Shown piece after piece: positions 1 through 64,000 of a stretch of DNA of 64,000 nt. The translations under genes were made by a program, and so were the position numbers. The notes under the pieces are model-generated. The model was not told where the DNA came from. It worked only from the letters and a program-made list of their open reading frames with translations, and did not search any database. Numbering within the stretch: position 1 is the stretch's first letter; each line of letters begins with the position of its first letter. The stretch is from an uncultured Roseibium sp. (GTDB lineage: Bacteria; Pseudomonadota; Alphaproteobacteria; Rhizobiales; Stappiaceae): positions 1-64,000 of the forward strand of contig NZ_CANMFD010000002.1 of NCBI RefSeq assembly GCF_947496995.1, in the 5' to 3' direction.

Positions 1-75
1 GGGTGTAGCTCAGTTGGTTAGAGTGCCGGCCTGTCACGCCGGAGGTCGCGGGTTCGAGTCCCGTCACTCGCGCCA
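1..75 (+). tRNA. tRNA-Asp (GTC), first copy, cut by the window edge
   Basis: The cloverleaf has anticodon GTC in the loop CTGTCAC, a T-arm GCGGG-TTCGAGT-CCCGT, discriminator G and an encoded CCA at 73-75. By comparison with the identical second copy, the first two bases (GC) of the 77-nt gene lie just outside the window, so this copy is complete in the genome but partial here. G at the discriminator position fits an aspartate tRNA. Confidence 0.95.
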
Positions 76-120
76 CTTTCCAAATCGCTGAAGGCAGCGG
101 TCAGGGAAGGGCGCTTTACT

Positions 121-220
121 ACCGTGAATGTGCGGGTGTAGCTCAGTTGGTTAGAGTGCCGGCCTGTCACGCCGGAGGTCGCGGGTTCGAGTCCCGTCAC
201 TCGCGCCACTCACGGTTTTT
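121..220 (+). other. Leader-trailer inverted repeat around the second tRNA-Asp, ending in a T-run
   Basis: The 7-mer ACCGTGA at 121-127 is the reverse complement of TCACGGT at 210-216, directly outside the mature tRNA ends. TTTTT follows at 216-220. In the precursor these flanks could stack on the acceptor stem and end in a U-run, giving a terminator that encloses the tRNA. The pairing is seen in the sequence; the terminator role is inferred. Confidence 0.45.
132..208 (+). tRNA. tRNA-Asp (GTC), second copy
   Basis: This 77-nt gene repeats the first copy exactly. The acceptor stem GCGGGTG pairs with CACTCGC (one G-T pair), the anticodon is GTC, and CCA is encoded at 206-208. The copies are 56 nt apart and probably share a transcript. 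Tandem tRNA-Asp genes are common and point to simple duplication. Confidence 0.96.
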
Positions 221-714
221 ATCGAATTCTCAATATCTTCCACTTAAAACCTAATGCAGAATCCCGGCTTCGTCAGCGGAGCTCGTCGATATGCATCGCA
301 TCCGGGCGATTTGCGAGCCGGTTCCACAGGTCGAATCCCGTGGTAACGCAGCGGCTTCAATTTGTTCGGCTTTTGCTATACCGATGGTTCAGATCCGATT
401 CTGTGGGAGGGGTGGATTTCTATCGCAGGTGCGGCATATTTCCTTGTCTGCCTGTGCAAAGATTTTGTTCTGCTGCAAAGTGGCTGAAAAGAGGGAATTG
501 TCGAGGCTGCGCGGGAAATTGGTCCAACTGTGGCAGGAGTTTGCCCGGATCTGGGTCTTGCGTTGCACCAAGTCGTAAGCTAAGCGTGCGCTCGCATGTT
601 GGTTTCACTCGGCCGGCGGCTTTAAGCGCTTTCGGTCGGGAGATGTGACGAGAGGGCCGAAGCCCCGACCTGGATCGCCTCCCGATCCGCTCCATATGCA
701 AGGACGCGAAAGAC
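221..714. other. Intergenic region between tRNA-Asp and nuoA, no gene recognised
   Basis: About 490 bases without a convincing gene. Short open frames on both strands (for example at 291-648) have no domain, no good start site and unnatural composition. A possible sigma-70-like promoter for nuo is TTGCGT at 558-563, a 17-base spacer, then TAAGCG at 581-586. It is weak. The region most likely holds the nuo promoter and leader. Confidence 0.3.
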
Positions 715-1080
715 ATGGAAGAACTGTTGCGGGAATATGTCCCGATTGTCGTCTTCATCGGCATTGCCCTGGTGATCGGCCTTGCTCTGCTGATTTCCCC
801 GTTCATCCTGGCCTACAAGAATCCGGATCCGGAAAAACTGTCGGCCTATGAGTGCGGCTTCAACGCCTTCGACGACGCGCGCATGAAGTTCGACGTGCGC
901 TTTTATCTGGTGTCTATCCTGTTCATCATCTTTGACCTTGAGGTCGCCTTCCTGTTCCCATGGGCAACGGTGTTCGGCGAACTCGGTTGGTACGGATTCT
1001 GGTCCATGATGGTCTTCCTCGGTGTGCTGACCATCGGATTTATCTACGAATGGAAAAAGGGAGCGCTGGAATGGGATTGA
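715..1080 (+). CDS. nuoA: NADH-quinone oxidoreductase subunit A
   Basis: A 121-aa membrane subunit of respiratory complex I, which oxidises NADH, reduces quinone and pumps protons. Three hydrophobic helices are visible (about residues 9-30, 63-83 and 89-112). The conserved loop between the first two carries the family motif [22 protein letters not shown] precedes the ATG. It is the first gene of the nuo operon and overlaps nuoB by 10 bases, which suggests translational coupling. Length and motif are normal for the family. Confidence 0.97.
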
Positions 1081-1649
1081 CCTCGACCGAGCCGCTCGTC
1101 GCACGGCAGCCGAAAGGCATCATCGATCCGAATACCGGCAATCCGGTTGGTGCGGACGATCCGTTTTTCCTCGAAGTCAACAATGAGCTCGGCGACAAGG
1201 GCTTTCTTGTCACCTCGACCGACAATCTCATCCAGTGGGCGCGCACCGGCTCGCTGATGTGGATGACGTTCGGTCTGGCCTGCTGCGCCGTGGAAATGAT
1301 GCAGATGTCGATGCCGCGTTACGACGCCGAGCGCTTCGGCTTTGCTCCGCGCGCCTCTCCGCGTCAGTCGGATGTGATGATCGTCGCCGGAACGCTGACC
1401 AACAAGATGGCACCGGCCCTGCGCAAGGTCTATGACCAGATGCCGGAGCCGCGCTACGTCATCTCGATGGGATCATGCGCCAACGGCGGCGGCTATTATC
1501 ACTACTCCTATTCGGTGGTGCGCGGATGCGACCGTGTTGTCCCCGTCGATATCTACGTGCCGGGCTGTCCCCCGACTGCCGAGGCGCTTCTTTACGGTGT
1601 CCTGATGCTGCAAAAGAAGATCCGCCGTACCGGTACGATTGAACGATAA
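1071..1649 (+). CDS. nuoB: NADH-quinone oxidoreductase subunit B
   Basis: A 192-aa peripheral-arm subunit that binds the terminal iron-sulfur cluster N2, which passes electrons to quinone. The four expected cluster ligands are visible: adjacent C71 and C72 (motif LACCAVEM), C136 (GSCANGG) and C166 ([10 protein letters not shown]). I chose ATG 1071, which overlaps the end of nuoA. The open frame extends upstream to 960, but that part is only nuoA read in another frame. It is followed by an 87-base gap to nuoC. Confidence 0.97.
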
Positions 1650-1736
1650 GAATCAGTCGCCCCGTGGCGGCGGATTCAAGGAATGAGACGCCCGGCGTCT
1701 TGAATTTGAGGCTCCCCAGGAGTGAGGTCGAACGCG

Positions 1737-2342
1737 ATGGACGAGACTTTGAAGGAACTCGCCGAGCATATTGAGCTTGGTCTGGGAGAAATCCTTGTTT
1801 CCTGGCAGGTCGAATACGGTGAGCTGACACTGACCGTGGATGCCACCGGTGTGCTCGACGCGATCCGTTTCCTGCGCGACAACAGCTCCTGCAAGTTCAT
1901 CAATCTGACCGATATCTGCGGCGTGGATTACCCCGAGCGCGAAAAACGCTTCGATGTGGTCTATCACTTCCTGTCTCCGGTCCAGAATCAGCGCATCCGT
2001 GTGAAAGTCGCGACCGACGAGACCACGCCGGTTGCCTCTCTGACGCCGCTGTTTCCCGGCGCCGAATGGTTCGAACGCGAAGCCTATGACATGTACGGCA
2101 TCCTGTTCTCCGGCCATCCGGACCTGCGCCGCATCCTGACCGACTACGGTTTTGACGGTCATCCGCTGCGCAAGGATTTCCCGGTCACCGGGTTCGTGGA
2201 AGTGCGTTATGACGACGAGAAGAAACGCGTTGTCTACGAGCCCGTGCGCCTGAACCAGGAAATGCGGACCTTCGACTTTCTCTCGCCCTGGGAGGGCACG
2301 GACTACGTGCTGCCGGGCGATGAAAAAGCAACGACGAATTAG
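1737..2342 (+). CDS. nuoC: NADH-quinone oxidoreductase subunit C
   Basis: A 201-aa complex I 30-kDa-type subunit of the connecting domain, partner of NuoB and NuoD. The signature [18 protein letters not shown] and the following [19 protein letters not shown] are near-perfect family motifs. I prefer ATG 1737, preceded by AGTGAGG at 1721-1727. An in-frame GTG at 1722 would add five residues. NuoC and NuoD are separate genes here, unlike the fused nuoCD of enterobacteria. Confidence 0.96.
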
Positions 2343-2354
2343 GGCGGGGCAGGG

Positions 2355-2786
2355 ATGAGCGAACGGCTTTCAGGCAGCTGTCTTTGCGGCGCGGTGCGGT
2401 TCACCGCGGTGCCGGAGAAACCCGAAATGGGTGTCTGCCACTGCTCCATGTGCCGTCGCTGGACTGGCGGTGTCTTCATGGCAGTCGGCTGCAACGACGT
2501 TCAGTTGGAAAACGAAGATGCTTTAGGCGTTTACAAGTCCTCCGACTACGGTGAGCGGGGGTTCTGCAAGATGTGCGGTACGACGCTTTTCTGGCGGATG
2601 GCCGATGGCTCGCACACCAGCATGTCCGCTCAAGCCTTCGATGATCCTTCGGTTTTCAGACTGACGAGCGAAATCTTCGTCGACGAACAGCCGGCCAATT
2701 ACGCCTTCGCCAACGACACAAGCAGAATGACCGGCGCTGAAGTCATCGCGTATTTCACCCAACAGCAGGATCCTCAACATGGCTGA
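2355..2786 (+). CDS. GFA/CENP-V-like zinc protein inserted in the nuo operon
   Basis: A 143-aa protein of the GFA family (glutathione-dependent formaldehyde-activating enzyme-like, DUF636). The zinc-binding pattern is complete: C9-x-C11, C28-H-C30-x2-C33, and C71-x2-C74 followed by G. Characterised relatives bind glutathione and accelerate adduct formation with formaldehyde, but most members have no proven activity. The gene begins 12 bases after nuoC and its end overlaps the nuoD start by 8 bases, so it is translated inside the complex I operon. It is not a complex I subunit in well-studied species. Its role here is unknown. Confidence 0.88.
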
Positions 2787-3963
2787 GGCTCAGGTACGAA
2801 ATTTCAACATCAACTTCGGCCCGCAGCACCCGGCTGCCCACGGTGTTCTGCGCCTGGTGCTGGAACTCGACGGCGAAGTGGTGACCCGGGTCGATCCCCA
2901 TATCGGCCTGTTGCACCGGGGCACAGAAAAGCTGATCGAGCAGAAAACCTATCTGCAGGCGATCCCGTATTTCGACCGCCTCGATTATGTTGCGCCGATG
3001 AATCAGGAGCATGCCTTTGCCATTGCGGTTGAGCGCCTGGTCGGCATCGAAGTGCCGAAACGCGGGCAGCTCGTGCGTGTGCTTTTCTCGGAAATCGGCC
3101 GTATCCTCTCCCATCTTCTGAACGTGACGACCCAGGCGATGGACGTCGGCGCCCTGACGCCGCCGCTCTGGGGCTTCGAGCCGCGTGAAGAACTGATGGT
3201 GTTCTACGAGCGCGCCTGCGGGGCCCGCATGCATGCGGCCTATGTGCGCCCGGGCGGCGTGCATCAGGACCTGCCGCGCGATCTGCTCGACGATATCTGG
3301 GATTTCTGCGATCCGTTCCTGCAGACGCTGGACGACATTGAAGGGCTGCTCACCGAGAACCGTATCTTCAAGCAGCGCAACGTTGATATCGGTGTTGTCG
3401 AACTTGACGATGCCTGGGCCTGGGGTTTCTCCGGGGTCATGGTTCGTGGTTCGGGCGCTGCCTGGGATCTGCGCAAGTCGCAGCCTTACGAGTGTTATTC
3501 CGAGCTTGATTTCGACATTCCGATCGGCAAGAACGGTGACTGCTACGACCGCTACCTGATCCGCATGGAAGAGATGCGCCAGTCGGTGCGGATCATGAAG
3601 CAATGCCTGGAAAAGCTGACTGTCGAGACGGGGCCGGTCTCCACGACCGACGGCAAGATCGTTCCGCCGAAGCGCGGTGAAATGAAGCGTTCCATGGAAG
3701 CGCTTATTCACCACTTCAAGCTCTACACCGAAGGCTATCATGTGCCCGCCGGTGAGGTTTATGCCGCGGTCGAGGCGCCCAAGGGTGAATTCGGTGTCTA
3801 TCTGGTTGCGGACGGCACCAACAAGCCCTACCGCTGCAAGATCAAGGCGCCGGGTTACGCCCACCTTCAGGCAATGGATTTCCTGTGCCGGGGCCACATG
3901 CTCGCCGACGTTTCGGCTGTGCTGGGGTCCATGGACATCGTGTTCGGTGAGGTCGACCGCTGA
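2779..3963 (+). CDS. nuoD: NADH-quinone oxidoreductase subunit D
   Basis: A 394-aa complex I 49-kDa-type subunit, related to the [NiFe]-hydrogenase large subunit, that forms the quinone pocket with NuoB. The N-terminal motif [14 protein letters not shown], the [11 protein letters not shown] segment and the C-terminal [12 protein letters not shown] are typical. Length fits the family. The ATG lies within the last codons of the GFA-like gene, so translation of the two is probably coupled. Confidence 0.98.
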
Positions 3964-4044
3964 TGCGGACCGCCTGCCACAAATATTCGACCCTGGCAGC
4001 CGCCCGTCCGGCTCCGGTCACTTTGAAAGAACGGGGATAGCACC

Positions 4045-5364
4045 ATGGCAGTTCGCCGACTTGCCGCGGAACAACCAGACAGCTTCGATTTCACGGAGAA
4101 GAATCTCGCGTGGGCAAAGAAGCTGATCGACCGGTACCCGGCCGGCCGTCAGGCCTCCGCGGTCATTCCGCTTTTGTGGCGTGCGCAGGAACAGAATGAC
4201 GGCTGGGTCAGCGAGCCTGCGATCCGTTACATCGCCGACCTCCTCGACATGCCGCGGATCCGCGTTCTGGAAGTGGCCACCTTCTACACCATGTTCCAGC
4301 TTCAGCCGGTCGGCAAGAAGGCCCATATCCAGGTCTGCGGCACAACTCCGTGCCAGCTGCGCGGGTCGGAAGACCTGATCAAGATCTGCCAGTCGCGCAT
4401 CGCCAAGCACATGCACGAAATTTCCGAGGACGGCATGTTCTCCTGGGAAGAAGTTGAATGCCTGGGCGCCTGTGTGAATGCACCGATGGTACAGATCTTC
4501 AAGGATACCTACGAGGATCTGACGCCGGAGAGCTTCAACCAGCTGATCGACGACATTGCCGCCGGCAAGGAAGTCACGCCGGGTCCGCAGAACGGCCGCC
4601 GTTTCGCCATGGCCGAGGGCGGCCAGACGACGCTCTCCGAGATCGACGACGATACCAAGGGCGAACTGCCCCTTGCCCATATCGTCGATGGAGCCGAGAA
4701 GGCCTCCCATGTGTTTGCCGGCGGCCCAATCAATGCGGGCGGCAATGATTACGATGGCGTTCCCACTCCGGCGGAAGATGCCGTTGCGCGGGTGAGGGCG
4801 GAAGTCGCGGCGCGTGCGAAGAAGGAACCGGTTGAAAATCCGGCTGCCTCCGCGCCGAAGAAGGCCGATCCGGATACAAAGCCGACAGTCAAGGCAAAGA
4901 CGGCAGGCGACGATCCAGAGAAAAAGGCCGCAACGCCCAAGGCTCGCGGTCAGAACAAGGCCCGTCCCGACGCAAATGACCGCACGGAAGTGGAAGTTGC
5001 ACGTTCAGGCGGTGCCAGCGGCGGTACGGCTTCCGACCAGGACAAGGCGCCGGCCGGCGACGAGAAAGCGCCGGAAACCCTGACGCAGGCGCGCGGCGGC
5101 AAGCCGGACGACCTGAAAAAGCTCAAGGGTGTCGGTCCGAAGCTCGAAGCAACACTGAACGAACTCGGTTTCTACCACTTCGACCAGGTCGCAAGCTGGG
5201 GCCCGCAAGAGGTTGCCTGGGTCGACAGTCGGCTGAAATTCAAGGGCCGGATCGAACGGGACGGCTGGATCGAACAGGCCAAAACGCTCGCCGGTGGCGG
5301 GGATACGGAATTTTCCAAGCGCGTGGATGCCGGTCAAGTGGCCTCCTCCAAGAGCGAAGACTAG
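4045..5364 (+). CDS. nuoE: NADH-quinone oxidoreductase subunit E with long C-terminal extension
   Basis: The first ~190 residues are a normal 24-kDa subunit: thioredoxin-like fold with [2Fe-2S] cluster N1a ligands C98-x4-C103 and C139-x3-C143. The protein is 439 aa, more than twice the minimal length. Residues ~230-345 are a low-complexity linker rich in Ala, Lys, Pro, Glu and Asp. Residues ~353-417 form a compact domain with a helix-hairpin-helix-like motif ([12 protein letters not shown]) and a conserved end ([15 protein letters not shown]). As I recall, the same domain is fused to ribosomal protein L21 in alphaproteobacteria. Its function in complex I is unknown. Confidence 0.95.
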
Positions 5365-5373
5365 GGGGAAGAG

Positions 5374-6675
5374 ATGCTGAAAGATCAGGATCGGATCTTC
5401 ACCAATATTTACGGTCTGCATGACTGGGGTCTGGAAGGCGCGAAGAAGCGCGGCCAGTGGGACGACACCAAGGGCCTGATCGACAAGGGCCGCGACTGGA
5501 TCGTTCAGGAAATGAAGGACAGTGGCCTGCGTGGCCGTGGCGGGGCGGGCTTTCCGACCGGCCTGAAATGGTCCTTCATGCCCAAGGAATCAGATGGCCG
5601 TCCGGCCTATCTGGTGGTCAATGCCGACGAGTCGGAACCTGGTACCTGCAAGGACCGTGAAATTCTGCGCCATGACCCGCATACGCTGGTCGAGGGCTGT
5701 CTGATTGCCGGTTTCGCCATGGGTGCGATCGCCGCCTATATCTATGTGCGCGGCGAGTTCATCCGTGAGCGCGAGCGCCTGCAGGCGGCCATCGATCAGG
5801 CCTACGATGCCGGTCTCATCGGCAAGAACAACAAGAACGGCTATGATTTCGACATCTACGTTCACCATGGCGCCGGCGCCTATATCTGCGGCGAGGAAAC
5901 CGCGCTGCTGGAGAGCCTGGAAGGCAAGAAGGGCCAGCCGCGCCTGAAGCCGCCGTTCCCGGCCAATGTCGGTCTCTACGGGTGCCCGACAACGGTGAAC
6001 AACGTCGAATCGATTGCCGTGGCGCCGACCATTCTGCGCCGTGGCGCGGCATGGTTCTCCGCCATCGGAAAGCCGAACAACACCGGCACCAAGCTTTTCT
6101 GTGTTTCCGGGCACGTCAATCAGCCGGCGACCTTCGAGGAAGCCCTGGGCGTTCCCTTCTCGGAGATGATCGACAAACATTGCGGCGGGATCCGTGGCGG
6201 CTGGGACAATCTTCTGGCGGTAATTCCCGGCGGTTCCTCCGTGCCCTGCTGCACGGCGGAGCAGATCAAGGATGCCGCGATGGACTTCGACACGCTGCGC
6301 GGCATGGGCTCCGGCCTCGGCACGGCGGCGGTGATCGTCATGGACAAGTCGACGGACATCATCAAGGCGATTGCCCGGCTGAGCTATTTCTACAAGCACG
6401 AGAGCTGCGGCCAGTGTACGCCGTGCCGGGAAGGCACCGGCTGGATGTGGCGCGTGATGGAGCGCATGGTGAAGGGCGAATCCTCCTATGAGGAGATCGA
6501 CATGCTCTTCAAGGTGACCAAGCAGGTCGAGGGGCACACGATCTGCGCGCTCGGGGATGCGGCCGCCTGGCCGATCCAGGGCTTGATCAAGAATTTCCGG
6601 CCTGTCATCGAAGAGCGCATCGATGACTTTGTGGCCAGGTCGAAGACGTCTTCGACCATGGTGGCGGCTGAGTAA
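5374..6675 (+). CDS. nuoF: NADH-quinone oxidoreductase subunit F, NADH-binding
   Basis: A 433-aa 51-kDa-type subunit that binds NADH, FMN and [4Fe-4S] cluster N3, where electrons enter complex I. The dinucleotide/flavin loop [10 protein letters not shown] is at residues 54-63. Cluster ligands are C345, C348 and C351 (SCGQCTPC) with C391 (HTICALGD). AGGGGGAAGAG precedes the ATG, 9 bases after nuoE. All expected residues are present. Confidence 0.98.
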
Positions 6676-6701
6676 GCGGAACGGGATTTGGAGAGCAACG
6701 G

Positions 6702-8765
6702 ATGACGAAGCTCATCATCGACGGCAACGAAGTGGATGTCCCGGCGGACTATACGCTGCTTCAGGCTTGTGAAGAGGCGGGCGCCGAGGTTCCGCGCTTC
6801 TGCTATCACGACCGGCTGTCGATTGCCGGCAACTGCCGCATGTGCCTTGTAGAGGTCAAGGGTGGACCGCCGAAGCCGACCGCTTCCTGCGCCATGGGCG
6901 TCAAGGATCTGCGTCCGGGCCCCAATGGCGAACCACCTGTGGTCGAAACGAAATCCGAAATGGTCAAGAAGGCCCGCGAAGGGGTGATGGAGTTTCTGCT
7001 CATCAACCACCCGCTGGATTGCCCGATCTGCGACCAGGGCGGCGAGTGCGACCTGCAGGACCAGGCGATGGCCTATGGTGTCGACACCTCGCGTTTCGAC
7101 GAAAACAAGCGGGCGGTCGAGAACAAGCATATCGGCCCGCTCGTCAAGACGATCATGAACCGCTGCATTCACTGCACGCGCTGCGTCCGCTTCACCACGG
7201 AAGTGGCCGGAGTTGCGGACATGGGCCTGATCGGCCGCGGTGAAGATGCTGAAATCACCACTTATCTGGAAGCTGCGCTGTCCTCTGAACTGCAGGGCAA
7301 CGTGGTCGATCTGTGCCCGGTCGGCGCGCTGACCTCCAAGCCCTACGCCTTTCATGCCCGTCCGTGGGAGCTGACCAAAACGGAAAGCGTCGACGTGATG
7401 GACGCGCTCGGATCGGCGATCCGGGTCGATACGCGCGGCAAGGAAGTCATGCGCGTGATGCCCCGGCTGAACGAGGAGATCAACGAAGAGTGGATCTCCG
7501 ACAAGACCCGTTACATCTGGGACGGCCTGAAGACCCAGCGGCTCGACCGCCCTTACGCGAAGAAAGACGGCAAGCTGCAGCCGGTTTCCTGGTCGGAAGC
7601 CTTCGCAATCATCGCCGAAAAGGAGAAAGCGGCGCCGGCCGAGCGTATCGGTGCGCTGGCGGGACAGCTTTCGGGCGTTGAGGAAATGTTCGCGCTGAAG
7701 AGCCTGATGGAAAAGCTCGGCTCCGCCAACATGGACAGCCGTTTCCCGGGTTCGCCGCTGCATCCGAGGAACGGCCGCGCCAGCTATATCTTCAACTCCA
7801 CGATCCAGGGGATCGAAGACGCCGACGCTATCATGCTGATCGGCACCAATCCCCGCCAGGAAGCACCGGTTCTGAATGCGCGCATCCGCAAGCGCTGGTC
7901 GCGCGGCGACGTTCAGATCGGCCTGATCGGCGAAAACGCTGATCTGACCTATCCGGTCACCTATATCGGTGCCGGTCCGGACAGCCTGAAAGAATTTGTC
8001 GACCATGCACCGACCAGGGCCGAACGTCCGATGTTCATCATCGGTCAGGGCGCGCTCAATCGGGCCGATGGGGACGAAGTTCTTGCGTCTCTTGCGGCGG
8101 CGGCGAAGTCTCTCGGCGTCATCAAGGACGGCTGGAACGGCTTCAACATCCTGCATACCGAAGCGGCCCAGGTGGGCGCGCTCGATATCGGTTTCGTTCC
8201 GGGCGAGGGTGGCAAGGACACCGCCGCCATGCTCGAAGCCGGTGCGCTCGATGTCATGTTCCTGCTCGGCGTCGATGAGGTCGAGATTCCCGATGGCGCT
8301 TTTGTCGTCTATCAGGGCACTCACGGTGACAAGGGTGCGCATCGGGCCGACGTGATCCTGCCAGGCGCCGCCTATACGGAAAAGTCTGCGATTTACGTCA
8401 ATACGGAAGGCCGCGTCCAACTGGGCGAACGGGCTGCCTTCCCGCCGGGCGATGCGCGCGAAGACTGGGCGATCCTGCGGGCGCTGTCCGCAAGTCTCGG
8501 CCAGACGCTGGAATTCGATTCGCTGAGCGAGCTGCGCTCGAAGCTGTTCGAAGCCGTGCCGCATATGACGGGCATCGACGCGATCGAACCGGGCGATGCC
8601 GCGGATATCGCAAAACTGGCCAACGCCAAGGCCAAAATGAACAATGCCGGATTTGCAAATGTGATCCGGGACTTTTATCTGACCAATCCGATCGCACGCG
8701 CGTCCAAGGTGATGGCGGAGTGCTCGGCGCTCGCCAGAACGCGGGCGGCGGAAGCAGCAGAATAA
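6702..8765 (+). CDS. nuoG: NADH-quinone oxidoreductase subunit G
   Basis: A 687-aa 75-kDa-type subunit carrying the electron chain of the NADH module. In order it shows a ferredoxin-like [2Fe-2S] domain (C34, C45, C48, C63), the N5 motif [17 protein letters not shown], the N4 motif [11 protein letters not shown] with a later C in [12 protein letters not shown], and a molybdopterin-oxidoreductase-like C-terminal region. Length matches alphaproteobacterial NuoG rather than the ~900-aa enterobacterial form, so the extra N7 site is not expected. GGAGAGCAACGG precedes the ATG. Confidence 0.97.
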
Positions 8766-8781
8766 GGGGTAGGGGACCGAT

Positions 8782-9840
8782 ATGGCTGAGTTCATGACGA
8801 CCTACGGTCTGCCGTTCCTGTGGATGGCATTCCAGAGCATTTTGCTGATGGTCGTGCTTCTGGTGATTGTCGCCTACGTTCTTTATGCGGACCGCAAGAT
8901 CTGGGCAGCCGTCCAGATCCGCCGTGGACCGAACGTGGTCGGCCCCTGGGGCCTGCTGCAGAGTTTTGCCGACCTTCTGAAGTTCGTTCTGAAGGAACCG
9001 GTCATTCCGGCGGGCTCGAACAAGATCCTGTTCCTGCTGGCTCCGCTGGTGTCGGTTCTGCTGGCGCTGGCCGCCTGGGCGGTTATTCCGGTCGCCGACG
9101 GCTGGGTGATTGCCAACATCAATCTTGGCGTGCTTTTCGTTTTCGCCGTTTCCTCGCTCGAGGTCTACGGCGTGATCATCGGCGGGTGGGCATCGAACTC
9201 CAAATATCCCTTCCTGTCGGCGCTGCGGTCTGCCGCACAGATGGTGTCCTATGAAGTCTCCATCGGCTTCGTGATCGTCACGGTGCTTCTGTGTGCGGGG
9301 ACGCTGAACCTTTCCGGCATCGTTATGGCCCAGCAAACCGGGCTCGCGACGCTGCTTGGCGTGCCGTGGCTGTCCTTCCTGAACTGGTACTGGCTGCCGC
9401 TGTTCCCGATGTTCGTGGTGTTCTTCATTTCGGCTCTCGCGGAAACCAATCGTCCGCCGTTCGATCTGGCGGAAGCGGAATCGGAACTGGTTGCCGGTTT
9501 CATGGTCGAATACGGCTCCACGCCGTACATGATGTTCATGCTTGGTGAGTATGTCGCCATCTGCCTGATGTGCGCGCTCATGAGCATCTTCTTCATGGGT
9601 GGATGGCTGCCGCCGTTCGACTTCGCGCCGTTCACCTGGGTTCCGGGCATTGTCTGGTTCCTGCTGAAATGTTTCCTCGGCTTCTTCATGTTCGCCATGG
9701 TGAAGGCGATGGTGCCGCGTTACCGCTACGATCAGCTGATGCGCCTCGGTTGGAAGGTGTTCCTGCCGCTGTCGCTGGGTATGGTCGTTGTCGTGGCCGC
9801 CGTGCTGATGATCATGGGCTGGGCTCCGGGCGCGGCGTGA
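8782..9840 (+). CDS. nuoH: NADH-quinone oxidoreductase subunit H
   Basis: A 352-aa membrane subunit that links the peripheral arm to the pump and forms the quinone channel. It has about eight or nine hydrophobic helices and the family motifs [20 protein letters not shown] and [20 protein letters not shown]. Its stop overlaps the GTG start of the next small gene by 4 bases. Confidence 0.98.
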
Positions 9841-10073
9841 GCATCTCGCTTGCCGGGCTGATCGGTGCCGCTGTCGGCCTGTATGTCGGCTGGCTCGACT
9901 GGAAGATCCTGAAGGGGATGCTCCAGGCGATGGAAACGAAAAACAGACAGGCCGGAGGCGACGGTGGCGCCGCGGCAAGATACAAGACGCTTCTGGGCGT
10001 CGTCATTTTTGGAGTTCCGGTGATCGGCTTTCCGATTATCGGGTATTGGGCCGCCAGCCAGCTGGCAGGTTGA
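9837..10073 (+). CDS. Small two-helix membrane protein between nuoH and nuoI, unknown function
   Basis: An unrecognised 78-aa protein. It starts at GTG 9837, which overlaps the nuoH stop (GTGA), a typical coupling arrangement. A first hydrophobic segment is at residues ~3-19, a basic and Gly-rich loop follows, and a second helix spans ~52-75. It ends 21 bases before nuoI. nuoH and nuoI are usually adjacent, so this is an added gene. It could be a lineage-specific complex I accessory or assembly factor, inferred from position only. The start is not certain, but the frame stays open and hydrophobic in the right places. Confidence 0.72.
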
Positions 10074-10094
10074 GGAAAGAGAGGCAAAAAAGCG

Positions 10095-10583
10095 ATGGGA
10101 CTTAATCAAGCCGTCAAATCGCTGTTTCTGCAGGAGTTCGTATCCGCATTCATTCTTGCGATGCGTTACTTCTTCAAGCCGAAGCCGACAATCAACTATC
10201 CCTTCGAGAAGGGACCGGTGAGCCCGCGTTTTCGCGGCGAACACGCTTTGCGCCGCTATCCGAACGGCGAAGAGCGCTGCATTGCCTGCAAACTGTGCGA
10301 GGCGATCTGCCCGGCGCAGGCCATCACAATCGAGGCCGGCCCGCGCCGCAACGACGGCACCCGCCGGACCACGCGTTACGACATCGACATGGTCAAATGC
10401 ATCTACTGCGGCTTCTGTCAGGAAGCCTGCCCGGTGGATGCGATCGTCGAGGGACCGAACTTCGAATTCGCAACGGAAACCCGCGAGGAGCTTTACTACG
10501 ACAAGGACAAGCTGCTTGCGAATGGCGACCGCTGGGAACGTGAAATCGCCCGAAACATTGAAATGGACGCTCCTTACCGCTAG
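10095..10583 (+). CDS. nuoI: NADH-quinone oxidoreductase subunit I
   Basis: A 162-aa TYKY-type ferredoxin subunit with two [4Fe-4S] clusters (N6a and N6b). Ligands are C62-x2-C65-x2-C68-x3-C72 and C102-x2-C105-x2-C108-x3-C112. An N-terminal amphipathic helix (residues ~6-25) anchors it to the membrane arm. A purine-rich stretch (GAAAGAGAGGCAAAAAAGCG) precedes the ATG. Length and motifs are standard. Confidence 0.98.
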
Positions 10584-10608
10584 GAGCTAACCGGACACTT
10601 CGACTTCC

Positions 10609-10628
10609 GCCCGGCAATCCGGCCGGGC
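10609..10628 (+). other. Intercistronic hairpin between nuoI and nuoJ
   Basis: GCCCGG pairs with CCGGGC across an 8-base loop in the 90-base gap. No T-run follows, so termination is unlikely. It may be an mRNA stability element. Confidence 0.3.
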
Positions 10629-10673
10629 ACCGCACTTCCGGCCGACAGGCCATACGACAGACAGGTCTTAGAA

Positions 10674-11288
10674 ATGATCCTGAAAGCCCTCTTTTTCTAC
10701 CTGTTTGCCGGCGTCACGGTGGCGTCCGCCTTCATGGTGATCGCGTCCCGCAACCCGGTGTCCTCGGTTCTGTTCCTGATTCTCGCCTTCGTGAATTCCG
10801 CCGGCCTGTTCATTCTCCTGGGGGCGGAATATCTCGCGTTGTTGCTGGTCGTCGTCTATGTCGGCGCGGTCGCGGTCCTGTTCCTGTTCGTGGTGATGAT
10901 GCTGGATGTGGATTTCGTCGAGCTTCGCCAGGGCTTTCTGCAGTACATGCCTGTCGGAGCCTTGATCGGCTTGATTCTGCTTGTCGAACTGCTGATGGGC
11001 CTGGGGGCCTGGGTCATTGCACCGGAAATGCTCGGACACGGCGCCGAACCGATGCCGCCGCTGACCGAAACCAGCAACATCCAGGCACTCGGGTCGGTGC
11101 TCTACACGAAATACATCTACTTCTTCCAGGTCGCTGGCCTGGTGCTGCTGGTGGCGATGATCGGGGCAATCGTCCTGACGCTGCGCCACAAGCCGAACGT
11201 CAAACGTCAAAGCATACCGGATCAGGTTGCGCGTAACCGCGAAACCTCCATCGAGGTCCGGAAAGTGGAAACGGGAAAAGGTATCTGA
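10674..11288 (+). CDS. nuoJ: NADH-quinone oxidoreductase subunit J
   Basis: A 204-aa membrane subunit with about five hydrophobic helices. The third helix carries the family feature YVGAVAVLFLFVVMMLD, the part that undergoes a pi-bulge change during coupling in studied enzymes. It lies 90 bases after nuoI and is followed by an unusually long 199-base gap before nuoK. Confidence 0.97.
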   Translation: MILKALFFYLFAGVTVASAFMVIASRNPVSSVLFLILAFVNSAGLFILLGAEYLALLLVVVYVGAVAVLFLFVVMMLDVDFVELRQGFLQYMPVGALIGLILLVELLMGLGAWVIAPEMLGHGAEPMPPLTETSNIQALGSVLYTKYIYFFQVAGLVLLVAMIGAIVLTLRHKPNVKRQSIPDQVARNRETSIEVRKVETGKGI

Positions 11289-11307
11289 CGCAATTTCATT
11301 GCGTTCA

Positions 11308-11347
11308 GGAGCGTCCCGCGTTGGAACCATCGCGGATACGATGCTCC
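11308..11347 (+). repeat. Long imperfect palindrome in the nuoJ-nuoK gap
   Basis: GGAGCGTC at 11308-11315 pairs with GATGCTCC at 11340-11347 (one G-T), and CCGCG pairs with CGCGG inside. A smaller ACGCAA/TTGCGT hairpin sits just upstream at the end of nuoJ. The outer bases resemble the ends of the dispersed repeat at 20039-20148, but the similarity is too short to be sure. Confidence 0.45.
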
Positions 11348-11372
11348 AGCACTATTGAATTGATCAACTTTT

Positions 11373-11402
11373 CTGCTTTCGCGGGGCAACCCGCAAAAGC
11401 AG
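11373..11402 (+). other. Strong hairpin in the nuoJ-nuoK gap
   Basis: A 13-base arm starting CTGCTTTC pairs with a 13-base arm ending AAAAGCAG around the tetraloop GCAA, with one mismatch. A GNRA-type tetraloop on a long stem suggests an RNA structure. There is no T-run, so it is more likely an RNA stability or processing site inside the operon than a terminator. Confidence 0.45.
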
Positions 11403-11487
11403 GTTGGTCTGGGAAAGCCCGGACACCGGCACGCTCCTCCGTGCGGTTTCCGGTTGGGGTAAACGAGGGGAGCACGGCGAGGCGTCC

Positions 11488-11796
11488 ATGGAAATCGGTC
11501 TGTCGCACTATCTTTCGGTCGCGGCGATCCTGTTCACGATCGGGATCTTCGGGATCTTCCTGAACAGGAAAAACGTGATTGTCATCCTGATGTCTATCGA
11601 GCTGCTGCTGCTGTCGGTGAATATCAACTTTGTCGCCTTCTCGTCGTTCCTTGGCGACATGATGGGGCAAATCTTCACCATGCTGGTGCTGACCGTGGCC
11701 GCGTCCGAAGCGGCGATCGGCCTGGCGATCCTGGTGGTCTTCCACCGGAACCGCGGTTCCATCGCCGTGGAAGACGTAAACGTGATGAAAGGGTAG
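11488..11796 (+). CDS. nuoK: NADH-quinone oxidoreductase subunit K
   Basis: A 102-aa MnhC/NuoK-type membrane subunit with three helices. The conserved acidic residues in helices 2 and 3 are present ([20 protein letters not shown] and [14 protein letters not shown]), as needed for proton transfer. The ATG at 11488 gives the normal length. The open frame upstream to 11404 is not protein-like. Its stop lies 6 bases before nuoL. Confidence 0.97.
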
Positions 11797-11802
11797 GGGC
11801 CG

Positions 11803-13806
11803 ATGTATTCCGCAATCCTGTTCCTGCCGCTTATCGGCTTTCTGATTGCCGGCCTTTTCGGACGCTCCCTGGGCGCCAAGGCTTGCGAATATATTACCAG
11901 TTCACTGCTGGTCGTGACGGCGGTGCTGTCCTGGATCACGTTCTGCGGCTTCTGGTTCGGCGGATCGGAAGCACAGGTCGTCAATCTGTTCCGCTGGCTG
12001 AATGTCGGAGACCTCAACGTCTACTGGTCGATCCGTGTCGACACGCTGACGGCGGTCATGCTGGTCGTGGTCACCACCGTGTCCGCGCTGGTGCATGTCT
12101 ATTCCATCGGCTACATGCACCACGATCCGCACCGGCAGCGCTTTTTCGCCTATCTGTCGCTGTTCACCTTCGCGATGCTGTCGCTGGTGACCGCAGACAA
12201 CCTGCTGCAGATGTTCTTCGGCTGGGAAGGCGTAGGTCTGGCTTCCTACCTGCTGATCGGTTTCTGGTACCAGAAGCCGTCCGCGAACGCGGCCGCCATG
12301 AAGGCCTTCGTGGTCAACCGTGTCGGCGACTTCGGTTTCGCGCTCGGTATCTTCGGCGTGTTCTATCTGTTCCAGAGCATCGATTTCACCACTATCTTCA
12401 ACGATGCGCCGTCCTTCATCGGGGAGCACGGCGAGGTGATGACCTTCCTCGGCTATCATCTGGATGCGCATGCGGCGATGACCGTCGTCTGCCTGTTGCT
12501 GTTCATGGGAGCGATGGGCAAATCGGCTCAGTTCCTGCTGCACACCTGGCTGCCGGACGCGATGGAGGGCCCGACGCCGGTCTCCGCCCTTATCCACGCC
12601 GCGACGATGGTGACAGCCGGTGTCTTCATGGTGGCGCGTCTGTCGCCGCTGATGGAGCTGTCGCATACGGCGCTGGCCGTGATCGTGTTCTTCGGCGCGA
12701 CGACGGCGTTTTTCGCCGCGACCGTGGGTCTTGTGCAGAACGACATCAAGCGGGTGATTGCCTATTCGACCTGTTCCCAGCTCGGCTACATGTTCGTCGC
12801 CCTCGGGGTCGGGGCCTATTCCATCGGCATCTTCCACCTGTTCACACACGCCTTCTTCAAGGCGCTCCTGTTCCTGTGCGCCGGGTCCGTGATCCATGCG
12901 GTTTCCGACGAGCAGGACATGCGCAAGATGGGCGGGCTGAGAAAACACATTCCGATCACCTACTGGACAATGATGATCGGCACGCTGGCCCTGACCGGCG
13001 TCGGCATTCCGTTCACCCATATCGGCTTTGCGGGCTTCATCTCCAAGGATGCCATCATCGAAGCGGCGTTTGCTGGGTCCACCGGCGATCATGCCAACCC
13101 GATGGCGCTCTACGGCTTCTGGCTGACGGTGATCGCCGCGGCGCTGACGGCCTTCTATTCCTGGCGTCTGACTTTCATGACCTTCCACGGCAAGCCGCGC
13201 GCGCCGGTGGATGTCATGAAACACGTGCATGAATCGCCGCTGGTGATGACAATCCCTCTGGGGATCCTGTCGATCGGCGCGGCCTTTGCCGGAATGGTCT
13301 TTTACGGGATCTTCTACGGGGAAGGTTATGCGGAGTTCTGGAAGGGAGCGCTGTTCACCAGTGAAACCAACCACATTCTGCATGCCATGCACGAGGTTCC
13401 GGCCTGGGTGAAGGTCTCGCCCTTCATCATGATGGTTCTCGGTTTCCTGGTGGCCTACCAGTTCTACATCCGCTCGCCGGAGATGCCGAAGCAACTGGCG
13501 GAGCGCCATTCCGGCCTCTATCAGTTCCTGCTCAACAAGTGGTACTTCGACGAGCTCTATGACTTCATCTTCGTCCGGCCTGCCATGTGGATCGGCCGCA
13601 TGCTGTGGAAGAAGGGCGACGGCACAGTCATCGACGGCTTCGGTCCGAACGGTGTTGCTGCCCGCGTCCAGAACGTCACGACCTGGGTCGTGAAACTGCA
13701 GACCGGATATCTCTATCACTATGCTTTTGCGATGCTGATCGGTGTGGCTGCGCTCATAACCTGGTCGATGTTCACCGGTGCAGGCACCGGCGGGGGTGCA
13801 CACTAA
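11803..13806 (+). CDS. nuoL: NADH-quinone oxidoreductase subunit L
   Basis: A 667-aa antiporter-like membrane subunit, the distal proton pump with the long lateral helix. The conserved segments [45 protein letters not shown] and [17 protein letters not shown] are present, including the helix-5 Glu and helix-7 Lys. Its stop shares one base with the nuoM start. Confidence 0.98.
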
Positions 13807-15332
13807 TGATTGACTGGCCAATTCTGTCACTCACGACTTTCCTGCCGTTGCTTGGCGTGGTCTTCATCCTGCTGGTTCCCAGCGAGGATGAGGGAAGCAG
13901 GCGGAACATACGCATGGTTGCCCTGGTGACCACGGGCGTGACCTTCGTCCTGTCGCTGTTCATCTGGGGCAGCTTCGACTACGACAATCCGGGCTTCCAG
14001 TTCGTCGAGCAACGCGAATGGCTCGGCGGCAATGTCAGCTACAGGATGGGCGTGGACGGCATTTCGGTGCTTTTCGTGATCCTGACCACGTTCCTGTTGC
14101 CGTTCTGCATCCTGGCGTCCTGGGAAAGCATCCAGAAGCGCGTCAAGGAATACATGATCGCCTTCCTGGTGCTTGAGACGATGATGATCGGAGTTTTCTG
14201 CGCGCTCGATCTGGTGGTCTTCTATGTGTTCTTCGAGGCCGGCCTTATCCCGATGTTCCTGATCATCGGTGTCTGGGGCGGCGCGCGGCGCGTCTATGCG
14301 TCCTACAAGTTCTTCCTCTACACGCTGCTCGGATCGGTGCTGATGCTGATCGCGATCATGGCGATGTACTGGAACGCCGGAACGACGGACATCGAGCAGC
14401 TTCTGACGCACGGCTTCCCGGCCGGCATGCAGACCTGGCTGTGGCTGGCGTTCTTCGCGAGCTTCGCGGTCAAGATGCCGATGTGGCCGGTGCATACCTG
14501 GTTGCCGGATGCGCACGTGGAAGCCCCGACGGCGGGTTCGGTCATTCTGGCCGGCGTTCTCCTGAAGCTCGGCGGTTACGGCTTCCTGCGCTTCTCTCTG
14601 CCGATGTTCCCGATCGCCTCGGACATGTTCGCGCCGCTGATCTATACGCTTTCGGTAGTGGCGATCATCTATACCTCGCTGGTGGCGCTCGCCCAGGAAG
14701 ACATCAAGAAGCTGATCGCCTATTCCTCCGTCGCCCACATGGGCTACGTGACCATGGGTATCTTCACGATGACCCATCAGGGCGTTCAGGGCGGCATCTT
14801 CCAGATGCTGTCTCACGGCATCGTTTCCGGCGCTCTCTTCCTGTGCGTCGGGGTGATCTACGACCGGATGCACACCCGCGAGATCGCCGCCTATGGCGGA
14901 CTGGTCAACCGGATGCCGAAATACGCGGTGGTGTTCCTGATCTTCACCATGGCCAATGTCGGCCTGCCGGGCACCTCGGGCTTCGTCGGCGAAATCCTGG
15001 TCCTGATGGGTGCCTTCCAGGTGAACACCTGGGTCGCGGTCTTCGCGACGTCCGGCGTGATCCTGTCCGCGGTCTACGCGCTCTATCTCTACCGCCGGGT
15101 TGTTTTCGGCGCGATCGAGAAGGAAAGCCTGAAGTCGATCCTCGATCTGGATCTCAGGGAAAAGGTCATTCTGATCCCGATGGTCTTGCTGACGATCTTC
15201 TTCGGCTTCTATCCGATGGCGATCCTGGACGTCACCCAGGGGGCGGTCGACAATCTCATCAATCACTACACTGCGGCACTTGACGCGGCAGGTGTCGCCC
15301 AGCACGCGGCGCCCGCCGCCGTGTCTCACTAA
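13806..15332 (+). CDS. nuoM: NADH-quinone oxidoreductase subunit M
   Basis: A 508-aa antiporter-like proton-pumping subunit. Characteristic segments are [21 protein letters not shown], the [20 protein letters not shown] loop and [15 protein letters not shown]. The ATG at 13806 overlaps the nuoL stop (TAATG). An open frame reaching upstream to 13587 is nuoL in another frame. Confidence 0.98.
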
Positions 15333-15355
15333 GGTTTCGAGGACGAGACAGAGCT

Positions 15356-16795
15356 ATGTCGGATATGACCCAATTGCCAGATCTCATGCCGGTCCTGCCG
15401 GAGATCATCCTGGCCCTCGGAGCCATGGCGTTGCTGATGGTCGGTGCCTTCGGCGGCAAAGGCGTCAGCTACGCGGTTTTCGGCGGTGCGATGGGCCTGC
15501 TGGGCGGTACCTTCCTGGTGCTTCTGCTTGTGCCGACCTTTGGCGAGACCTTCGGCGGATCCTTCGTTCTTGACGATTTCGCCTATCTTCTGAAACTGCT
15601 CGTGCTGGCAGGGTCGTTCTTTGCGATCGCCATGTCCTGGGCCTATGCCAAGAGCCAGTCCTTCGATCATTTCGAATACCCGATCCTGATCGTGCTGGCG
15701 ACGCTTGGCATGATGCTCATGCTGTCCGCCAACGACCTGATTGCGCTCTATCTCGGTCTCGAACTGCAGAGCCTTGCGCTTTATGTGGTGGCGGCAATCA
15801 ACCGCGACAGCGTGCGTTCCACGGAAGCCGGCCTGAAGTATTTCGTGCTCGGGTCGCTGTCCTCCGGCATGCTGCTTTACGGAATGTCGCTGGTCTACGG
15901 CTTCACCGGGCAGATCGGCTTTGCGGAAATCGCCGAGGTTCTGACTCACGAGGGCGACTCGATCGGTCTTGTCATCGGTCTGACCTTCATTCTGGCCGGC
16001 CTTGCCTTCAAGATTTCCGCGGTGCCGTTCCACATGTGGACCCCGGATGTCTATGAGGGCGCACCGACCCCTGTTACCGCCTTCCTGGCCGCCGCCCCGA
16101 AAGTGGCTGCCATGGGCATGCTGGTCCGGATCGTCATCGAGGCTTTCCAGCCTGTGACCAGCGACTGGCAGCAGATCGTGGTCTTCGTGTCCATCGCCTC
16201 CATGGCGCTCGGTGCGTTTGCCGCCATCGGGCAGCGCAACCTGAAACGACTGATGGCCTATTCCTCCATCGGTCATATGGGTTATGCGCTCGTCGGGCTT
16301 GCCGCCGGTACGCAGACCGGTGTGGAAGGCGTGATCTTCTACATGATGGCGTATCTCGGCATGACGCTCGGCGTTTTTGCCGTCATCCTGTCGATGCGCC
16401 GCAAGGACGGCATGGTTGAGGAGATCGACGATCTCGCCGGACTGTCACAAACCAACCTGCCGATGGCGATCCTGCTCGCATTGCTGATGTTCTCGCTGGC
16501 CGGAATACCGCCTCTGATCGGCTTCTTCGGCAAATGGTACGTCTTCGTGGCGGCAGTCCAGGCCGGACTTTATCCGCTGGCAGTCATCGGCGTGCTGATG
16601 TCGGTGGTCGGCGCCTACTATTATCTGCGCATCGTCAAGGTGATGTTCTTCGACGAGCCGGTCGAGGCTTTCGAGAAGATGCCGATGGAACTGCGGGTGG
16701 TGCTCGGCCTCTCCAGTGTCTTCGTCATCTTCTTCTGGCTGGCTCCGGGACATGTGGTCAATGCCGCCAGTGCGGCGGCGCAGTCCCTGTTCTGA
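15356..16795 (+). CDS. nuoN: NADH-quinone oxidoreductase subunit N
   Basis: A 479-aa antiporter-like pumping subunit with about fourteen helices. The helix-5 region ([20 protein letters not shown]), the helix-7 loop ([20 protein letters not shown]) and [20 protein letters not shown] are typical. It is the last complex I gene. Its stop is 8 bases from the birA start, so birA is likely cotranscribed. Confidence 0.98.
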
Positions 16796-16803
16796 CCGCC
16801 GGC

Positions 16804-17577
16804 ATGACCGCCCAGGGCTTGGAATGTCCGGCGCCCGGTGCGCCGGACTTTCTCTATGAAGAGCTGGAGACCGTCAGTTCGACCAATTCGCTGTGTTTCG
16901 AACGCGCCCGTGCCGGTCATCCCGGCAATCTATGGATCCGGGCACGGGAGCAGTCGGAAGGCCGGGGTCGGCGCGGCCGGGACTGGATGTCGTCCGAGGG
17001 CAATCTTTTTGCCAGTCTACTGCTGATTGACCCCGAACCGGCCGACAGAATCGCCGAATTGCCTCTTGCGGCGGCGGTTGCTCTTGCGGAAGCCGTTGAC
17101 AAAGCAGCCGGGACACTGCAACTGGTATCGCTGAAATGGCCAAATGATCTCCTGGTCGGCGGAGCCAAGCTTTCAGGAATACTTCTTGAAGCGGAAACAC
17201 TGGCCGATGGCCGGCGGGCCGTGGTCATCGGGTTTGGTGTGAATTGTGTCTCCCACCCGCCGCTTACGCTCTATCAGGCAACCGATCTGAGAAGTCTCGG
17301 ATTTCAGGTAACCGCGGAACGGCTTTTTGCCTGCCTGGCGGAATCCCTGGCGGAGCAGCTTAGCCACTGGCAGCGGCCTGACGGGTTTGAAAGTATCCGG
17401 ACCGCCTGGCTCAATCGGGCGGCACATCTGGGCAGGGAAATAACGGTCAGAACCGCCCGGGAAGAAATTACCGGCATTTTTGCCGATATGGATGCGCGCG
17501 GCTATCTCGTGTTGAAACAGGAAGATGGCGGCCAGCGCACCGTTTATGCAGGCGACGTGTTTTTGCCAGAGGCTTAA
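16804..17577 (+). CDS. birA: Biotin--[acetyl-CoA-carboxylase] ligase
   Basis: A 257-aa biotin protein ligase that makes biotinyl-AMP and transfers biotin to the carrier lysine of carboxylases. The GRGRRGRDW loop (53-61) and KWPNDLLVGGAKLSGIL (111-127) are the catalytic signatures. A ~50-residue C-terminal SH3-like part follows. There is no N-terminal helix-turn-helix, so unlike E. coli BirA it should not repress biotin genes. The ATG lies 8 bases after nuoN. The nuo-birA-rnj order is a known alphaproteobacterial arrangement. Confidence 0.94.
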   Translation: MTAQGLECPAPGAPDFLYEELETVSSTNSLCFERARAGHPGNLWIRAREQSEGRGRRGRDWMSSEGNLFASLLLIDPEPADRIAELPLAAAVALAEAVDKAAGTLQLVSLKWPNDLLVGGAKLSGILLEAETLADGRRAVVIGFGVNCVSHPPLTLYQATDLRSLGFQVTAERLFACLAESLAEQLSHWQRPDGFESIRTAWLNRAAHLGREITVRTAREEITGIFADMDARGYLVLKQEDGGQRTVYAGDVFLPEA

Positions 17578-17612
17578 CCGCCGGCCTGTGCACAGCTTTA
17601 AAGGAGCAATTC

Positions 17613-19292
17613 ATGGCTTCGGCCAAAAAGAAAGATAACGACATAGTGTTTCTGCCATTGGGCGGGGTTGGCGAAATCGGCATGAACCTGGGTCTTTACG
17701 GCTACGGCCCCGAAGACAACAGGACCTGGCTGATCGTCGATTGCGGCGTCAGCTTCGCTGGTCCCGAGCTTCCCGGCATCGACGTGGTCGTGCCGGACAT
17801 CAAGTTTCTGGAAGACGAGATCGACAATGTTGTCGGCATGGTGATCACCCACGCACATGAGGATCACTATGGCGCCATCCTGCATCTCTGGCCGTTTCTG
17901 AAGGTTCCCGTCTATGCGACGGCCTTCACGGCCGGGTTGCTTGCCGCCAAGACCGAAAGCGAGCCGGGTGCTGAAGAAGTGCCGGTGACGGTGGTGAAGC
18001 AGGGCGACAGGGTCAACATCGGGCCGTTCGACGTCGAGTTCGTCGCCATGGCTCACTCGATCCCGGAACCCTGTGCGCTGGCTATCCGTACGCCGGCGGG
18101 CATGGTTCTGCATACTGGCGACTGGAAAATCGATACGACCCCGGGCGTCGGGTTGCCGATCGACCTGGATCGGCTGGCGGAGCTCGGCCGCGAAGGCGTG
18201 ATGGCACTGGTCTGCGACAGCACCAACGCGATCCGCGACGGCGTCAGCCCGAGTGAAGCGGATGTGGCCGAAGAGCTGAAGAAGGTGATGGCAAAGGCGA
18301 CAAAGCGGATCGCCATCACAACCTTTGCCTCCAACGTTGCCCGTATCCGGGCGATTGCCGAGGCTGCGGCGGCCAACGAACGCGATGTCGTCGTGGTGGG
18401 CCGCTCGATGCACCGGGTGATCGAAGTTGCGGGAGAACTCGGCTATCTGGAAGGCCTGCCGGCTTTCCATGGCGAGGACGCCTTCGGCTATCTGCCGCGC
18501 GAAAAGGCGGTGCTTCTTTGCACCGGCTCGCAAGGGGAAAACCGCGCCGCTCTGGCACGAATTGCCTCCGGAGATCACCGCAACGTCGCGCTGTCCAAGG
18601 GCGACATGGTGATCTTTTCCTCGCGGACCATTCCCGGCAATGAAAAGGCGGTTGCCGAGGTTCTCAACAATCTCGCGGACCTGGGCGTCGACATCGTTAC
18701 CGACAAGGATGCGCTGGTGCACGTTTCCGGCCACCCGCGCCGGGGCGAACTGGAGCAGCTCTACAAGCTGCTGAAACCGAAGGTCCTGCTGCCGGTGCAC
18801 GGCGAACCGCTGCATCTTGCCGCCCAGGCGGCGTTTGCCCGCGAACAGGGCGTTCCTGAAGTCGTGCGCGGCAAGAACGGCGACATCGTTCGCCTGACCG
18901 CCGGCAAGGCCGCTGTCATCGATCAAGCGCCTTTCGGCATCATGGTCAAGGACGGCGACATTCTCGACGACCCGGAAGTCACCGGTGTCGGCGAACGGCG
19001 CAAACTGTCGTTTGCGGGGGCTGCCGTCATTGCGCTGGTCATCAATCGGGCGGGAGAACTTCTCACCGATCCCGAAGTCACGCTGCTCGGTCTGCCGGAC
19101 ACGGACGACGAGGGTGAGCCGATGGAGAATATCGTCATCAAGGCCGTCAACGGCGCGATGAAGAGTATTCCGAAAGCCCGGCGCAAGGACAAGGAACTGA
19201 TCGGCGAAGCTGCCCGGCGGGCAGCACGCGCGGAGATCCAGAGCGTGTGGGGCAAAAAGACGCTCTGCAAGGTGATGGTGACCCGGCTATAA
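17613..19292 (+). CDS. rnj: Ribonuclease J
   Basis: A 559-aa metallo-beta-lactamase/beta-CASP nuclease. The metal motif HAHEDH is at residues 80-85, with further ligands in LHTGDWKID and the C-terminal VSGHPRRGE and LLPVHGEPLH motifs. RNase J degrades and matures RNA as a 5'-3' exonuclease and endonuclease. Alphaproteobacteria keep it alongside RNase E, with roles in rRNA 5' maturation. AAAGGAGCAATTC gives a strong ribosome site. Confidence 0.95.
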   Translation: MASAKKKDNDIVFLPLGGVGEIGMNLGLYGYGPEDNRTWLIVDCGVSFAGPELPGIDVVVPDIKFLEDEIDNVVGMVITHAHEDHYGAILHLWPFLKVPVYATAFTAGLLAAKTESEPGAEEVPVTVVKQGDRVNIGPFDVEFVAMAHSIPEPCALAIRTPAGMVLHTGDWKIDTTPGVGLPIDLDRLAELGREGVMALVCDSTNAIRDGVSPSEADVAEELKKVMAKATKRIAITTFASNVARIRAIAEAAAANERDVVVVGRSMHRVIEVAGELGYLEGLPAFHGEDAFGYLPREKAVLLCTGSQGENRAALARIASGDHRNVALSKGDMVIFSSRTIPGNEKAVAEVLNNLADLGVDIVTDKDALVHVSGHPRRGELEQLYKLLKPKVLLPVHGEPLHLAAQAAFAREQGVPEVVRGKNGDIVRLTAGKAAVIDQAPFGIMVKDGDILDDPEVTGVGERRKLSFAGAAVIALVINRAGELLTDPEVTLLGLPDTDDEGEPMENIVIKAVNGAMKSIPKARRKDKELIGEAARRAARAEIQSVWGKKTLCKVMVTRL

Positions 19293-19301
19293 CCTTTCAC
19301 A

Positions 19302-19321
19302 GGCGGCCGGTCCCGGCCGCC
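19302..19321 (+). other. Intercistronic hairpin between rnj and mce
   Basis: GGCGGCCGG pairs perfectly with CCGGCCGCC with only TC between, so the loop must open slightly. No T-run follows. It sits 9 bases after the rnj stop and just before the mce ribosome site, so it may limit processing or affect mce translation. Confidence 0.4.
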
Positions 19322-19339
19322 GATTGCGGAGGAAAATGC

Positions 19340-19744
19340 ATGATCGGCCGGCTCAACCATGTCGCAATCGCCGTATCGGACATCGATGCGGCGACAGCGG
19401 TTTACCGGGACACGCTCGGCGCCGAGGTTTCAGGCAAGCAGGATCAGCCGGACCATGGCGTGACGACCGTGTTCATCAATCTGCCAAATACCAAGATCGA
19501 ACTGCTGGAACCGCTGGGCGAGGGGTCGCCTATCGCGAAGTTCCTGGAGAAGAACCCGTCCGGCGGTGTCCATCACGTGTGCTATGAGGTCGATGACATC
19601 ATCGCCGCGCGGGACCAACTGGTGAAAAACGGCGCGCGGGTACTGGGCGACGGCGAACCGAAGATCGGCGCGCATGGCAAACCTGTCCTGTTTCTGCATC
19701 CGAAGGATTTTCTGGGCACGTTGACCGAACTGGAAGAGGCGTAA
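19340..19744 (+). CDS. mce: Methylmalonyl-CoA epimerase
   Basis: A 134-aa vicinal-oxygen-chelate protein with two beta-alpha-beta-beta-beta repeats. It interconverts (R)- and (S)-methylmalonyl-CoA in propionate and ethylmalonyl-CoA metabolism. Metal-ligand candidates are H7 in LNHVAIAV, the Glu in IELLEPLG, His in VHHVCYEVDD and Glu in TLTELEEA. GGAGGAAAATGC precedes the ATG at 19340. A longer frame from 19247 overlaps rnj and is not needed. Confidence 0.92.
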   Translation: MIGRLNHVAIAVSDIDAATAVYRDTLGAEVSGKQDQPDHGVTTVFINLPNTKIELLEPLGEGSPIAKFLEKNPSGGVHHVCYEVDDIIAARDQLVKNGARVLGDGEPKIGAHGKPVLFLHPKDFLGTLTELEEA

Positions 19745-19748
19745 AAGC

Positions 19749-20039
19749 ATGTCCGTAACGTTCGGCCTGGCGATTTACTTCCTGATCTGGTGGATTATCC
19801 TGTTCGCCATTCTTCCCTTCGGCATGCACCGGACCCAGGAAGAGGCGGGAGACGTGATTCCGGGTTCGGAGCCAAGCGCCCCGGACAGGCCGCGCTTCCT
19901 GAAGGTGATCGTGCTGACGACCATCGTCGCCACGGTCCTGTTCGCCGGTTTTGTGGGCATGCGGGCATCGGGATACGGTCTGGACGATATTCCGTTCTTC
20001 AATCCGCCGGCCGAGAGCTACGGCAATCCCGGGAATTAG
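19749..20039 (+). CDS. DUF1467 family small membrane protein
   Basis: A 96-aa protein with two hydrophobic helices (about residues 5-25 and 52-70) and the family's N-terminal IYFLIWWIILFAILPFG signature. Function is unknown. It starts 4 bases after mce and ends exactly where the dispersed repeat begins (its TAG is at 20037-20039). The mce-DUF1467-proS order is common in alphaproteobacteria, which supports a real gene. Confidence 0.88.
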   Translation: MSVTFGLAIYFLIWWIILFAILPFGMHRTQEEAGDVIPGSEPSAPDRPRFLKVIVLTTIVATVLFAGFVGMRASGYGLDDIPFFNPPAESYGNPGN

Positions 20040-20148
20040 AGCGTCTGCGCTCAAGCAAACTTATGGTTTGAGGAAGACGCTCAAGGCAGCGTTTGCTGTG
20101 CAAATGCGTTCGGGTGATTTCCCGAGTTCAGAGCAATGGGACACGCTC
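20039..20148 (+). repeat. Dispersed ~110-bp intergenic repeat, copy A
   Basis: The element begins at the stop codon of the DUF1467 gene and ends at ACGCTC. It is about 77 percent identical to copy B (60766-60876, opposite strand) over 102 gap-free positions. The ends are partial inverted repeats (GAGCGTCTG versus GACACGCTC). Inside are small hairpins such as CGCT/AGCG and GCGTTTGC/GCAAATGC. An open frame runs through both copies, but mismatches fall evenly over codon positions (8, 7, 8), which argues against coding. Confidence 0.75.
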
Positions 20149-20167
20149 CGGAACTGGTCCAGTTCCG
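20149..20167 (+). other. Short near-perfect palindrome beside repeat copy A
   Basis: CGGAACTGG and CCAGTTCCG flank a single T, directly after the dispersed repeat. It could be a hairpin or a dimeric protein site. Nothing more can be said. Confidence 0.35.
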
Positions 20168-20230
20168 GGATTTCCTCCAATAACGCCGCTCACCTGCAGA
20201 AAATCGGAACGAATTCTTCAAATTGATATT

Positions 20231-20266
20231 CAGAAAAAGAAAAAGGCAGGGTCAAGCCCTGCCTTT
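20231..20266 (-). terminator. Rho-independent terminator, best on the minus strand
   Basis: AAAGGCAGGG (20242-20251) pairs perfectly with CCCTGCCTTT (20257-20266) around TCAAG. On the minus strand the stem is followed by TTCTTTTTC. On the plus strand only three T's follow, though it may also stop read-through from the nuo-mce string. Confidence 0.75.
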
Positions 20267-20475
20267 GTAAAGTTCCGCGTCTAAACTGACCCTATTCCCT
20301 TACCGATTGGGTTAACAATCCGGTTGGGCGGCTGCGAACCGTGAGGCGCGCCTAAGGGTCCTTCCTCCCAAGACTCAGACCGCGATGTCCTTCAGCTTCT
20401 TGGCATTACTACCAAGGCGTCTTTTTCTTATGAAACAAAAACCTAACGGATTGAATCTGACTTGTCACCTATTTG
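20231..20475 (-). ncRNA. Candidate minus-strand RNA ending in a strong terminator
   Basis: Read on the minus strand, a ~200-base gene-free stretch ends in a perfect 10-bp stem with a T-rich tail (see the terminator entry). No plus- or minus-strand gene in the window needs that terminator. The stretch contains internal pairings such as GATTG/CAATC. It has no acceptable ATG, GTG or TTG start, so a protein is unlikely. I do not recognise it as 6S, SRP, tmRNA or RNase P RNA. The 5' end is unknown and the coordinates are approximate. Confidence 0.35.
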
Positions 20476-20713
20476 TAGTGTGTAGCCTACATTTTTTGCT
20501 TGCCTATTTCGCAAGCGGAAAATTCGACGTCAGATCATGCTGGCGCCAGGCCCAAAACCAGGCGGTAAAATGCATTGCGTCTGCGCCTTCTCGGCCTATT
20601 TTGCGGCAAATCCCGCAAAAGATGGCAGGCGCAGCGTAAAGGACTTGTTTTTGTGCGCCGCTTGCGCTTTGACTGCGCCGCAAACAGGCGTTGCCAGGAC
20701 TGAGAGAATATTC

Positions 20714-22045
20714 ATGCGTCTTTCCAGATACTTTCTGCCCATCCTCAAGGAAACACCGAAAGAAGCGGAAATCGTTTCCCATCGGCTGATGCTGCGTGCC
20801 GGCATGATTCGCCAGCAATCTGCGGGGATCTATTCCTGGCTGCCGCTGGGACTGAAGGTGCTGCGCAAGATCGAGCGGATCGTGGAAGAAGAGCAGGCGC
20901 GGGCAGGGGCCATTCAGCTGCTTATGCCGACCATCCAGTCCGCCGACCTGTGGCGCGAGAGCGGCCGCTACGATGCCTATGGCAAGGAGATGCTGCGCAT
21001 CACCGACCGGCACGAGCGCGAGATGCTCTACGGTCCGACCAACGAAGAAATGATTACCGAGATCTTTCGCAGCTATGTGCGCTCCTACAAGGATCTGCCG
21101 CTCAACCTTTACCATATCCAGTGGAAGTTCCGTGATGAGGTCCGTCCGCGCTTCGGCATCATGAGGGGCAGGGAATTCCTGATGAAGGACGCCTATTCCT
21201 TCGATCTGGACAAGGAACGGGCGGTCGAGGCCTACAACCGCATGTTCGTTGCCTATCTGCGCACCTACAAGCGCATGGGCTTGACGGCGATCCCGATGCG
21301 TGCCGAGACCGGTCCCATCGGTGGCGATCTGAGCCACGAGTTTATCGTGCTCGCCGACACCGGTGAGAGCGAGGTTTACTGCCACGCTGACTATCTGGGC
21401 AAGGAGACGCCGGGCGAGGATGTCGATTTCAACGGTGACCTGACGCCCATCGTCAGTGACTGGACGTCGCTTTACGCCGCTACGGAGGACATCGTCGACA
21501 AGGCGGAGTTCGAGGCTTCAGTACCTGAAGACAAGCGCATCGTCGCGCGCGGTATCGAGGTCGGTCAGACATTTTACTTCGGCACCAAGTATTCCGAACC
21601 TCTGGGGGCGAAGGTCGCCACCTCGGACGGCACCGAGGTTGCGGTTCATATGGGCTCCTATGGCGTCGGCGTCTCCCGCCTTCTTGGCGCCTTGATCGAG
21701 GCCAATCATGATGAAAATGGAATCATCTGGCCGAAATCCGTGGCACCTTTCCATGTCGGTCTGGTCAACCTGAAGCCGGGAGACGATCTTACCGACAGTG
21801 TGTCGGAAGATCTTTACGGCAAGCTTGAGTCCGCGGGTATCGAGGTGCTCTACGACGACACGGATACGCGGGCGGGCGCGAAGTTCGCGACCATGGATCT
21901 CATCGGCTTGCCGTTCCAGGTTGTGGCGGGTCCGCGCGGGCTGAAAGACGGCCTTCTGGAGGTCAAGGACCGCGCAACTGGGGAAAAGGAAATGCTTTCC
22001 CCGGAAGCGACGCTGAACAAACTGACGGCGGCATTGACGGGTTAG
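20714..22045 (+). CDS. proS: Prolyl-tRNA synthetase, short alphaproteobacterial type
   Basis: A 443-aa class II aminoacyl-tRNA synthetase that charges tRNA-Pro. Motif 1, motif 2 ([20 protein letters not shown]) and the glycine-rich motif 3 region ([16 protein letters not shown]) are present, followed by the anticodon domain. The large INS editing insertion of E. coli ProRS is absent, as is usual in alphaproteobacteria. The ATG at 20714 gives the family length. An upstream frame extension to 20537 is not protein-like. Confidence 0.95.
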
Positions 22046-22144
22046 ATAACTGCGGTGATGCTCGGAGCGGGGATTCGGCCGCAGGCCGCCGCGAGCCGCC
22101 ACAAGTCATTGGGGCCGGTGGGGCATTGCTGAAGTGGATGGACG

Positions 22145-23449
22145 ATGACAGCGGTAGATACTGCGGACGTTGACGAGAGCCGGAAATCAGCTGAGCCGAC
22201 ACGTCCGTTTTCCGCCTACGAGTGGATGATCGCCGGCCGGTATCTGCGCTCGAGGCGGCGCGAGACCTTCATTTCCGTCATCGCCGGATTTTCCTTTGCC
22301 GGGATCATGCTGGGCGTGGCGACGCTGATCATCGTCATGGCGGTGATGAACGGCTTCCGCTCCGAGCTCCTGGGCAAGATTCTCGGCATCAACGGCCATA
22401 TGCTCGTGCAGCCGATAGATCTGCCGCTCACCGACTATGACGCGGTGGCGGCGCGACTGGAAGGCGTGCCTGATGTGGTCAGCGCCATTCCCTTCATCGA
22501 GGGCCAGGCGCTGGTCTCCGGGCCTGCAGGCAATCTGGGAGCCCTGGTGCGCGGTATTCACGAGGCGGACCTCCGCCGTGTGCCGCTGATCGCCAACAAC
22601 ATCCGTTCCGGCTCTCTTGACGGCTTCGACGAAGGCGAGGGGATCGCCATCGGCTCGCGCATGGCGCAGCAGCTCGGCGTGACCACGGGCGACAACATCA
22701 CCATCATTTCGCCGCGTGGCAGCGTCACGCCGATGGGGGTGACGCCAAGGCTGAAGGCCTATCCGGTGTCGGCCGTCTTCGAGATCGGCATGAGCGAATA
22801 TGACAGCACCTTCGTGTTCATGCCGCTGGAAGAGGCGCAGGCCTATTTCAACATGGACACCAAGGCGACCGGGATCGAGATCTATGTGGTCGATCCGGAC
22901 AATGTCGGCGTCATGGCCAAGGCCATCGAAGAAGCCGCCGAGCGTCCGACTTTCGTCACCGACTGGCGGCAGCGCAACGTGACGTTTTTCTCCGCGCTGG
23001 AGGTTGAGCGCAACGTGATGTTCATCATTCTGACGCTGATCGTGCTGGTGGCGGCGCTCAACATCATTTCCGGACTGATCATGCTGGTGAAGGACAAGGG
23101 CAGGGACATCGCCGTTCTGCGCACCATGGGGGCAACCCGCGGTTCGATCATGCGGATCTTCCTGATCACCGGCGCCAGCATCGGCTGTGTCGGCACCTTC
23201 GCGGGGTTCGTACTCGGTCTGGTTGTCTGCCTGAATATCGAGAGCATCCGCCAGGGTGTCTCGTGGCTGACGTCAACGCAGCTTTTCGACCCGACGCTCT
23301 ACTTCCTGTCCAGGCTGCCGGCGGAAATCGACAGCGGTGAAACGCTGACGGTGCTCCTGATGGCCCTGGTGCTGTCGCTGCTGGCGACGCTTTATCCCGC
23401 CTGGCGGGCCGCACGGCTCGATCCTGTTGAAGCGCTGCGGTATGAGTGA
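22145..23449 (+). CDS. lolC: Lipoprotein-releasing ABC transporter permease LolC/LolE
   Basis: A 434-aa inner-membrane permease that extracts lipoproteins for transfer to the LolA carrier. It has one N-terminal helix (~49-75), a large periplasmic MacB-like domain and three C-terminal helices (~295-320, 345-375, 398-420). The ending [18 protein letters not shown] is the usual FtsX/LolC signature. Only one permease gene is present here, so it probably acts as a LolC/E homodimer (LolF type). It overlaps or closely precedes lolD. Confidence 0.93.
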
Positions 23450-23459
23450 GGAAGCGCCG

Positions 23460-24176
23460 ATGAACATGACCGTCGATCCATGCCGGACATCTGGCCTCGC
23501 ACCGGCGGCTCTCGAGCTTGCCGGCATAGGGCGCAGTTTCGATGAGGGCGACCGCAAGCTTCACATCCTCAACGGTGCGAACCTGCGGATCGAGGCCGGG
23601 GAAATGGTGGCGCTGGTCGCGCCGTCCGGAACCGGCAAATCCACCCTGCTGCATATCGCCGGGCTGCTGGAGCGCCCCGACGAGGGGGATGTGTTTCTCG
23701 GACCGGTGAATTGTTCGGAGTTGTCCGACGACCAGCGCACAGCCATCCGCCGCAACGACATCGGCTTTGTCTACCAGTTCCATCATCTGCTGCCGGAATT
23801 TACCGCGCAGGAGAACATCATGATGCCGCAGATGATCCGCGGGCTTCCGAAAAAGGTCGCCGCCGAGCGGGCCGATGAACTGCTCAGCTACATGCGGCTT
23901 GGCGAGCGGGGAAAGCACCGTCCCTCGGAGCTTTCCGGTGGTGAGCAGCAGCGGGTGGCGGTTGCCCGTGCGGTGGCCAATGCGCCGCGCATCCTGCTGC
24001 TGGACGAACCGACGGGCAATCTCGATCCGACGACGGCCAAATATGTCTTCGATGCCCTGGCGGCGCTTGTGCGGGCCTCCGGCGTCGCGACGCTGTTCGC
24101 CACACATAATCTGGAACTCGCCGCGCAGATGGATCGCTCGATCACCCTGAAGGACGGGCTGGTACAGCCGCTTTAG
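23460..24176 (+). CDS. lolD: Lipoprotein-releasing ABC transporter ATPase LolD
   Basis: A 238-aa ABC ATPase that powers lipoprotein release. Walker A is APSGTGKST (54-62), followed by [14 protein letters not shown] and Walker [15 protein letters not shown] chose ATG 23460 because AGGAAG sits 5 bases upstream. An in-frame ATG at 23442 overlapping the lolC stop is possible and would add six residues. Spacing with lolC shows one operon. Confidence 0.93.
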
Positions 24177-24188
24177 GTCTGCTGCCAG

Positions 24189-24238
24189 TTGCCGGACCGG
24201 ATAATCCGGATTGAGAAACGGCAAGGCCTGTTTTTTTT
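24189..24238 (+). terminator. Putative terminator after lolD
   Basis: TTGCCG (24189-24194) pairs with CGGCAA (24219-24224), with the inner palindrome CCGGATAATCCGG. Eight T's follow at 24231-24238 after a 6-base spacer. The position right behind lolD fits an operon end. The spacer makes it less than ideal. Confidence 0.5.
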
Positions 24239-24409
24239 AACTCCCCCTGCCTACAAGCGCCGGATCGTGCCGCGTTCAATCGAGAACGAGATGCACGACA
24301 TGACACCGGACAAAACTTTCTTGCACGCCTCGACAAGAGCGGAACAAAGCGAAAACCCGTGATTTTCAGATAATTTGATCCTCTTGATGGCAACAGGAAC
24401 AAAAAGGGC

Positions 24410-24438
24410 TTGCAAAGAGAACAAACATTGAACATACT
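24410..24438 (+). promoter_or_regulatory. SOS promoter: LexA box between -35 and -10
   Basis: The sequence shows TTGCAA (24410-24415), a 17-base spacer and CATACT (24433-24438). Inside lies GAAC-N7-GAAC (24419-24433), the exact direct-repeat LexA box of alphaproteobacteria. LexA bound here would block RNA polymerase. The lexA promoter at 61633-61661 has the same layout. Confidence 0.85.
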
Positions 24439-24472
24439 CTCTTCAAGCCATAAGCCAAGGTTGGAGGGTGTG

Positions 24473-24571
24473 ATGATTTATATCGCTCGTGATTTTGCCG
24501 CATTCGGTTCCCTGATGTGTTTCTGCACGACGCTTGCTGTCTGGGGCGACGTGCTGTTTTCCGTCGGCTGA
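24473..24571 (+). CDS. SOS-controlled 32-aa membrane peptide, possible division inhibitor
   Basis: A 32-aa peptide starting MIYIARDF. It has one continuous hydrophobic stretch (about residues 8-30, FAAFGSLMCFCTTLAVWGDV). GGAGGG sits 4 bases before the ATG. The gene lies 35 bases after a -10 element whose promoter contains a perfect LexA box, so expression should rise on DNA damage. Size, topology and control resemble SidA of Caulobacter, a 29-aa SOS-induced membrane peptide that blocks division. I see no clear sequence identity to it, so that function is an inference. It lies upstream of dnaE but is separated by ~245 bases. Confidence 0.78.
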   Translation: MIYIARDFAAFGSLMCFCTTLAVWGDVLFSVG

Positions 24572-24816
24572 GAAATTCGTCTTCTGAGGGAAGATCCCAT
24601 TCCGGTGCGCCGGGAAGTGTTTCCGGCGTGCCTTGCTCTCGCGATAAGAAATTTGCTGCCGTGTCCGTGTGTTGTTTTTGTGTGCGCCGTCTTTCGGTGT
24701 GCCGGGCGGGACGATGTGGCAAAGAACAGCGGTAACAACCGCTTTGACGGCTCGACATATCTTTTCTGAAGCGCTTCACTTGAAAGCTGATTCCGGAAGA
24801 TGCGAGAAGCGCCGTC
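24572..24816. other. Gap between the SOS peptide gene and dnaE
   Basis: A hairpin with arms CGCCGGGAA and TTTCCGGCG lies near 24610-24630 without a T-run. AGCGG/CCGCT forms a small hairpin at ~24729-24744. I see no gene and no convincing dnaE promoter. Transcription from the SOS promoter could continue into dnaE unless stopped here. Confidence 0.3.
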
Positions 24817-27800
24817 ATGACTGATTCCCACTCCTCTGCCATCGTGCCTTCCGGCGCTGCTGGACATGCAGGACAGGCGGGCGCGGGGCCGGGGTATGTT
24901 CACCTCAGGGTCCACTCCGCGCTGTCTCTCCTGGAAGGCGCGCTGCCGATCAAGAAGCTGCTGGATCTGGCCAAGGCCGACGGCCAGCCGGCGCTGGCGA
25001 TTGCCGACACCAACAATCTGTTCGGAGCGCAGGAGTTTTCCGGCAAGGCCTGGGGAGCCGGCATCCAGCCGATCACCGCCTGCCAGCTGTCCGTGTTCTT
25101 CGACGATGGACTGGAGAGCGGACGGCGGGGTGAGCCTGCGCTGGCCGATGTGGTTCTGATCGCCATGAGCGAACGCGGCTACGGCAACCTGATGGAGCTG
25201 TCGTCACGCGCCTTCCTGGATACGGAAACAGGGCTTCGGCCGCATGTATCGCTCGACTATCTGCTGTCCAGATCCGACGACGTGATTGTTTTGACCGGCG
25301 GGGCCCTCGGGCCTGTCGGTGCGGCGCTGCTTGCCGGACGCAAGGATCTGGCCAGGGAACGGCTGCAGAAGCTGGCAACGGGCTTTGCCGGGCGCTGTTA
25401 CGTCGAGATCCAGCGCCACGGCATGGAGGTGGAGCGCAAGACCGAGGAGGCTTTCCTTGCGCTAGCCTACGACATGGGCCTGCCGTTGGTCGCAACCAAC
25501 GAGGCGTTTTTCCCCAAGCGCGAGGATTATGAGGCGCATGACGCCCTGATCTGCATTTCCGAAAGCCGGGTGCTGATCGAGGACGATCGCCGCCGCTTGA
25601 CCCCGGAGCATTATTTCAAGAGCCGGGCGGAAATGTGCGCGCTCTTTGCCGATCTGCCCGAGGCGCTGGCTTCCACGGTGGAAATCGCCAAGCGTTGTCA
25701 TTTCCGCCCGTTGCGCCGTGACCCCATTCTGCCGCGCTTCACCAGCGCCGATGTGGACGGGGAGGAAGCCGAGCAGGCGGAAACCGAGGAGCTGAAACGC
25801 CAGGCGCGCGAGGGGCTGCGGGCGCGCCTCGATGCCCACGGCCTTGCGCCGGGGCTTGAGGAAAAGGATTACTGGGACCGGCTCGACTATGAGACCGGTG
25901 TCATCGAACGGATGAAATTTCCCGGCTACTTCCTGATCGTTGCCGACTTCATCAAATGGGCCAAGGGGCAGGATATTCCCGTCGGGCCGGGCCGCGGCTC
26001 CGGGGCGGGCTCGCTGGTGGCGTGGGCACTGACCATTACCGACCTCGACCCGATGCGGTTCTCCCTGCTGTTCGAACGTTTCCTCAATCCGGAACGTGTG
26101 TCGATGCCGGATTTCGACATCGACTTCTGCCAGAGCCGGCGTGAAGAGGTGATCCGCTACGTTCAGGAAAAATACGGCCGCCAGCAAGTGGCGCAGATCA
26201 TTACCTTCGGGTCGTTGCAGGCGCGTGCCGTGCTGCGCGATGTCGGCCGGGTGCTGCAGATGCCCTACGGCCAGGTTGACCGGCTGTGCAAGCTGGTGCC
26301 GGCGAACCCGGCCAATCCGGTGACGCTCGCCCAGGCCATCGCCGATGAGCCGCGCCTGCGCGAGGCGGCCAAGGACGAGGAGAATGTCGAGCGACTGCTC
26401 GGCATGGCGCAGAAGCTGGAAGGGCTTTACCGGCACGCCTCCACCCACGCGGCAGGCGTGGTGATCGGTGACCGGCCGCTGGAACAGCTCGTGCCGCTCT
26501 ACCGCGATCCGCGCTCGGACATGCCGGTGGCGCAGTTCAACATGAAGATGGTCGAGGATGCCGGGCTGGTGAAGTTCGACTTTCTTGGCCTGAAGACGCT
26601 GACCGTCATCGACACCGCCGTGAAGCTGATCGAGCGGCGTGGAATTACGATCGATGTCGCCGGGCTGCCGATCGACGATGAACAGACCTACCAGATGCTG
26701 GCGCGGGGCGAGACCTTCGGCGTGTTCCAGCTGGAAAGTCAGGGCATGCGCCGGGCCATCGCTGGCATGAAGCCGGACCGGTTCGAGGACATCATCGCTT
26801 TGGTGGCACTCTACCGGCCGGGACCGATGGAGAACATTCCGGTCTATAACGCCGTCAAGCACGGCGAACAGGAGCCGGACTGTCTGCATCCGCTGCTGGA
26901 ACCCATCCTGATGGAGACGAACGGCATCATCGTCTACCAGGAACAGGTGATGCAGATCGCCCAGGTGCTGTCGGGCTATTCGCTCGGCGAAGCCGATCTT
27001 CTGCGCCGTGCGATGGGCAAGAAGATTGCCGCGGAGATGGAAGTGCAGCGGGCCCGCTTCGTGGATGGGGCGGTTGCACAGGGTGTCAACAAGACCCAGG
27101 CCGGAACGATCTTCGACCTTGTGGCGAAATTCGCCAACTACGGCTTCAACAAGTCGCACGCGGCTGCCTATGCGCTGGTGTCCTATCATACGGCCTGGCT
27201 GAAGGCGAACTACCCGGTCGAATTCATGGCCGCATCGATGACGCTCGATATGGGCAACACCGACAAGTTGGGAGACTTCCGCCAGGAAGCCCGGCGCATG
27301 CGAATCGAGATCGAGCAGCCGTCGATCAACCGCGGCCAGGTGTATTTCGACGTGGCCGACGGCAAGATCCTTTACGCCCTTGGGGCGATCAAGGGAGCGG
27401 GAGAACAGGCGGTCGAACACATTGTCGAGGTGAGGGGAGACACGCCCTTCAAGAGCCTCGGTGATTTTGCCCGCCGGATCTCGCCGAAGATGCTCAACAA
27501 GCGGACGCTGGAAAATCTCGTTGCCGCCGGAGCTTTCGACGAACTTGAGCCCAACCGGGCGCGGGTCTTTGAAGGTCTCGATCGGGTCATGGGTCTGGCG
27601 CAGCGCACGGAGGAGAACCGCACGCTTGGCCAGGACGAGCTTTTCGGCGGCAGCGACAGCGAAGAGCCGCTGCAACTGGACGAAGTTCAGCCCTGGGCGA
27701 CGGAGGAAAAGCTGCAGCGAGAGCATTCCGCCATCGGTTTTTATCTCTCCGCCCATCCGATCGACGAATACGCCGGTATCCTCGACAAGATGCGTGTCCA

Positions 27801-28320
27801 GCCCTGGACGCAGTTTGCCGAGGCGGTGAAGAAGGGTGCTTCCGCCGGGCGTCTGGCCGGCACGGTGATTTCCATGCAGGAGCGCAAGACCAAGACCGGC
27901 ACGCGCATGGGCATTGCCCGGCTCTCCGACGCCACCGGCCAGTATGAGGCGCTGCTGTTCCGAGAAAAGCTGGAGCAGTTCCGTGAATCGCTTCAGACCG
28001 GCCGATCCGTCGTGATTCTGGTCGGCGCCGATATGCGCGATGACGAGCCTTCGCTACGGATCGAGCAGGTGGACCCGATCGACAAGGTCGCCGCCCGTCT
28101 TCAGAAGAGCATGCGCGTCTTCGTCCGCGACGAACGCCCCATCCAGAGCCTTGCCAAACATCTCACGATGCGCGGCGAGGGCGATGTGACGGTCATCGTT
28201 CTTCTGGAAAACGGTGCGCGCGAGGTGGAAGTCAAGCTGCCGGGCCGCTTCCGCCTGTCACCCGAGATCGCCGGAGCACTGAAGGCGGTGCCGGGCGTGA
28301 CGGATGTGCAGGTGGCGTAA
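24817..28320 (+). CDS. dnaE: DNA polymerase III alpha subunit
   Basis: The 1167-aa replicative polymerase (DnaE1 type). An N-terminal PHP domain starts at VHLRVHSALSLLEGAL. The catalytic loop MPDFDIDFCQSRREEVI is at about residues 430-447, with the two conserved Asp of PDFDIDF. A helix-hairpin-helix and an OB-fold (LAGTVISMQERKTKTGTRM) follow. The length and complete PHP region fit the chromosomal replicase rather than the SOS-induced DnaE2. It is followed after 36 bases by a convergent gene. Confidence 0.95.
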   Translation: MTDSHSSAIVPSGAAGHAGQAGAGPGYVHLRVHSALSLLEGALPIKKLLDLAKADGQPALAIADTNNLFGAQEFSGKAWGAGIQPITACQLSVFFDDGLESGRRGEPALADVVLIAMSERGYGNLMELSSRAFLDTETGLRPHVSLDYLLSRSDDVIVLTGGALGPVGAALLAGRKDLARERLQKLATGFAGRCYVEIQRHGMEVERKTEEAFLALAYDMGLPLVATNEAFFPKREDYEAHDALICISESRVLIEDDRRRLTPEHYFKSRAEMCALFADLPEALASTVEIAKRCHFRPLRRDPILPRFTSADVDGEEAEQAETEELKRQAREGLRARLDAHGLAPGLEEKDYWDRLDYETGVIERMKFPGYFLIVADFIKWAKGQDIPVGPGRGSGAGSLVAWALTITDLDPMRFSLLFERFLNPERVSMPDFDIDFCQSRREEVIRYVQEKYGRQQVAQIITFGSLQARAVLRDVGRVLQMPYGQVDRLCKLVPANPANPVTLAQAIADEPRLREAAKDEENVERLLGMAQKLEGLYRHASTHAAGVVIGDRPLEQLVPLYRDPRSDMPVAQFNMKMVEDAGLVKFDFLGLKTLTVIDTAVKLIERRGITIDVAGLPIDDEQTYQMLARGETFGVFQLESQGMRRAIAGMKPDRFEDIIALVALYRPGPMENIPVYNAVKHGEQEPDCLHPLLEPILMETNGIIVYQEQVMQIAQVLSGYSLGEADLLRRAMGKKIAAEMEVQRARFVDGAVAQGVNKTQAGTIFDLVAKFANYGFNKSHAAAYALVSYHTAWLKANYPVEFMAASMTLDMGNTDKLGDFRQEARRMRIEIEQPSINRGQVYFDVADGKILYALGAIKGAGEQAVEHIVEVRGDTPFKSLGDFARRISPKMLNKRTLENLVAAGAFDELEPNRARVFEGLDRVMGLAQRTEENRTLGQDELFGGSDSEEPLQLDEVQPWATEEKLQREHSAIGFYLSAHPIDEYAGILDKMRVQPWTQFAEAVKKGASAGRLAGTVISMQERKTKTGTRMGIARLSDATGQYEALLFREKLEQFRESLQTGRSVVILVGADMRDDEPSLRIEQVDPIDKVAARLQKSMRVFVRDERPIQSLAKHLTMRGEGDVTVIVLLENGAREVEVKLPGRFRLSPEIAGALKAVPGVTDVQVA

Positions 28321-28356
28321 GGGCACGAGAAAGAGGGCGTGCGTTGGGCCTGTTGC

Positions 28357-28875
28357 TCAAACGCGCGTGCGCACACCGGTCAGAAGCTCAGTTTCCAGCT
28401 CCGGGCCGTGCAGGACGGAAATGTCACCGGTGGTTTCCAGAACAACCGCTCGCACGTTGGCAAGCGACAGGACATTCGCCTCCCGCAATTTTGCATAGAT
28501 ATCGTTTCGCGCCACCCGGGTCCGGCGCAAAGCTTCCGGCAGGAAGGCCCCATCCTCCATGAGCAGGATCGGGGTGTTCTGGGAAAGTTGCTGAAAGTGA
28601 TCGGAGGCCCTGCGCCAGCGCGCCACGACGAATTGGACTGAAAGCAGGGTCGTGATGGCAAGGCAGCTTTGCGCGAAGTCGGACCAGCTTGTCGCTTGAC
28701 TTGCGCCCGCCAGCAACGAGCCGGTCGCCACCGTCACCACGAAGTCGAAGGACGTCATCTTCGAAAAGGCCCGCAGGCCGATGACCCGCACGACAAACAC
28801 CACCCAGATCAGCGCGATGGTGGACAGCAGCGCGGCACGCGCAATGGTATCGACCGGAACAGAACTGAAAAACAT
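28357..28875 (-). CDS. DUF421 (YetF-like) membrane protein
   Basis: A 172-aa protein with about three N-terminal hydrophobic helices and the family core VVRVIGLRAFSKMTSFDFVVTVATGSLLA. A soluble domain (ILLMEDGAFLPEALRRTRVARNDIYAKLRE) follows, ending with VLETTGDISVLHG. The molecular role is unknown; Bacillus relatives are linked to spore or stress functions. I chose the ATG at 28875, behind TTGGAGCAATACGCTG. The frame stays open upstream to 28986 but is not family-like. It converges on dnaE. Confidence 0.85.
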   Translation of the reverse strand: MFFSSVPVDTIARAALLSTIALIWVVFVVRVIGLRAFSKMTSFDFVVTVATGSLLAGASQATSWSDFAQSCLAITTLLSVQFVVARWRRASDHFQQLSQNTPILLMEDGAFLPEALRRTRVARNDIYAKLREANVLSLANVRAVVLETTGDISVLHGPELETELLTGVRTRV

Positions 28876-29059
28876 CAGCGTATTGCTCCAATGCGCAGGG
28901 CTGTGCGGCGGGTAAGCCTGTCTCGAATCTGAGTAGTGCGGAGCATTGTCTGGCGTCCTTGGTGGGTTCCGGTAACAAGGGAACAACTGCTCGGCGGCCG
29001 CAAGGTTCCGGATTCAGGTGGTTCGGGGGGTCAATACCGCTGCGACGAGGCTGGGAACG

Positions 29060-29089
29060 CTCGCCGGACTACTCGGCAGATCCGGCGAG
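29060..29089 (-). other. Hairpin downstream of the YCII gene
   Basis: CTCGCCGGA (29060-29068) pairs perfectly with TCCGGCGAG (29081-29089) around a 12-base loop, 11 bases after the YCII stop on the minus strand. No T-run follows, so it is at best a weak terminator or 3'-end stabiliser. Confidence 0.35.
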
Positions 29090-29099
29090 GGCGGCCTGG

Positions 29100-29405
29100 T
29101 CAGACCGCCTCGATGAGCCTTCCGCCGGCGGCATAGACCTGTTTCCACGTCAGGATGGACCAGGACTTGCGCAGTCCGGTCGGCCAGAACGGGTCTTCAC
29201 GGATCAGCCGCTCGACGTCCTCCTCCCGGTCAGCCTCGACAATCCAGAGCCCGTCACGCCCGGCATTTGTGGGGTCCGAGAGAGGACCTGCAGCCTCGAT
29301 CATGTCTGAGCGGGATTCCAGAAAGGTGAGGTGCCGGGACATATGGGTCTTGCGGATATCCGGGGCGGCATCCGGATGGTCCTCGAACAGGACAATGAAT
29401 TTCAT
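29100..29405 (-). CDS. YCII-related protein
   Basis: A 101-aa YCII-domain protein (dimeric alpha/beta barrel) beginning MKFIVLFEDHPD and carrying R...H...HLTFLES and AAGPLSD, as in YciI. YciI-type proteins have a His-Asp pair and some have hydrolase or dehalogenase-like activity, but most are uncharacterised. AAGGAGCTGACCTC precedes the ATG. It is divergent from the LysR gene 88 bases away and is the natural candidate target of that regulator. Confidence 0.85.
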   Translation of the reverse strand: MKFIVLFEDHPDAAPDIRKTHMSRHLTFLESRSDMIEAAGPLSDPTNAGRDGLWIVEADREEDVERLIREDPFWPTGLRKSWSILTWKQVYAAGGRLIEAV

Positions 29406-29458
29406 GAGGTCAGCTCCTTAGGTGAAGTGGCCGCAGGTTGTCACAGCGGAACTGACGA

Positions 29459-29487
29459 TTGAACTGGCATCTTTGCCGTCCTAGTCT
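29459..29487 (+). promoter_or_regulatory. Promoter of the LysR gene, predicting a leaderless mRNA
   Basis: TTGAAC (29459-29464), a 17-base spacer and TAGTCT (29482-29487) end 6 bases before the ATG at 29494. The transcription start would fall on or next to the A of the start codon. No Shine-Dalgarno sequence is visible upstream. Confidence 0.5.
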
Positions 29488-29493
29488 GCAATT

Positions 29494-30378
29494 ATGCAGA
29501 GCCATGACTGGAACGACCTGAAATATCTGCTGGCCCTCCACCGCAGCGGGAAGCTCAGGGAGGCGGGCCTTGCGACCGGTGTGAGCGAGACGACGATTGC
29601 CCGGCGTCTCCGGCGTATCGAAGATGCGCTTGGTGTCATACTCTTCGTGCGCAGTGCGGCCGGTCTTTATGAACCGACGGATGCCGGCATTGAACTCATC
29701 GCCCATGCCGAGACGGTCGAACGGGAACATATCGCGATCCAGGAGAAACTCGGCGGAATTTCGGGAACTGTGAGCGGTGTCGTGCGCATCAGTTCGGTGC
29801 CGATCATCGTCAACCGTGTCCTGGTTCACGCTCTGGCAAGCCTGACCGACAGGCACCCGCAACTGGCCGTCGAACTGGTGCCGTCCGCAGGCAATCTCGA
29901 TCTTTCCAGGAGGGAGGCCGATCTGGCTGTGCGCTTTGCCAGACCGGCGCAGGGTGGCCTGCGTATTCGGGCGCAGAAACTCGCGGAACTGGCGTTTGGA
30001 GTATACGGCCCGCCACCGGCGGAAGCGGAGCACCCGGAGACACTGCCCTGGATCGGTTATGATGAGGCGCATTCGGGTCTGCCACAGGCGCGATGGATCG
30101 AAGCGGAACTGAACCGCCAAGGCGCCCCGCGTGCATCGCTGAGAGTGACCGATGCCGAAACCGCTCTGGAAGCCGCCGCCGCCGGACTTGGCAGGACGAT
30201 CCTGCCGAGGCTGGTTGCCGACAGGGACAAGCGTCTGTCGAGGCTTCCCGCCGGTGACGGCACCAGCCTGCCGGTCAGGGACGTCTGGCTTTTGTCCCAT
30301 GTTGACCAGAGCGCTCGGGTGTCGGTGGCAGTCGTAAAGGATTGGCTGGCGGGGATAGCATGGGGCAGTGACGGCTGA
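29494..30378 (+). CDS. LysR-family transcriptional regulator
   Basis: A 294-aa regulator with an N-terminal winged helix (residues ~5-62; recognition segment GVSETTIARRLRRIEDALGV) and a periplasmic-binding-like effector domain (~90-290) containing GVVRISSVPIIVNRVLV and a late ALEAAAAGLGRTILPRLVAD. LysR proteins usually act on the divergent neighbour, here the YCII gene. The effector is unknown. Its start appears leaderless. Confidence 0.9.
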   Translation: MQSHDWNDLKYLLALHRSGKLREAGLATGVSETTIARRLRRIEDALGVILFVRSAAGLYEPTDAGIELIAHAETVEREHIAIQEKLGGISGTVSGVVRISSVPIIVNRVLVHALASLTDRHPQLAVELVPSAGNLDLSRREADLAVRFARPAQGGLRIRAQKLAELAFGVYGPPPAEAEHPETLPWIGYDEAHSGLPQARWIEAELNRQGAPRASLRVTDAETALEAAAAGLGRTILPRLVADRDKRLSRLPAGDGTSLPVRDVWLLSHVDQSARVSVAVVKDWLAGIAWGSDG

Positions 30379-30619
30379 GAGGGGGATTCGATCAGGCGGT
30401 GGCCGGGAGTTTCTAGACGACAAGCGCCACAGTCACACGGGGCCGACATCCGCCACAAGGATGAGGTTGCGGTTCCAATCTTCTGAAAAATCTGCGTCCA
30501 AAGCTGGACGTGAAATTTCCAATGCACTTCTCGGCAGCGGCCACGCGCGGCATTTGGGTCGAATGCCTTCGGTACCTTGGGAGCGGAACTAGGCTGTTGA
30601 GCGTGCTGCAGCCGCAAAT
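30379..30619. other. Convergent gap between the LysR and MFS genes
   Basis: About 240 bases with no gene I can support. Short frames here lack domains and start sites. No clear bidirectional terminator is visible. Confidence 0.3.
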
Positions 30620-32236
30620 CTACGCCTGCGAAAGCGCTGGCGAGGCCTTTCGCGGCTGCAAGAGATGCCGCACGACCGGAGGCGTGTCTCCCAGCTGGAA
30701 GCTGTGGAGAGTCTCCTGGTCCAGCTGATCGCAATGGGTCGCACGGGCATGCTGGCGCTGATGCTCTACCCAACTCTCGACGACAAAAGCTTCGATCACG
30801 CGGCCGGGTTCTGCCACATCCTCCCAGACATTCCAGCGGATTGCTCCGTCCCTGTAGCGAGTGGTTTTGAATTTACGCAGCGCGGCAACGAATTCGCCAA
30901 GCCGGTCGGGATCGACATGGTATTCAATCTCGATCAGGACAGGGCCGCGATCATCTTCAAACGGAACGGCGACAACAGGCTCGGCCCAATGGTTCGAGGG
31001 AGCCAGATCGATGGTGGAATCTTTCGGCAGACGCCAGCGTCTTGCCAGCAGAAGCGAAGCCAGCAATCCGATCGCCGCAACGTTCAGCGCCGTATCCACG
31101 GTTGCCTGGGTGGCGATTATCCCCCAAAGGATGCTTCCGCCGGTCATGGCACCTTGAAACACCACCAGATAGACGGCAAGGGCCCGCGCCTTGACCCACC
31201 CGGGTGAGGCCATTTGCGCGGCGACATTGAGGGAAGTCAGCATTCCGATCCAGGCAAGCCCCGCGAAGAACAGGGTCGCCCCCGCAATCCAGACATTGGG
31301 AACCTGGGCAAGCGCGAGTGTCGCCAAAGCGAAAAGCAGTGTCGCCCACACGGAAATCGTGTTGCTCGGCACCTTCTTGCGCAGATGCTTCAGAAGCAGT
31401 GCGCCTAATACGGCTCCCAAACCCATACAGCCAAGCAGGGCGCCGTATCCGGCTGCCTCAAGCTCCAACGCGCGCCGTCCAACCAGGGGCAACATTGCCC
31501 AGAGCGCGCTGGCGAACAGGAAGAAGCCCACGGAGCGCAGCAGCACCAGTCTCAATGCCGGTGAGTGCCGCGTGTAGCGGTAGCCTGCTCGCAGGGCACC
31601 GAAGAAGTGTTCGGGCGGCAGGCTCTGGATGGTTGCCGGACGTTTCCAGAAAAAAAGGACACCTAAAACCGCCATTACGGAGAGGGCGTTCAAGGCGAAG
31701 ACGGCCGGTGTCCCTGCGATGGCTATAATCACACCGCCAAGCGCCGGACCGATGGCGCGTGAAATATTCACTCCGAGCGAGTTCAGCGCGACCGCGTCCG
31801 GCAACGTCTGTTTGTCGACCAGCTCCGGCACTATGGCCTGAAAGACCGGCGCGCTGAGCGCCGCGGAGACGCCGAGGAGGAAGGTCACGCCCAAAAGCAC
31901 CCAGGGTGTCGTGAACTCCAGCAGTGTCAGGATGGACAGTGTTGCCGCTGCCGCGAGGCCGAGCGTCTGGGTCGCGAGCAACATCCTGCGGCGATCAATG
32001 ATATCGGCCATCGCGCCGGCCGGCAGCGCCAGAAGAAACATCGGCAGTGTCGTTGCAGCCTGGACCAGGGCAACCAGCATCGGGCTCGTCGAGAGCGAGG
32101 TCATCAGCCAGGCGGAACCTACATCGCTCATCCAGGTGCCGACGTTCGAAACAATGGTGGCGATCCAGAGGGCGCGGAACACCGTGAAACTCAGGGGACC
32201 GGAACCTCCGTCGGGTTTCGCAGTGGCTTCGGTCAT
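30620..32236 (-). CDS. MFS_3-type exporter with C-terminal ABM-like domain
   Basis: A 538-aa protein. Residues ~15-400 form about twelve membrane helices of the MFS_3/EntS class (FRALWIATIVSNVGTWMSDVGSAWLM, then GAMADIIDRRRML and a conserved VPELVDKQTLPDAVALNS). Residues ~425-515 form a soluble alpha/beta domain (VLIEIEYHVDPDRLGEFVAAL, then YRDGAIRWNVWEDV and FVVESWVEHQRQHAR) resembling antibiotic-biosynthesis-monooxygenase barrels. This fusion is known in the family. The substrate is unknown. AAGGAAACAAG precedes the ATG. It lies 106 bases after the amidohydrolase gene, and co-expression is likely. Confidence 0.88.
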   Translation of the reverse strand: MTEATAKPDGGSGPLSFTVFRALWIATIVSNVGTWMSDVGSAWLMTSLSTSPMLVALVQAATTLPMFLLALPAGAMADIIDRRRMLLATQTLGLAAAATLSILTLLEFTTPWVLLGVTFLLGVSAALSAPVFQAIVPELVDKQTLPDAVALNSLGVNISRAIGPALGGVIIAIAGTPAVFALNALSVMAVLGVLFFWKRPATIQSLPPEHFFGALRAGYRYTRHSPALRLVLLRSVGFFLFASALWAMLPLVGRRALELEAAGYGALLGCMGLGAVLGALLLKHLRKKVPSNTISVWATLLFALATLALAQVPNVWIAGATLFFAGLAWIGMLTSLNVAAQMASPGWVKARALAVYLVVFQGAMTGGSILWGIIATQATVDTALNVAAIGLLASLLLARRWRLPKDSTIDLAPSNHWAEPVVAVPFEDDRGPVLIEIEYHVDPDRLGEFVAALRKFKTTRYRDGAIRWNVWEDVAEPGRVIEAFVVESWVEHQRQHARATHCDQLDQETLHSFQLGDTPPVVRHLLQPRKASPALSQA

Positions 32237-32342
32237 CTTGTTTCCTTGTCGCCGGCAGAATGGCGTTCATTGGCCGTTCGGATCGGGTAGTGGACGTGAA
32301 CGCCCGCAGATCGAGTTCATGTCATTTCAGGGCAAAGTCGGC

Positions 32343-34193
32343 TCAGACCGCCCAGCAACCACACCCGAAAGTGCCCCAGAAGGTGCGGGCATCGGATGCC
32401 GGCACACTGGCGCCGAGCGCGGCTGCGTGATTGTGTCCATGGACCACGCAGTCGTTGGCGCAGCCGCAATGAACAGCCAGTTTCGCCCGGGATTCGGGGG
32501 ACGTGTGATAACCGCTGAACGTCGCGATCGGTGACCAGTCCGGCATCGGTGCGGGCAGGGCGGGGGCCAGCGGCGCGAAAGTGCCGTCACCGTGCACCAC
32601 CTTGCCGCCCAGCACCGTAAGGACCGAGCGCAGATGAACTATCTCGCTTTCTGGTACGGAGAAGTAGTCGTCGGACAGGAGGGCGAGGTCTGCGAGCTGA
32701 CCTATCTTTATCTGCCCTTTTTTGCCTTCCTCGTTGGAGAACCAGGTGTTGGCTTCGGTCCACAGTCTTAGCGCCGTCTCACGGTCGAGCCGGTTTGCCG
32801 GCGGATAGAGACGGGTGCCGCCCAGCGTCTGTGAGGTCACAAGCCAGGAGAGCGAAACCCAGGGGTTGTAACTTGCCACACGCGTGGCATCAGTTCCCGC
32901 GCCGAGTGGCACACCCGCTTCCATTATCCGCTTGATCGGCGGCGTGTTTTCCGCCGCTTTCGCACCATACCGGTCGATGAAGTATTCGCCCTGGTACATG
33001 ATGCGATGTTGCACGGCGATGCCGCCACCGAGTGCGGCGATCCGGTCGATGCTCTTTTCGCTAATCGTTTCGGCGTGATCGAAGAACCAGTTGATGCCTT
33101 GAAGCGGGATATCCCGGTTCACTTTTTCATAGACATCGAGGGCGCGCGAGATGGTCTCATCGTAAGTCGCGTGCAAACGCCATGGCCAGCGGTGTTCGGC
33201 CAGCAGCCGGATGACCGGTTCGAGGTCGGTTTCCATGTTCGGCGGCATTTCCGGTTGCGCGACCCGGAAGTCCTCAAAATCGGCGGCTGAATAGACCAGC
33301 ATTTCGCCCGCGCCGTTGTGGCGGTAGGTGTCGTCGCCCTGGCCGGGGGAGACCTGTTTCACCCAGGAGGAGAAGTCGTCCATTTCCTCTTTCGGCTTTT
33401 GGGTGAAGAGATTGTAGCTGATCCGGACCGTCAACTGATCGTCGGCATGCAGCTTCTCGATGATCTCGTAATCGTCGGGATAATTCTGAAAGCCACCGCC
33501 TGCGTCGATCACGGAAGTGATGCCGAGGCTGTTCAACTCGCGCATGAAATGCCGGGAAGAGTTCAGTGCATAATCAGGATCGAGCTTCGGTCCCTTGGCC
33601 AGTGTCGAATAAAGGATCGTCGCGTTCGGCTGCGCCAGCAACAAACCGGTCGGGTTGCCTTTCGCGTCCCGGATGATTTCGCCGCCCGGCGGGTTGGGTG
33701 TGTCCCTGGTGTAGCCCACGACACGCAGCGCGGCGGCGTTGAGCAGCGCACGGTCATAAAGATGCAGGATGAAGACCGGTGTGTCGGGTGCGACAATGTT
33801 CAGTTCGTCCAGGGTCGGCAGGCGCTTTTCGGCGAACTGATGCTCGGTGAAACCGCCGACCACCCGGACCCATTGCGGCGCGGGGGTACGGCTTACCTGG
33901 GTCTTGAGCATGGCCATCGCCTCGGAAAGGCTCGGTACCCCGTCCCAGCGGAGTTCCATATTGTAGTTCAGACCGCCACGGATCACGTGGGTATGGCTAT
34001 CGATCAGACCCGGAATGAGACGGCGGCCAGCAGCATCGATCACTGTCGCGTCGGGCGCTGCTGCGCGGGCTTCTGCCTCGGAGCCGACCGCGAGAAATTT
34101 TCCACCGCGAATGGTCACCGCTTCGGCGACCGGATTCTGCTTGTCCAGCGTCGTGACCTTGGCATTGACTATGATCAGATCTTGTTCCGACAT
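32343..34193 (-). CDS. YtcJ-like amidohydrolase with Cys-rich C-terminal tail
   Basis: A 616-aa metal-dependent hydrolase (Amidohydro_3). The HxH metal pair is H67 and H69 in GLIDSHTHV. Later His are in NWFFDHAET and VQHRIMY, and an Asp in GAGTDATRV. An N-terminal beta-sandwich piece (LIIVNAKVTTLD) closes on the C-terminal GQLADLALLSDD. The last ~45 residues are unusual, with CGCANDC, HGHNH and FGCGCW. I chose the ATG at 34193, behind AAGGAG. The frame open to 34343 is not family-like. The substrate is unknown. Confidence 0.88.
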   Translation of the reverse strand: MSEQDLIIVNAKVTTLDKQNPVAEAVTIRGGKFLAVGSEAEARAAAPDATVIDAAGRRLIPGLIDSHTHVIRGGLNYNMELRWDGVPSLSEAMAMLKTQVSRTPAPQWVRVVGGFTEHQFAEKRLPTLDELNIVAPDTPVFILHLYDRALLNAAALRVVGYTRDTPNPPGGEIIRDAKGNPTGLLLAQPNATILYSTLAKGPKLDPDYALNSSRHFMRELNSLGITSVIDAGGGFQNYPDDYEIIEKLHADDQLTVRISYNLFTQKPKEEMDDFSSWVKQVSPGQGDDTYRHNGAGEMLVYSAADFEDFRVAQPEMPPNMETDLEPVIRLLAEHRWPWRLHATYDETISRALDVYEKVNRDIPLQGINWFFDHAETISEKSIDRIAALGGGIAVQHRIMYQGEYFIDRYGAKAAENTPPIKRIMEAGVPLGAGTDATRVASYNPWVSLSWLVTSQTLGGTRLYPPANRLDRETALRLWTEANTWFSNEEGKKGQIKIGQLADLALLSDDYFSVPESEIVHLRSVLTVLGGKVVHGDGTFAPLAPALPAPMPDWSPIATFSGYHTSPESRAKLAVHCGCANDCVVHGHNHAAALGASVPASDARTFWGTFGCGCWAV

Positions 34194-34413
34194 CGGGATC
34201 TCCTTCGCGGGTCCGTATGTTGAATTTCGCCGCGGAGCCCGTAGCTCGCAGCCGCGATTGCTTGTTTGGAGGTTTTTCCGCATCAACCTGGCTTGCACAG
34301 CGAGCGGAAACAGCCGGGATATGTCGAGTTCAGTGCCAGGCACCCGCTCATCCAGGCCGTACAGTCAGGCCAAGTCGATCCATCGGCATCTCCGGGTGAG
34401 GATCACGGAAGAT

Positions 34414-34443
34414 CGATCCGGCAGCAGGGAAGCTGCCGGATCG
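34414..34443 (-). terminator. Strong 12-bp hairpin after the YcaC-like gene
   Basis: CGATCCGGCAGC (34414-34425) pairs perfectly with GCTGCCGGATCG (34432-34443) around AGGGAA, 8 bases beyond the YcaC-like gene's stop. No T-run follows on either strand. It may act as an attenuator between the upstream cluster and the amidohydrolase gene, or as a 3'-end stabiliser. Confidence 0.45.
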
Positions 34444-34451
34444 GTGTTTCT

Positions 34452-35141
34452 TCACGCCGGTTTAGGATCAAGTCGCGGCGCGGAATGTTTGGTGCGCTGA
34501 GGAGCCTTGTGAACCATGGTATAGGCGTAGTCGACGCCCATGCCGTAAGCCCCGGAATGCTCCTTTACGACGTTCAGCGTCGCGTCATAGGTTTCCTTGC
34601 GCGCCCAGTCGCGCTGCCATTCCAGCAGGACCTGCTGCCAGGTTACCGGCACAACGCCAACCTGAACCATTCGGTCCATGGCGTATTTGTGGGCATCAAC
34701 GGATGTCCCGCCCGATGCATCGGCCACCATATAGATCTCGTAATCGGTGTCCTTCAGACAGGAGAGCGCAAAAGAGAGATTGCACACTTCGGTCCAGAGG
34801 CCGGAGACAACGATCTTCTTGCGGCCATCGGCGGCGCCTCTGGCCAGTGCGTCACGAACCTTGCGGTCGTCCCAGGAGTTCATCGAAGTCCGTTCCAAAA
34901 GCGGGGTTTCGGGATAGACGTCGAGCAGCTCCGGATAAGTCGGACCGGAGAAACCGTCTGTTTCAACCGTGGTGATCGTTACGGGCACATTGAAGACCCT
35001 TGCGGCCTTGGCGAGTGCCACCGTGTTGTTCTTCAGCACTTGCCGATCGATTGACTGAACGCCAAAGGCCATCTGCGGCTGATGGTCAATGAAGATGACC
35101 TGGCTGTTCTGGGGGGTGAGGACGTCGAGTTTGCTGGACAT
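34452..35141 (-). CDS. YcaC-like isochorismatase-family hydrolase
   Basis: A 229-aa cysteine hydrolase of the isochorismatase superfamily, close to YcaC. The expected triad is visible: D19 in FIDHQPQM, R84 in LLERTSMNSWDD, and C120 in GLWTEVCNLSFAL. YcaC itself is structurally known but has no agreed substrate. The protein is cytosolic. A ~20-residue C-terminal tail is rich in Lys and Pro. It lies 39 bases after the XapX gene on the same strand. Confidence 0.9.
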   Translation of the reverse strand: MSSKLDVLTPQNSQVIFIDHQPQMAFGVQSIDRQVLKNNTVALAKAARVFNVPVTITTVETDGFSGPTYPELLDVYPETPLLERTSMNSWDDRKVRDALARGAADGRKKIVVSGLWTEVCNLSFALSCLKDTDYEIYMVADASGGTSVDAHKYAMDRMVQVGVVPVTWQQVLLEWQRDWARKETYDATLNVVKEHSGAYGMGVDYAYTMVHKAPQRTKHSAPRLDPKPA

Positions 35142-35180
35142 GGACTGGCTCCAGATGTCGGGTTGAGAGGGGGAAAGGGT

Positions 35181-35432
35181 TCAGGTGGCGTCGCGGTTCT
35201 TCGCGTCATCCTCGGAAGCACTGTGTGCGAAGGATTTTTCATGCAGGCAGGACTGCACAAAATTCGTCTGGCCTTTCAGCCATTGCACCCCGGCTTCACC
35301 GGCGAGCATGCCGAGAAGTCCGAGGAGGGCGATGATCGGCGGAGCAGGAGATTTGACGGCCAGAAAACCGTAGATCACGCCGACACCCAAACCGATGCCA
35401 AGCGAGAGCAGATAGGGCTGAAACTGACTCAT
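35181..35432 (-). CDS. XapX (DUF1427) small membrane protein
   Basis: An 83-aa protein with two hydrophobic segments: LLSLGIGLGVGVIYGFLAV (residues ~7-26) and PPIIALLGLLGMLAGEAG (~30-48), the XapX-domain pattern. The rest is a hydrophilic tail. Function is unknown; the domain often accompanies hydrolase genes. CAGGAGCTCTGC precedes the ATG at 35432. The frame extends upstream to 35474 but without a better start. Confidence 0.85.
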   Translation of the reverse strand: MSQFQPYLLSLGIGLGVGVIYGFLAVKSPAPPIIALLGLLGMLAGEAGVQWLKGQTNFVQSCLHEKSFAHSASEDDAKNRDAT

Positions 35433-35523
35433 GCAGAGCTCCTGTTGAACGGGCGCCCTCTGGAACGCACGCAAGTACTCGGTTAAGCGGGCAGGGCCGA
35501 AGGCCCTGCCACGCAGATACCCG

Positions 35524-36510
35524 TCATCCGGCGACGAAGTTCAGAAGGTCGGCGTTCAGTACCTCGGCGTTTACCGTCAACATGCCGTGGGAATAGCCGG
35601 GATAGGTCTTCAGGGTTCCATTCGGCAGCAGCTTGACGGACTTCAAGGCCGCTGCAGCGATCGGAACAACCTGGTCATCCTCGCCATGCAGGACGAGGGT
35701 CGGTACGGTAATCGCCTTGAGGTCCTCGGTCTGGTCGGTTTCCGAGAAGGCCTTGATGCCGTCGTAATGCGCCTTGGCGCTGCCCATCATGCCCTGCCGC
35801 CACCAGTTCTGGATCACGCCTTCATGGACCGTCGCGCCGTCGCGGTTGAAGCCGTAGAAAGGACCCGAAGGGACGTCGCGAAAGAACTGAGCCCGGTTGG
35901 CGGCCAGAGCGTCTCTAAAGCTGTCGAAGACTTCCAACGGCGTGCCTTCCGGATTGCTTTCCGTTTTCAGCATCAGCGGCGGTATGGCGGCAACGAGAAC
36001 GGCTTTTGCCACCCGGCCGGAAGGCTCACCGTGCCTGGCGACGTAGCGGGCGACCTCACCGCCACCGGTGGAATGGCCGATGTGTACAGCGTTGCGAAGA
36101 TCCAACGCTTCGGCGACGGCAAATGCGTCGGCGGCGTAGTGATCGATGTCGTGTCCCTCGGCGACCTGCTCCGAGCGTCCGTGGCCGCGGCGGTCGTGAG
36201 CGACGACGCGATAGCCCTTCGAAAGAAAGAAGAGCATTTGCGCGTCCCAGTCGTCAGAGCTGAGTGGCCAGCCGTGATGAAAGACGATGGGTTGAGCGTC
36301 CCGGGGGCCCCAATCCTTGAAAAAGATCTGTACGTTGTCTGTGGTCGTGACAAAGCCCATGGTGATGTTTCCTTCTTGAATGTCGTTGGTAGCTGGTTCC
36401 GTGGCATGCGCCATGATCGTCGGAAAGGCGAAGCTGGCGGCGAGCGCAGAGCCCGAAATCAGGGCATCTCGCCGGTTGAGCGACAGGCCCGGGGCGATGG
36501 TTGAAATCAT
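35524..36510 (-). CDS. Alpha/beta hydrolase, haloperoxidase type, with Tat-like signal
   Basis: A 328-aa non-haem haloperoxidase-like hydrolase. The nucleophile is S147 in GHSTGGGEVARY. The acid is the Asp in LHGEDDQVVP and the base the His in GYSHGM. The N-terminus has NRRDAL at 12-17 followed by a hydrophobic stretch to ~A35, like a twin-arginine signal. Its Shine-Dalgarno is GGAG. A second in-frame ATG at 36360 (M51) also has AAGGA and would give a 278-aa cytosolic form of normal family length. The natural substrate is unknown; haloperoxidase activity is often a side reaction. Confidence 0.88.
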   Translation of the reverse strand: MISTIAPGLSLNRRDALISGSALAASFAFPTIMAHATEPATNDIQEGNITMGFVTTTDNVQIFFKDWGPRDAQPIVFHHGWPLSSDDWDAQMLFFLSKGYRVVAHDRRGHGRSEQVAEGHDIDHYAADAFAVAEALDLRNAVHIGHSTGGGEVARYVARHGEPSGRVAKAVLVAAIPPLMLKTESNPEGTPLEVFDSFRDALAANRAQFFRDVPSGPFYGFNRDGATVHEGVIQNWWRQGMMGSAKAHYDGIKAFSETDQTEDLKAITVPTLVLHGEDDQVVPIAAAALKSVKLLPNGTLKTYPGYSHGMLTVNAEVLNADLLNFVAG

Positions 36511-36553
36511 TTTGAACTCCGTGGCTTCCTGGGGCTTTGGGCACCGATAACGT

Positions 36554-36940
36554 TCATTCGGGCCCTTCAGACCCGTTGCTGATGACGGAACGAATGCATG
36601 CGAGAAGGTCGTCGGGGCTGAGAGGCTTCGAAAGATAGCAATGGACCCCAGCCTTCAGTGCGAGCTCCCGATCCCTTTCATCGACGTAGGCGGTGATGAA
36701 GATCGTCGGAATTGGGGTGCCGGTAGCTATCAGGTGATTGTAAAGCTCAGGCCCTGTCATCCTTGGCATTCGTATGTCTGCAATCAGGCAGGCTGTTCGC
36801 GAAAACTCTTCCGATTTCAGGAAATCGAACGCGTTTTCGAAGACAGCGGTCACAAGCCCAAGCGACCTGACGAGGCCGGCAACAGCCTCACGGGACGCAT
36901 CATGATCGTCGACGATGGAAATCAGAGACTTTTCAGACAT
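36554..36940 (-). CDS. Stand-alone receiver-domain response regulator
   Basis: A 128-aa protein with only a receiver domain: acidic pair D11-D12 in SIVDDHDAS, phospho-acceptor D55 in IADIRMPRMTG, and the Lys in YLSKPLSPDD. There is no output domain, so it may act by protein contact or as a phosphate sink. The ATG at 36940 starts exactly at the domain. It lies 136 bases after the FixJ-type gene and 43 bases before the hydrolase gene, so it is probably cotranscribed with the latter. Confidence 0.9.
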   Translation of the reverse strand: MSEKSLISIVDDHDASREAVAGLVRSLGLVTAVFENAFDFLKSEEFSRTACLIADIRMPRMTGPELYNHLIATGTPIPTIFITAYVDERDRELALKAGVHCYLSKPLSPDDLLACIRSVISNGSEGPE

Positions 36941-37054
36941 CACCACGATTTCCGTCAGCTCAATCAGCGGCACCGACAGGGCTTGCCGCCATGTCACACA
37001 ACACGGCAACCGCTTGGGCCAGGGAATGTTGGACGAATGGGTGGTGTGGGAACA

Positions 37055-37060
37055 ATTATA
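37055..37060 (-). promoter_or_regulatory. Possible -10 element ahead of the stand-alone receiver gene
   Basis: The minus strand reads TATAAT here, a perfect -10, in the 136-base gap between the two regulator genes. The -35 position (GCGTTA) is poor, which would fit an activator-dependent promoter. The adjacent FixJ-type regulator is the natural candidate activator. Confidence 0.35.
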
Positions 37061-37076
37061 CGGTGGTTTCGGCCGT

Positions 37077-37703
37077 CTAACGCTTTTGGGTAGCGAGAGC
37101 CAATTTGTCCGAGAAACGTACGAGGTCAGGCAACGATTTCGCTTCCATCTTGCGCATGACCTGCGCGCGATGGACCTTGACCGTGATATCGCTGAGGTCG
37201 AGTTCTGCGGCAATCTGCTTGTTCAACCAACCCGAAGCGACGAGCGGCATGACTTCGCGTTCACGCGGCGTCAGCGATTTGTAGCGTTGTCGAAGCTCCG
37301 CCAGCATCACCGCCTCTGCTTTGCGGTCCCGATCTATTTCAAGACCTCTGTGTATCGCATCGAGGAGGTCCTGATCGCGGAACGGCTTGGTGAGAAATTC
37401 GATTGCTCCGGCTTTCATCGCGGAAACGGACATGGGAACATCGCCGTGGCCGGTGATGAATATGACGGGAAAATGGACGTCAGACCTGGCCAGTTCCTGC
37501 TGAAACTCAAGCCCGCTTTGCCCCGGTAATCGGACATCAAGCACCAGGCAACCGGAGACTTCAGGCAACTCGCTGAGCATGAACTCTCGGGTCGATGCAA
37601 ACGACTGCGCGGTGTGACCGACGGAGCGTACCAGGCTCTCGATGGAAGCGCGCATTGACGGGTCGTCGTCTATGATGAAGACGAGGGACTGGTCCGTGCT
37701 CAT
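37077..37703 (-). CDS. FixJ/NarL-type response regulator
   Basis: A 208-aa regulator. The receiver domain (residues 1-~125) has acidic pair D12-D13, phospho-acceptor D56 in VLDVRLPGQSG, and the Lys in FLTKPFRD. A LuxR-type helix-turn-helix follows (LTPREREVMPLVASGWLNKQIAAELDLS, about 140-200). Its ATG shares one base with the kinase stop, so the two are translationally coupled and form one two-component system. The most likely target is the divergently unrelated but adjacent downstream gene set on the same strand. Confidence 0.93.
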   Translation of the reverse strand: MSTDQSLVFIIDDDPSMRASIESLVRSVGHTAQSFASTREFMLSELPEVSGCLVLDVRLPGQSGLEFQQELARSDVHFPVIFITGHGDVPMSVSAMKAGAIEFLTKPFRDQDLLDAIHRGLEIDRDRKAEAVMLAELRQRYKSLTPREREVMPLVASGWLNKQIAAELDLSDITVKVHRAQVMRKMEAKSLPDLVRFSDKLALATQKR

Positions 37704-39322
37704 TATGTCCGTTCCCCGGTCAGGAATATGGGAGCATCGGCTCGTGGCAGCGTGAACTGAAAGATGGTGCCGTGCGGCTCGTTGTCCATCATCCACAACC
37801 GTCCGCCATGGGCCTCGATGATCCACCGGCAAAAAATGAGCCCCATGCCCATCCCGTCGGGTTTCGTCGTGAAGAACGGCTCGAAAATACGCTCCTTGCA
37901 ATCGGGTGTCATTCCGGAGCCCGAGTCTTCAACTGAAACCAGAATTCTGTCCGAGCCCTGAGGCGCGGTCTGGATGCGCAACACACGCTCCCGGCTGCTT
38001 ACGGCAGTCATGGCGTCAATGGAGTTCGCGACGAGATTCGAGATGACTTGCTCAAGCTGGACGGGACACCCCGTTACCAGTGGCAGTGTCTCGTAAAGCT
38101 CCGTCTGGACGGATATGCGCGCCAGATGTGTCTCGCTCCGGCTGCGCTTCAAGGTTTCGACAATGAGCTGGTTCACGTCGGCTGGAACCCGTTCCTGGGT
38201 ACCCTTTTTGAACATCGTCCTGATGCCGTCGATAACCTTGGCGGTGCGATGGCCGTCATTGACGATGCGTTCCAGTGCAGCCTTTGCCTCCGGGAGATCG
38301 GGGGGAGACCTTCCGAGCCAGCGCATTCCTGCATCGGCATTGGTCACCATGCTTGCCAGCGGCTGGTTGACTTCATGCGCGATGGATGCCGACAAGGCTT
38401 CCATCGCCGTGATCCTGGCATCGCGCGTGCGGCGCTCAGCCAGAACCGACCGAGCAAGCCGCGCGTAGAGTGTCATCGTTTCTGAGAGCAAGACCAGCAA
38501 AACTATGCTTGCGGAGATCAACCCGTAAAGTCGTCCTGCCCACCAGCCGACGCTGAGGCGGAGACCCGAGCTGACGTAAGACAGAAGAATGATCTCGATG
38601 AGGCTCGAACACAGCACCACCATCAGCCAGAGATCGAGTACGGAGCATCGACCTCTCCAGAGACTGAGAAGCCCGGCCAGAGAAAGGCCAACCGCAGTGG
38701 CTGGAACGTAATGCCAGAGGTCCGAGACGTGCATCTCGTCCCGCATGAACGTCGGCAGCGCATCATCATTGGCCACGACGAGCCATGTGAGAGCGAGTGC
38801 GATGACGATGACGCCGGTGACGCTCATAACGATTATGTTGCGCTCGGTGCCCTGCGGAGTTCGCAAGAACGTGTCGGAATCCTTCATGAGCGCGTAGGCA
38901 AGTACAAACAGCGGGAAACTGAGGCGGCGCACTGTGGCAATCATGGCGGTGGTTTGAAGTCCGGCATCGGGCAGGCCGAGCGAAGCGGACACCCCCGGAA
39001 ACGTGAGTGCCCATGGCAGGATCATCGCTCCCGAAAAGAGGTATCCGAGCGATAGGGCGAGTACGGCACTCGAACGCTGAACTGAAAACAGAGCCAGCAG
39101 CAACGTTGCGGTCACGAGATCGACGATGAATACTGCGGTTGCATAGGCGGGAAGCAATGCTTCCGTGTGTTCGAGCGCGATGCTTGCGAAGGGCACTGTG
39201 ACCAGAAGCGCGGCAACGAGCACGACCAGCACGCCAATTGCAAACTGCCATTGATCGCGGCCACTGAGTGATGTCGTAAGCAGGAAGAGATGGTCTTCCC
39301 TCGATTTACTCGTCGAGTGCAC
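37703..39322 (-). CDS. Membrane sensor histidine kinase with MASE4-like input domain
   Basis: A 539-aa kinase. The N-terminal ~285 residues hold about eight membrane helices resembling the MASE4 sensor. A HisKA domain follows, with phospho-acceptor H316 in SIAHEVNQPLAS. The ATPase domain shows the N box NLVANSIDAM, VEDSGSGM and GMGMGLIFC. The start is GTG 39322, behind GAGGTAAGAAA. The membrane-embedded sensor suggests a lipophilic or membrane-derived signal, which is inference. It is coupled to the FixJ-type gene. Confidence 0.92.
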   Translation of the reverse strand: MHSTSKSREDHLFLLTTSLSGRDQWQFAIGVLVVLVAALLVTVPFASIALEHTEALLPAYATAVFIVDLVTATLLLALFSVQRSSAVLALSLGYLFSGAMILPWALTFPGVSASLGLPDAGLQTTAMIATVRRLSFPLFVLAYALMKDSDTFLRTPQGTERNIIVMSVTGVIVIALALTWLVVANDDALPTFMRDEMHVSDLWHYVPATAVGLSLAGLLSLWRGRCSVLDLWLMVVLCSSLIEIILLSYVSSGLRLSVGWWAGRLYGLISASIVLLVLLSETMTLYARLARSVLAERRTRDARITAMEALSASIAHEVNQPLASMVTNADAGMRWLGRSPPDLPEAKAALERIVNDGHRTAKVIDGIRTMFKKGTQERVPADVNQLIVETLKRSRSETHLARISVQTELYETLPLVTGCPVQLEQVISNLVANSIDAMTAVSSRERVLRIQTAPQGSDRILVSVEDSGSGMTPDCKERIFEPFFTTKPDGMGMGLIFCRWIIEAHGGRLWMMDNEPHGTIFQFTLPRADAPIFLTGERT

Positions 39323-40119
39323 TTTCTTACCTCAATGGATTCCCGCGGGGCTCTGCCGGAAAGCAAACTGCGTCGTTGTTCGGTCGTGCCCTCCTGCAGC
39401 CGATCCTTCGATCAGAGGGAATACCAGATTGAATGCGGAGACAGCGTCTCAAAAACAAACGTGCTAGTTCGGTGAAATCCGATGATTGCGACCCAGGCGA
39501 CTAAACCAAATCATCAGGGGCAGTCTCATTCCACTTCACCAAGAGGACTTTTTACCTTTCGGACAATAGCGAGAAATGTTGATCGGAATTTGGAAGGGGG
39601 TCTGTTGGTGTAAAATTCTCTCCGTAGTTTTCTCCAAAAACGCTCGCGTTACCAGACTATTGTGGAGGCATGTATTGCTTCTGCGTTTCCGGTGTCTGCC
39701 GTGGCTGGCTGTCAATATTGGCCATCCTCTCGTTAAAGCCGGCTTCGGCAGCATGGCGTCTGGATCCCGATCAGTCCGGATCCGGCGCCGATCCGGCCAG
39801 TCGTTCAACTTACGACAGCCGTCCACTTTCCATGCCTTTTCGGCGAATTTGCACCGCCTTTATCGACTCGGCTTTTTCGAGGAAATCCGGGCTCATTCAA
39901 GCAGAATGTGGCTTCGATCCCGCTAATCCTGCCATCCCCGGACAAAACCGGTCTTTTGGCCTTGAAATAAAATCCCCCGCCAACTATAAGGCGCGCATTC
40001 CACACGCAAGGGGCGGAACCTGAGCTTTATCGGGGTCCATCCGGTGGCCGATGGGAGAAATCCTTCGGCCCACAATCCTCTTGCGGAGGTCAAACCGGAA
40101 AACCAGGAGAGCAAGCCCA
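39323..40119. other. Long intergenic region before rpsB
   Basis: About 800 bases between the divergent kinase gene and rpsB. It holds the rpsB promoter at 39962-39990 and presumably the kinase promoter. A plus-strand frame at 39670-40023 (117 codons) starts with a signal-peptide-like stretch but has a badly spaced ribosome site and runs through the rpsB promoter, so I do not call it. The remaining ~500 bases show nothing I recognise. Confidence 0.35.
39962..39990 (+). promoter_or_regulatory. Promoter of rpsB-tsf
   Basis: TTGAAA (39962-39967), a spacer of exactly 17 bases, and TATAAG (39985-39990). This is the best sigma-70-like promoter in the window. It leaves a ~120-base leader before rpsB, enough for autoregulation by ribosomal protein S2, as known in other bacteria. 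Confidence 0.75.
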
Positions 40120-41007
40120 ATGGCATTGCCCGATTTTACCATGCGTCAGCTTCTGGAAGCTGGCGTGCACTTTGGTCACCAGAAACACCGTTGGAACCCG
40201 CGCATGGGTTCGTACATCTTTGGTGTACGCAACGATGTTCACATCATGGACCTGTCCCAGACCGTTCCGCTGCTGCATCAGGCGCTGAAAGCCGTTTCAG
40301 ACACCGTTGCCGGTGGTGGCCGCGTTCTGATCGTCGGCACCAAGCGTCAGGCACAGGAAGCAGTGGCGACATCCGCGCGTAACTCCGCGCAGTATTTCGT
40401 CAACGCCCGCTGGCTCGGTGGTATGCTGACCAACTGGAAGACCATTTCCCAGTCCATTCAGCGCCTGCGCAAGCTGGAAGAGACCTTGTCCTCGGACGCT
40501 GCGAACGCTCTGACCAAGAAAGAGCGCCTGTTCATGGACCGCGAGCGCGAAAAGCTCGAGCGGAACCTGGGCGGCATCAAGGACATGGGCGGCATCCCGG
40601 ACCTGATCTTCGTGATCGACACCAACCGTGAAGCCATCGCCATCCAGGAAGCCCGCCGTCTGGGCATCCCGGTCGCCGCGATCCTCGATTCGAACTGCAA
40701 CCCGGATGGCATCACCTATCCGGTGCCGGGCAACGACGATGCAGGCCGCGCGCTTTCGCTTTACTGCGATCTGATCGCCCGTGCCGCCATCGACGGTATT
40801 TCCCGCGCCCAGGGTGCATCCGGCATGGATGTCGGTGCGTCGGAAGAAGCGCCGGTCGAAGAAGCTCTGGCCGAGCCGGTTGCCGAAGCAGCACCTGCTG
40901 CCGAAGAGGCCCCGGCCGAGCCTGCCGCTGAAGCGGCTCCGGCTGAAGCTGCACCGGCAGCTGCAGAAGCAGAACCGGAAGCAGACAAGGCCGCACCGGC
41001 CGCCTGA
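40120..41007 (+). CDS. rpsB: 30S ribosomal protein S2
   Basis: A 295-aa S2 protein beginning [20 protein letters not shown], with the family segments [12 protein letters not shown] and [15 protein letters not shown]. The last ~45 residues are an Ala/Glu/Pro-rich tail absent from E. coli S2 but common in alphaproteobacteria. I chose ATG 40120, preceded by CAGGAGAGCAAGCCCA. The frame open from 40051 is leader. It is followed by tsf after 145 bases. Confidence 0.97.
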
Positions 41008-41152
41008 TAACAGCTCTGCCGCAGTTTATCTGCGGCAGAAACTTGTTGAATTCGCAAGGCGGGCTGCACTTTGTTGCAGCCCCGTCATAAAGACGCGGAA
41101 AGCCATCGGCTAAACCGTGTCTCACCCGAAACCCCCATGCACGAGGCAATCG

Positions 41153-42070
41153 ATGAGCATTACCGCCGCGATGGTAAAAGAGCTCCGCGAGAAATCCGGC
41201 GCTGGCATGATGGACTGCAAGACCGCCCTTAAAGAAACCGACGGTGACATGGAAGCGGCTATCGACTGGCTGCGCACCAAGGGGCTGGCCAAGGCAGCAA
41301 AGAAGGCAGGCCGTCTGGCCGCTGAAGGTCTTGTCGGCGTCGCCACGGACGGCAGCAAGGCTGCCGTGATCGAGCTGAACTCCGAAACCGACTTCGTCTC
41401 CCGCAACGAAGGCTTCCAGGAACTGGTTTCCAAGGTTGCCCAGGTTGCCGTGACGACCGATGGATCCGTTGAAGCCGTCTCCGCCGCCGATATTGGTGGC
41501 AAGTCGGTCGCCGACACGATCACCGAAGCGATCGCCACCATCGGCGAGAACATGAGCCTGCGCCGCACCGCCACCCTTTCTGCCGGTGAGGGCGTTGTCG
41601 CCACCTATGTCCACGGCGCCGTAGCCGATGGCCTAGGCAAGATCGGCGTGCTTGTCGCGCTTGAATCTTCCGGTGACAAGGAAAAGCTCAACGCGCTTGG
41701 CCGTCAGATCGCCATGCACGTGGCCGCGACCAGCCCGCTGGCGCTGAACACCGAAGCGCTGGACCCGGCTGTGGTCGAGCGTGAAAAGTCGGTCTTCTCC
41801 GAGCAGGCACGCGACTCTGGCAAGCCGGAAAACATCATTGAGAAAATGGTGGAAGGACGTTTGCGCAAATTCTACGAGGAAGTTACCCTCGTGAAACAGG
41901 CGTTCGTCATCAATCCGGACCAGACGGTCGAACAGGCCGTCGAGGCTCTGGCAAAGGATCTCGGTACCGGGGTCAAGCTTACCGGCTTCGTCCGCTTCGC
42001 TCTCGGCGAGGGGATCGAGAAGGAAGAGCAAGACTTCGCCGCCGAAGTGGCGGCAGCCTCCGGGCAGTAA
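41153..42070 (+). CDS. tsf: Elongation factor Ts
   Basis: A 305-aa guanine-nucleotide exchange factor for EF-Tu. The N-terminal UBA-like part is [20 protein letters not shown], and the core contains [16 protein letters not shown], which contacts EF-Tu. The ATG at 41153 follows ACGAGGCAATCG. It is cotranscribed with rpsB and ends at a strong terminator. Confidence 0.97.
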
Positions 42071-42079
42071 GTTCCAGAA

Positions 42080-42109
42080 AAAGCGCCGGTCAGTCCGGCG
42101 CTTTTTTTT
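42080..42109 (+). terminator. Rho-independent terminator of rpsB-tsf
   Basis: AAAGCGCCGG (42080-42089) pairs with CCGGCGCTTT around TCAGT, followed by a run of eight T's at 42102-42109. It stands 10 bases after the tsf stop. Confidence 0.92.
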
Positions 42110-42172
42110 GAGGCATTCCGCATGCGCACCGACGCGGACCGGATGCCGCGGTACATTTGAGGGGATCCGCTT

Positions 42173-42207
42173 GCAGACCTTCCACCGACTGCGGTTGGAG
42201 GTCTGAA
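42173..42207 (+). other. Hairpin in the pyrH leader
   Basis: CAGACCT pairs with AGGTCTG and the inner CCACCG partly with CGGTTGG, ~40 bases before pyrH. It could be a leader structure affecting pyrH. No known regulatory RNA is recognised. Confidence 0.3.
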
Positions 42208-42245
42208 AGCCGATCTGGACAAAGACTTTCAAGAAGGGCGCAGCC

Positions 42246-42965
42246 GTGACGAATTCCTTGCGATGGAAACGTATCCTCCTGAAACTTTCCGGCGAGGCCC
42301 TGATGGGATCGCAGGCTTTCGGGATCGACCCGGCCATCGTGCAGAGGATCGCCAAGGAGATTGCCGACGCGGTGGCGCTTGGAGCCCAGGTCGGCGTCGT
42401 CGTGGGCGGCGGCAACATCTTCCGGGGCGTAGCCGTGGCTGCCAAGGGCGGCAACCGGGTCACCGGTGACCATATGGGCATGCTGGCCACCATCATGAAC
42501 AGCCTGACGCTCGCCGATGCCCTGCGCCGGCTCAAGGTCAACGCCCGCGTTCTGTCCGCTGTTGCCGTACCGTCCATCTGCGAGACGTTTTCCCAGCGTG
42601 TCGCGGACCGCTACATGGAAGACGGCGATGTGATTGTCTTCGCCGGCGGCACCGGCAATCCGTTCTTCACCACCGATAGCGGCGCCGCGCTGCGCGCTGC
42701 CGAAATGAAATGCGATGCCTTCCTGAAAGGTACCCAGGTGGACGGCGTCTACTCGGAAGACCCGAAGGTCAATCCGAATGCGGAGCGCTACGACAGCCTC
42801 GACTATGAAGAGATCATCAGCCGCAATTTAAAGGTGATGGACACCACCGCCATCGCACTGGCGCGCGACAATTCCATTCCGGTTATCGTCTTTTCCATCC
42901 ATACACCCGGCGCGCTTGTCAGCGTTCTGCAGGAGACCGGCACTTACACGGTCGTCGGCGGCTAA
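42246..42965 (+). CDS. pyrH: Uridylate kinase
   Basis: A 239-aa UMP kinase of the amino-acid-kinase fold. The P-loop-like start is RILLKLSGEALMG, followed by GVVVGGGNIFRG, DHMGMLATIMN, and GGTGNPFFTTDSGAALRA. It converts UMP to UDP for RNA, cell wall and CTP synthesis. The start is GTG 42246, with AAGAAGGG upstream. The pyrH-frr-uppS-cdsA-dxr-rseP-bamA order is strongly conserved. Confidence 0.96.
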   Translation: MTNSLRWKRILLKLSGEALMGSQAFGIDPAIVQRIAKEIADAVALGAQVGVVVGGGNIFRGVAVAAKGGNRVTGDHMGMLATIMNSLTLADALRRLKVNARVLSAVAVPSICETFSQRVADRYMEDGDVIVFAGGTGNPFFTTDSGAALRAAEMKCDAFLKGTQVDGVYSEDPKVNPNAERYDSLDYEEIISRNLKVMDTTAIALARDNSIPVIVFSIHTPGALVSVLQETGTYTVVGG

Positions 42966-43239
42966 CGCTCGAAGTTTCAGGTTCCCCGAGGACCCCGAAG
43001 CAACTGCCGCGGATGCTGCCATGATAGACTGCCACGAGTGAAGTCACGGGCGGGGCTGGTGTTTTCCTGCCTTGCAGGCCTTGACGCCGGACCGCGTGTC
43101 AATGGGTGGGCTATGCCGTGTGGACGGCGCCAAATTGTCAACAGAACGGGCACAAGCACTTGTGTTTCAGCACGTTTATGCCATGTTGGCGCGCGCCGGG
43201 ACTCTATCAAGCCCAGTCAAAAACAAGAGTGAGGATAAA

Positions 43240-43803
43240 ATGTCGGTAGTAGGTGTCGATCTGGACGACTTGAAGCGCCGGATGCAAGGAGCGCTCGCTT
43301 CGCTGAAGACCGATTTCTCAGGCCTTCGGACCGGACGGGCATCCGCATCCATGCTGGATCCCATCTCCGTTCAGGCCTACGGCCAGTCCATGCCGATCAG
43401 TCAGGTCGGCACCGTGTCCGTACCGGAGCCGCGCATGGTCGCGATCCAGGTCTGGGACAAGACGATGGTTGCCGCCGTCGAACGGGCGATCCGGGAATCG
43501 AATCTCGGGCTCAACCCGGTTGTCGACGGCCAGCTGCTGCGCCTGCCGATTCCCGAGCTCAATCAGGAACGCCGCCAGGAACTGATCAAGGTCGCCCACA
43601 AATACGCCGAACAGGCGCGCGTCGCGATCCGTCACGTCCGCCGCGACGGAATGGATACCGCAAAAAAGGCCGAAAAAGACGGTGACATCTCCCAGGACGA
43701 CAGCCGTGTCGCATCCGATGAAGTGCAGAAGCTGACCGATCAGATGATCGGTGAGGTGGACAGCATGCTGGAGAAAAAAGAGCAGGAAATTTCCCAGGTC
43801 TGA
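43240..43803 (+). CDS. frr: Ribosome recycling factor
   Basis: A 187-aa two-domain factor that with EF-G splits post-termination ribosomes. The family segments [27 protein letters not shown] and [20 protein letters not shown] are clear. GTGAGGATAAA precedes ATG 43240. Upstream open frame to 43072 is leader. The 274-base gap from pyrH may carry its own promoter, but I see no strong one. Confidence 0.96.
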
Positions 43804-43834
43804 TCGGACCCGGACCTGTGAACAGGGGAGCCTC

Positions 43835-44602
43835 ATGAGCGTCAGCCCGGACCGGAGCCCGCATGTATCTGCCGCGGAAGGTGGCAGCGCGAAAACGCCG
43901 CGCCACGTTGCCTTCATCATGGATGGCAACGGGCGATGGGCGACCGCGCGCGGCCTGCCGCGGACGGAAGGGCACCGCCACGGTCTGGAAAGCCTGCGCC
44001 GGGTGATCCGCCATGCCGGCGCGCGCGGCATCGAGGTAATCACCATCTACAGTTTTTCCTCCGAGAACTGGAGCCGGCCGGAAACCGAGGTCTCCTTTCT
44101 CATGGGGCTGCTGCGGCGCTTCGTGCAACGCGATCTGAGCGAGCTGCACGAAGCCAATGTGCGCATTCGGATCATCGGCAGCCGCTGCGAACTGGAACCG
44201 GGCATCGCCGCCCTGCTGCAGGAGGCCGAGGACCTGACCCGCAACAACACCGGGCTGAACCTCGTGGTGGCCTTCAATTACGGGGCGCGCATGGAAATCG
44301 TCCGTGCTGCGAAAGCGCTGGCGCAAAAGGTTGCTTCCGGTGAACTGCAGCCGGAAGACATTTCCGAAGCTGCCTTTTCCGAAGCTCTCGACACCGGCGG
44401 GCTGCCCGACCCGGACCTCATCATCCGCACAAGTGGCGAGATGCGGCTTTCCAATTTTCTTCTCTGGCAGGCGGCCTATTCGGAATTCTATTTCTGCGAC
44501 AAACACTGGCCGGATTTCGATGAGGCAGCGTTTGACGAGGCCCTTATCTGTTTTGGCAACCGGCAGCGCCGGTATGGCGGTCTCGATGCCAAAGCGTTGT
44601 AG
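43835..44602 (+). CDS. uppS: Isoprenyl (undecaprenyl) diphosphate synthase
   Basis: A 255-aa cis-prenyltransferase that makes the C55 carrier for peptidoglycan and polysaccharides. The catalytic Asp lies in [10 protein letters not shown]. Other motifs are [11 protein letters not shown] and the C-terminal [31 protein letters not shown] precedes the ATG at 43835. It lies 31 bases after frr. Confidence 0.96.
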
Positions 44603-44617
44603 CGGGCTTTCCGCGTA

Positions 44618-45496
44618 ATGGCAGACCCCCAACACACTTCGAAAAAACTGTCCGACCTCGGTTTGAGGTTCGCCTCGGCGGTGGTTCTCGGGCCGCTGGT
44701 GTTGCTGATCGCCTGGTTGGGCGGATTGCCCTATGCCGCGCTGATGCTGGTGGCGGCGGTGCTTTTCCTGTGGGAATGGTTCTCGATCACCGGAACGCGC
44801 CAGGTATCGCCCGCAGCTCTGATCGGGCAGGGCGCGCTCGTCGTGCTGACGCTCTGTCATGTGGCCGGCCATGCGGAGATCGGCTTCGCGGTGGTCCTGC
44901 TGGCGGCGCTTGCCGCCTTTGGTCTCGGCAGATTTTCCCGAGCCGGGAGATGGAGCGCGGAGGGGATCCTTTATAGCGGGTGCGCGCTTTTCGCGCTTCT
45001 GGCGATCCGGGAAGGGACTGGAGGCCTGCTGTTCACGTTCTTTCTGTTGTTCGTGGTCTGGGCGACCGACATCTTCGCTTATTTCACCGGCCGGGCGCTC
45101 GGAGGCCCGAAACTCTGGGCCCGGGTTTCGCCGAAGAAAACCTGGTCGGGCGCCATCGGCGGACTGGTTCTGGCGGCGGCATTCGGTGTCGGCGTGGTTG
45201 TTGTCGCGGGCGCCTGGGCCGGGCAAGAAGCCGGGCTGGGAGACGCGGACCGGAACCTGAGGGTCTGGGCCTTGCTGGCGGCCGCGCTTTCAATCGTCTC
45301 TCAAGCGGGCGATCTTCTGGAATCCGCGGTCAAGCGCAGGTTCGACGTGAAGGATTCCAGCCGTCTTATTCCCGGCCACGGGGGAATCATGGACCGTATC
45401 GACGGTCTTGTCGCCGCGGCTATTTTCGCCGTTCTGATCGGCGTGATCGCAGGAGGCTCCCTGAGGGACCCGATCGCGGGCCTGGGTCTGAGTTAA
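44618..45496 (+). CDS. cdsA: Phosphatidate cytidylyltransferase
   Basis: A 292-aa membrane enzyme that makes CDP-diacylglycerol for phospholipid synthesis. It has about seven helices. The family signature near the C-terminus, SAVKRRFDVKDSSRLIPGHGGIMDRIDGL, carries the metal-binding Asp residues. It starts 15 bases after uppS. Confidence 0.94.
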   Translation: MADPQHTSKKLSDLGLRFASAVVLGPLVLLIAWLGGLPYAALMLVAAVLFLWEWFSITGTRQVSPAALIGQGALVVLTLCHVAGHAEIGFAVVLLAALAAFGLGRFSRAGRWSAEGILYSGCALFALLAIREGTGGLLFTFFLLFVVWATDIFAYFTGRALGGPKLWARVSPKKTWSGAIGGLVLAAAFGVGVVVVAGAWAGQEAGLGDADRNLRVWALLAAALSIVSQAGDLLESAVKRRFDVKDSSRLIPGHGGIMDRIDGLVAAAIFAVLIGVIAGGSLRDPIAGLGLS

Positions 45497-45512
45497 GTCT
45501 GGAGTTGCGACC

Positions 45513-46712
45513 ATGGCGGCGGGAACCGCTTTCATCGACGAGACTGCGCCGATACGGATCATCGTGCTTGGCGCCACCGGCTCGATCGGCCAGAGCCTTG
45601 CGGATCTGATCGAACGATCTCCAGAACGGTTCGACGTCGTTGCCCTTGTGGCGAACCGCAACGCGCAAGCTCTTGCGGCAATGGCAAAAACACTGAATGC
45701 GTCATCGGCTGTTCTGGCGGATGCATCCTGTTACCAGGATCTTGCCGACCACCTCAAAGGGACCGGCATCGCTGTGTCGGCGGGAGAGGCCGCGGTCCTT
45801 GAAGCGGTCGAGCGCGACGCGGACCTGGTCGTCGGCGCCATCGTCGGTGCGGCAGGCCTCGCGCCCACCATGGCGGCAATCAAGCCCGGCCGCAGGATCG
45901 CCCTTGCCAATAAGGAATGCCTGGTGTGTGCAGGTGATCTTTTCATGGAAAAGATCCGCCGGAGCGGAGCTGAACTGCTGCCGGTGGACAGCGAGCACAA
46001 CGCCATCTTCCAGGTCTTCGAGTCGGACAAGGCGGATCAGGTCGAGAAAGTCATCCTGACCGCGTCGGGCGGGCCGTTTCGGACGTTTTCCCTTGCCGAA
46101 ATGGCGGGGGTGACACCGGAGCAGGCGTTGAAACACCCGAATTGGGACATGGGCGCACGGGTTACCATCGACAGCGCCACGATGATGAACAAGGGGTTCG
46201 AGGTTATCGAGGCCTCGCATCTTTTTCCGGTGAGCCACGATCAGCTGGGCGTGCTGGTTCATCCACAGTCCGTCGTTCACGGCCTCGTCCAGTACAAGGA
46301 CGGCTCGCTGCTCGCGCAGCTCGGCAGCCCGGACATGCGCACGCCAATCGCCCATTGCCTGGCGTATCCCCGCAGGATGGCCGTGCCTGTCAGAAGGCTC
46401 GATCTAGCAGAGCTCGGCACGCTGAGTTTCGAAGCGCCCGATCCGGTGCGGTTTCCCGCGCTCGGGCTTGCCATCAGTGCGATGAAGGCAGGTGGGGCGA
46501 CGCCTGCGGCGCTGAACGCCGCCGATGAAATCGCCGTGGATGCTTTCCTGAACAGGAAGATCCGCTTTCCCGACATACCCGCCGCCATCGAAGCCCTTCT
46601 GGAGCGGATGGAGGGGGAGGGAAGCCTGGCGGCATGTGACCGTGTCGAGGACGTTCTGGCCCTCGACACGGAAGCCCGGCAAAAAACCCGCGAATGGATC
46701 GCTTCCAGGTAG
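45513..46712 (+). CDS. dxr: 1-deoxy-D-xylulose 5-phosphate reductoisomerase
   Basis: A 399-aa enzyme making MEP in the non-mevalonate isoprenoid pathway, feeding uppS. The NADPH loop is LGATGSIGQS. The metal site DSEHNAIFQ and the flexible loop region (SGGPFR, NWDMGARVTIDSATMMNKGFE) are intact. GGAGTTGCGACC precedes the ATG. Confidence 0.96.
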   Translation: MAAGTAFIDETAPIRIIVLGATGSIGQSLADLIERSPERFDVVALVANRNAQALAAMAKTLNASSAVLADASCYQDLADHLKGTGIAVSAGEAAVLEAVERDADLVVGAIVGAAGLAPTMAAIKPGRRIALANKECLVCAGDLFMEKIRRSGAELLPVDSEHNAIFQVFESDKADQVEKVILTASGGPFRTFSLAEMAGVTPEQALKHPNWDMGARVTIDSATMMNKGFEVIEASHLFPVSHDQLGVLVHPQSVVHGLVQYKDGSLLAQLGSPDMRTPIAHCLAYPRRMAVPVRRLDLAELGTLSFEAPDPVRFPALGLAISAMKAGGATPAALNAADEIAVDAFLNRKIRFPDIPAAIEALLERMEGEGSLAACDRVEDVLALDTEARQKTREWIASR

Positions 46713-46823
46713 AAACGGTCCTGCGTTTTTCAGTTTTTCACGCCGGACCATTAACACGCCGTAATTTTCCTTTTAGTACAGTGGCTCGAAATCATCCAAG
46801 CTGTGCAGGATCGGACGCCCTTT

Positions 46824-47966
46824 ATGGACCTTCTTATTTCCGCGTATTCCCTGGTCGTCGGAACCATCATTCCCTTTCTGTTCGTGCTGACGATCGTGGT
46901 TTTTTTCCATGAACTGGGGCATTTCGCCGTCGCCCGCTGGTGCAACGTCAAGGTTGACGCATTTGCGGTCGGCTTCGGCCGCGAGATCATCGGCAGAACC
47001 GACCGGCAGGGGACGCGATGGAAACTCTGCATGATTCCCCTGGGCGGATACGTGAAGTTTGCCGGGGACGAGAACGCCGCCAGCGTGCCGAGCCGTGAGC
47101 TGATCGCGCAGATGAGCGAAGAAGACCGCAAGACCGCTTTCATCGCCAAGCCGGTGTGGCAGAGGGCGGCTGTGGTCGCTGCGGGGCCGCTGGCCAATTT
47201 TATTCTGGCGATCGTGATCTTTGCGACGCTCTTCATGCTGATGGGAAAGCAGGGTCTCGAGCCGGTCGTCGAGGAAGTGTTTGCCGGCCGGGCCGCCGAG
47301 CGCGGCGGCATTCAGGCCGGCGATATCGTGCGGGAAATCGACGGGCGCGAAATTCACACCTTCGGCGAGTTGCGCCAGGTGGTGCTGATGAATGCCAATA
47401 CGCCGCTTGTCTTCGCGGTCGAGCGCGATGGAAAACTCGTCGACCTGACCGTCACCCCCGATTCCCGCGAGAAGGAAGTCTTTCTCGGCGAGCGGCAGAT
47501 GGCCGGAGATATCGGCCTGCGCGGTTCGAACGACCCCCAGTATCTGGTGCGCATCAAATACGGCCCGCTCGGTGCGGTCAACGAAGGCGTCCTGGAAACA
47601 TGGCGGATCATGGAGGGGACGGTGAACTACGTCTGGGGCGTCATCACCCAGCGTCAGTCCGCAGATCAGCTCGGCGGTCCGATTCGCGTCGCGCAGATCT
47701 CCGGCCAGGTCGCCGATCTCGGCTTTCTGCCGCTGATTTCCCTTACCGCAGTGCTTTCGGTGAGCATCGGCCTCATCAATCTGGCCCCGGTGCCGATGCT
47801 CGACGGCGGGCATCTGCTCTATTTCGCCGCCGAAGCGCTGCGTGGCAAGCCCTTGAGCGAGAGGGTTCAGGACGTGGGATTCCGTATCGGACTGGGGCTT
47901 GTGTTGATGATGATGGTCTTCGTCACATGGAAGGACATAATGAGGCTGGTAGGGCCCAGTTCCTAG
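46824..47966 (+). CDS. rseP: RIP metalloprotease RseP (site-2 protease)
   Basis: A 380-aa inner-membrane zinc protease that cuts membrane-spanning regulators and signal-peptide remnants. The HELGH zinc motif is at residues 29-33. A PDZ domain (residues ~105-210) and the second metal motif NLAPVPMLDGGH follow. I prefer ATG 46824, since MDLLISAYSL fits the family. An in-frame GTG at 46803 would add seven residues. In alphaproteobacteria it is often named MmpA. Confidence 0.93.
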   Translation: MDLLISAYSLVVGTIIPFLFVLTIVVFFHELGHFAVARWCNVKVDAFAVGFGREIIGRTDRQGTRWKLCMIPLGGYVKFAGDENAASVPSRELIAQMSEEDRKTAFIAKPVWQRAAVVAAGPLANFILAIVIFATLFMLMGKQGLEPVVEEVFAGRAAERGGIQAGDIVREIDGREIHTFGELRQVVLMNANTPLVFAVERDGKLVDLTVTPDSREKEVFLGERQMAGDIGLRGSNDPQYLVRIKYGPLGAVNEGVLETWRIMEGTVNYVWGVITQRQSADQLGGPIRVAQISGQVADLGFLPLISLTAVLSVSIGLINLAPVPMLDGGHLLYFAAEALRGKPLSERVQDVGFRIGLGLVLMMMVFVTWKDIMRLVGPSS

Positions 47967-48166
47967 GGCAATGCGCCGCAGGGTGAAGCGATGTCCGTCC
48001 ACAGGCCGTGACATTGACGCAACGTCTTCTGACTAAATCGCTTTCACCCGCCAAGTGCAGTTGCGTTATCGGTAAAATCCTATAAAACGATCATCGGTTC
48101 CGAGAATCTGCCAGGGTGAGTGCGGGTTCCGGGAGGGGTATTTAAAAACAAAGGCATAGCGCAATA
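47967..48166 (+). promoter_or_regulatory. Gap before bamA with a possible promoter
   Basis: TATAAA follows CAGTTG by 17 bases near 48057-48088, a plausible but weak promoter for bamA. The 200-base leader is unusual inside this otherwise tight series and suggests separate control of the outer-membrane assembly gene. Confidence 0.3.
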
Positions 48167-50548
48167 ATGCAGCGATTGCAGAAGTTTACACGAGCCGTAT
48201 TGTTAGTTGCGGCCGTATTTTCAATCGGGGCGGCTCTGCCTCAGACCATTGGCATTCCGTCCTTTGTGACGGAGGCGCAAGCGGCAGTTGCCAGAAGCAT
48301 TCAGGTGCGCGGCAACACGCGGGTCGAGGATGAAACCGTCGTCAGCTACATGACCATCGTTCCGGGGCGCTCGTACAGCGCCTTCGATGTCGATGAGTCG
48401 CTGAAGGCGCTTTATGCAACCGGTTTGTTCGCCACGGTCGATATCACCCCGAGTGGCAGCACCGTTGTCGTCACGGTCACGGAAAATCCGATCATCAACC
48501 GCGTTTCCTTCGAAGGAAACAAGAAGATCAAGGACGGGGCGCTGGAAACAGCCGTTCGGTCCCAGCCGCGCTCGATGCTGTCGCGCGCCAAGGTTCAGGC
48601 CGACGTTCAGAACATTCTGGAAGCCTATCGCCGCTCCGGCCGCTATGGCGCGTCAGTGGAGCCGCAGATCATCGATCGCGGTCAGAATCGTGTCGATCTG
48701 GTGTTTGAAATCAACGAAGGTGCAAAGACCGGTGTCGAGCGTATCAGCTTCATCGGCAACACATCCTTCAGTGACGGTCGTCTTCGCGATGTCATCCGCA
48801 CCCGGGAAAGCGGTCTGCTGAGCTGGCTTCGCAGCACCGACACCTATGATCCGGACCGGCTTGCTGCCGATGAGGAGCTGCTGCGTCAGTATTACAACAA
48901 GAAGGGTTATGCCGACTTCCGTATCGTGTCCGTAAGCGCGGATCTCGATCGCGAGCAGAACATCTTCTACGTCACCTTCAACGTTGACGAAGGCGAGAAA
49001 TATGAAGTCGGCGATGTCGAAATCGTGTCCACGATTGCCGATGTCGATCCGGAAGAGCTGCGTCGTCTGATCCGGACCCGCAGCGGCCAGACCTTCAACT
49101 CCCTGCGTATCGAGCAGACCGTCGAGGACATCACGCTGCGCGTCTCCGAAGAAGGCTATGCCTTCGCACGGGTTCGTCCGCGTGCCGCTCGCGACTATGA
49201 GAACAACAAGATCTCCCTGATCTACTATATCGAGGAAGGTCCGCGCGCCTATATCGAGCGGATCAACATCATCGGTAACGACCGGACCCGCGAATACGTC
49301 ATCCGCCGGGAATTCGACATCGCCGAAGGAGATGCGTTCAACCGGGCTCTGGTCGACAAGGCCGAGCGCCGCCTGCGCAACCTCGGGTTCTTCGAACGTG
49401 TTTCGATCACCACTCAGCAGGGCAGTGCGCCCGACCGCGTGGTTGTCAATGTTCGCGTCGAGGAAAAAGCGACCGGTGAGATCTCCTTCGGTGTGGGTTA
49501 TTCGACGGTCGATGGCGTCATCGGCGATATCTCGCTGACCGAGAAGAACTTCCTCGGCCGTGGCCAGTTCGTGAAGCTCGCCGTGGGTGGCGGTGCGGAC
49601 ACGCAGTCTTACGAGTTCCGGTTCATCGAGCCGTTCTTCATGGGCCGCCGCGTTGCGCTTGATCTCGATCTTTATCGCAAGGTCGACGATGCCAACGATT
49701 ACCGGTCCTTCGACCAGGAAAAGACGGGTGGCGGTTTCGGCTTCACGTTGCCGCTCCGGGAAGAAGAGCTGACGGTTCGGCTATACTACAATATCTTCCA
49801 GGAGAAGAACTCCGATCCGGACAACAAGTCGACCGGCATCAACAACTGCGACACGGCGAACCTGTCCCTTGCAGTGTGTGACTCGCTCGGCACCTATCTG
49901 ACCTCGCTGGTCGGGTACGAGTTCCGCTACAACACGCTGGACCGCAACCTTGATCCGACAGATGGCTTCTATGCCTCTTTCGGTCAGCAGTTCGCAGGCC
50001 TTGGTGGCGACAGCTACTTCATCAAGACCGAAGCCGAAGCACGGGCCTACAAGGAAATCCTCGCAGACTACGGTCTCGTCGGCAGCCTGTCCGTCCGCGG
50101 TGGTAACATCATGGCTCTTGGAGACGAGCGCCTGCGGGTGTCCGAGCAGTTCATGCTTGGCGGCAATCTCATTCGCGGTTTCGAAAACCAGGGCATAGGC
50201 CCGCGGGATGCGGCGACCGAAGATGCTATCGGCGGCAGGTTCTATGTCGCGGCGACTGCCGAGACCCGGTTCCCGTTCCCGATCCTTCCGAAGGAATTCG
50301 GTCTGAGCGGTGCGGTGTTTGCCGATGCAGGTTCCCTGTGGGATGCGGACAGCAGTCTGGTGAGCCTTGTGGACGACAACGGCGGACGGATCGACTCCAA
50401 CGACTTTGCATTGCGGGCCTCCGTGGGTGCCGGTATCCGCTGGAATTCACCGTTTGGACCGCTGCGGGCCGACTTCGCCTATCCTATCGTCAAGGAAGAT
50501 ACCGACAAGACCCAGGTATTCCGCTTGAGTGGTGGCACGCGCTTCTAA
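48167..50548 (+). CDS. bamA: Outer-membrane protein assembly factor BamA
   Basis: A 793-aa Omp85 protein that inserts beta-barrel proteins into the outer membrane. A signal peptide ends near A39 (AQA-A). Five POTRA repeats cover ~43-430, and a 16-strand barrel follows. The loop-6 motif is present as LIRGFENQG, and the protein ends in the C-terminal aromatic F of SGGTRF. Its own terminator follows. Confidence 0.96.
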   Translation: MQRLQKFTRAVLLVAAVFSIGAALPQTIGIPSFVTEAQAAVARSIQVRGNTRVEDETVVSYMTIVPGRSYSAFDVDESLKALYATGLFATVDITPSGSTVVVTVTENPIINRVSFEGNKKIKDGALETAVRSQPRSMLSRAKVQADVQNILEAYRRSGRYGASVEPQIIDRGQNRVDLVFEINEGAKTGVERISFIGNTSFSDGRLRDVIRTRESGLLSWLRSTDTYDPDRLAADEELLRQYYNKKGYADFRIVSVSADLDREQNIFYVTFNVDEGEKYEVGDVEIVSTIADVDPEELRRLIRTRSGQTFNSLRIEQTVEDITLRVSEEGYAFARVRPRAARDYENNKISLIYYIEEGPRAYIERINIIGNDRTREYVIRREFDIAEGDAFNRALVDKAERRLRNLGFFERVSITTQQGSAPDRVVVNVRVEEKATGEISFGVGYSTVDGVIGDISLTEKNFLGRGQFVKLAVGGGADTQSYEFRFIEPFFMGRRVALDLDLYRKVDDANDYRSFDQEKTGGGFGFTLPLREEELTVRLYYNIFQEKNSDPDNKSTGINNCDTANLSLAVCDSLGTYLTSLVGYEFRYNTLDRNLDPTDGFYASFGQQFAGLGGDSYFIKTEAEARAYKEILADYGLVGSLSVRGGNIMALGDERLRVSEQFMLGGNLIRGFENQGIGPRDAATEDAIGGRFYVAATAETRFPFPILPKEFGLSGAVFADAGSLWDADSSLVSLVDDNGGRIDSNDFALRASVGAGIRWNSPFGPLRADFAYPIVKEDTDKTQVFRLSGGTRF

Positions 50549-50572
50549 ATAGCGCTCAAACAGGTTAGAAAT

Positions 50573-50602
50573 CGGCCGCCGATCTGATCGGCGGCCGTTT
50601 TT
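50573..50602 (+). terminator. Terminator between bamA and lpxD
   Basis: CGGCCGCCGATC (50573-50584) pairs perfectly with GATCGGCGGCCG (50586-50597), followed by five T's. The single base between the arms means the inner pairs must open to form a loop. It should stop or reduce read-through from bamA into the lipid A genes. Confidence 0.85.
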
Positions 50603-50627
50603 ATTGGCTGGCAACAAGGATACGATC

Positions 50628-51665
50628 ATGTCCGAGCCAAATTTTTTTGCGACCCCGAATCCCGTTTCGCTGCGAGAAATCGCCGACTGGGCGGAGGCTG
50701 AAATCCATCGTGGCGACGAGACCCTGGAAATCACGGGTGTCGGGCCACTGGAAGAGGCCGGAGCCGGATTGCTGGTCTTCTTTGATAATCCGATCTATCT
50801 CGATCATCTTCAGGCGACCACTGCAGCAGCCTGCATGGTCACCAAGAAGCATAAGGACAAGGTCCCCGACGGGGTGGCGGTGCTGGTCTGCGCGGATGCC
50901 TACCGGTCCTGGGCCAAGGTTCTGGCGCGGCTCTATCCTGATGCCATGGTGCCGAAGGATCCGGGACCTGCAACCATTTCCGGCAAGGCGGTGGTCGATC
51001 CGGAAGCTTCCCTTGAAGAAAATGTAACCGTGGAGGCGGGCGTCGTGATCGGCGCCGGCGCCGAAATCGGGGCAGGCACCGTCATTCGGGCGAATACGGT
51101 GATCGGCCAGGGCGTGAAGATCGGCCGCGATTGTGTGATCGGACCAAACAGCACCGTTCAGCATACGGTGCTTGGCAACCGTGTTTATCTTCATCCCGGG
51201 GTTTGTTGCGGACAGGACGGGTTCGGCTATGCCATGGGCCCCCAGGGGCATCTGAAGGTCCCTCAGGTGGGACGGGTCATCATTCAGGACGATGTCGAGG
51301 TCGGCGCCAACACCACCATCGACCGCGGCGCCAACCGTGACACGATTATCGGAGAAGGCACCAAGATCGATAATCAGGTGCAGATCGGCCACAATGTCGT
51401 CATCGGCCGGCATTGTGTTCTCGTATCGCAGGTCGGTCTGTCGGGAAGCTGCACACTTGAGGATTTCGTCGCCATCGGCGGCCAGACCGGTGTGCGCGGA
51501 CATGTGACCATCGGCATGGGCGCCCAGGTTGCGGCGGTAAGTGTCGTCAGCGACAATATTCCGGCCGGGGGACGCTACGGGGGTACTCCCGCAAAACCGG
51601 TCAAACAATGGTTCCGCGAAGTGGCTGCTCTGAGAAAACTTGCAGAGCGCGGCGGCGGATCGTAA
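50628..51665 (+). CDS. lpxD: UDP-3-O-acylglucosamine N-acyltransferase
   Basis: A 345-aa left-handed beta-helix acyltransferase, third step of lipid A synthesis. An N-terminal uridine-binding domain (~1-105) is followed by hexapeptide repeats. The catalytic His is in QIGHNVVIG. I chose ATG 50628, with AAGGA upstream. A TTG at 50604 is unlikely. It is the first gene after the bamA terminator, so a promoter must lie close by, though I cannot point to it. Confidence 0.95.
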   Translation: MSEPNFFATPNPVSLREIADWAEAEIHRGDETLEITGVGPLEEAGAGLLVFFDNPIYLDHLQATTAAACMVTKKHKDKVPDGVAVLVCADAYRSWAKVLARLYPDAMVPKDPGPATISGKAVVDPEASLEENVTVEAGVVIGAGAEIGAGTVIRANTVIGQGVKIGRDCVIGPNSTVQHTVLGNRVYLHPGVCCGQDGFGYAMGPQGHLKVPQVGRVIIQDDVEVGANTTIDRGANRDTIIGEGTKIDNQVQIGHNVVIGRHCVLVSQVGLSGSCTLEDFVAIGGQTGVRGHVTIGMGAQVAAVSVVSDNIPAGGRYGGTPAKPVKQWFREVAALRKLAERGGGS

Positions 51666-51716
51666 ACGGATAAACAGTCAAGAACTTTGCGGTGCTGATC
51701 CGCCAAGGGGCATTTC

Positions 51717-52181
51717 ATGGAAGACGCAGAAAACAAGACACTTGCGAGCGCAGACATCATGGAAATCATGAAGCTTCTGCCGCACCGCTACCCTTTTTTG
51801 CTGATTGACAAGATCATCGAGATGGATGGCGACGATAGCTGTATCGGTATCAAGAACGTCACCATCAACGAACCTCATTTCACCGGTCATTTTCCGGGCC
51901 GCCCGGTCTTTCCCGGTGTGCTTCTGATCGAAGCGATGGCTCAGACCGCCGGTGCGCTTTGCGTGCATGCGCGGGGAAGCGATGCTCCGCCGCAGCTCGT
52001 GTATTTCATGACCATCGACAGAGCCAAGTTCCGCAAGCCTGTGGAACCCGGCGATCAGGTTCATTTCCACGTCAAGAAGATCAAGCAACGCTCCAATATC
52101 TGGAAATTCGATGCTGTGGCGACGGTCGCCGGAGCAAAAGTCGCAGAAGCAGAAGTCAGCGCCATGCTGGTAGACGCGTGA
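51717..52181 (+). CDS. fabZ: 3-hydroxyacyl-ACP dehydratase FabZ
   Basis: A 154-aa hot-dog dehydratase of fatty acid elongation. The catalytic His and Glu lie in [23 protein letters not shown], and the N-terminal [12 protein letters not shown] motif is typical. It competes with LpxA for hydroxyacyl-ACP. Its neighbour position between lpxD and lpxA is classic. Confidence 0.97.
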
Positions 52182-52187
52182 GGTAAC

Positions 52188-52985
52188 ATGACTGACATAC
52201 ATCCGACGGCCATTGTCGAAGACGGGGCCGTTATCGGCGACGGAGTGCGTATCGGACCATATTCGATTATCGGGCCGAACGTCGAACTTGCCGAGGGGGT
52301 GACACTGGAGGCTCATGTCGTCGTCGCCGGACACACGAGCATCGGTGCGGGCACGCACATCTTTCCCTTCGCCAGCATCGGCCACAAGCCGCAGGATCTG
52401 AAATACGCCGGTGAGGTGACCTATCTGAAGATCGGCGCGAACAACCAGATCCGCGAACATGTGACCATGAGCCCCGGTACCGAGGGTGGCGGCGGTGTGA
52501 CGACGGTCGGCGACAATTGCCTGTTCATGATGAGTGCCCATGTCGGGCATGACTGTCAGGTGGGCAACCATGCCATTCTGGCCAACAATGCCACGCTGGC
52601 CGGTCACGTGGAACTGGCTGATTTTGTTATTCTGGGCGGTCTCAGCGCCGTACGGCAATGGTCCCGGATCGGAACCGGTGCGATTGTCGGTGGCATGACC
52701 GGTGTCGAATTCGACATTATCCCCTACGGATCGGCGATCGGCGACAGGGCGCGTCTCGCGGGCCTTAACCTGGTGGGGCTGAAACGCAAGGGCATTCCGA
52801 GGGAGCAGATTCATGCTCTCAGGGCGGCTTACCGTGCATTGTTCGAAAGTCAGGACGGCACGCTGCGCAGCCGGGCCGAAGCTCTGGCTGCCGACAGCGC
52901 CGATCAGCCGTTGGTGAAGACAGTGACGGACTTTATCCTGGAAAAGGATGATCGGCGCTTTTGTACGCCGCGCAGCGAAGACTGA
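52188..52985 (+). CDS. lpxA: UDP-N-acetylglucosamine acyltransferase
   Basis: A 265-aa trimeric beta-helix enzyme, first step of lipid A synthesis. Hexapeptide repeats run over residues ~1-190 and a helical C-terminal region follows. The catalytic His region is MMSAHVGHDCQVGNHAILANN. It starts 6 bases after fabZ and ends 4 bases before lpxI. Confidence 0.97.
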   Translation: MTDIHPTAIVEDGAVIGDGVRIGPYSIIGPNVELAEGVTLEAHVVVAGHTSIGAGTHIFPFASIGHKPQDLKYAGEVTYLKIGANNQIREHVTMSPGTEGGGGVTTVGDNCLFMMSAHVGHDCQVGNHAILANNATLAGHVELADFVILGGLSAVRQWSRIGTGAIVGGMTGVEFDIIPYGSAIGDRARLAGLNLVGLKRKGIPREQIHALRAAYRALFESQDGTLRSRAEALAADSADQPLVKTVTDFILEKDDRRFCTPRSED

Positions 52986-52989
52986 TAAA

Positions 52990-53874
52990 ATGCCCGCCCC
53001 TGATCAGGCAGAAACCAGACGGATTGCCCTGATTGCCGGCAACGGCAGTTTGCCGGGACAGATTGCCGATGCGCTTGGTGCGGCTGGGCGTGACTTCCGG
53101 GTCGTTGCCATCAGGGGAGAAGCCGACGCGCGGACCCGCGCGAAAGCCGACACGGAGCTGGGCTGGGGCGAGATCGGCCGTCTTTATACTTTCCTGAAAT
53201 CGACGGGCTGCCGGGATATCCTGCTAATCGGCGGGGTGACCAGGCGGCCCGACTTTACCTCTGTTCTGGGAGACCTCGGCACGCTCAAGCGTTTGCCGAC
53301 CATTATCCGGGCGCTGGCGGGCGGAGATGACAGCCTGCTGACGAAAGTTATCCGGCTATTTGAAGACGAGGGGTATCGCGTCGTGGGTATAAAGGATGTC
53401 GCGCCGCAATTGTTGGCCTCCAGCGGTGTTTTGGGCCGCGTTCAACCCGGCAAGGACGACTGGCGGGATGTCGAACTGGCCTTGAAAGCAACCGAGAAAC
53501 TCGGCGAACTCGACATAGGCCAGGCTGCGGTCGCGGTCGCCGGGCGTGTTATCGCACTCGAAGGAGCCGAGGGCACGGACGCCATGCTCGAACGCTGTGC
53601 GGACTTGAAACAGACTGGAAGAGTGCGGACAAAGGGACGTGCGGGTGTTCTGGTCAAGACGGCCAAACCCAACCAGGACCTGCGGGTGGACCTTCCGGCT
53701 GTCGGACCCAGGACAATCGAACTCGCCCTCGCGGCGGGCCTTGCAGGGATCGCGGTGGAAGCGCATGGAGCTCTTATTGCCGAAAGGGACGAGACCCTGC
53801 GAAAAGCGGATGCCGCAGGCCTGTTCCTGATCGGTCTGGACCTGTCACAGGGTGCCGGAGCCTCGGGAAAATGA
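52990..53874 (+). CDS. lpxI: UDP-2,3-diacylglucosamine pyrophosphatase LpxI
   Basis: A 294-aa DUF1009 protein. LpxI cleaves UDP-2,3-diacylglucosamine to lipid X and replaces LpxH in alphaproteobacteria. Motifs include ALIAGNGSLPGQIADAL at the N-terminus and GRAGVLVKTAKPNQDLRVDLPAVG in the C-terminal domain. I chose ATG 52990. The frame open from 52948 overlaps lpxA. Its stop overlaps lpxB (ATGA). Confidence 0.95.
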   Translation: MPAPDQAETRRIALIAGNGSLPGQIADALGAAGRDFRVVAIRGEADARTRAKADTELGWGEIGRLYTFLKSTGCRDILLIGGVTRRPDFTSVLGDLGTLKRLPTIIRALAGGDDSLLTKVIRLFEDEGYRVVGIKDVAPQLLASSGVLGRVQPGKDDWRDVELALKATEKLGELDIGQAAVAVAGRVIALEGAEGTDAMLERCADLKQTGRVRTKGRAGVLVKTAKPNQDLRVDLPAVGPRTIELALAAGLAGIAVEAHGALIAERDETLRKADAAGLFLIGLDLSQGAGASGK

Positions 53875-55058
53875 CCGACAGCAAGCCGACCGTCTGCATT
53901 GTCGCCGGGGAGGAATCTGGCGACCTGCTCGGATCTGAACTCATCAAGGCTCTGAATGAGAGACTTGGCGAAGGTGTCCGGTATTGCGGCGTCGGCGGTG
54001 AGCGGATGACTGCGCTTGGTCTCAAAAGTTTCTTCGATATATCAGATGTTTCGGTGATGGGACTGACGGCTGTTCTGGCCCGTTTGCCGCGCATCGTCAG
54101 ACGTGTGTATCAGACGGTCGAAGCGGTGGTCGCGGCCGATCCGGATGTGCTGGTGATCGTCGACAGTCCCGATTTCACGCACAATGTCGCCAAGCGGGTG
54201 CGCAAAAGAGCGCCGCATATTCCGATTGTCGGATACGTGTCTCCCTCCGTCTGGGCCTGGCGGCCGGGCAGGGCGCGGAAAATGAGCGTCTATGTCGACG
54301 AACTGCTGGCGCTTCTGCCGTTCGAACCGGAGGTTCATCAGCGCCTCGGTGGACCCCGCACCCATTACGTCGGTCATCCGTTAACTGAAAACTCCGCTGA
54401 TCTGCGGCCGCGCGAGGGCGAACGCAGTCCCTTGAGCGAGAGCGGCAAAGTGCTCCTGGTGCTTCCGGGAAGCCGGGGCAGCGAGATCGATCGGCTTCTG
54501 GGTGTTTTCGGAGAGACGGTTGCAGAAGTGGCTCGGGACCAGCCGGGCCTGGAGGTCGTCCTGCCGGCGGTCTCCCATCTTGAGGACAGGATACGGGACG
54601 GCGTTTCGAACTGGCCTGTGAAGCCTCAGATCGTCTGCGGACAGGACGCCAAGAAAGCAGCCTTCCGCCGCGCCCATGCCGCGCTCGCGGCTTCCGGTAC
54701 TGTATCGCTGGAACTGGCGCTGTCGGGCGTTCCTATGGTCGTTGCCTACAAGGTCGACTGGTTTTTTCGCCGGATCAAGGACCTCAACCGGATCTTCAGG
54801 TTCTCCAACGTCGATTCCTTCGTTCTGCCGAACATAATTCTCGGTGCAAAGGCGATTCCCGAGTTTCTTGATGACGAGGTGCAACCGGATGTTCTTGCGG
54901 GACATCTGAAGGCTTTGCTCTGCGACAGTGCCGAACGACGCGAACAGGTTGGCGAACTGGCGCGGCTGGATGAGGTGATGCGCCTGCCGGATGGCTACAG
55001 TCAGCGCGGTGCGGCGGCGGATGTCGTGGTAGCTGCCATGACCGAGTACAGAGGTTAG
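53871..55058 (+). CDS. lpxB: Lipid A disaccharide synthase
   Basis: A 395-aa GT-B/GT19 glycosyltransferase that joins lipid X and UDP-diacylglucosamine. N-terminal VCIVAGEESGDLLGSEL and YVSPSVWAWRPGRARKM are family signatures, and VLPGSRGSEIDRL marks the second lobe. It overlaps lpxI by 4 bases and closes the lipid A operon before a terminator. Confidence 0.96.
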   Translation: MTDSKPTVCIVAGEESGDLLGSELIKALNERLGEGVRYCGVGGERMTALGLKSFFDISDVSVMGLTAVLARLPRIVRRVYQTVEAVVAADPDVLVIVDSPDFTHNVAKRVRKRAPHIPIVGYVSPSVWAWRPGRARKMSVYVDELLALLPFEPEVHQRLGGPRTHYVGHPLTENSADLRPREGERSPLSESGKVLLVLPGSRGSEIDRLLGVFGETVAEVARDQPGLEVVLPAVSHLEDRIRDGVSNWPVKPQIVCGQDAKKAAFRRAHAALAASGTVSLELALSGVPMVVAYKVDWFFRRIKDLNRIFRFSNVDSFVLPNIILGAKAIPEFLDDEVQPDVLAGHLKALLCDSAERREQVGELARLDEVMRLPDGYSQRGAAADVVVAAMTEYRG

Positions 55059-55156
55059 AATTGTCCGGGTGCGCCTGCATCCGGACGGGAAGCCGCAGGC
55101 AGCATTTTCAGTCTGGCTCCCGTCCCGAATGAAACCGTCAGGTTGGGCGGAAACGA

Positions 55157-55186
55157 AAAAAGCCCCCGGATTTCCGGGGGCTTTTT
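55157..55186. terminator. Bidirectional terminator between lpxB and gltA
   Basis: AAAAAGCCCCCGGA pairs with TCCGGGGGCTTTTT around TT, with A and T runs on the two sides. It serves lpxB on the plus strand and gltA on the minus strand, whose stop is at 55200. Confidence 0.92.
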
Positions 55187-55199
55187 GATACTTGCTGCT

Positions 55200-56492
55200 T
55201 TAGCGGCGTTGTTCGATCGGCGTATAATCGCGCTTTTCGGCGCCCGTATAGAGCTGGCGCGGCCGGCCGATGCGCTGGGACGGATCTTCCACCATTTCCT
55301 TCCACTGTGCGATCCAGCCGACTGTACGGGCGAGAGCGAAGAGGACGGTGAACATCGTCGTCGGGAAGCCGAGCGCACGCAGCGTGATGCCCGAGTAGAA
55401 ATCGATGTTCGGGTAGAGTTTCTTCTCAACGAAGTATTCGTCGTTGAGAGCGATTTTTTCCAGCTCCATGGCGACGTCCAGAAGCGGATCGTCCTTGATG
55501 CCGAGCTCGTTGAGCACTTCATGCGTGGTTTTCTGCATAATGCGCGCGCGCGGGTCGTAGTTCTTGTAGACCCGGTGTCCGAAGCCCATCAGGCGGAACG
55601 GGTCGTTCTTGTCCTTGGCGCGGGCGACGTATTCGGGAATGCGATCCACCGAACCGATTTCCGACAGCATGTTGAGCGCTGCTTCGTTGGCGCCGCCGTG
55701 GGCAGGGCCCCAGAGGCAGGCAATGCCGGCCGCGATACAGGCGAACGGGTTGGCGCCGGAAGAGCCAGCGAGACGGACCGTCGACGTGGATGCGTTCTGC
55801 TCGTGATCGGCATGCAGGATGAAGATCCGGTCCATGGCGCGGGCCAGGACAGGGTTCACCTTGTATTCCTCACAGGGAACGGCAAAGCACATATGCAGGA
55901 AGTTGGCTGCATACCCCAGGTCGTTGCGCGGATAAACGAAGGGCTGGCCGACATGGTACTTGTAGGCCATGGCGGCGATTGTCGGCATCTTGGCGATCAT
56001 GCGCAGGGATGCGACCATGCGCTGATGCGGATCGGTGATGTCGGTGGAGTCGTGGTAGAAGGCGGCCAGTGCGCCGACTGTACCGACCATTACGGCCATC
56101 GGATGGGCATCCCGGCGGAAACCGGAGAAGAACCGGTTCATCTGCTCGTGGATCATCGTGTGATAGGTGACGCGCTGGACGAAGTCGTCCTTCTGCACCT
56201 TTGTCGGCAGTTCGCCGTAGAGCAGCAGATAGCAGGACTCGAGGAAGTCGCCATGGTCTGCGAGTTGATCGATCGGATAACCGCGGTAAAGAAGCGTTCC
56301 TTCGTCACCATCGATATAGGTGATCTTGGATTCGCAAGACGCGGTTGAGGTAAACCCCGGGTCGTACGTGAACATTCCGGTGTCCTTGTACAAGGACGAG
56401 ATGTTCACCACCGACGGTCCGATGGATCCGTCAAGAACGTCGAAATCGTGGTTTTTACCATCGACGCTGAGCTTGGCGTTGTTGTCGGCCAT
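55200..56492 (-). CDS. gltA: Citrate synthase
   Basis: A 430-aa type II citrate synthase that condenses acetyl-CoA and oxaloacetate at the entry of the TCA cycle. Catalytic His regions are [20 protein letters not shown] and [15 protein letters not shown]. The Asp motif lies near [11 protein letters not shown]. Length matches the hexameric Gram-negative type. Transcription is opposite to the lipid A operon. Confidence 0.97.
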
Positions 56493-56731
56493 TCAGAAAA
56501 CCCCTTCACGTTAACCTGAGTACCGCCCTGATGACTGGCGCTTCCTGGGAAGGGCCCCGATATCGGTTGTCGGGCGGCAATTGAGAAATTTTCGCGTCTT
56601 GCGTAGCCCATTTACCGCAGTGCCGCAAGCTGGCCGGTATAAAGCTTTGGTCCAAGAGCGATCGATCGGCCGAGGTCGGCCGGTCGATTTAATTGAGGCG
56701 TTGCCCGAACAGGGGCGAAGCACAGACGCTG
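56493..56731 (-). other. Gap between gltX and gltA with a long hairpin
   Basis: A 13-bp stem (56661-56673 with 56676-56688, one G-T) lies ~45 bases behind the gltX stop on the minus strand, without a T-run. The rest should contain the gltA promoter. TTGCGG-17-TACGCA is the nearest match and is weak. Confidence 0.35.
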
Positions 56732-58156
56732 TCAGGCGGCCTGATCCTGGATCCTGGCAAGGGACTCCTGCCTGCCGAGCGCAATCAGAACGTCATAGAT
56801 CCCTGGCGACGTACCGCGCCCTGTGAGGGCCGCACGAAGCGGTTGGGCCACTTTACCGAGCTTGAGGTCCTTCTCCTCCGCATAGGCCTTCACGGCCGCT
56901 TCCAGAGGCTCTGCGGACCATTCGGAGGCGGACGACAGAACGGTGTGAAGGTCGGCGAGGATCGCCTTTGCTTCATCGTTCAGGATCTTGTCGGCCTTCT
57001 CGTCAGTGTCGAGCGGACGCTGGCGCCACAGGTAAGAAGCGCTTTCGGTCAATTCCACGAGCGTCTTGGCGCGTTCCTTCAGGCCGGGCAGGGCAGTGAG
57101 GGCTGTGTTGGCGTTTTCGCCCGTTGCCAGCCAGTCCAGGACCGCCTGGCCGCCTTCGGCATGCGCCAGATAGACCTTCCAGTGGTCCAGCAACTCCGCA
57201 TCGCCGGTGGCGCGCATGTAATGCCCGTTGAGGTTTTCGAGTTTCTTGAAGTCGAAGCGGGCGGCGGACTGGCCGACGGCGTCCAGTCCGAACCATTTGA
57301 TCATGTCTTCGAGAGACATGATTTCCTCGTCCCCGTGGCTCCAGCCCAGGCGGGCGAGGTAATTGCGCATTGCCTGCGGCAGGTAGCCCATCGCCCGGTA
57401 GGCCTCCGCGCCGGTGGCGCCGTGACGCTTGGAAAGCTTGGCGCCGTCCGGACCGTGAATCAGCGGAATATGCGCCATGGCCGGAACGTCCCAGCCAAGT
57501 GCCTTGAAGATCAGGGTCTGCCTGGCGGCATTGGTCAGATGGTCGACGCCGCGAATGATATGCGTGACGGCCATGTCGTGATCGTCGACCACGACCGCAT
57601 GCATATAGGTCGGTGTTCCGTCCGAGCGCAGCAGGATGAAATCATCAAGGTCCTTGTTCGGAATCACGACCCGGCCCTGCACCATGTCATCAACCACTGT
57701 CTCGCCGTCGAGCGGGGCCTTGATGCGGACGACCGGAGCGACGCCTTCCGGAGCCTCGGAGGCATCCCGGTCGCGCCAGGTGCCGTCATAGCGGGGCGGC
57801 TTGCCTTCGGCGCGGGCCTTTTCGCGCATGGCGGTGATTTCTTCCGGAGAGCAGTAACAACGATAGGCTGTCCCGTTGGCGAGCATTTCCTCGACGACTT
57901 CCTTGTGGCGCTCGACGCGCCCGGCCTGGGAAATCGGATCGCCGTCCCAGTCAAGTCCCAGCCATGAAAGCCCGTCCAGGATGGCGTCTACAGCTTCCTG
58001 GGTCGAACGGGCACGGTCGGTGTCCTCGATGCGCAGCAGCATGCGGCCGCCATGATGTTTGGCGAACAGCCAGTTGAAGAGCGCTGTGCGAGCGCCGCCG
58101 ATATGAAGGAAGCCCGTAGGAGAGGGTGCGAAGCGCGTGACGATTTCTTGTGGCAT
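56732..58156 (-). CDS. gltX: Glutamyl-tRNA synthetase
   Basis: A 474-aa class I synthetase. HIGH appears as [12 protein letters not shown] near the N-terminus after FAPSPTGFL, and KMSKS as KLSKRHGA. Cys residues in YRCYCSPEE match the zinc-type insertion. It charges tRNA-Glu, and alphaproteobacteria often use a second copy for tRNA-Gln. It is divergent from comEC. Confidence 0.96.
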
Positions 58157-58295
58157 GGTGCTTATTTGAAAGTCTCTGTAAGAATAGCGACGCGGTCCGC
58201 GCCTTCATGGTGGCGCGGTCTTAGCACAGGCTTCGGCAAGGCAAAATAGGGGCCCGCCAAATACGGTTGGAATTACCCGTTCTTCCGATGGTGAG

Positions 58296-60713
58296 GTGAA
58301 AGGATCGTTGGCAAAGGGGCCAGAACAGCTTCCACAGGATGACAGCCGCTCTTTCTCGGCAACGGTTCGTGATGCCCCGGCCGTAACAACCGGAAAAAAC
58401 CGCCAGGGAAGCGGAAACGGAAACCCTGCCGAAGCGCGCGGGTCCGTGTGGGCTTTCTTGTCCGGGTCACCGGTTGCGAACCCGGTCGCGGACGAGCGTG
58501 ACGGAGACAGCCGTGGATTGCTGTGGTGGAGCTTCGCCTTCGCGGCGGGCATCGCGGCGTACAATCTTTTTCCCGAAGAGCCTCATTGGCCGGCGCTGGC
58601 CGTTCTGGCTGCGCTGGCATTGGCGCTGGTCATATGGGCCGGGCGTCACGGCACCCTGGGCAGAGCCGTCATTCTGACCTTTGCATTGGCCTGTGGTCTC
58701 ACCGTCGCGGCAATCAGAACCGCCATCGTCGAGGCGCCGCGGCTTGGCGAGACGATGACCGTCACCTTGACCGGGCATGTTCTTGAAAGTCAGGCCGGTT
58801 TGAGGGGAACACGTGTTCTGCTTGGGGTGGAAACAATAGACGGGCGTCCGCGAAGCACGGTGACGTTTCCGGAAAAAGTCCGCCTGCGGGTTCCGGCAGG
58901 CGACCATAACCGGGTCGGCGAAGGTGTCAGCCTCAGGGCGCGGCTGTTTCCTCCCGCGGGACCGGTCAGCCCTGGCGGCTATGACTTTTCCTATCGTGCC
59001 TTCTTTTCGGGAATTGGTGCGACTGGCTTCAGTTACGGCCCTGCTGTGCCTGCCGAAACCGGCGATCCATCGATGATGCTGCGCTTCGCGGCACAAATTC
59101 AGCAGGTGCGGGAAGGATTGGCGAACCGGATCAGGTCGGCTCTGCCGGACACGCCGGAAAGGGCGTTGATCATTGCTCTTCTGGTCGGGGATCGCAGCGG
59201 TATCAGCCAGGAGCAGGAGGACGATCTGCGGGCGGCAGGTCTTGCTCATATCCTGGCGATATCCGGGCTTCATATGGCGCTTTTCGCCGGCGGCGCCTAC
59301 GGCTCGGTGCTGCTGCTGTTTGCCTTGTTTCCATCCCTGGCGCTGCGCTGGCCGACCCACAAATGGGCGGCCATCGTCGCCCTGACCGCCGCGGTGGGCT
59401 ATCTGCTCATATCCGGTGCAGCGGTTGCCACTCAGCGGTCCTTCCTGATGATCGCTCTTGTCTTTCTGGGGATTTTCACCGGCCGGCGCGGTCTGACGCT
59501 GAGAAGCGTGGCGCTCGCTGGCCTGTTCCTGCTGCTGATCGCACCGGAGCGTTTGTTCTTCCCGGGTTTTCAGATGTCTTTCGCCGCAGTGATCTGCCTT
59601 GTCGCCGTGTACGAGCAGTGGCGCAAGCGCTCCGCAGACCTGCACCAGCATCAGGACGAGGGTCACGCTTCGGGGCGTATCAACCAGGTGCTGCGCTTTG
59701 TCGGCAAATGGGCGATGGGTCTGTTTGTTACCGCTCTGGTTGCCGGGCTCGCCACCGGCATCATCGGTGCGCATCATTTCGGCCGCATTGCCCCCTACGG
59801 ATTGCTGGGCAACCTTCTGGGCATGCCGGTATTTTCGCTGCTCGTCATGCCGATGGGCGTGCTGGCGCTGGTGTTGATGCCGCTGGGCCTGGCGGTGCTT
59901 CCCCTGCATGTCATGGCTTTCGGTCTGTCCATCCTGCAAGAGACGGCCGCCTTCACGGCGAATCTCAGTGCTGATGCAGGAGCTGTCGGGAACTTGAACG
60001 GCGTGTCTGCGCTGCTGCTTCTGTCTGCGCTGTTCATTGCGCTCCTGATTTCCGGGCGGCGTCGGTTTTTATCGCTCGTTCCGCTGACCGGGGCTCTCGC
60101 GCTGATGGTCTTGTCGCGGCCTCCGGACATTCAGATTGCCGCCTCGGGGCAAGTGGTTGCCACGCGGGACGAGGCAGGACTTCTGCGGTTGTCGAAGGGG
60201 CGAAAAAGCTTTCAGGCGGAGCTGTGGTTTCAGCGGGAAGGTATACCGGAACAGGAGATAGAATCGCGCACGATGAAATCGCCGCAAAGACGCTGCGATG
60301 AAGACGGGTGCGTTGTCCTGGCTTATGCCGGGCAAGACAAGAAAGATATCGGGGAAAAAGCTGCGGGGGAAAGTGGAGCGGCTCCGCTGAGCATTGCCCT
60401 GCCGAAGAGCCCGCAGGCTCTGTCTCTGGACTGCCGCTATGCCGATATTGTCGTGAGCGATATGATCGCTCCGCTCGGGTGTGGGGCCCGAATTGTATTC
60501 GATCGTGAGGTACGGCGACGACGGGGAGCGATCTCGGTATGGTTATCTCATCCCAATCCGGCCGGCGGCGACCCGCCAGCGGGCGGCGGTCCCGCGCATA
60601 CCGAAATCAGCAAAATCAGACACGCTATGCCCGTTTCACCCCGACCTTGGCATCGGCCGGGGAGCGTCACCAGGGAAAGCCTGCGACGCTCGACACCGAG
60701 AAACGGTCAGTGA
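58296..60713 (+). CDS. comEC: ComEC/Rec2-family membrane protein
   Basis: An 805-aa DNA-uptake channel candidate. An N-terminal DUF4131-like part has helices at ~74-130, followed by an OB-like segment. The Competence domain includes GDRSGISQEQEDDLRAAGLAHILAISGLHM and GAAVATQRSFLM. The metallo-beta-lactamase domain found in Gram-positive ComEC is absent, as is usual in this group. The GTG start at 58296 is uncertain, and the ~70-residue N-terminal tail may be shorter. The last ~80 residues are Arg/Pro-rich. gltX-comEC-lexA order is conserved. Confidence 0.88.
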   Translation: MKGSLAKGPEQLPQDDSRSFSATVRDAPAVTTGKNRQGSGNGNPAEARGSVWAFLSGSPVANPVADERDGDSRGLLWWSFAFAAGIAAYNLFPEEPHWPALAVLAALALALVIWAGRHGTLGRAVILTFALACGLTVAAIRTAIVEAPRLGETMTVTLTGHVLESQAGLRGTRVLLGVETIDGRPRSTVTFPEKVRLRVPAGDHNRVGEGVSLRARLFPPAGPVSPGGYDFSYRAFFSGIGATGFSYGPAVPAETGDPSMMLRFAAQIQQVREGLANRIRSALPDTPERALIIALLVGDRSGISQEQEDDLRAAGLAHILAISGLHMALFAGGAYGSVLLLFALFPSLALRWPTHKWAAIVALTAAVGYLLISGAAVATQRSFLMIALVFLGIFTGRRGLTLRSVALAGLFLLLIAPERLFFPGFQMSFAAVICLVAVYEQWRKRSADLHQHQDEGHASGRINQVLRFVGKWAMGLFVTALVAGLATGIIGAHHFGRIAPYGLLGNLLGMPVFSLLVMPMGVLALVLMPLGLAVLPLHVMAFGLSILQETAAFTANLSADAGAVGNLNGVSALLLLSALFIALLISGRRRFLSLVPLTGALALMVLSRPPDIQIAASGQVVATRDEAGLLRLSKGRKSFQAELWFQREGIPEQEIESRTMKSPQRRCDEDGCVVLAYAGQDKKDIGEKAAGESGAAPLSIALPKSPQALSLDCRYADIVVSDMIAPLGCGARIVFDREVRRRRGAISVWLSHPNPAGGDPPAGGGPAHTEISKIRHAMPVSPRPWHRPGSVTRESLRRSTPRNGQ

Positions 60714-60765
60714 AGAAATCCGAGCAAACAAAGGGGCAGCCGCTGGGGTTTGACACTGCTGTCTT

Positions 60766-60876
60766 GAGCATGTCGCGTTGAATTGAATTCAAGAAATCGC
60801 CGGAATGCATTTGCAATGCAAACGCTGCCTCGAGCGCCTTCCTGAAACCATGAATCCGCTTAAACGCGACATATTC
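60766..60876 (-). repeat. Dispersed ~110-bp intergenic repeat, copy B
   Basis: Its reverse complement aligns without gaps with copy A (20047-20148), about 79 of 102 bases identical. Its ends form a better inverted repeat (ATGTCGCGTT at one end, AACGCGACAT at the other). As in copy A, it starts immediately at the TAG stop of the neighbouring gene (lexA) and lies in the same orientation relative to that gene. Confidence 0.75.
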
Positions 60877-61586
60877 TAATACTGGCGGAACAAGGCGACC
60901 AGACGGCCCTGAACACGGACGCGGCCCGGCCCGAAAATACGGGTTTCATAGGCTGGGTTCGCAGCTTCGAGTGCAATCGAGGCGCCTTTCTTGCGAAGCC
61001 GTTTCAGGGTGGCTTCCTCATCGTCGACCAGAGCAACGACGATATCACCGCTGTCGGCGCTCTCCGTGCGGCGAATCAGAACCGTATCGCCGTCCAGAAT
61101 ACCGGCCTCGATCATGGAATCGCCGCGCACTTCCAGGGCGTAATGCTCGCCCTTGCCAAGAAGATCCTGCGGAACGGTGATGGAATGGCTGTGGGTCTGG
61201 ATGGCTTCGATGGGAACACCGGCTGCGATGCGGCCCATCACCGGGATCTCCACACTGGTTCCGGCAGCCTGGGCAACCGGCATGGCGGCTTCCGGCTTGC
61301 CGAGGGATCCTTCGATGACTTCCGGAGAAAAGCTGCCGCGTGGCCGTAGCGTGCCGAGACCCGGAGCGATGGAGTCTGGCAGGCGGACCACTTCCATTGC
61401 ACGGGCCCGGTTGGGCAGCCTGCGAATGAAGCCGCGCTCTTCAAGAGCCGTGATCAACCGGTGGATTCCGGATTTGGAACGCAGGTCCAACGCATCTTTC
61501 ATTTCATCGAACGACGGCGGGACACCTGTTTCCTTTAGTCTTTCGTGAATGAACATGAGCAGTTCATACTGCTTGCGCGTCAACAT
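60876..61586 (-). CDS. lexA: LexA repressor
   Basis: A 236-aa SOS repressor. The winged-helix domain is [17 protein letters not shown] to about residue 70. The self-cleavage Ala-Gly site lies in GRIAAGVP, the nucleophile Ser in [13 protein letters not shown], and the Lys in [12 protein letters not shown] chose ATG 61586, behind GGGGAAGCACT. A frame open to 61622 would extend into the promoter. It is autoregulated through two boxes upstream. Confidence 0.97.
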
Positions 61587-61632
61587 AGTGCTTCCCCTGA
61601 TCGCGAGAACGGATTGGTACAAATCAAGAACA

Positions 61633-61661
61633 TGCTACCTGTTCTCATTGTGTTCCGCAAG
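61633..61661 (-). promoter_or_regulatory. lexA promoter
   Basis: On the minus strand: TTGCGG (61656-61661), 17 bases, TAGCAT (61633-61638). LexA box 1 lies in the spacer. This geometry equals that of the SOS peptide promoter at 24410-24438. Confidence 0.7.
61642..61656 (-). promoter_or_regulatory. LexA box 1 at lexA
   Basis: GTTC-N7-GTTC on the plus strand (GAAC-N7-GAAC on the lexA strand), a perfect alphaproteobacterial SOS box. Confidence 0.88.
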
Positions 61662-61669
61662 GGTAAATG

Positions 61670-61684
61670 TTCTCTTACTGTTCC
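61670..61684 (-). promoter_or_regulatory. LexA box 2 at lexA
   Basis: A second perfect GTTC-N7-GTTC, 28 bases from box 1 (start to start), upstream of the -35. Two boxes suggest tight or graded autorepression. Confidence 0.82.
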
Positions 61685-61997
61685 GGTGTGGGAAGCGCTC
61701 GAGTTCACGCTCTGTTGCTGGTAGCCGGACCGCCCGATACTTCGACGGGAAGGGTTCGGCCCGCATGGTGGTGGATTTGCCAATGAAACTACCCCGACAA
61801 TTGTGACCTGCGCGACATCAGGTCTGAGCTTGGCGGCGTCCCGTGGCCGAATCCGCATCCTTGCGGGACGAGCAGCTCGGGGGCGGAAATCCAGCCGGGC
61901 CTGCAGGCTGCATGCTTCACACTGTCCATTCCGCTGGAGAGACAAATCTGCAAGGATGTGCGCCGCAATGGATTTCGGATTCGGCAGGGATGTGTGA
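61685..61997. other. Gap between the lexA operators and the alpha/beta hydrolase gene
   Basis: About 310 bases with no gene I can support; the open frames present look like chance. No clear promoter for the downstream gene is visible. Confidence 0.3.
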
Positions 61998-62807
61998 ATG
62001 ACGGTTGCTCAAGTTACCGACTGGGATGATGCCTACGCCAACGCTGCCCATATCCCGGGAGCTGCGGACTATCCGCCGCGGTGGGTGGAAGAAGCCGGAG
62101 CGTTCCGGAAAACCTGGATCGAAAAGGACCTGGGGATTGTTTATGGCGAGACGGATCGTCAGCGCCTCGATATCTTCCATCCGGAAGGCAAGGCGAAAGG
62201 GCTCGTCGTTTATGTCCATGGCGGCTACTGGCTCAAATTCGACAAGTCATCGTGGTCTCATTTCGCCAAAGGTTGTCTCGCTCGCGGGTGGTCCGTGTGC
62301 CTGCCGGGCTATGATCTGGCCCCGGATGTCGCCATATCCGACATAACCCTGCAGATCGGCCAGGCGGTCGGCAAGGCCGGTGAGCGGGTCGGCGGCCCGG
62401 TTCGGCTGACGGGGCATTCGGCGGGCGGGCATCTCGTCACGCGTCTCGTGTGCGAGGATACGCCGCTTTCTCCGCAGGTTCTTGAGCGGGTCGAGAAAGT
62501 CGTTTCGATCAGTGGACTGCACGATCTGCGCCCGCTGCGGAACACTTCCATGAACGATGCGTTCCGGATGACGGAAGAGGATGCGGTTGCCGAAAGCCCG
62601 GCCCTCAAGACGCCGTCGGGCACCTGTCCGGTCGTTGCCTGGGTGGGCGGGGACGAAAGACCGGAATTCATCCGCCAGTCCCGCCTGCTTTCCGAGGCAT
62701 GGCCGAACGCCACGTTTCATGAAGAACCCGGCCGTCATCATTTCGATGTCATCGACGGCCTGCAGGTTCCCGACAGCAATCTGACTTCAACCCTGCTGGC
62801 TTCATAA
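61998..62807 (+). CDS. Alpha/beta hydrolase, arylformamidase-like
   Basis: A 269-aa esterase of the class with an HGGYW oxyanion motif (residues 74-78) and nucleophile S141 in GHSAGGH. The distal Asp may be in [12 protein letters not shown] and the His in [10 protein letters not shown]. The pattern resembles kynurenine formamidase, which hydrolyses N-formylkynurenine, but the substrate cannot be fixed from sequence. No tryptophan-catabolism gene is nearby. The start follows GGCAGGGATGTGTGA. Confidence 0.85.
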
Positions 62808-62829
62808 GCCACTCTTCAGGAGATCCCGA

Positions 62830-64000
62830 ATGCGCATGGAAAGTGACAGTCTGGGCGAGATCAGCGTTCCCGAGGACAAATACTGGGGCGCACAGACACA
62901 GCGGTCGTTGACCTATTTCTCCATCGGCAGCGACCTGATGCCGATGGAACTCATCCATGCCTACGGCATCCTCAAGAAGGCGGCGGCGCTGACCAATCTG
63001 GATCTCGGCCTGCTGGACGGTCAACAAGCCGATCTGATCGTCCGGGCAGCCGAAGAAGTCGCGGACGGCCAGCTGGACGCGCATTTTCCCCTGCATGTCT
63101 GGATGACGGGCAGCGGCACGCAGACCAACATGAACGTCAATGAGGTAATCTCCAACCGGGCGATCGCCCATGCCGGCGGGGTGCTGGGGGCCAAGGACCC
63201 GGTCCACCCGAATGATCATGTCAACATGTCTCAGTCGTCCAACGACACCTTTCCGGCGGCCATGCATATGGCGGCCGCCATTCAGGCGATCCACCGGCTG
63301 CTGCCCGGCGTCAGGACGCTGTATGAAAGCCTGAAGGCCAAATCGGAGGCGTGGGACGAGATCATCAAGGTCGGGCGCACCCATATGCAGGATGCGACGC
63401 CGCTGACGCTCGGACAGGAGTTTTCCGGATACGCCGAAATGCTCCATCAGGACATTGCGCGAATCGAGCAGGCGCTGACCGATGTTTACGCGCTGGCGCT
63501 GGGTGGAACGGCTGTGGGAACCGGGATCAACACCCATCCGGAATTCGCGGAACGCTCGGCTGCCCGGATCGCGGAGCTCACCGGGCTTCCCTTTGTCAGC
63601 GCTCCCAACAAGTTCGCGGTGCAGGGCAGTCACGATGCGCTGGTGATGTTCAGCGGCGCTCTGCGGACGCTCGCCGTCTCGCTCTTCAAGATCGCCAATG
63701 ACATCCGCCTTCTGTCCTGCGGGCCACGCTGCGGTTTCTACGAGCTGAAAATCCCCGCGAATGAGCCGGGGTCGTCAATCATGCCGGGCAAGGTCAACCC
63801 TACCCAGTGCGAAGCGCTGGCGATGATCGCCGCCCAGGTGATGGGCAACGACGTCACGGTCGGCATCGGCGGGGCGAGCGGGTATCTGGAGATGAATGTC
63901 TACAAGCCCCTGATGATCAACGCCATCTTGCAATCGATCAAGATCATGGGGGACGGCTGCACGAACTTCGCCCGTTATCTAGTGGACGGCATGGAACCGA
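62830..64000 (+). CDS. fumC: Fumarate hydratase class II (5' part, runs off the window)
   Basis: The first ~390 residues of the aspartase/fumarase superfamily protein. Visible motifs are [48 protein letters not shown], the [19 protein letters not shown] loop and the signature [13 protein letters not shown]. It hydrates fumarate to malate. The spacing and SGTQTNMN motif favour FumC over AspA. ~75 residues are missing beyond 64000. The ATG at 62830 lies 22 bases after the hydrolase gene, so cotranscription is likely. Confidence 0.93.

Follow-up and report, generated by a model that had tools for sequence, protein, structure and literature searches.

A conserved gene for a predicted 32-aa membrane peptide ahead of dnaE in Roseibium, a likely relative of the Caulobacter SOS division inhibitor SidA

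To our knowledge, SulA is absent from Alphaproteobacteria, and how division is stopped after DNA damage outside Caulobacter is unclear. In Caulobacter, SidA is a 29-aa SOS-induced inner-membrane division inhibitor that binds FtsW (PMC4211646), and cells lacking lexA no longer filament once sidA is deleted as well (PMC12700426). An AlphaFold 3 model of low confidence places SidA on TM7 of FtsW (PMC13396833). No statement of SidA outside Caulobacter, or of sidA relatives before dnaE, was found in the literature covered, a weak absence, since that literature does not extend to the first description of SidA or to two papers on the LexA regulon.

The DNA analyzed is a 64,000-nt stretch from an uncultured Roseibium sp., hereafter the window. 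A short open reading frame (ORF) between lolD and dnaE, 245 nt ahead of dnaE, is the subject of this study, and the features of the locus are as follows.

23427..24176, + strand: LolD-like ABC transporter ATPase, the upstream neighbour (best NCBIfam match TIGR02211, under its cut-off)
24397..24400, + strand: extra GAAC half-site (sequence), possibly part of an extended LexA operator
24410..24415, + strand: putative -35 hexamer TTGCAA (sequence, within a conserved block)
24419..24433, + strand: LexA-type box GAACAAACATTGAAC, GAAC-N7-GAAC (sequence and conservation), a presumptive LexA-binding site
24433..24438, + strand: putative -10 hexamer CATACT (sequence), whose first base is also the final base of the box
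24463..24468, + strand: ribosome-binding site GGAGGG (sequence), 4 nt ahead of the ATG
24473..24571, + strand: sidA-like gene, ATG at 24473, 32 codons, TGA ending at 24571
24817..28320, + strand: dnaE, replicative DNA polymerase III alpha subunit (NF004226)

The GGAGGG motif 4 bases before the ATG and the 32-codon gene had been pointed out in an earlier sequence-only reading, and both were confirmed in the sequence. That reading had also described the encoded peptide, MIYIARDFAAFGSLMCFCTTLAVWGDVLFSVG, as almost entirely one membrane helix, and hydropathy analysis agrees with such a prediction, giving a single hydrophobic segment with a best 17-residue Kyte-Doolittle mean of 1.71 (F8-W24) and charges only near the ends of that segment. 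Comparison of the peptide with Pfam and NCBIfam returned no family at E<=10. A scan of 22000-27000 against Rfam, which served also as the search for an antisense antitoxin, likewise gave no match, undescribed antisense RNAs falling outside such a scan.

TisB is an SOS-controlled peptide of like size class. DinQ, another SOS peptide, has a single transmembrane segment (PMC3567139). The Roseibium peptide could be imagined as an SOS-induced product of this TisB/DinQ type, depolarising the membrane and slowing growth instead of blocking FtsW. The size class and the apparent SOS control are alike; against this, charges occur only towards the two ends of the hydrophobic stretch, and the position and profile match SidA instead, and we regard a depolarising role as quite unlikely.

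Searching with the single Roseibium peptide gave a match in 37/37 same-genus genomes and in 80/87 family genomes at E<=1. Seven family genomes were missed by this search; four of them (G097, G098, G102 and G104) match the peptide profile with E of about 2.5e-8, and the other three (G086, G087 and G108) lie outside the loci read. One dnaE-linked locus was taken per matching genome, giving a family set of 80 loci, own genome included. The sequence-only reading had proposed to look for the peptide upstream of dnaE in relatives, and there it was found, with dnaE within 700 nt downstream of the ORF in 80/80 family loci and 45/45 genus loci (own included). Second peptide matches, e.g., those in G013 and G081 (L080 and L081), are not dnaE-linked. 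Peptide length ranges from 31 to 38 aa across the 80 family loci. The box upstream of the ORF is exact in 72/80 family and 38/45 genus loci, and has at most one mismatch in all 80 and all 45, respectively. Loss of the frame in relatives together with drift of the box had been named beforehand as evidence against the proposed SOS inhibitor; the frame is kept, and the box stays within the one mismatch just given throughout the genus.

For the 990 pairs formed by the 45 genus loci, pN/pS in the frame of the peptide is 0.23, and the two alternative frames give 1.51 and 2.23, values that are approximate with synonymous sites near saturation (median pS 0.68). Conservation at codon positions 1, 2 and 3 in the same loci is 0.85, 0.94 and 0.60. 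By these sequence measures, the ORF at 24473-24571 is a real gene. A chance ORF was ruled out by the frame test (pN/pS and codon-position conservation). Among 70 distinct aligned peptides, an R or K stands ahead of the hydrophobic segment in 68, with a D or E next to it (position 7) in 70/70; W24, near the end of the segment, is invariant (70/70), and two residues past it there is D/E in 65/70 peptides and Q or N in the other five.

A search of 5.8 billion predicted proteins, restricted to candidates with shared exact words, yielded 11 relatives (E<=0.01), among which is a hypothetical protein of 32 aa from Labrenzia sp. THAF82. With so few predicted-protein relatives, many copies of the peptide gene are probably unannotated, in line with the earlier suggestion that it is small enough for gene finders to miss. 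Close peptide alignments cover 33 named loci, of which 29 are named Roseibium, Labrenzia or Pannonibacter and four Stappia sp., Rhodobacterales, Rhodobacteraceae and Alphaproteobacteria bacterium. Two database relatives (P0004 and P0011) are called diacylglycerol kinase by their source, an evident misnaming of a 32-45 aa protein.

The fixed position also raises the reading that the ORF is a leader ORF (uORF) of dnaE, translated only for dnaE tuning, with a product inert in trans. A peptide ORF does precede dnaE in nearly all loci read, and in Sinorhizobium meliloti sORF25 lies in the dnaE1 5'-UTR, in a set of sORFs of which some are described as possible uORFs (PMC10117765). After the ORF, however, conservation drops to 0.15-0.43 over 100-240 nt before returning to about 0.6 nearer dnaE, and the intervening stretch differs in length among loci. 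The uORF reading fits less well because the amino acids are under selection and the stretch to dnaE is unconserved; moreover, genomes of family f44 hold copies of a relative at places apart from dnaE, and Caulobacter SidA works in trans (PMC4211646, PMC12700426). A purely cis-acting role is thus improbable, though both roles may be partly true, with the peptide gene possibly leading a dnaE unit that is SOS-inducible. As a separate observation, conservation climbs again at 24713-24773, about 45-105 nt ahead of dnaE, possibly marking a promoter of dnaE itself, and a terminator-like site on the opposite strand also lies within 24713-24773.

Upstream of the gene, the block from -80 to -40 is conserved at 0.87-0.88 across the 45 genus loci. 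The -35/-10 pair with 17-base spacing described in the sequence-only reading was confirmed as TTGCAA-17-CATACT. The perfect GAAC-N7-GAAC box, a direct repeat, is also present as described, except that it is not wholly inside the spacer, its last base overlapping the -10 hexamer. Taken by itself, the box is within chance expectation (four window matches against 2.27 expected; 21/100 shuffles reach four), and a consensus scan of 24100-24900 detected no sigma-70-type promoter at its threshold. The significance of the box and ORF therefore comes from conservation, not from the box alone. The extra GAAC half-site at 24397-24400, which may extend the operator, precedes the box by 22 nt (two steps of 11 nt) and lies inside the -80 to -40 block. 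This third half-site was seen again in most of the Roseibium loci printed.

The presumed repressor is encoded in the same window.

60876..61586, - strand: lexA, presumed repressor (TIGR00498)
61641..61655, - strand: LexA-type box in the lexA promoter (sequence match)
61669..61683, - strand: second LexA-type box of lexA (sequence match), upstream of the first

The lexA promoter reads TTGCGG-17-TAGCAT. The two promoters had been said to have the same operator geometry, which holds for the 17-nt spacing and fails for the box offset and number: the box of lexA begins at the last base of its -35 hexamer, that of the peptide gene begins 3 bases past its -35 hexamer, and the second box belongs to lexA. 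Elsewhere in the same genome, a second DnaE-type polymerase domain (C1:551274-552035) is preceded, at a distance of about 5.6 kb, by GAACAAAATAGGAAC at C1:557665, an arrangement that might be as expected for an SOS mutagenesis operon.

To follow the gene through the order Hyphomicrobiales, a profile of 31 peptides was used, which matched 255/397 genomes of the order at E<=0.5, the weak matches among these being untrustworthy taken alone. Sixty-five matching loci were read, 14 of which repeat family-set genomes and one of which (L132) was a deliberately chosen second match. In 62 of the 65, spanning 20 families, dnaE lies downstream; it was not seen downstream in L120, L130 and L132. An exact box stands 39 to 101 nt ahead of the start codon in 42 of the 62 dnaE-linked loci and in 19/20 families; family f11 has no exact box within the 110 nt searched, and its start codon is unclear. 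Fourteen of the 20 dnaE-linked loci without an exact box within reach belong to family f44, where the peptide is 27-31 aa long. The promoters of the f44 dnaE loci L100, L104, L111 and L250, all four of those printed with upstream DNA, retain GAACAAAAC, with ATAC and not GAAC as the second half-site, which would reflect either changed LexA specificity or a different control there.

Family f44 also holds copies away from dnaE. Second copies of the peptide (MIIRDILALGSL...) were seen in L132, L251 and L252 (G349, G414 and G168), placed before an ORF and an SSB-like gene (named by eye), and no GAAC-N7-GAAC box occurs near them in the 130 bases printed. The copies L253 and L254 (G333 and G256) lie amid recombination-module-like genes of phage or plasmid type (Erf-like, by eye), and these surroundings suggest that mobile elements carry such peptides. 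A search of phage and plasmid collections with 26 aa of the f44 relative as query gave no match at E<=10.

A class-wide profile sweep gave weak matches in 45/385 genomes at E<=0.1. Most were discarded: among L193-L216 (24 loci), dnaE adjoins only L193, L194 and L206, with L189-L192 outside this adjacency check. Retained were G466, G472 and G605, besides two genomes from within the order, the own one and G121. As profile search loses short peptides, dnaE upstream regions were also read directly at 78 loci, comprising the best-scoring 30 of 84 matching genomes in a class-wide draw (own included), 30/30 chosen genomes of the order without a clear profile match, and 18 further genomes bearing the holdfast protein HfaB (19 searched, one already present). 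An exact box was found within 500 nt of dnaE in 31/78 loci and was lacking in 47/78. A short hydrophobic ORF (24-48 aa) starts 25-75 nt past the box in 28 of the 31 exact-box loci, as against 75/1550 with shuffled downstream DNA, and none after the 32 boxes in 30 other loci of the own genome (245 genome sites). In the three misses (L291, L303 and L305), the peptide is present beyond the limits of length, distance or hydropathy, and in three of the 47 loci (L269, L273 and L294) an ORF of this kind comes after a box with one mismatch. Families of other orders with divergent versions are f55, f56, f61, f93, f109, f115, f133 and f172. Judged from sequence matches, the gene is widespread, in other orders too, yet not universal.

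Among these families, f115 provides the link to Caulobacter. HfaB, positive in the Caulobacter vibrioides control, was found in 23/372 genomes drawn; these represent nine families, of which f115 scored best. Together with the 29-aa peptide length and a nucleoside-hydrolase neighbour, this suggests that f115 is Caulobacteraceae, an assignment that draws in part on the 29-aa length itself and on a marker shared by nine families. With the 29-aa peptide of L304 as query, 118/149 f115 genomes gave a match at E<=0.5. In the best-scoring 30 of these 118 loci, the ORF before dnaE is exactly 29 aa long in 30/30, and an exact box lies within 150 nt in 22/30 and is missing in 8/30; in further f115 loci, L303 and L305, the peptide has 29 and 31 aa. 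On the other side, a nucleoside hydrolase (PF01156) is found in 3/5 loci of the Caulobacter-like genus g436 (L335, E = 6.9e-77; L313, 1.3e-76; L315, 1.8e-78). An RTX-repeat ORF takes its place in L331, and the neighbouring ORF tested in L334 matched no Pfam family. In the published numbering, CCNA_02004 denotes sidA (PMC10769358) and CCNA_02005 an inosine-uridine nucleoside hydrolase (PMC3667746); for another Caulobacter strain, dnaE is numbered CC1926 (PMC1839093). The passages with these numbers make no mention of sidA adjoining dnaE, but the numbers and the hydrolase neighbour in g436 indicate that it probably does so in C. crescentus. The proposed identification of the 29-mers as SidA rests on length, position, box and neighbour.

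Alignment of the 29-mers with the Hyphomicrobiales set by hhalign gave 18 columns with a probability of 88.5, an E-value of 2.8e-6 and a score of 25.0, and revealed a common alignable core, R[DE]xxAxxSxxxF; the C-terminal half (W24 and D26 in Roseibium) differs in the f115 29-mers. A SOS micropeptide that occupies the place of SidA in Hyphomicrobiales and has another divisome or membrane target there, its likeness being convergence of short hydrophobic helices, could account for a C-terminal W-x-D/E signature that is not that of the 29-mers and for an alignment of only 18 columns. It accounts poorly for the controls, in which the best of 200 same-composition column shuffles (first column fixed) scored 15.7 and the reversed profile 8.7, nor does it explain why position and box are common to both groups, and we hold it to be unlikely. 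Common ancestry of the Roseibium-type peptides with the f115 29-mers is highly probable. The earlier suggestion of a functional counterpart of SidA is taken further by these data: given the same position, LexA-type box, size class, core and, in those three g436 loci, nucleoside-hydrolase neighbour, the ORF is likely a SidA orthologue and, by analogy, a SidA-type SOS division inhibitor.

For such an orthologue, a mechanism modelled on SidA can be proposed. LexA bound to the GAAC-N7-GAAC box would block the promoter, and DNA damage, acting through RecA and LexA cleavage, would free it. The 32-aa peptide would then be made and inserted into the membrane as one helix. By analogy with SidA, it would bind the septal synthase complex (FtsW/FtsI/FtsN), presumably through FtsW, and keep the complex inactive, and division in Roseibium would be arrested, with septation delayed until repair is complete and LexA is back.

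More broadly, we consider it an even chance that SidA is an old alphaproteobacterial SOS checkpoint that has been kept as the leading gene of the dnaE transcription unit, and not a Caulobacter peculiarity. Damage would then call up a septation brake and the replicative polymerase together, translated dnaE1 'uORFs' such as that of S. meliloti would be the same brake, and in some lineages further copies would have arisen beside ssb and within mobile-DNA recombination modules. The gene is conserved, has a fixed position ahead of dnaE and is probably often unannotated, which makes the proposal directly testable in many species. It also offers an alternative reading of the dnaE1 'uORF' detected by Ribo-seq, and the deep alignment is available for mapping how so small a helix could stop FtsW.

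Among known systems, the closest is SidA of C. crescentus, with which the Roseibium gene shares a tiny, predicted membrane peptide and apparent LexA-type control and, if the f115 29-mers are SidA, the place directly before dnaE and the R[DE]xxAxxSxxxF core. The two differ in length (29 aa in SidA, 32 aa in Roseibium), in the Roseibium-type C-terminal half, where the invariant W is in most cases followed by D/E at the second residue after it, and in the distance to dnaE, which is 245 nt in Roseibium and 46 nt in L304. Sinorhizobium meliloti and Roseibium belong to the same order. The S. meliloti sORF25 is a translated short ORF before dnaE1, supported by Ribo-seq, for which the authors mention a possible uORF role (PMC10117765); the main text of that paper was found to make no mention of LexA or of an SOS response. 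The sORF is likened to the Roseibium gene by position, and may be the Sinorhizobium version of the Roseibium-type peptide. Caulobacter DidA is likewise a small damage-induced membrane division inhibitor, but has 71 aa, is SOS-independent and binds FtsN (PMC4211646). YneA, SosA and ChiZ are damage-induced membrane division inhibitors for which FtsW is a predicted or shown target (PMC13396833), but they come from Bacillus, Staphylococcus and Mycobacterium. Set beside these systems, the Roseibium peptide and its relatives would be a new member, and a large extension, of the known SidA kind.
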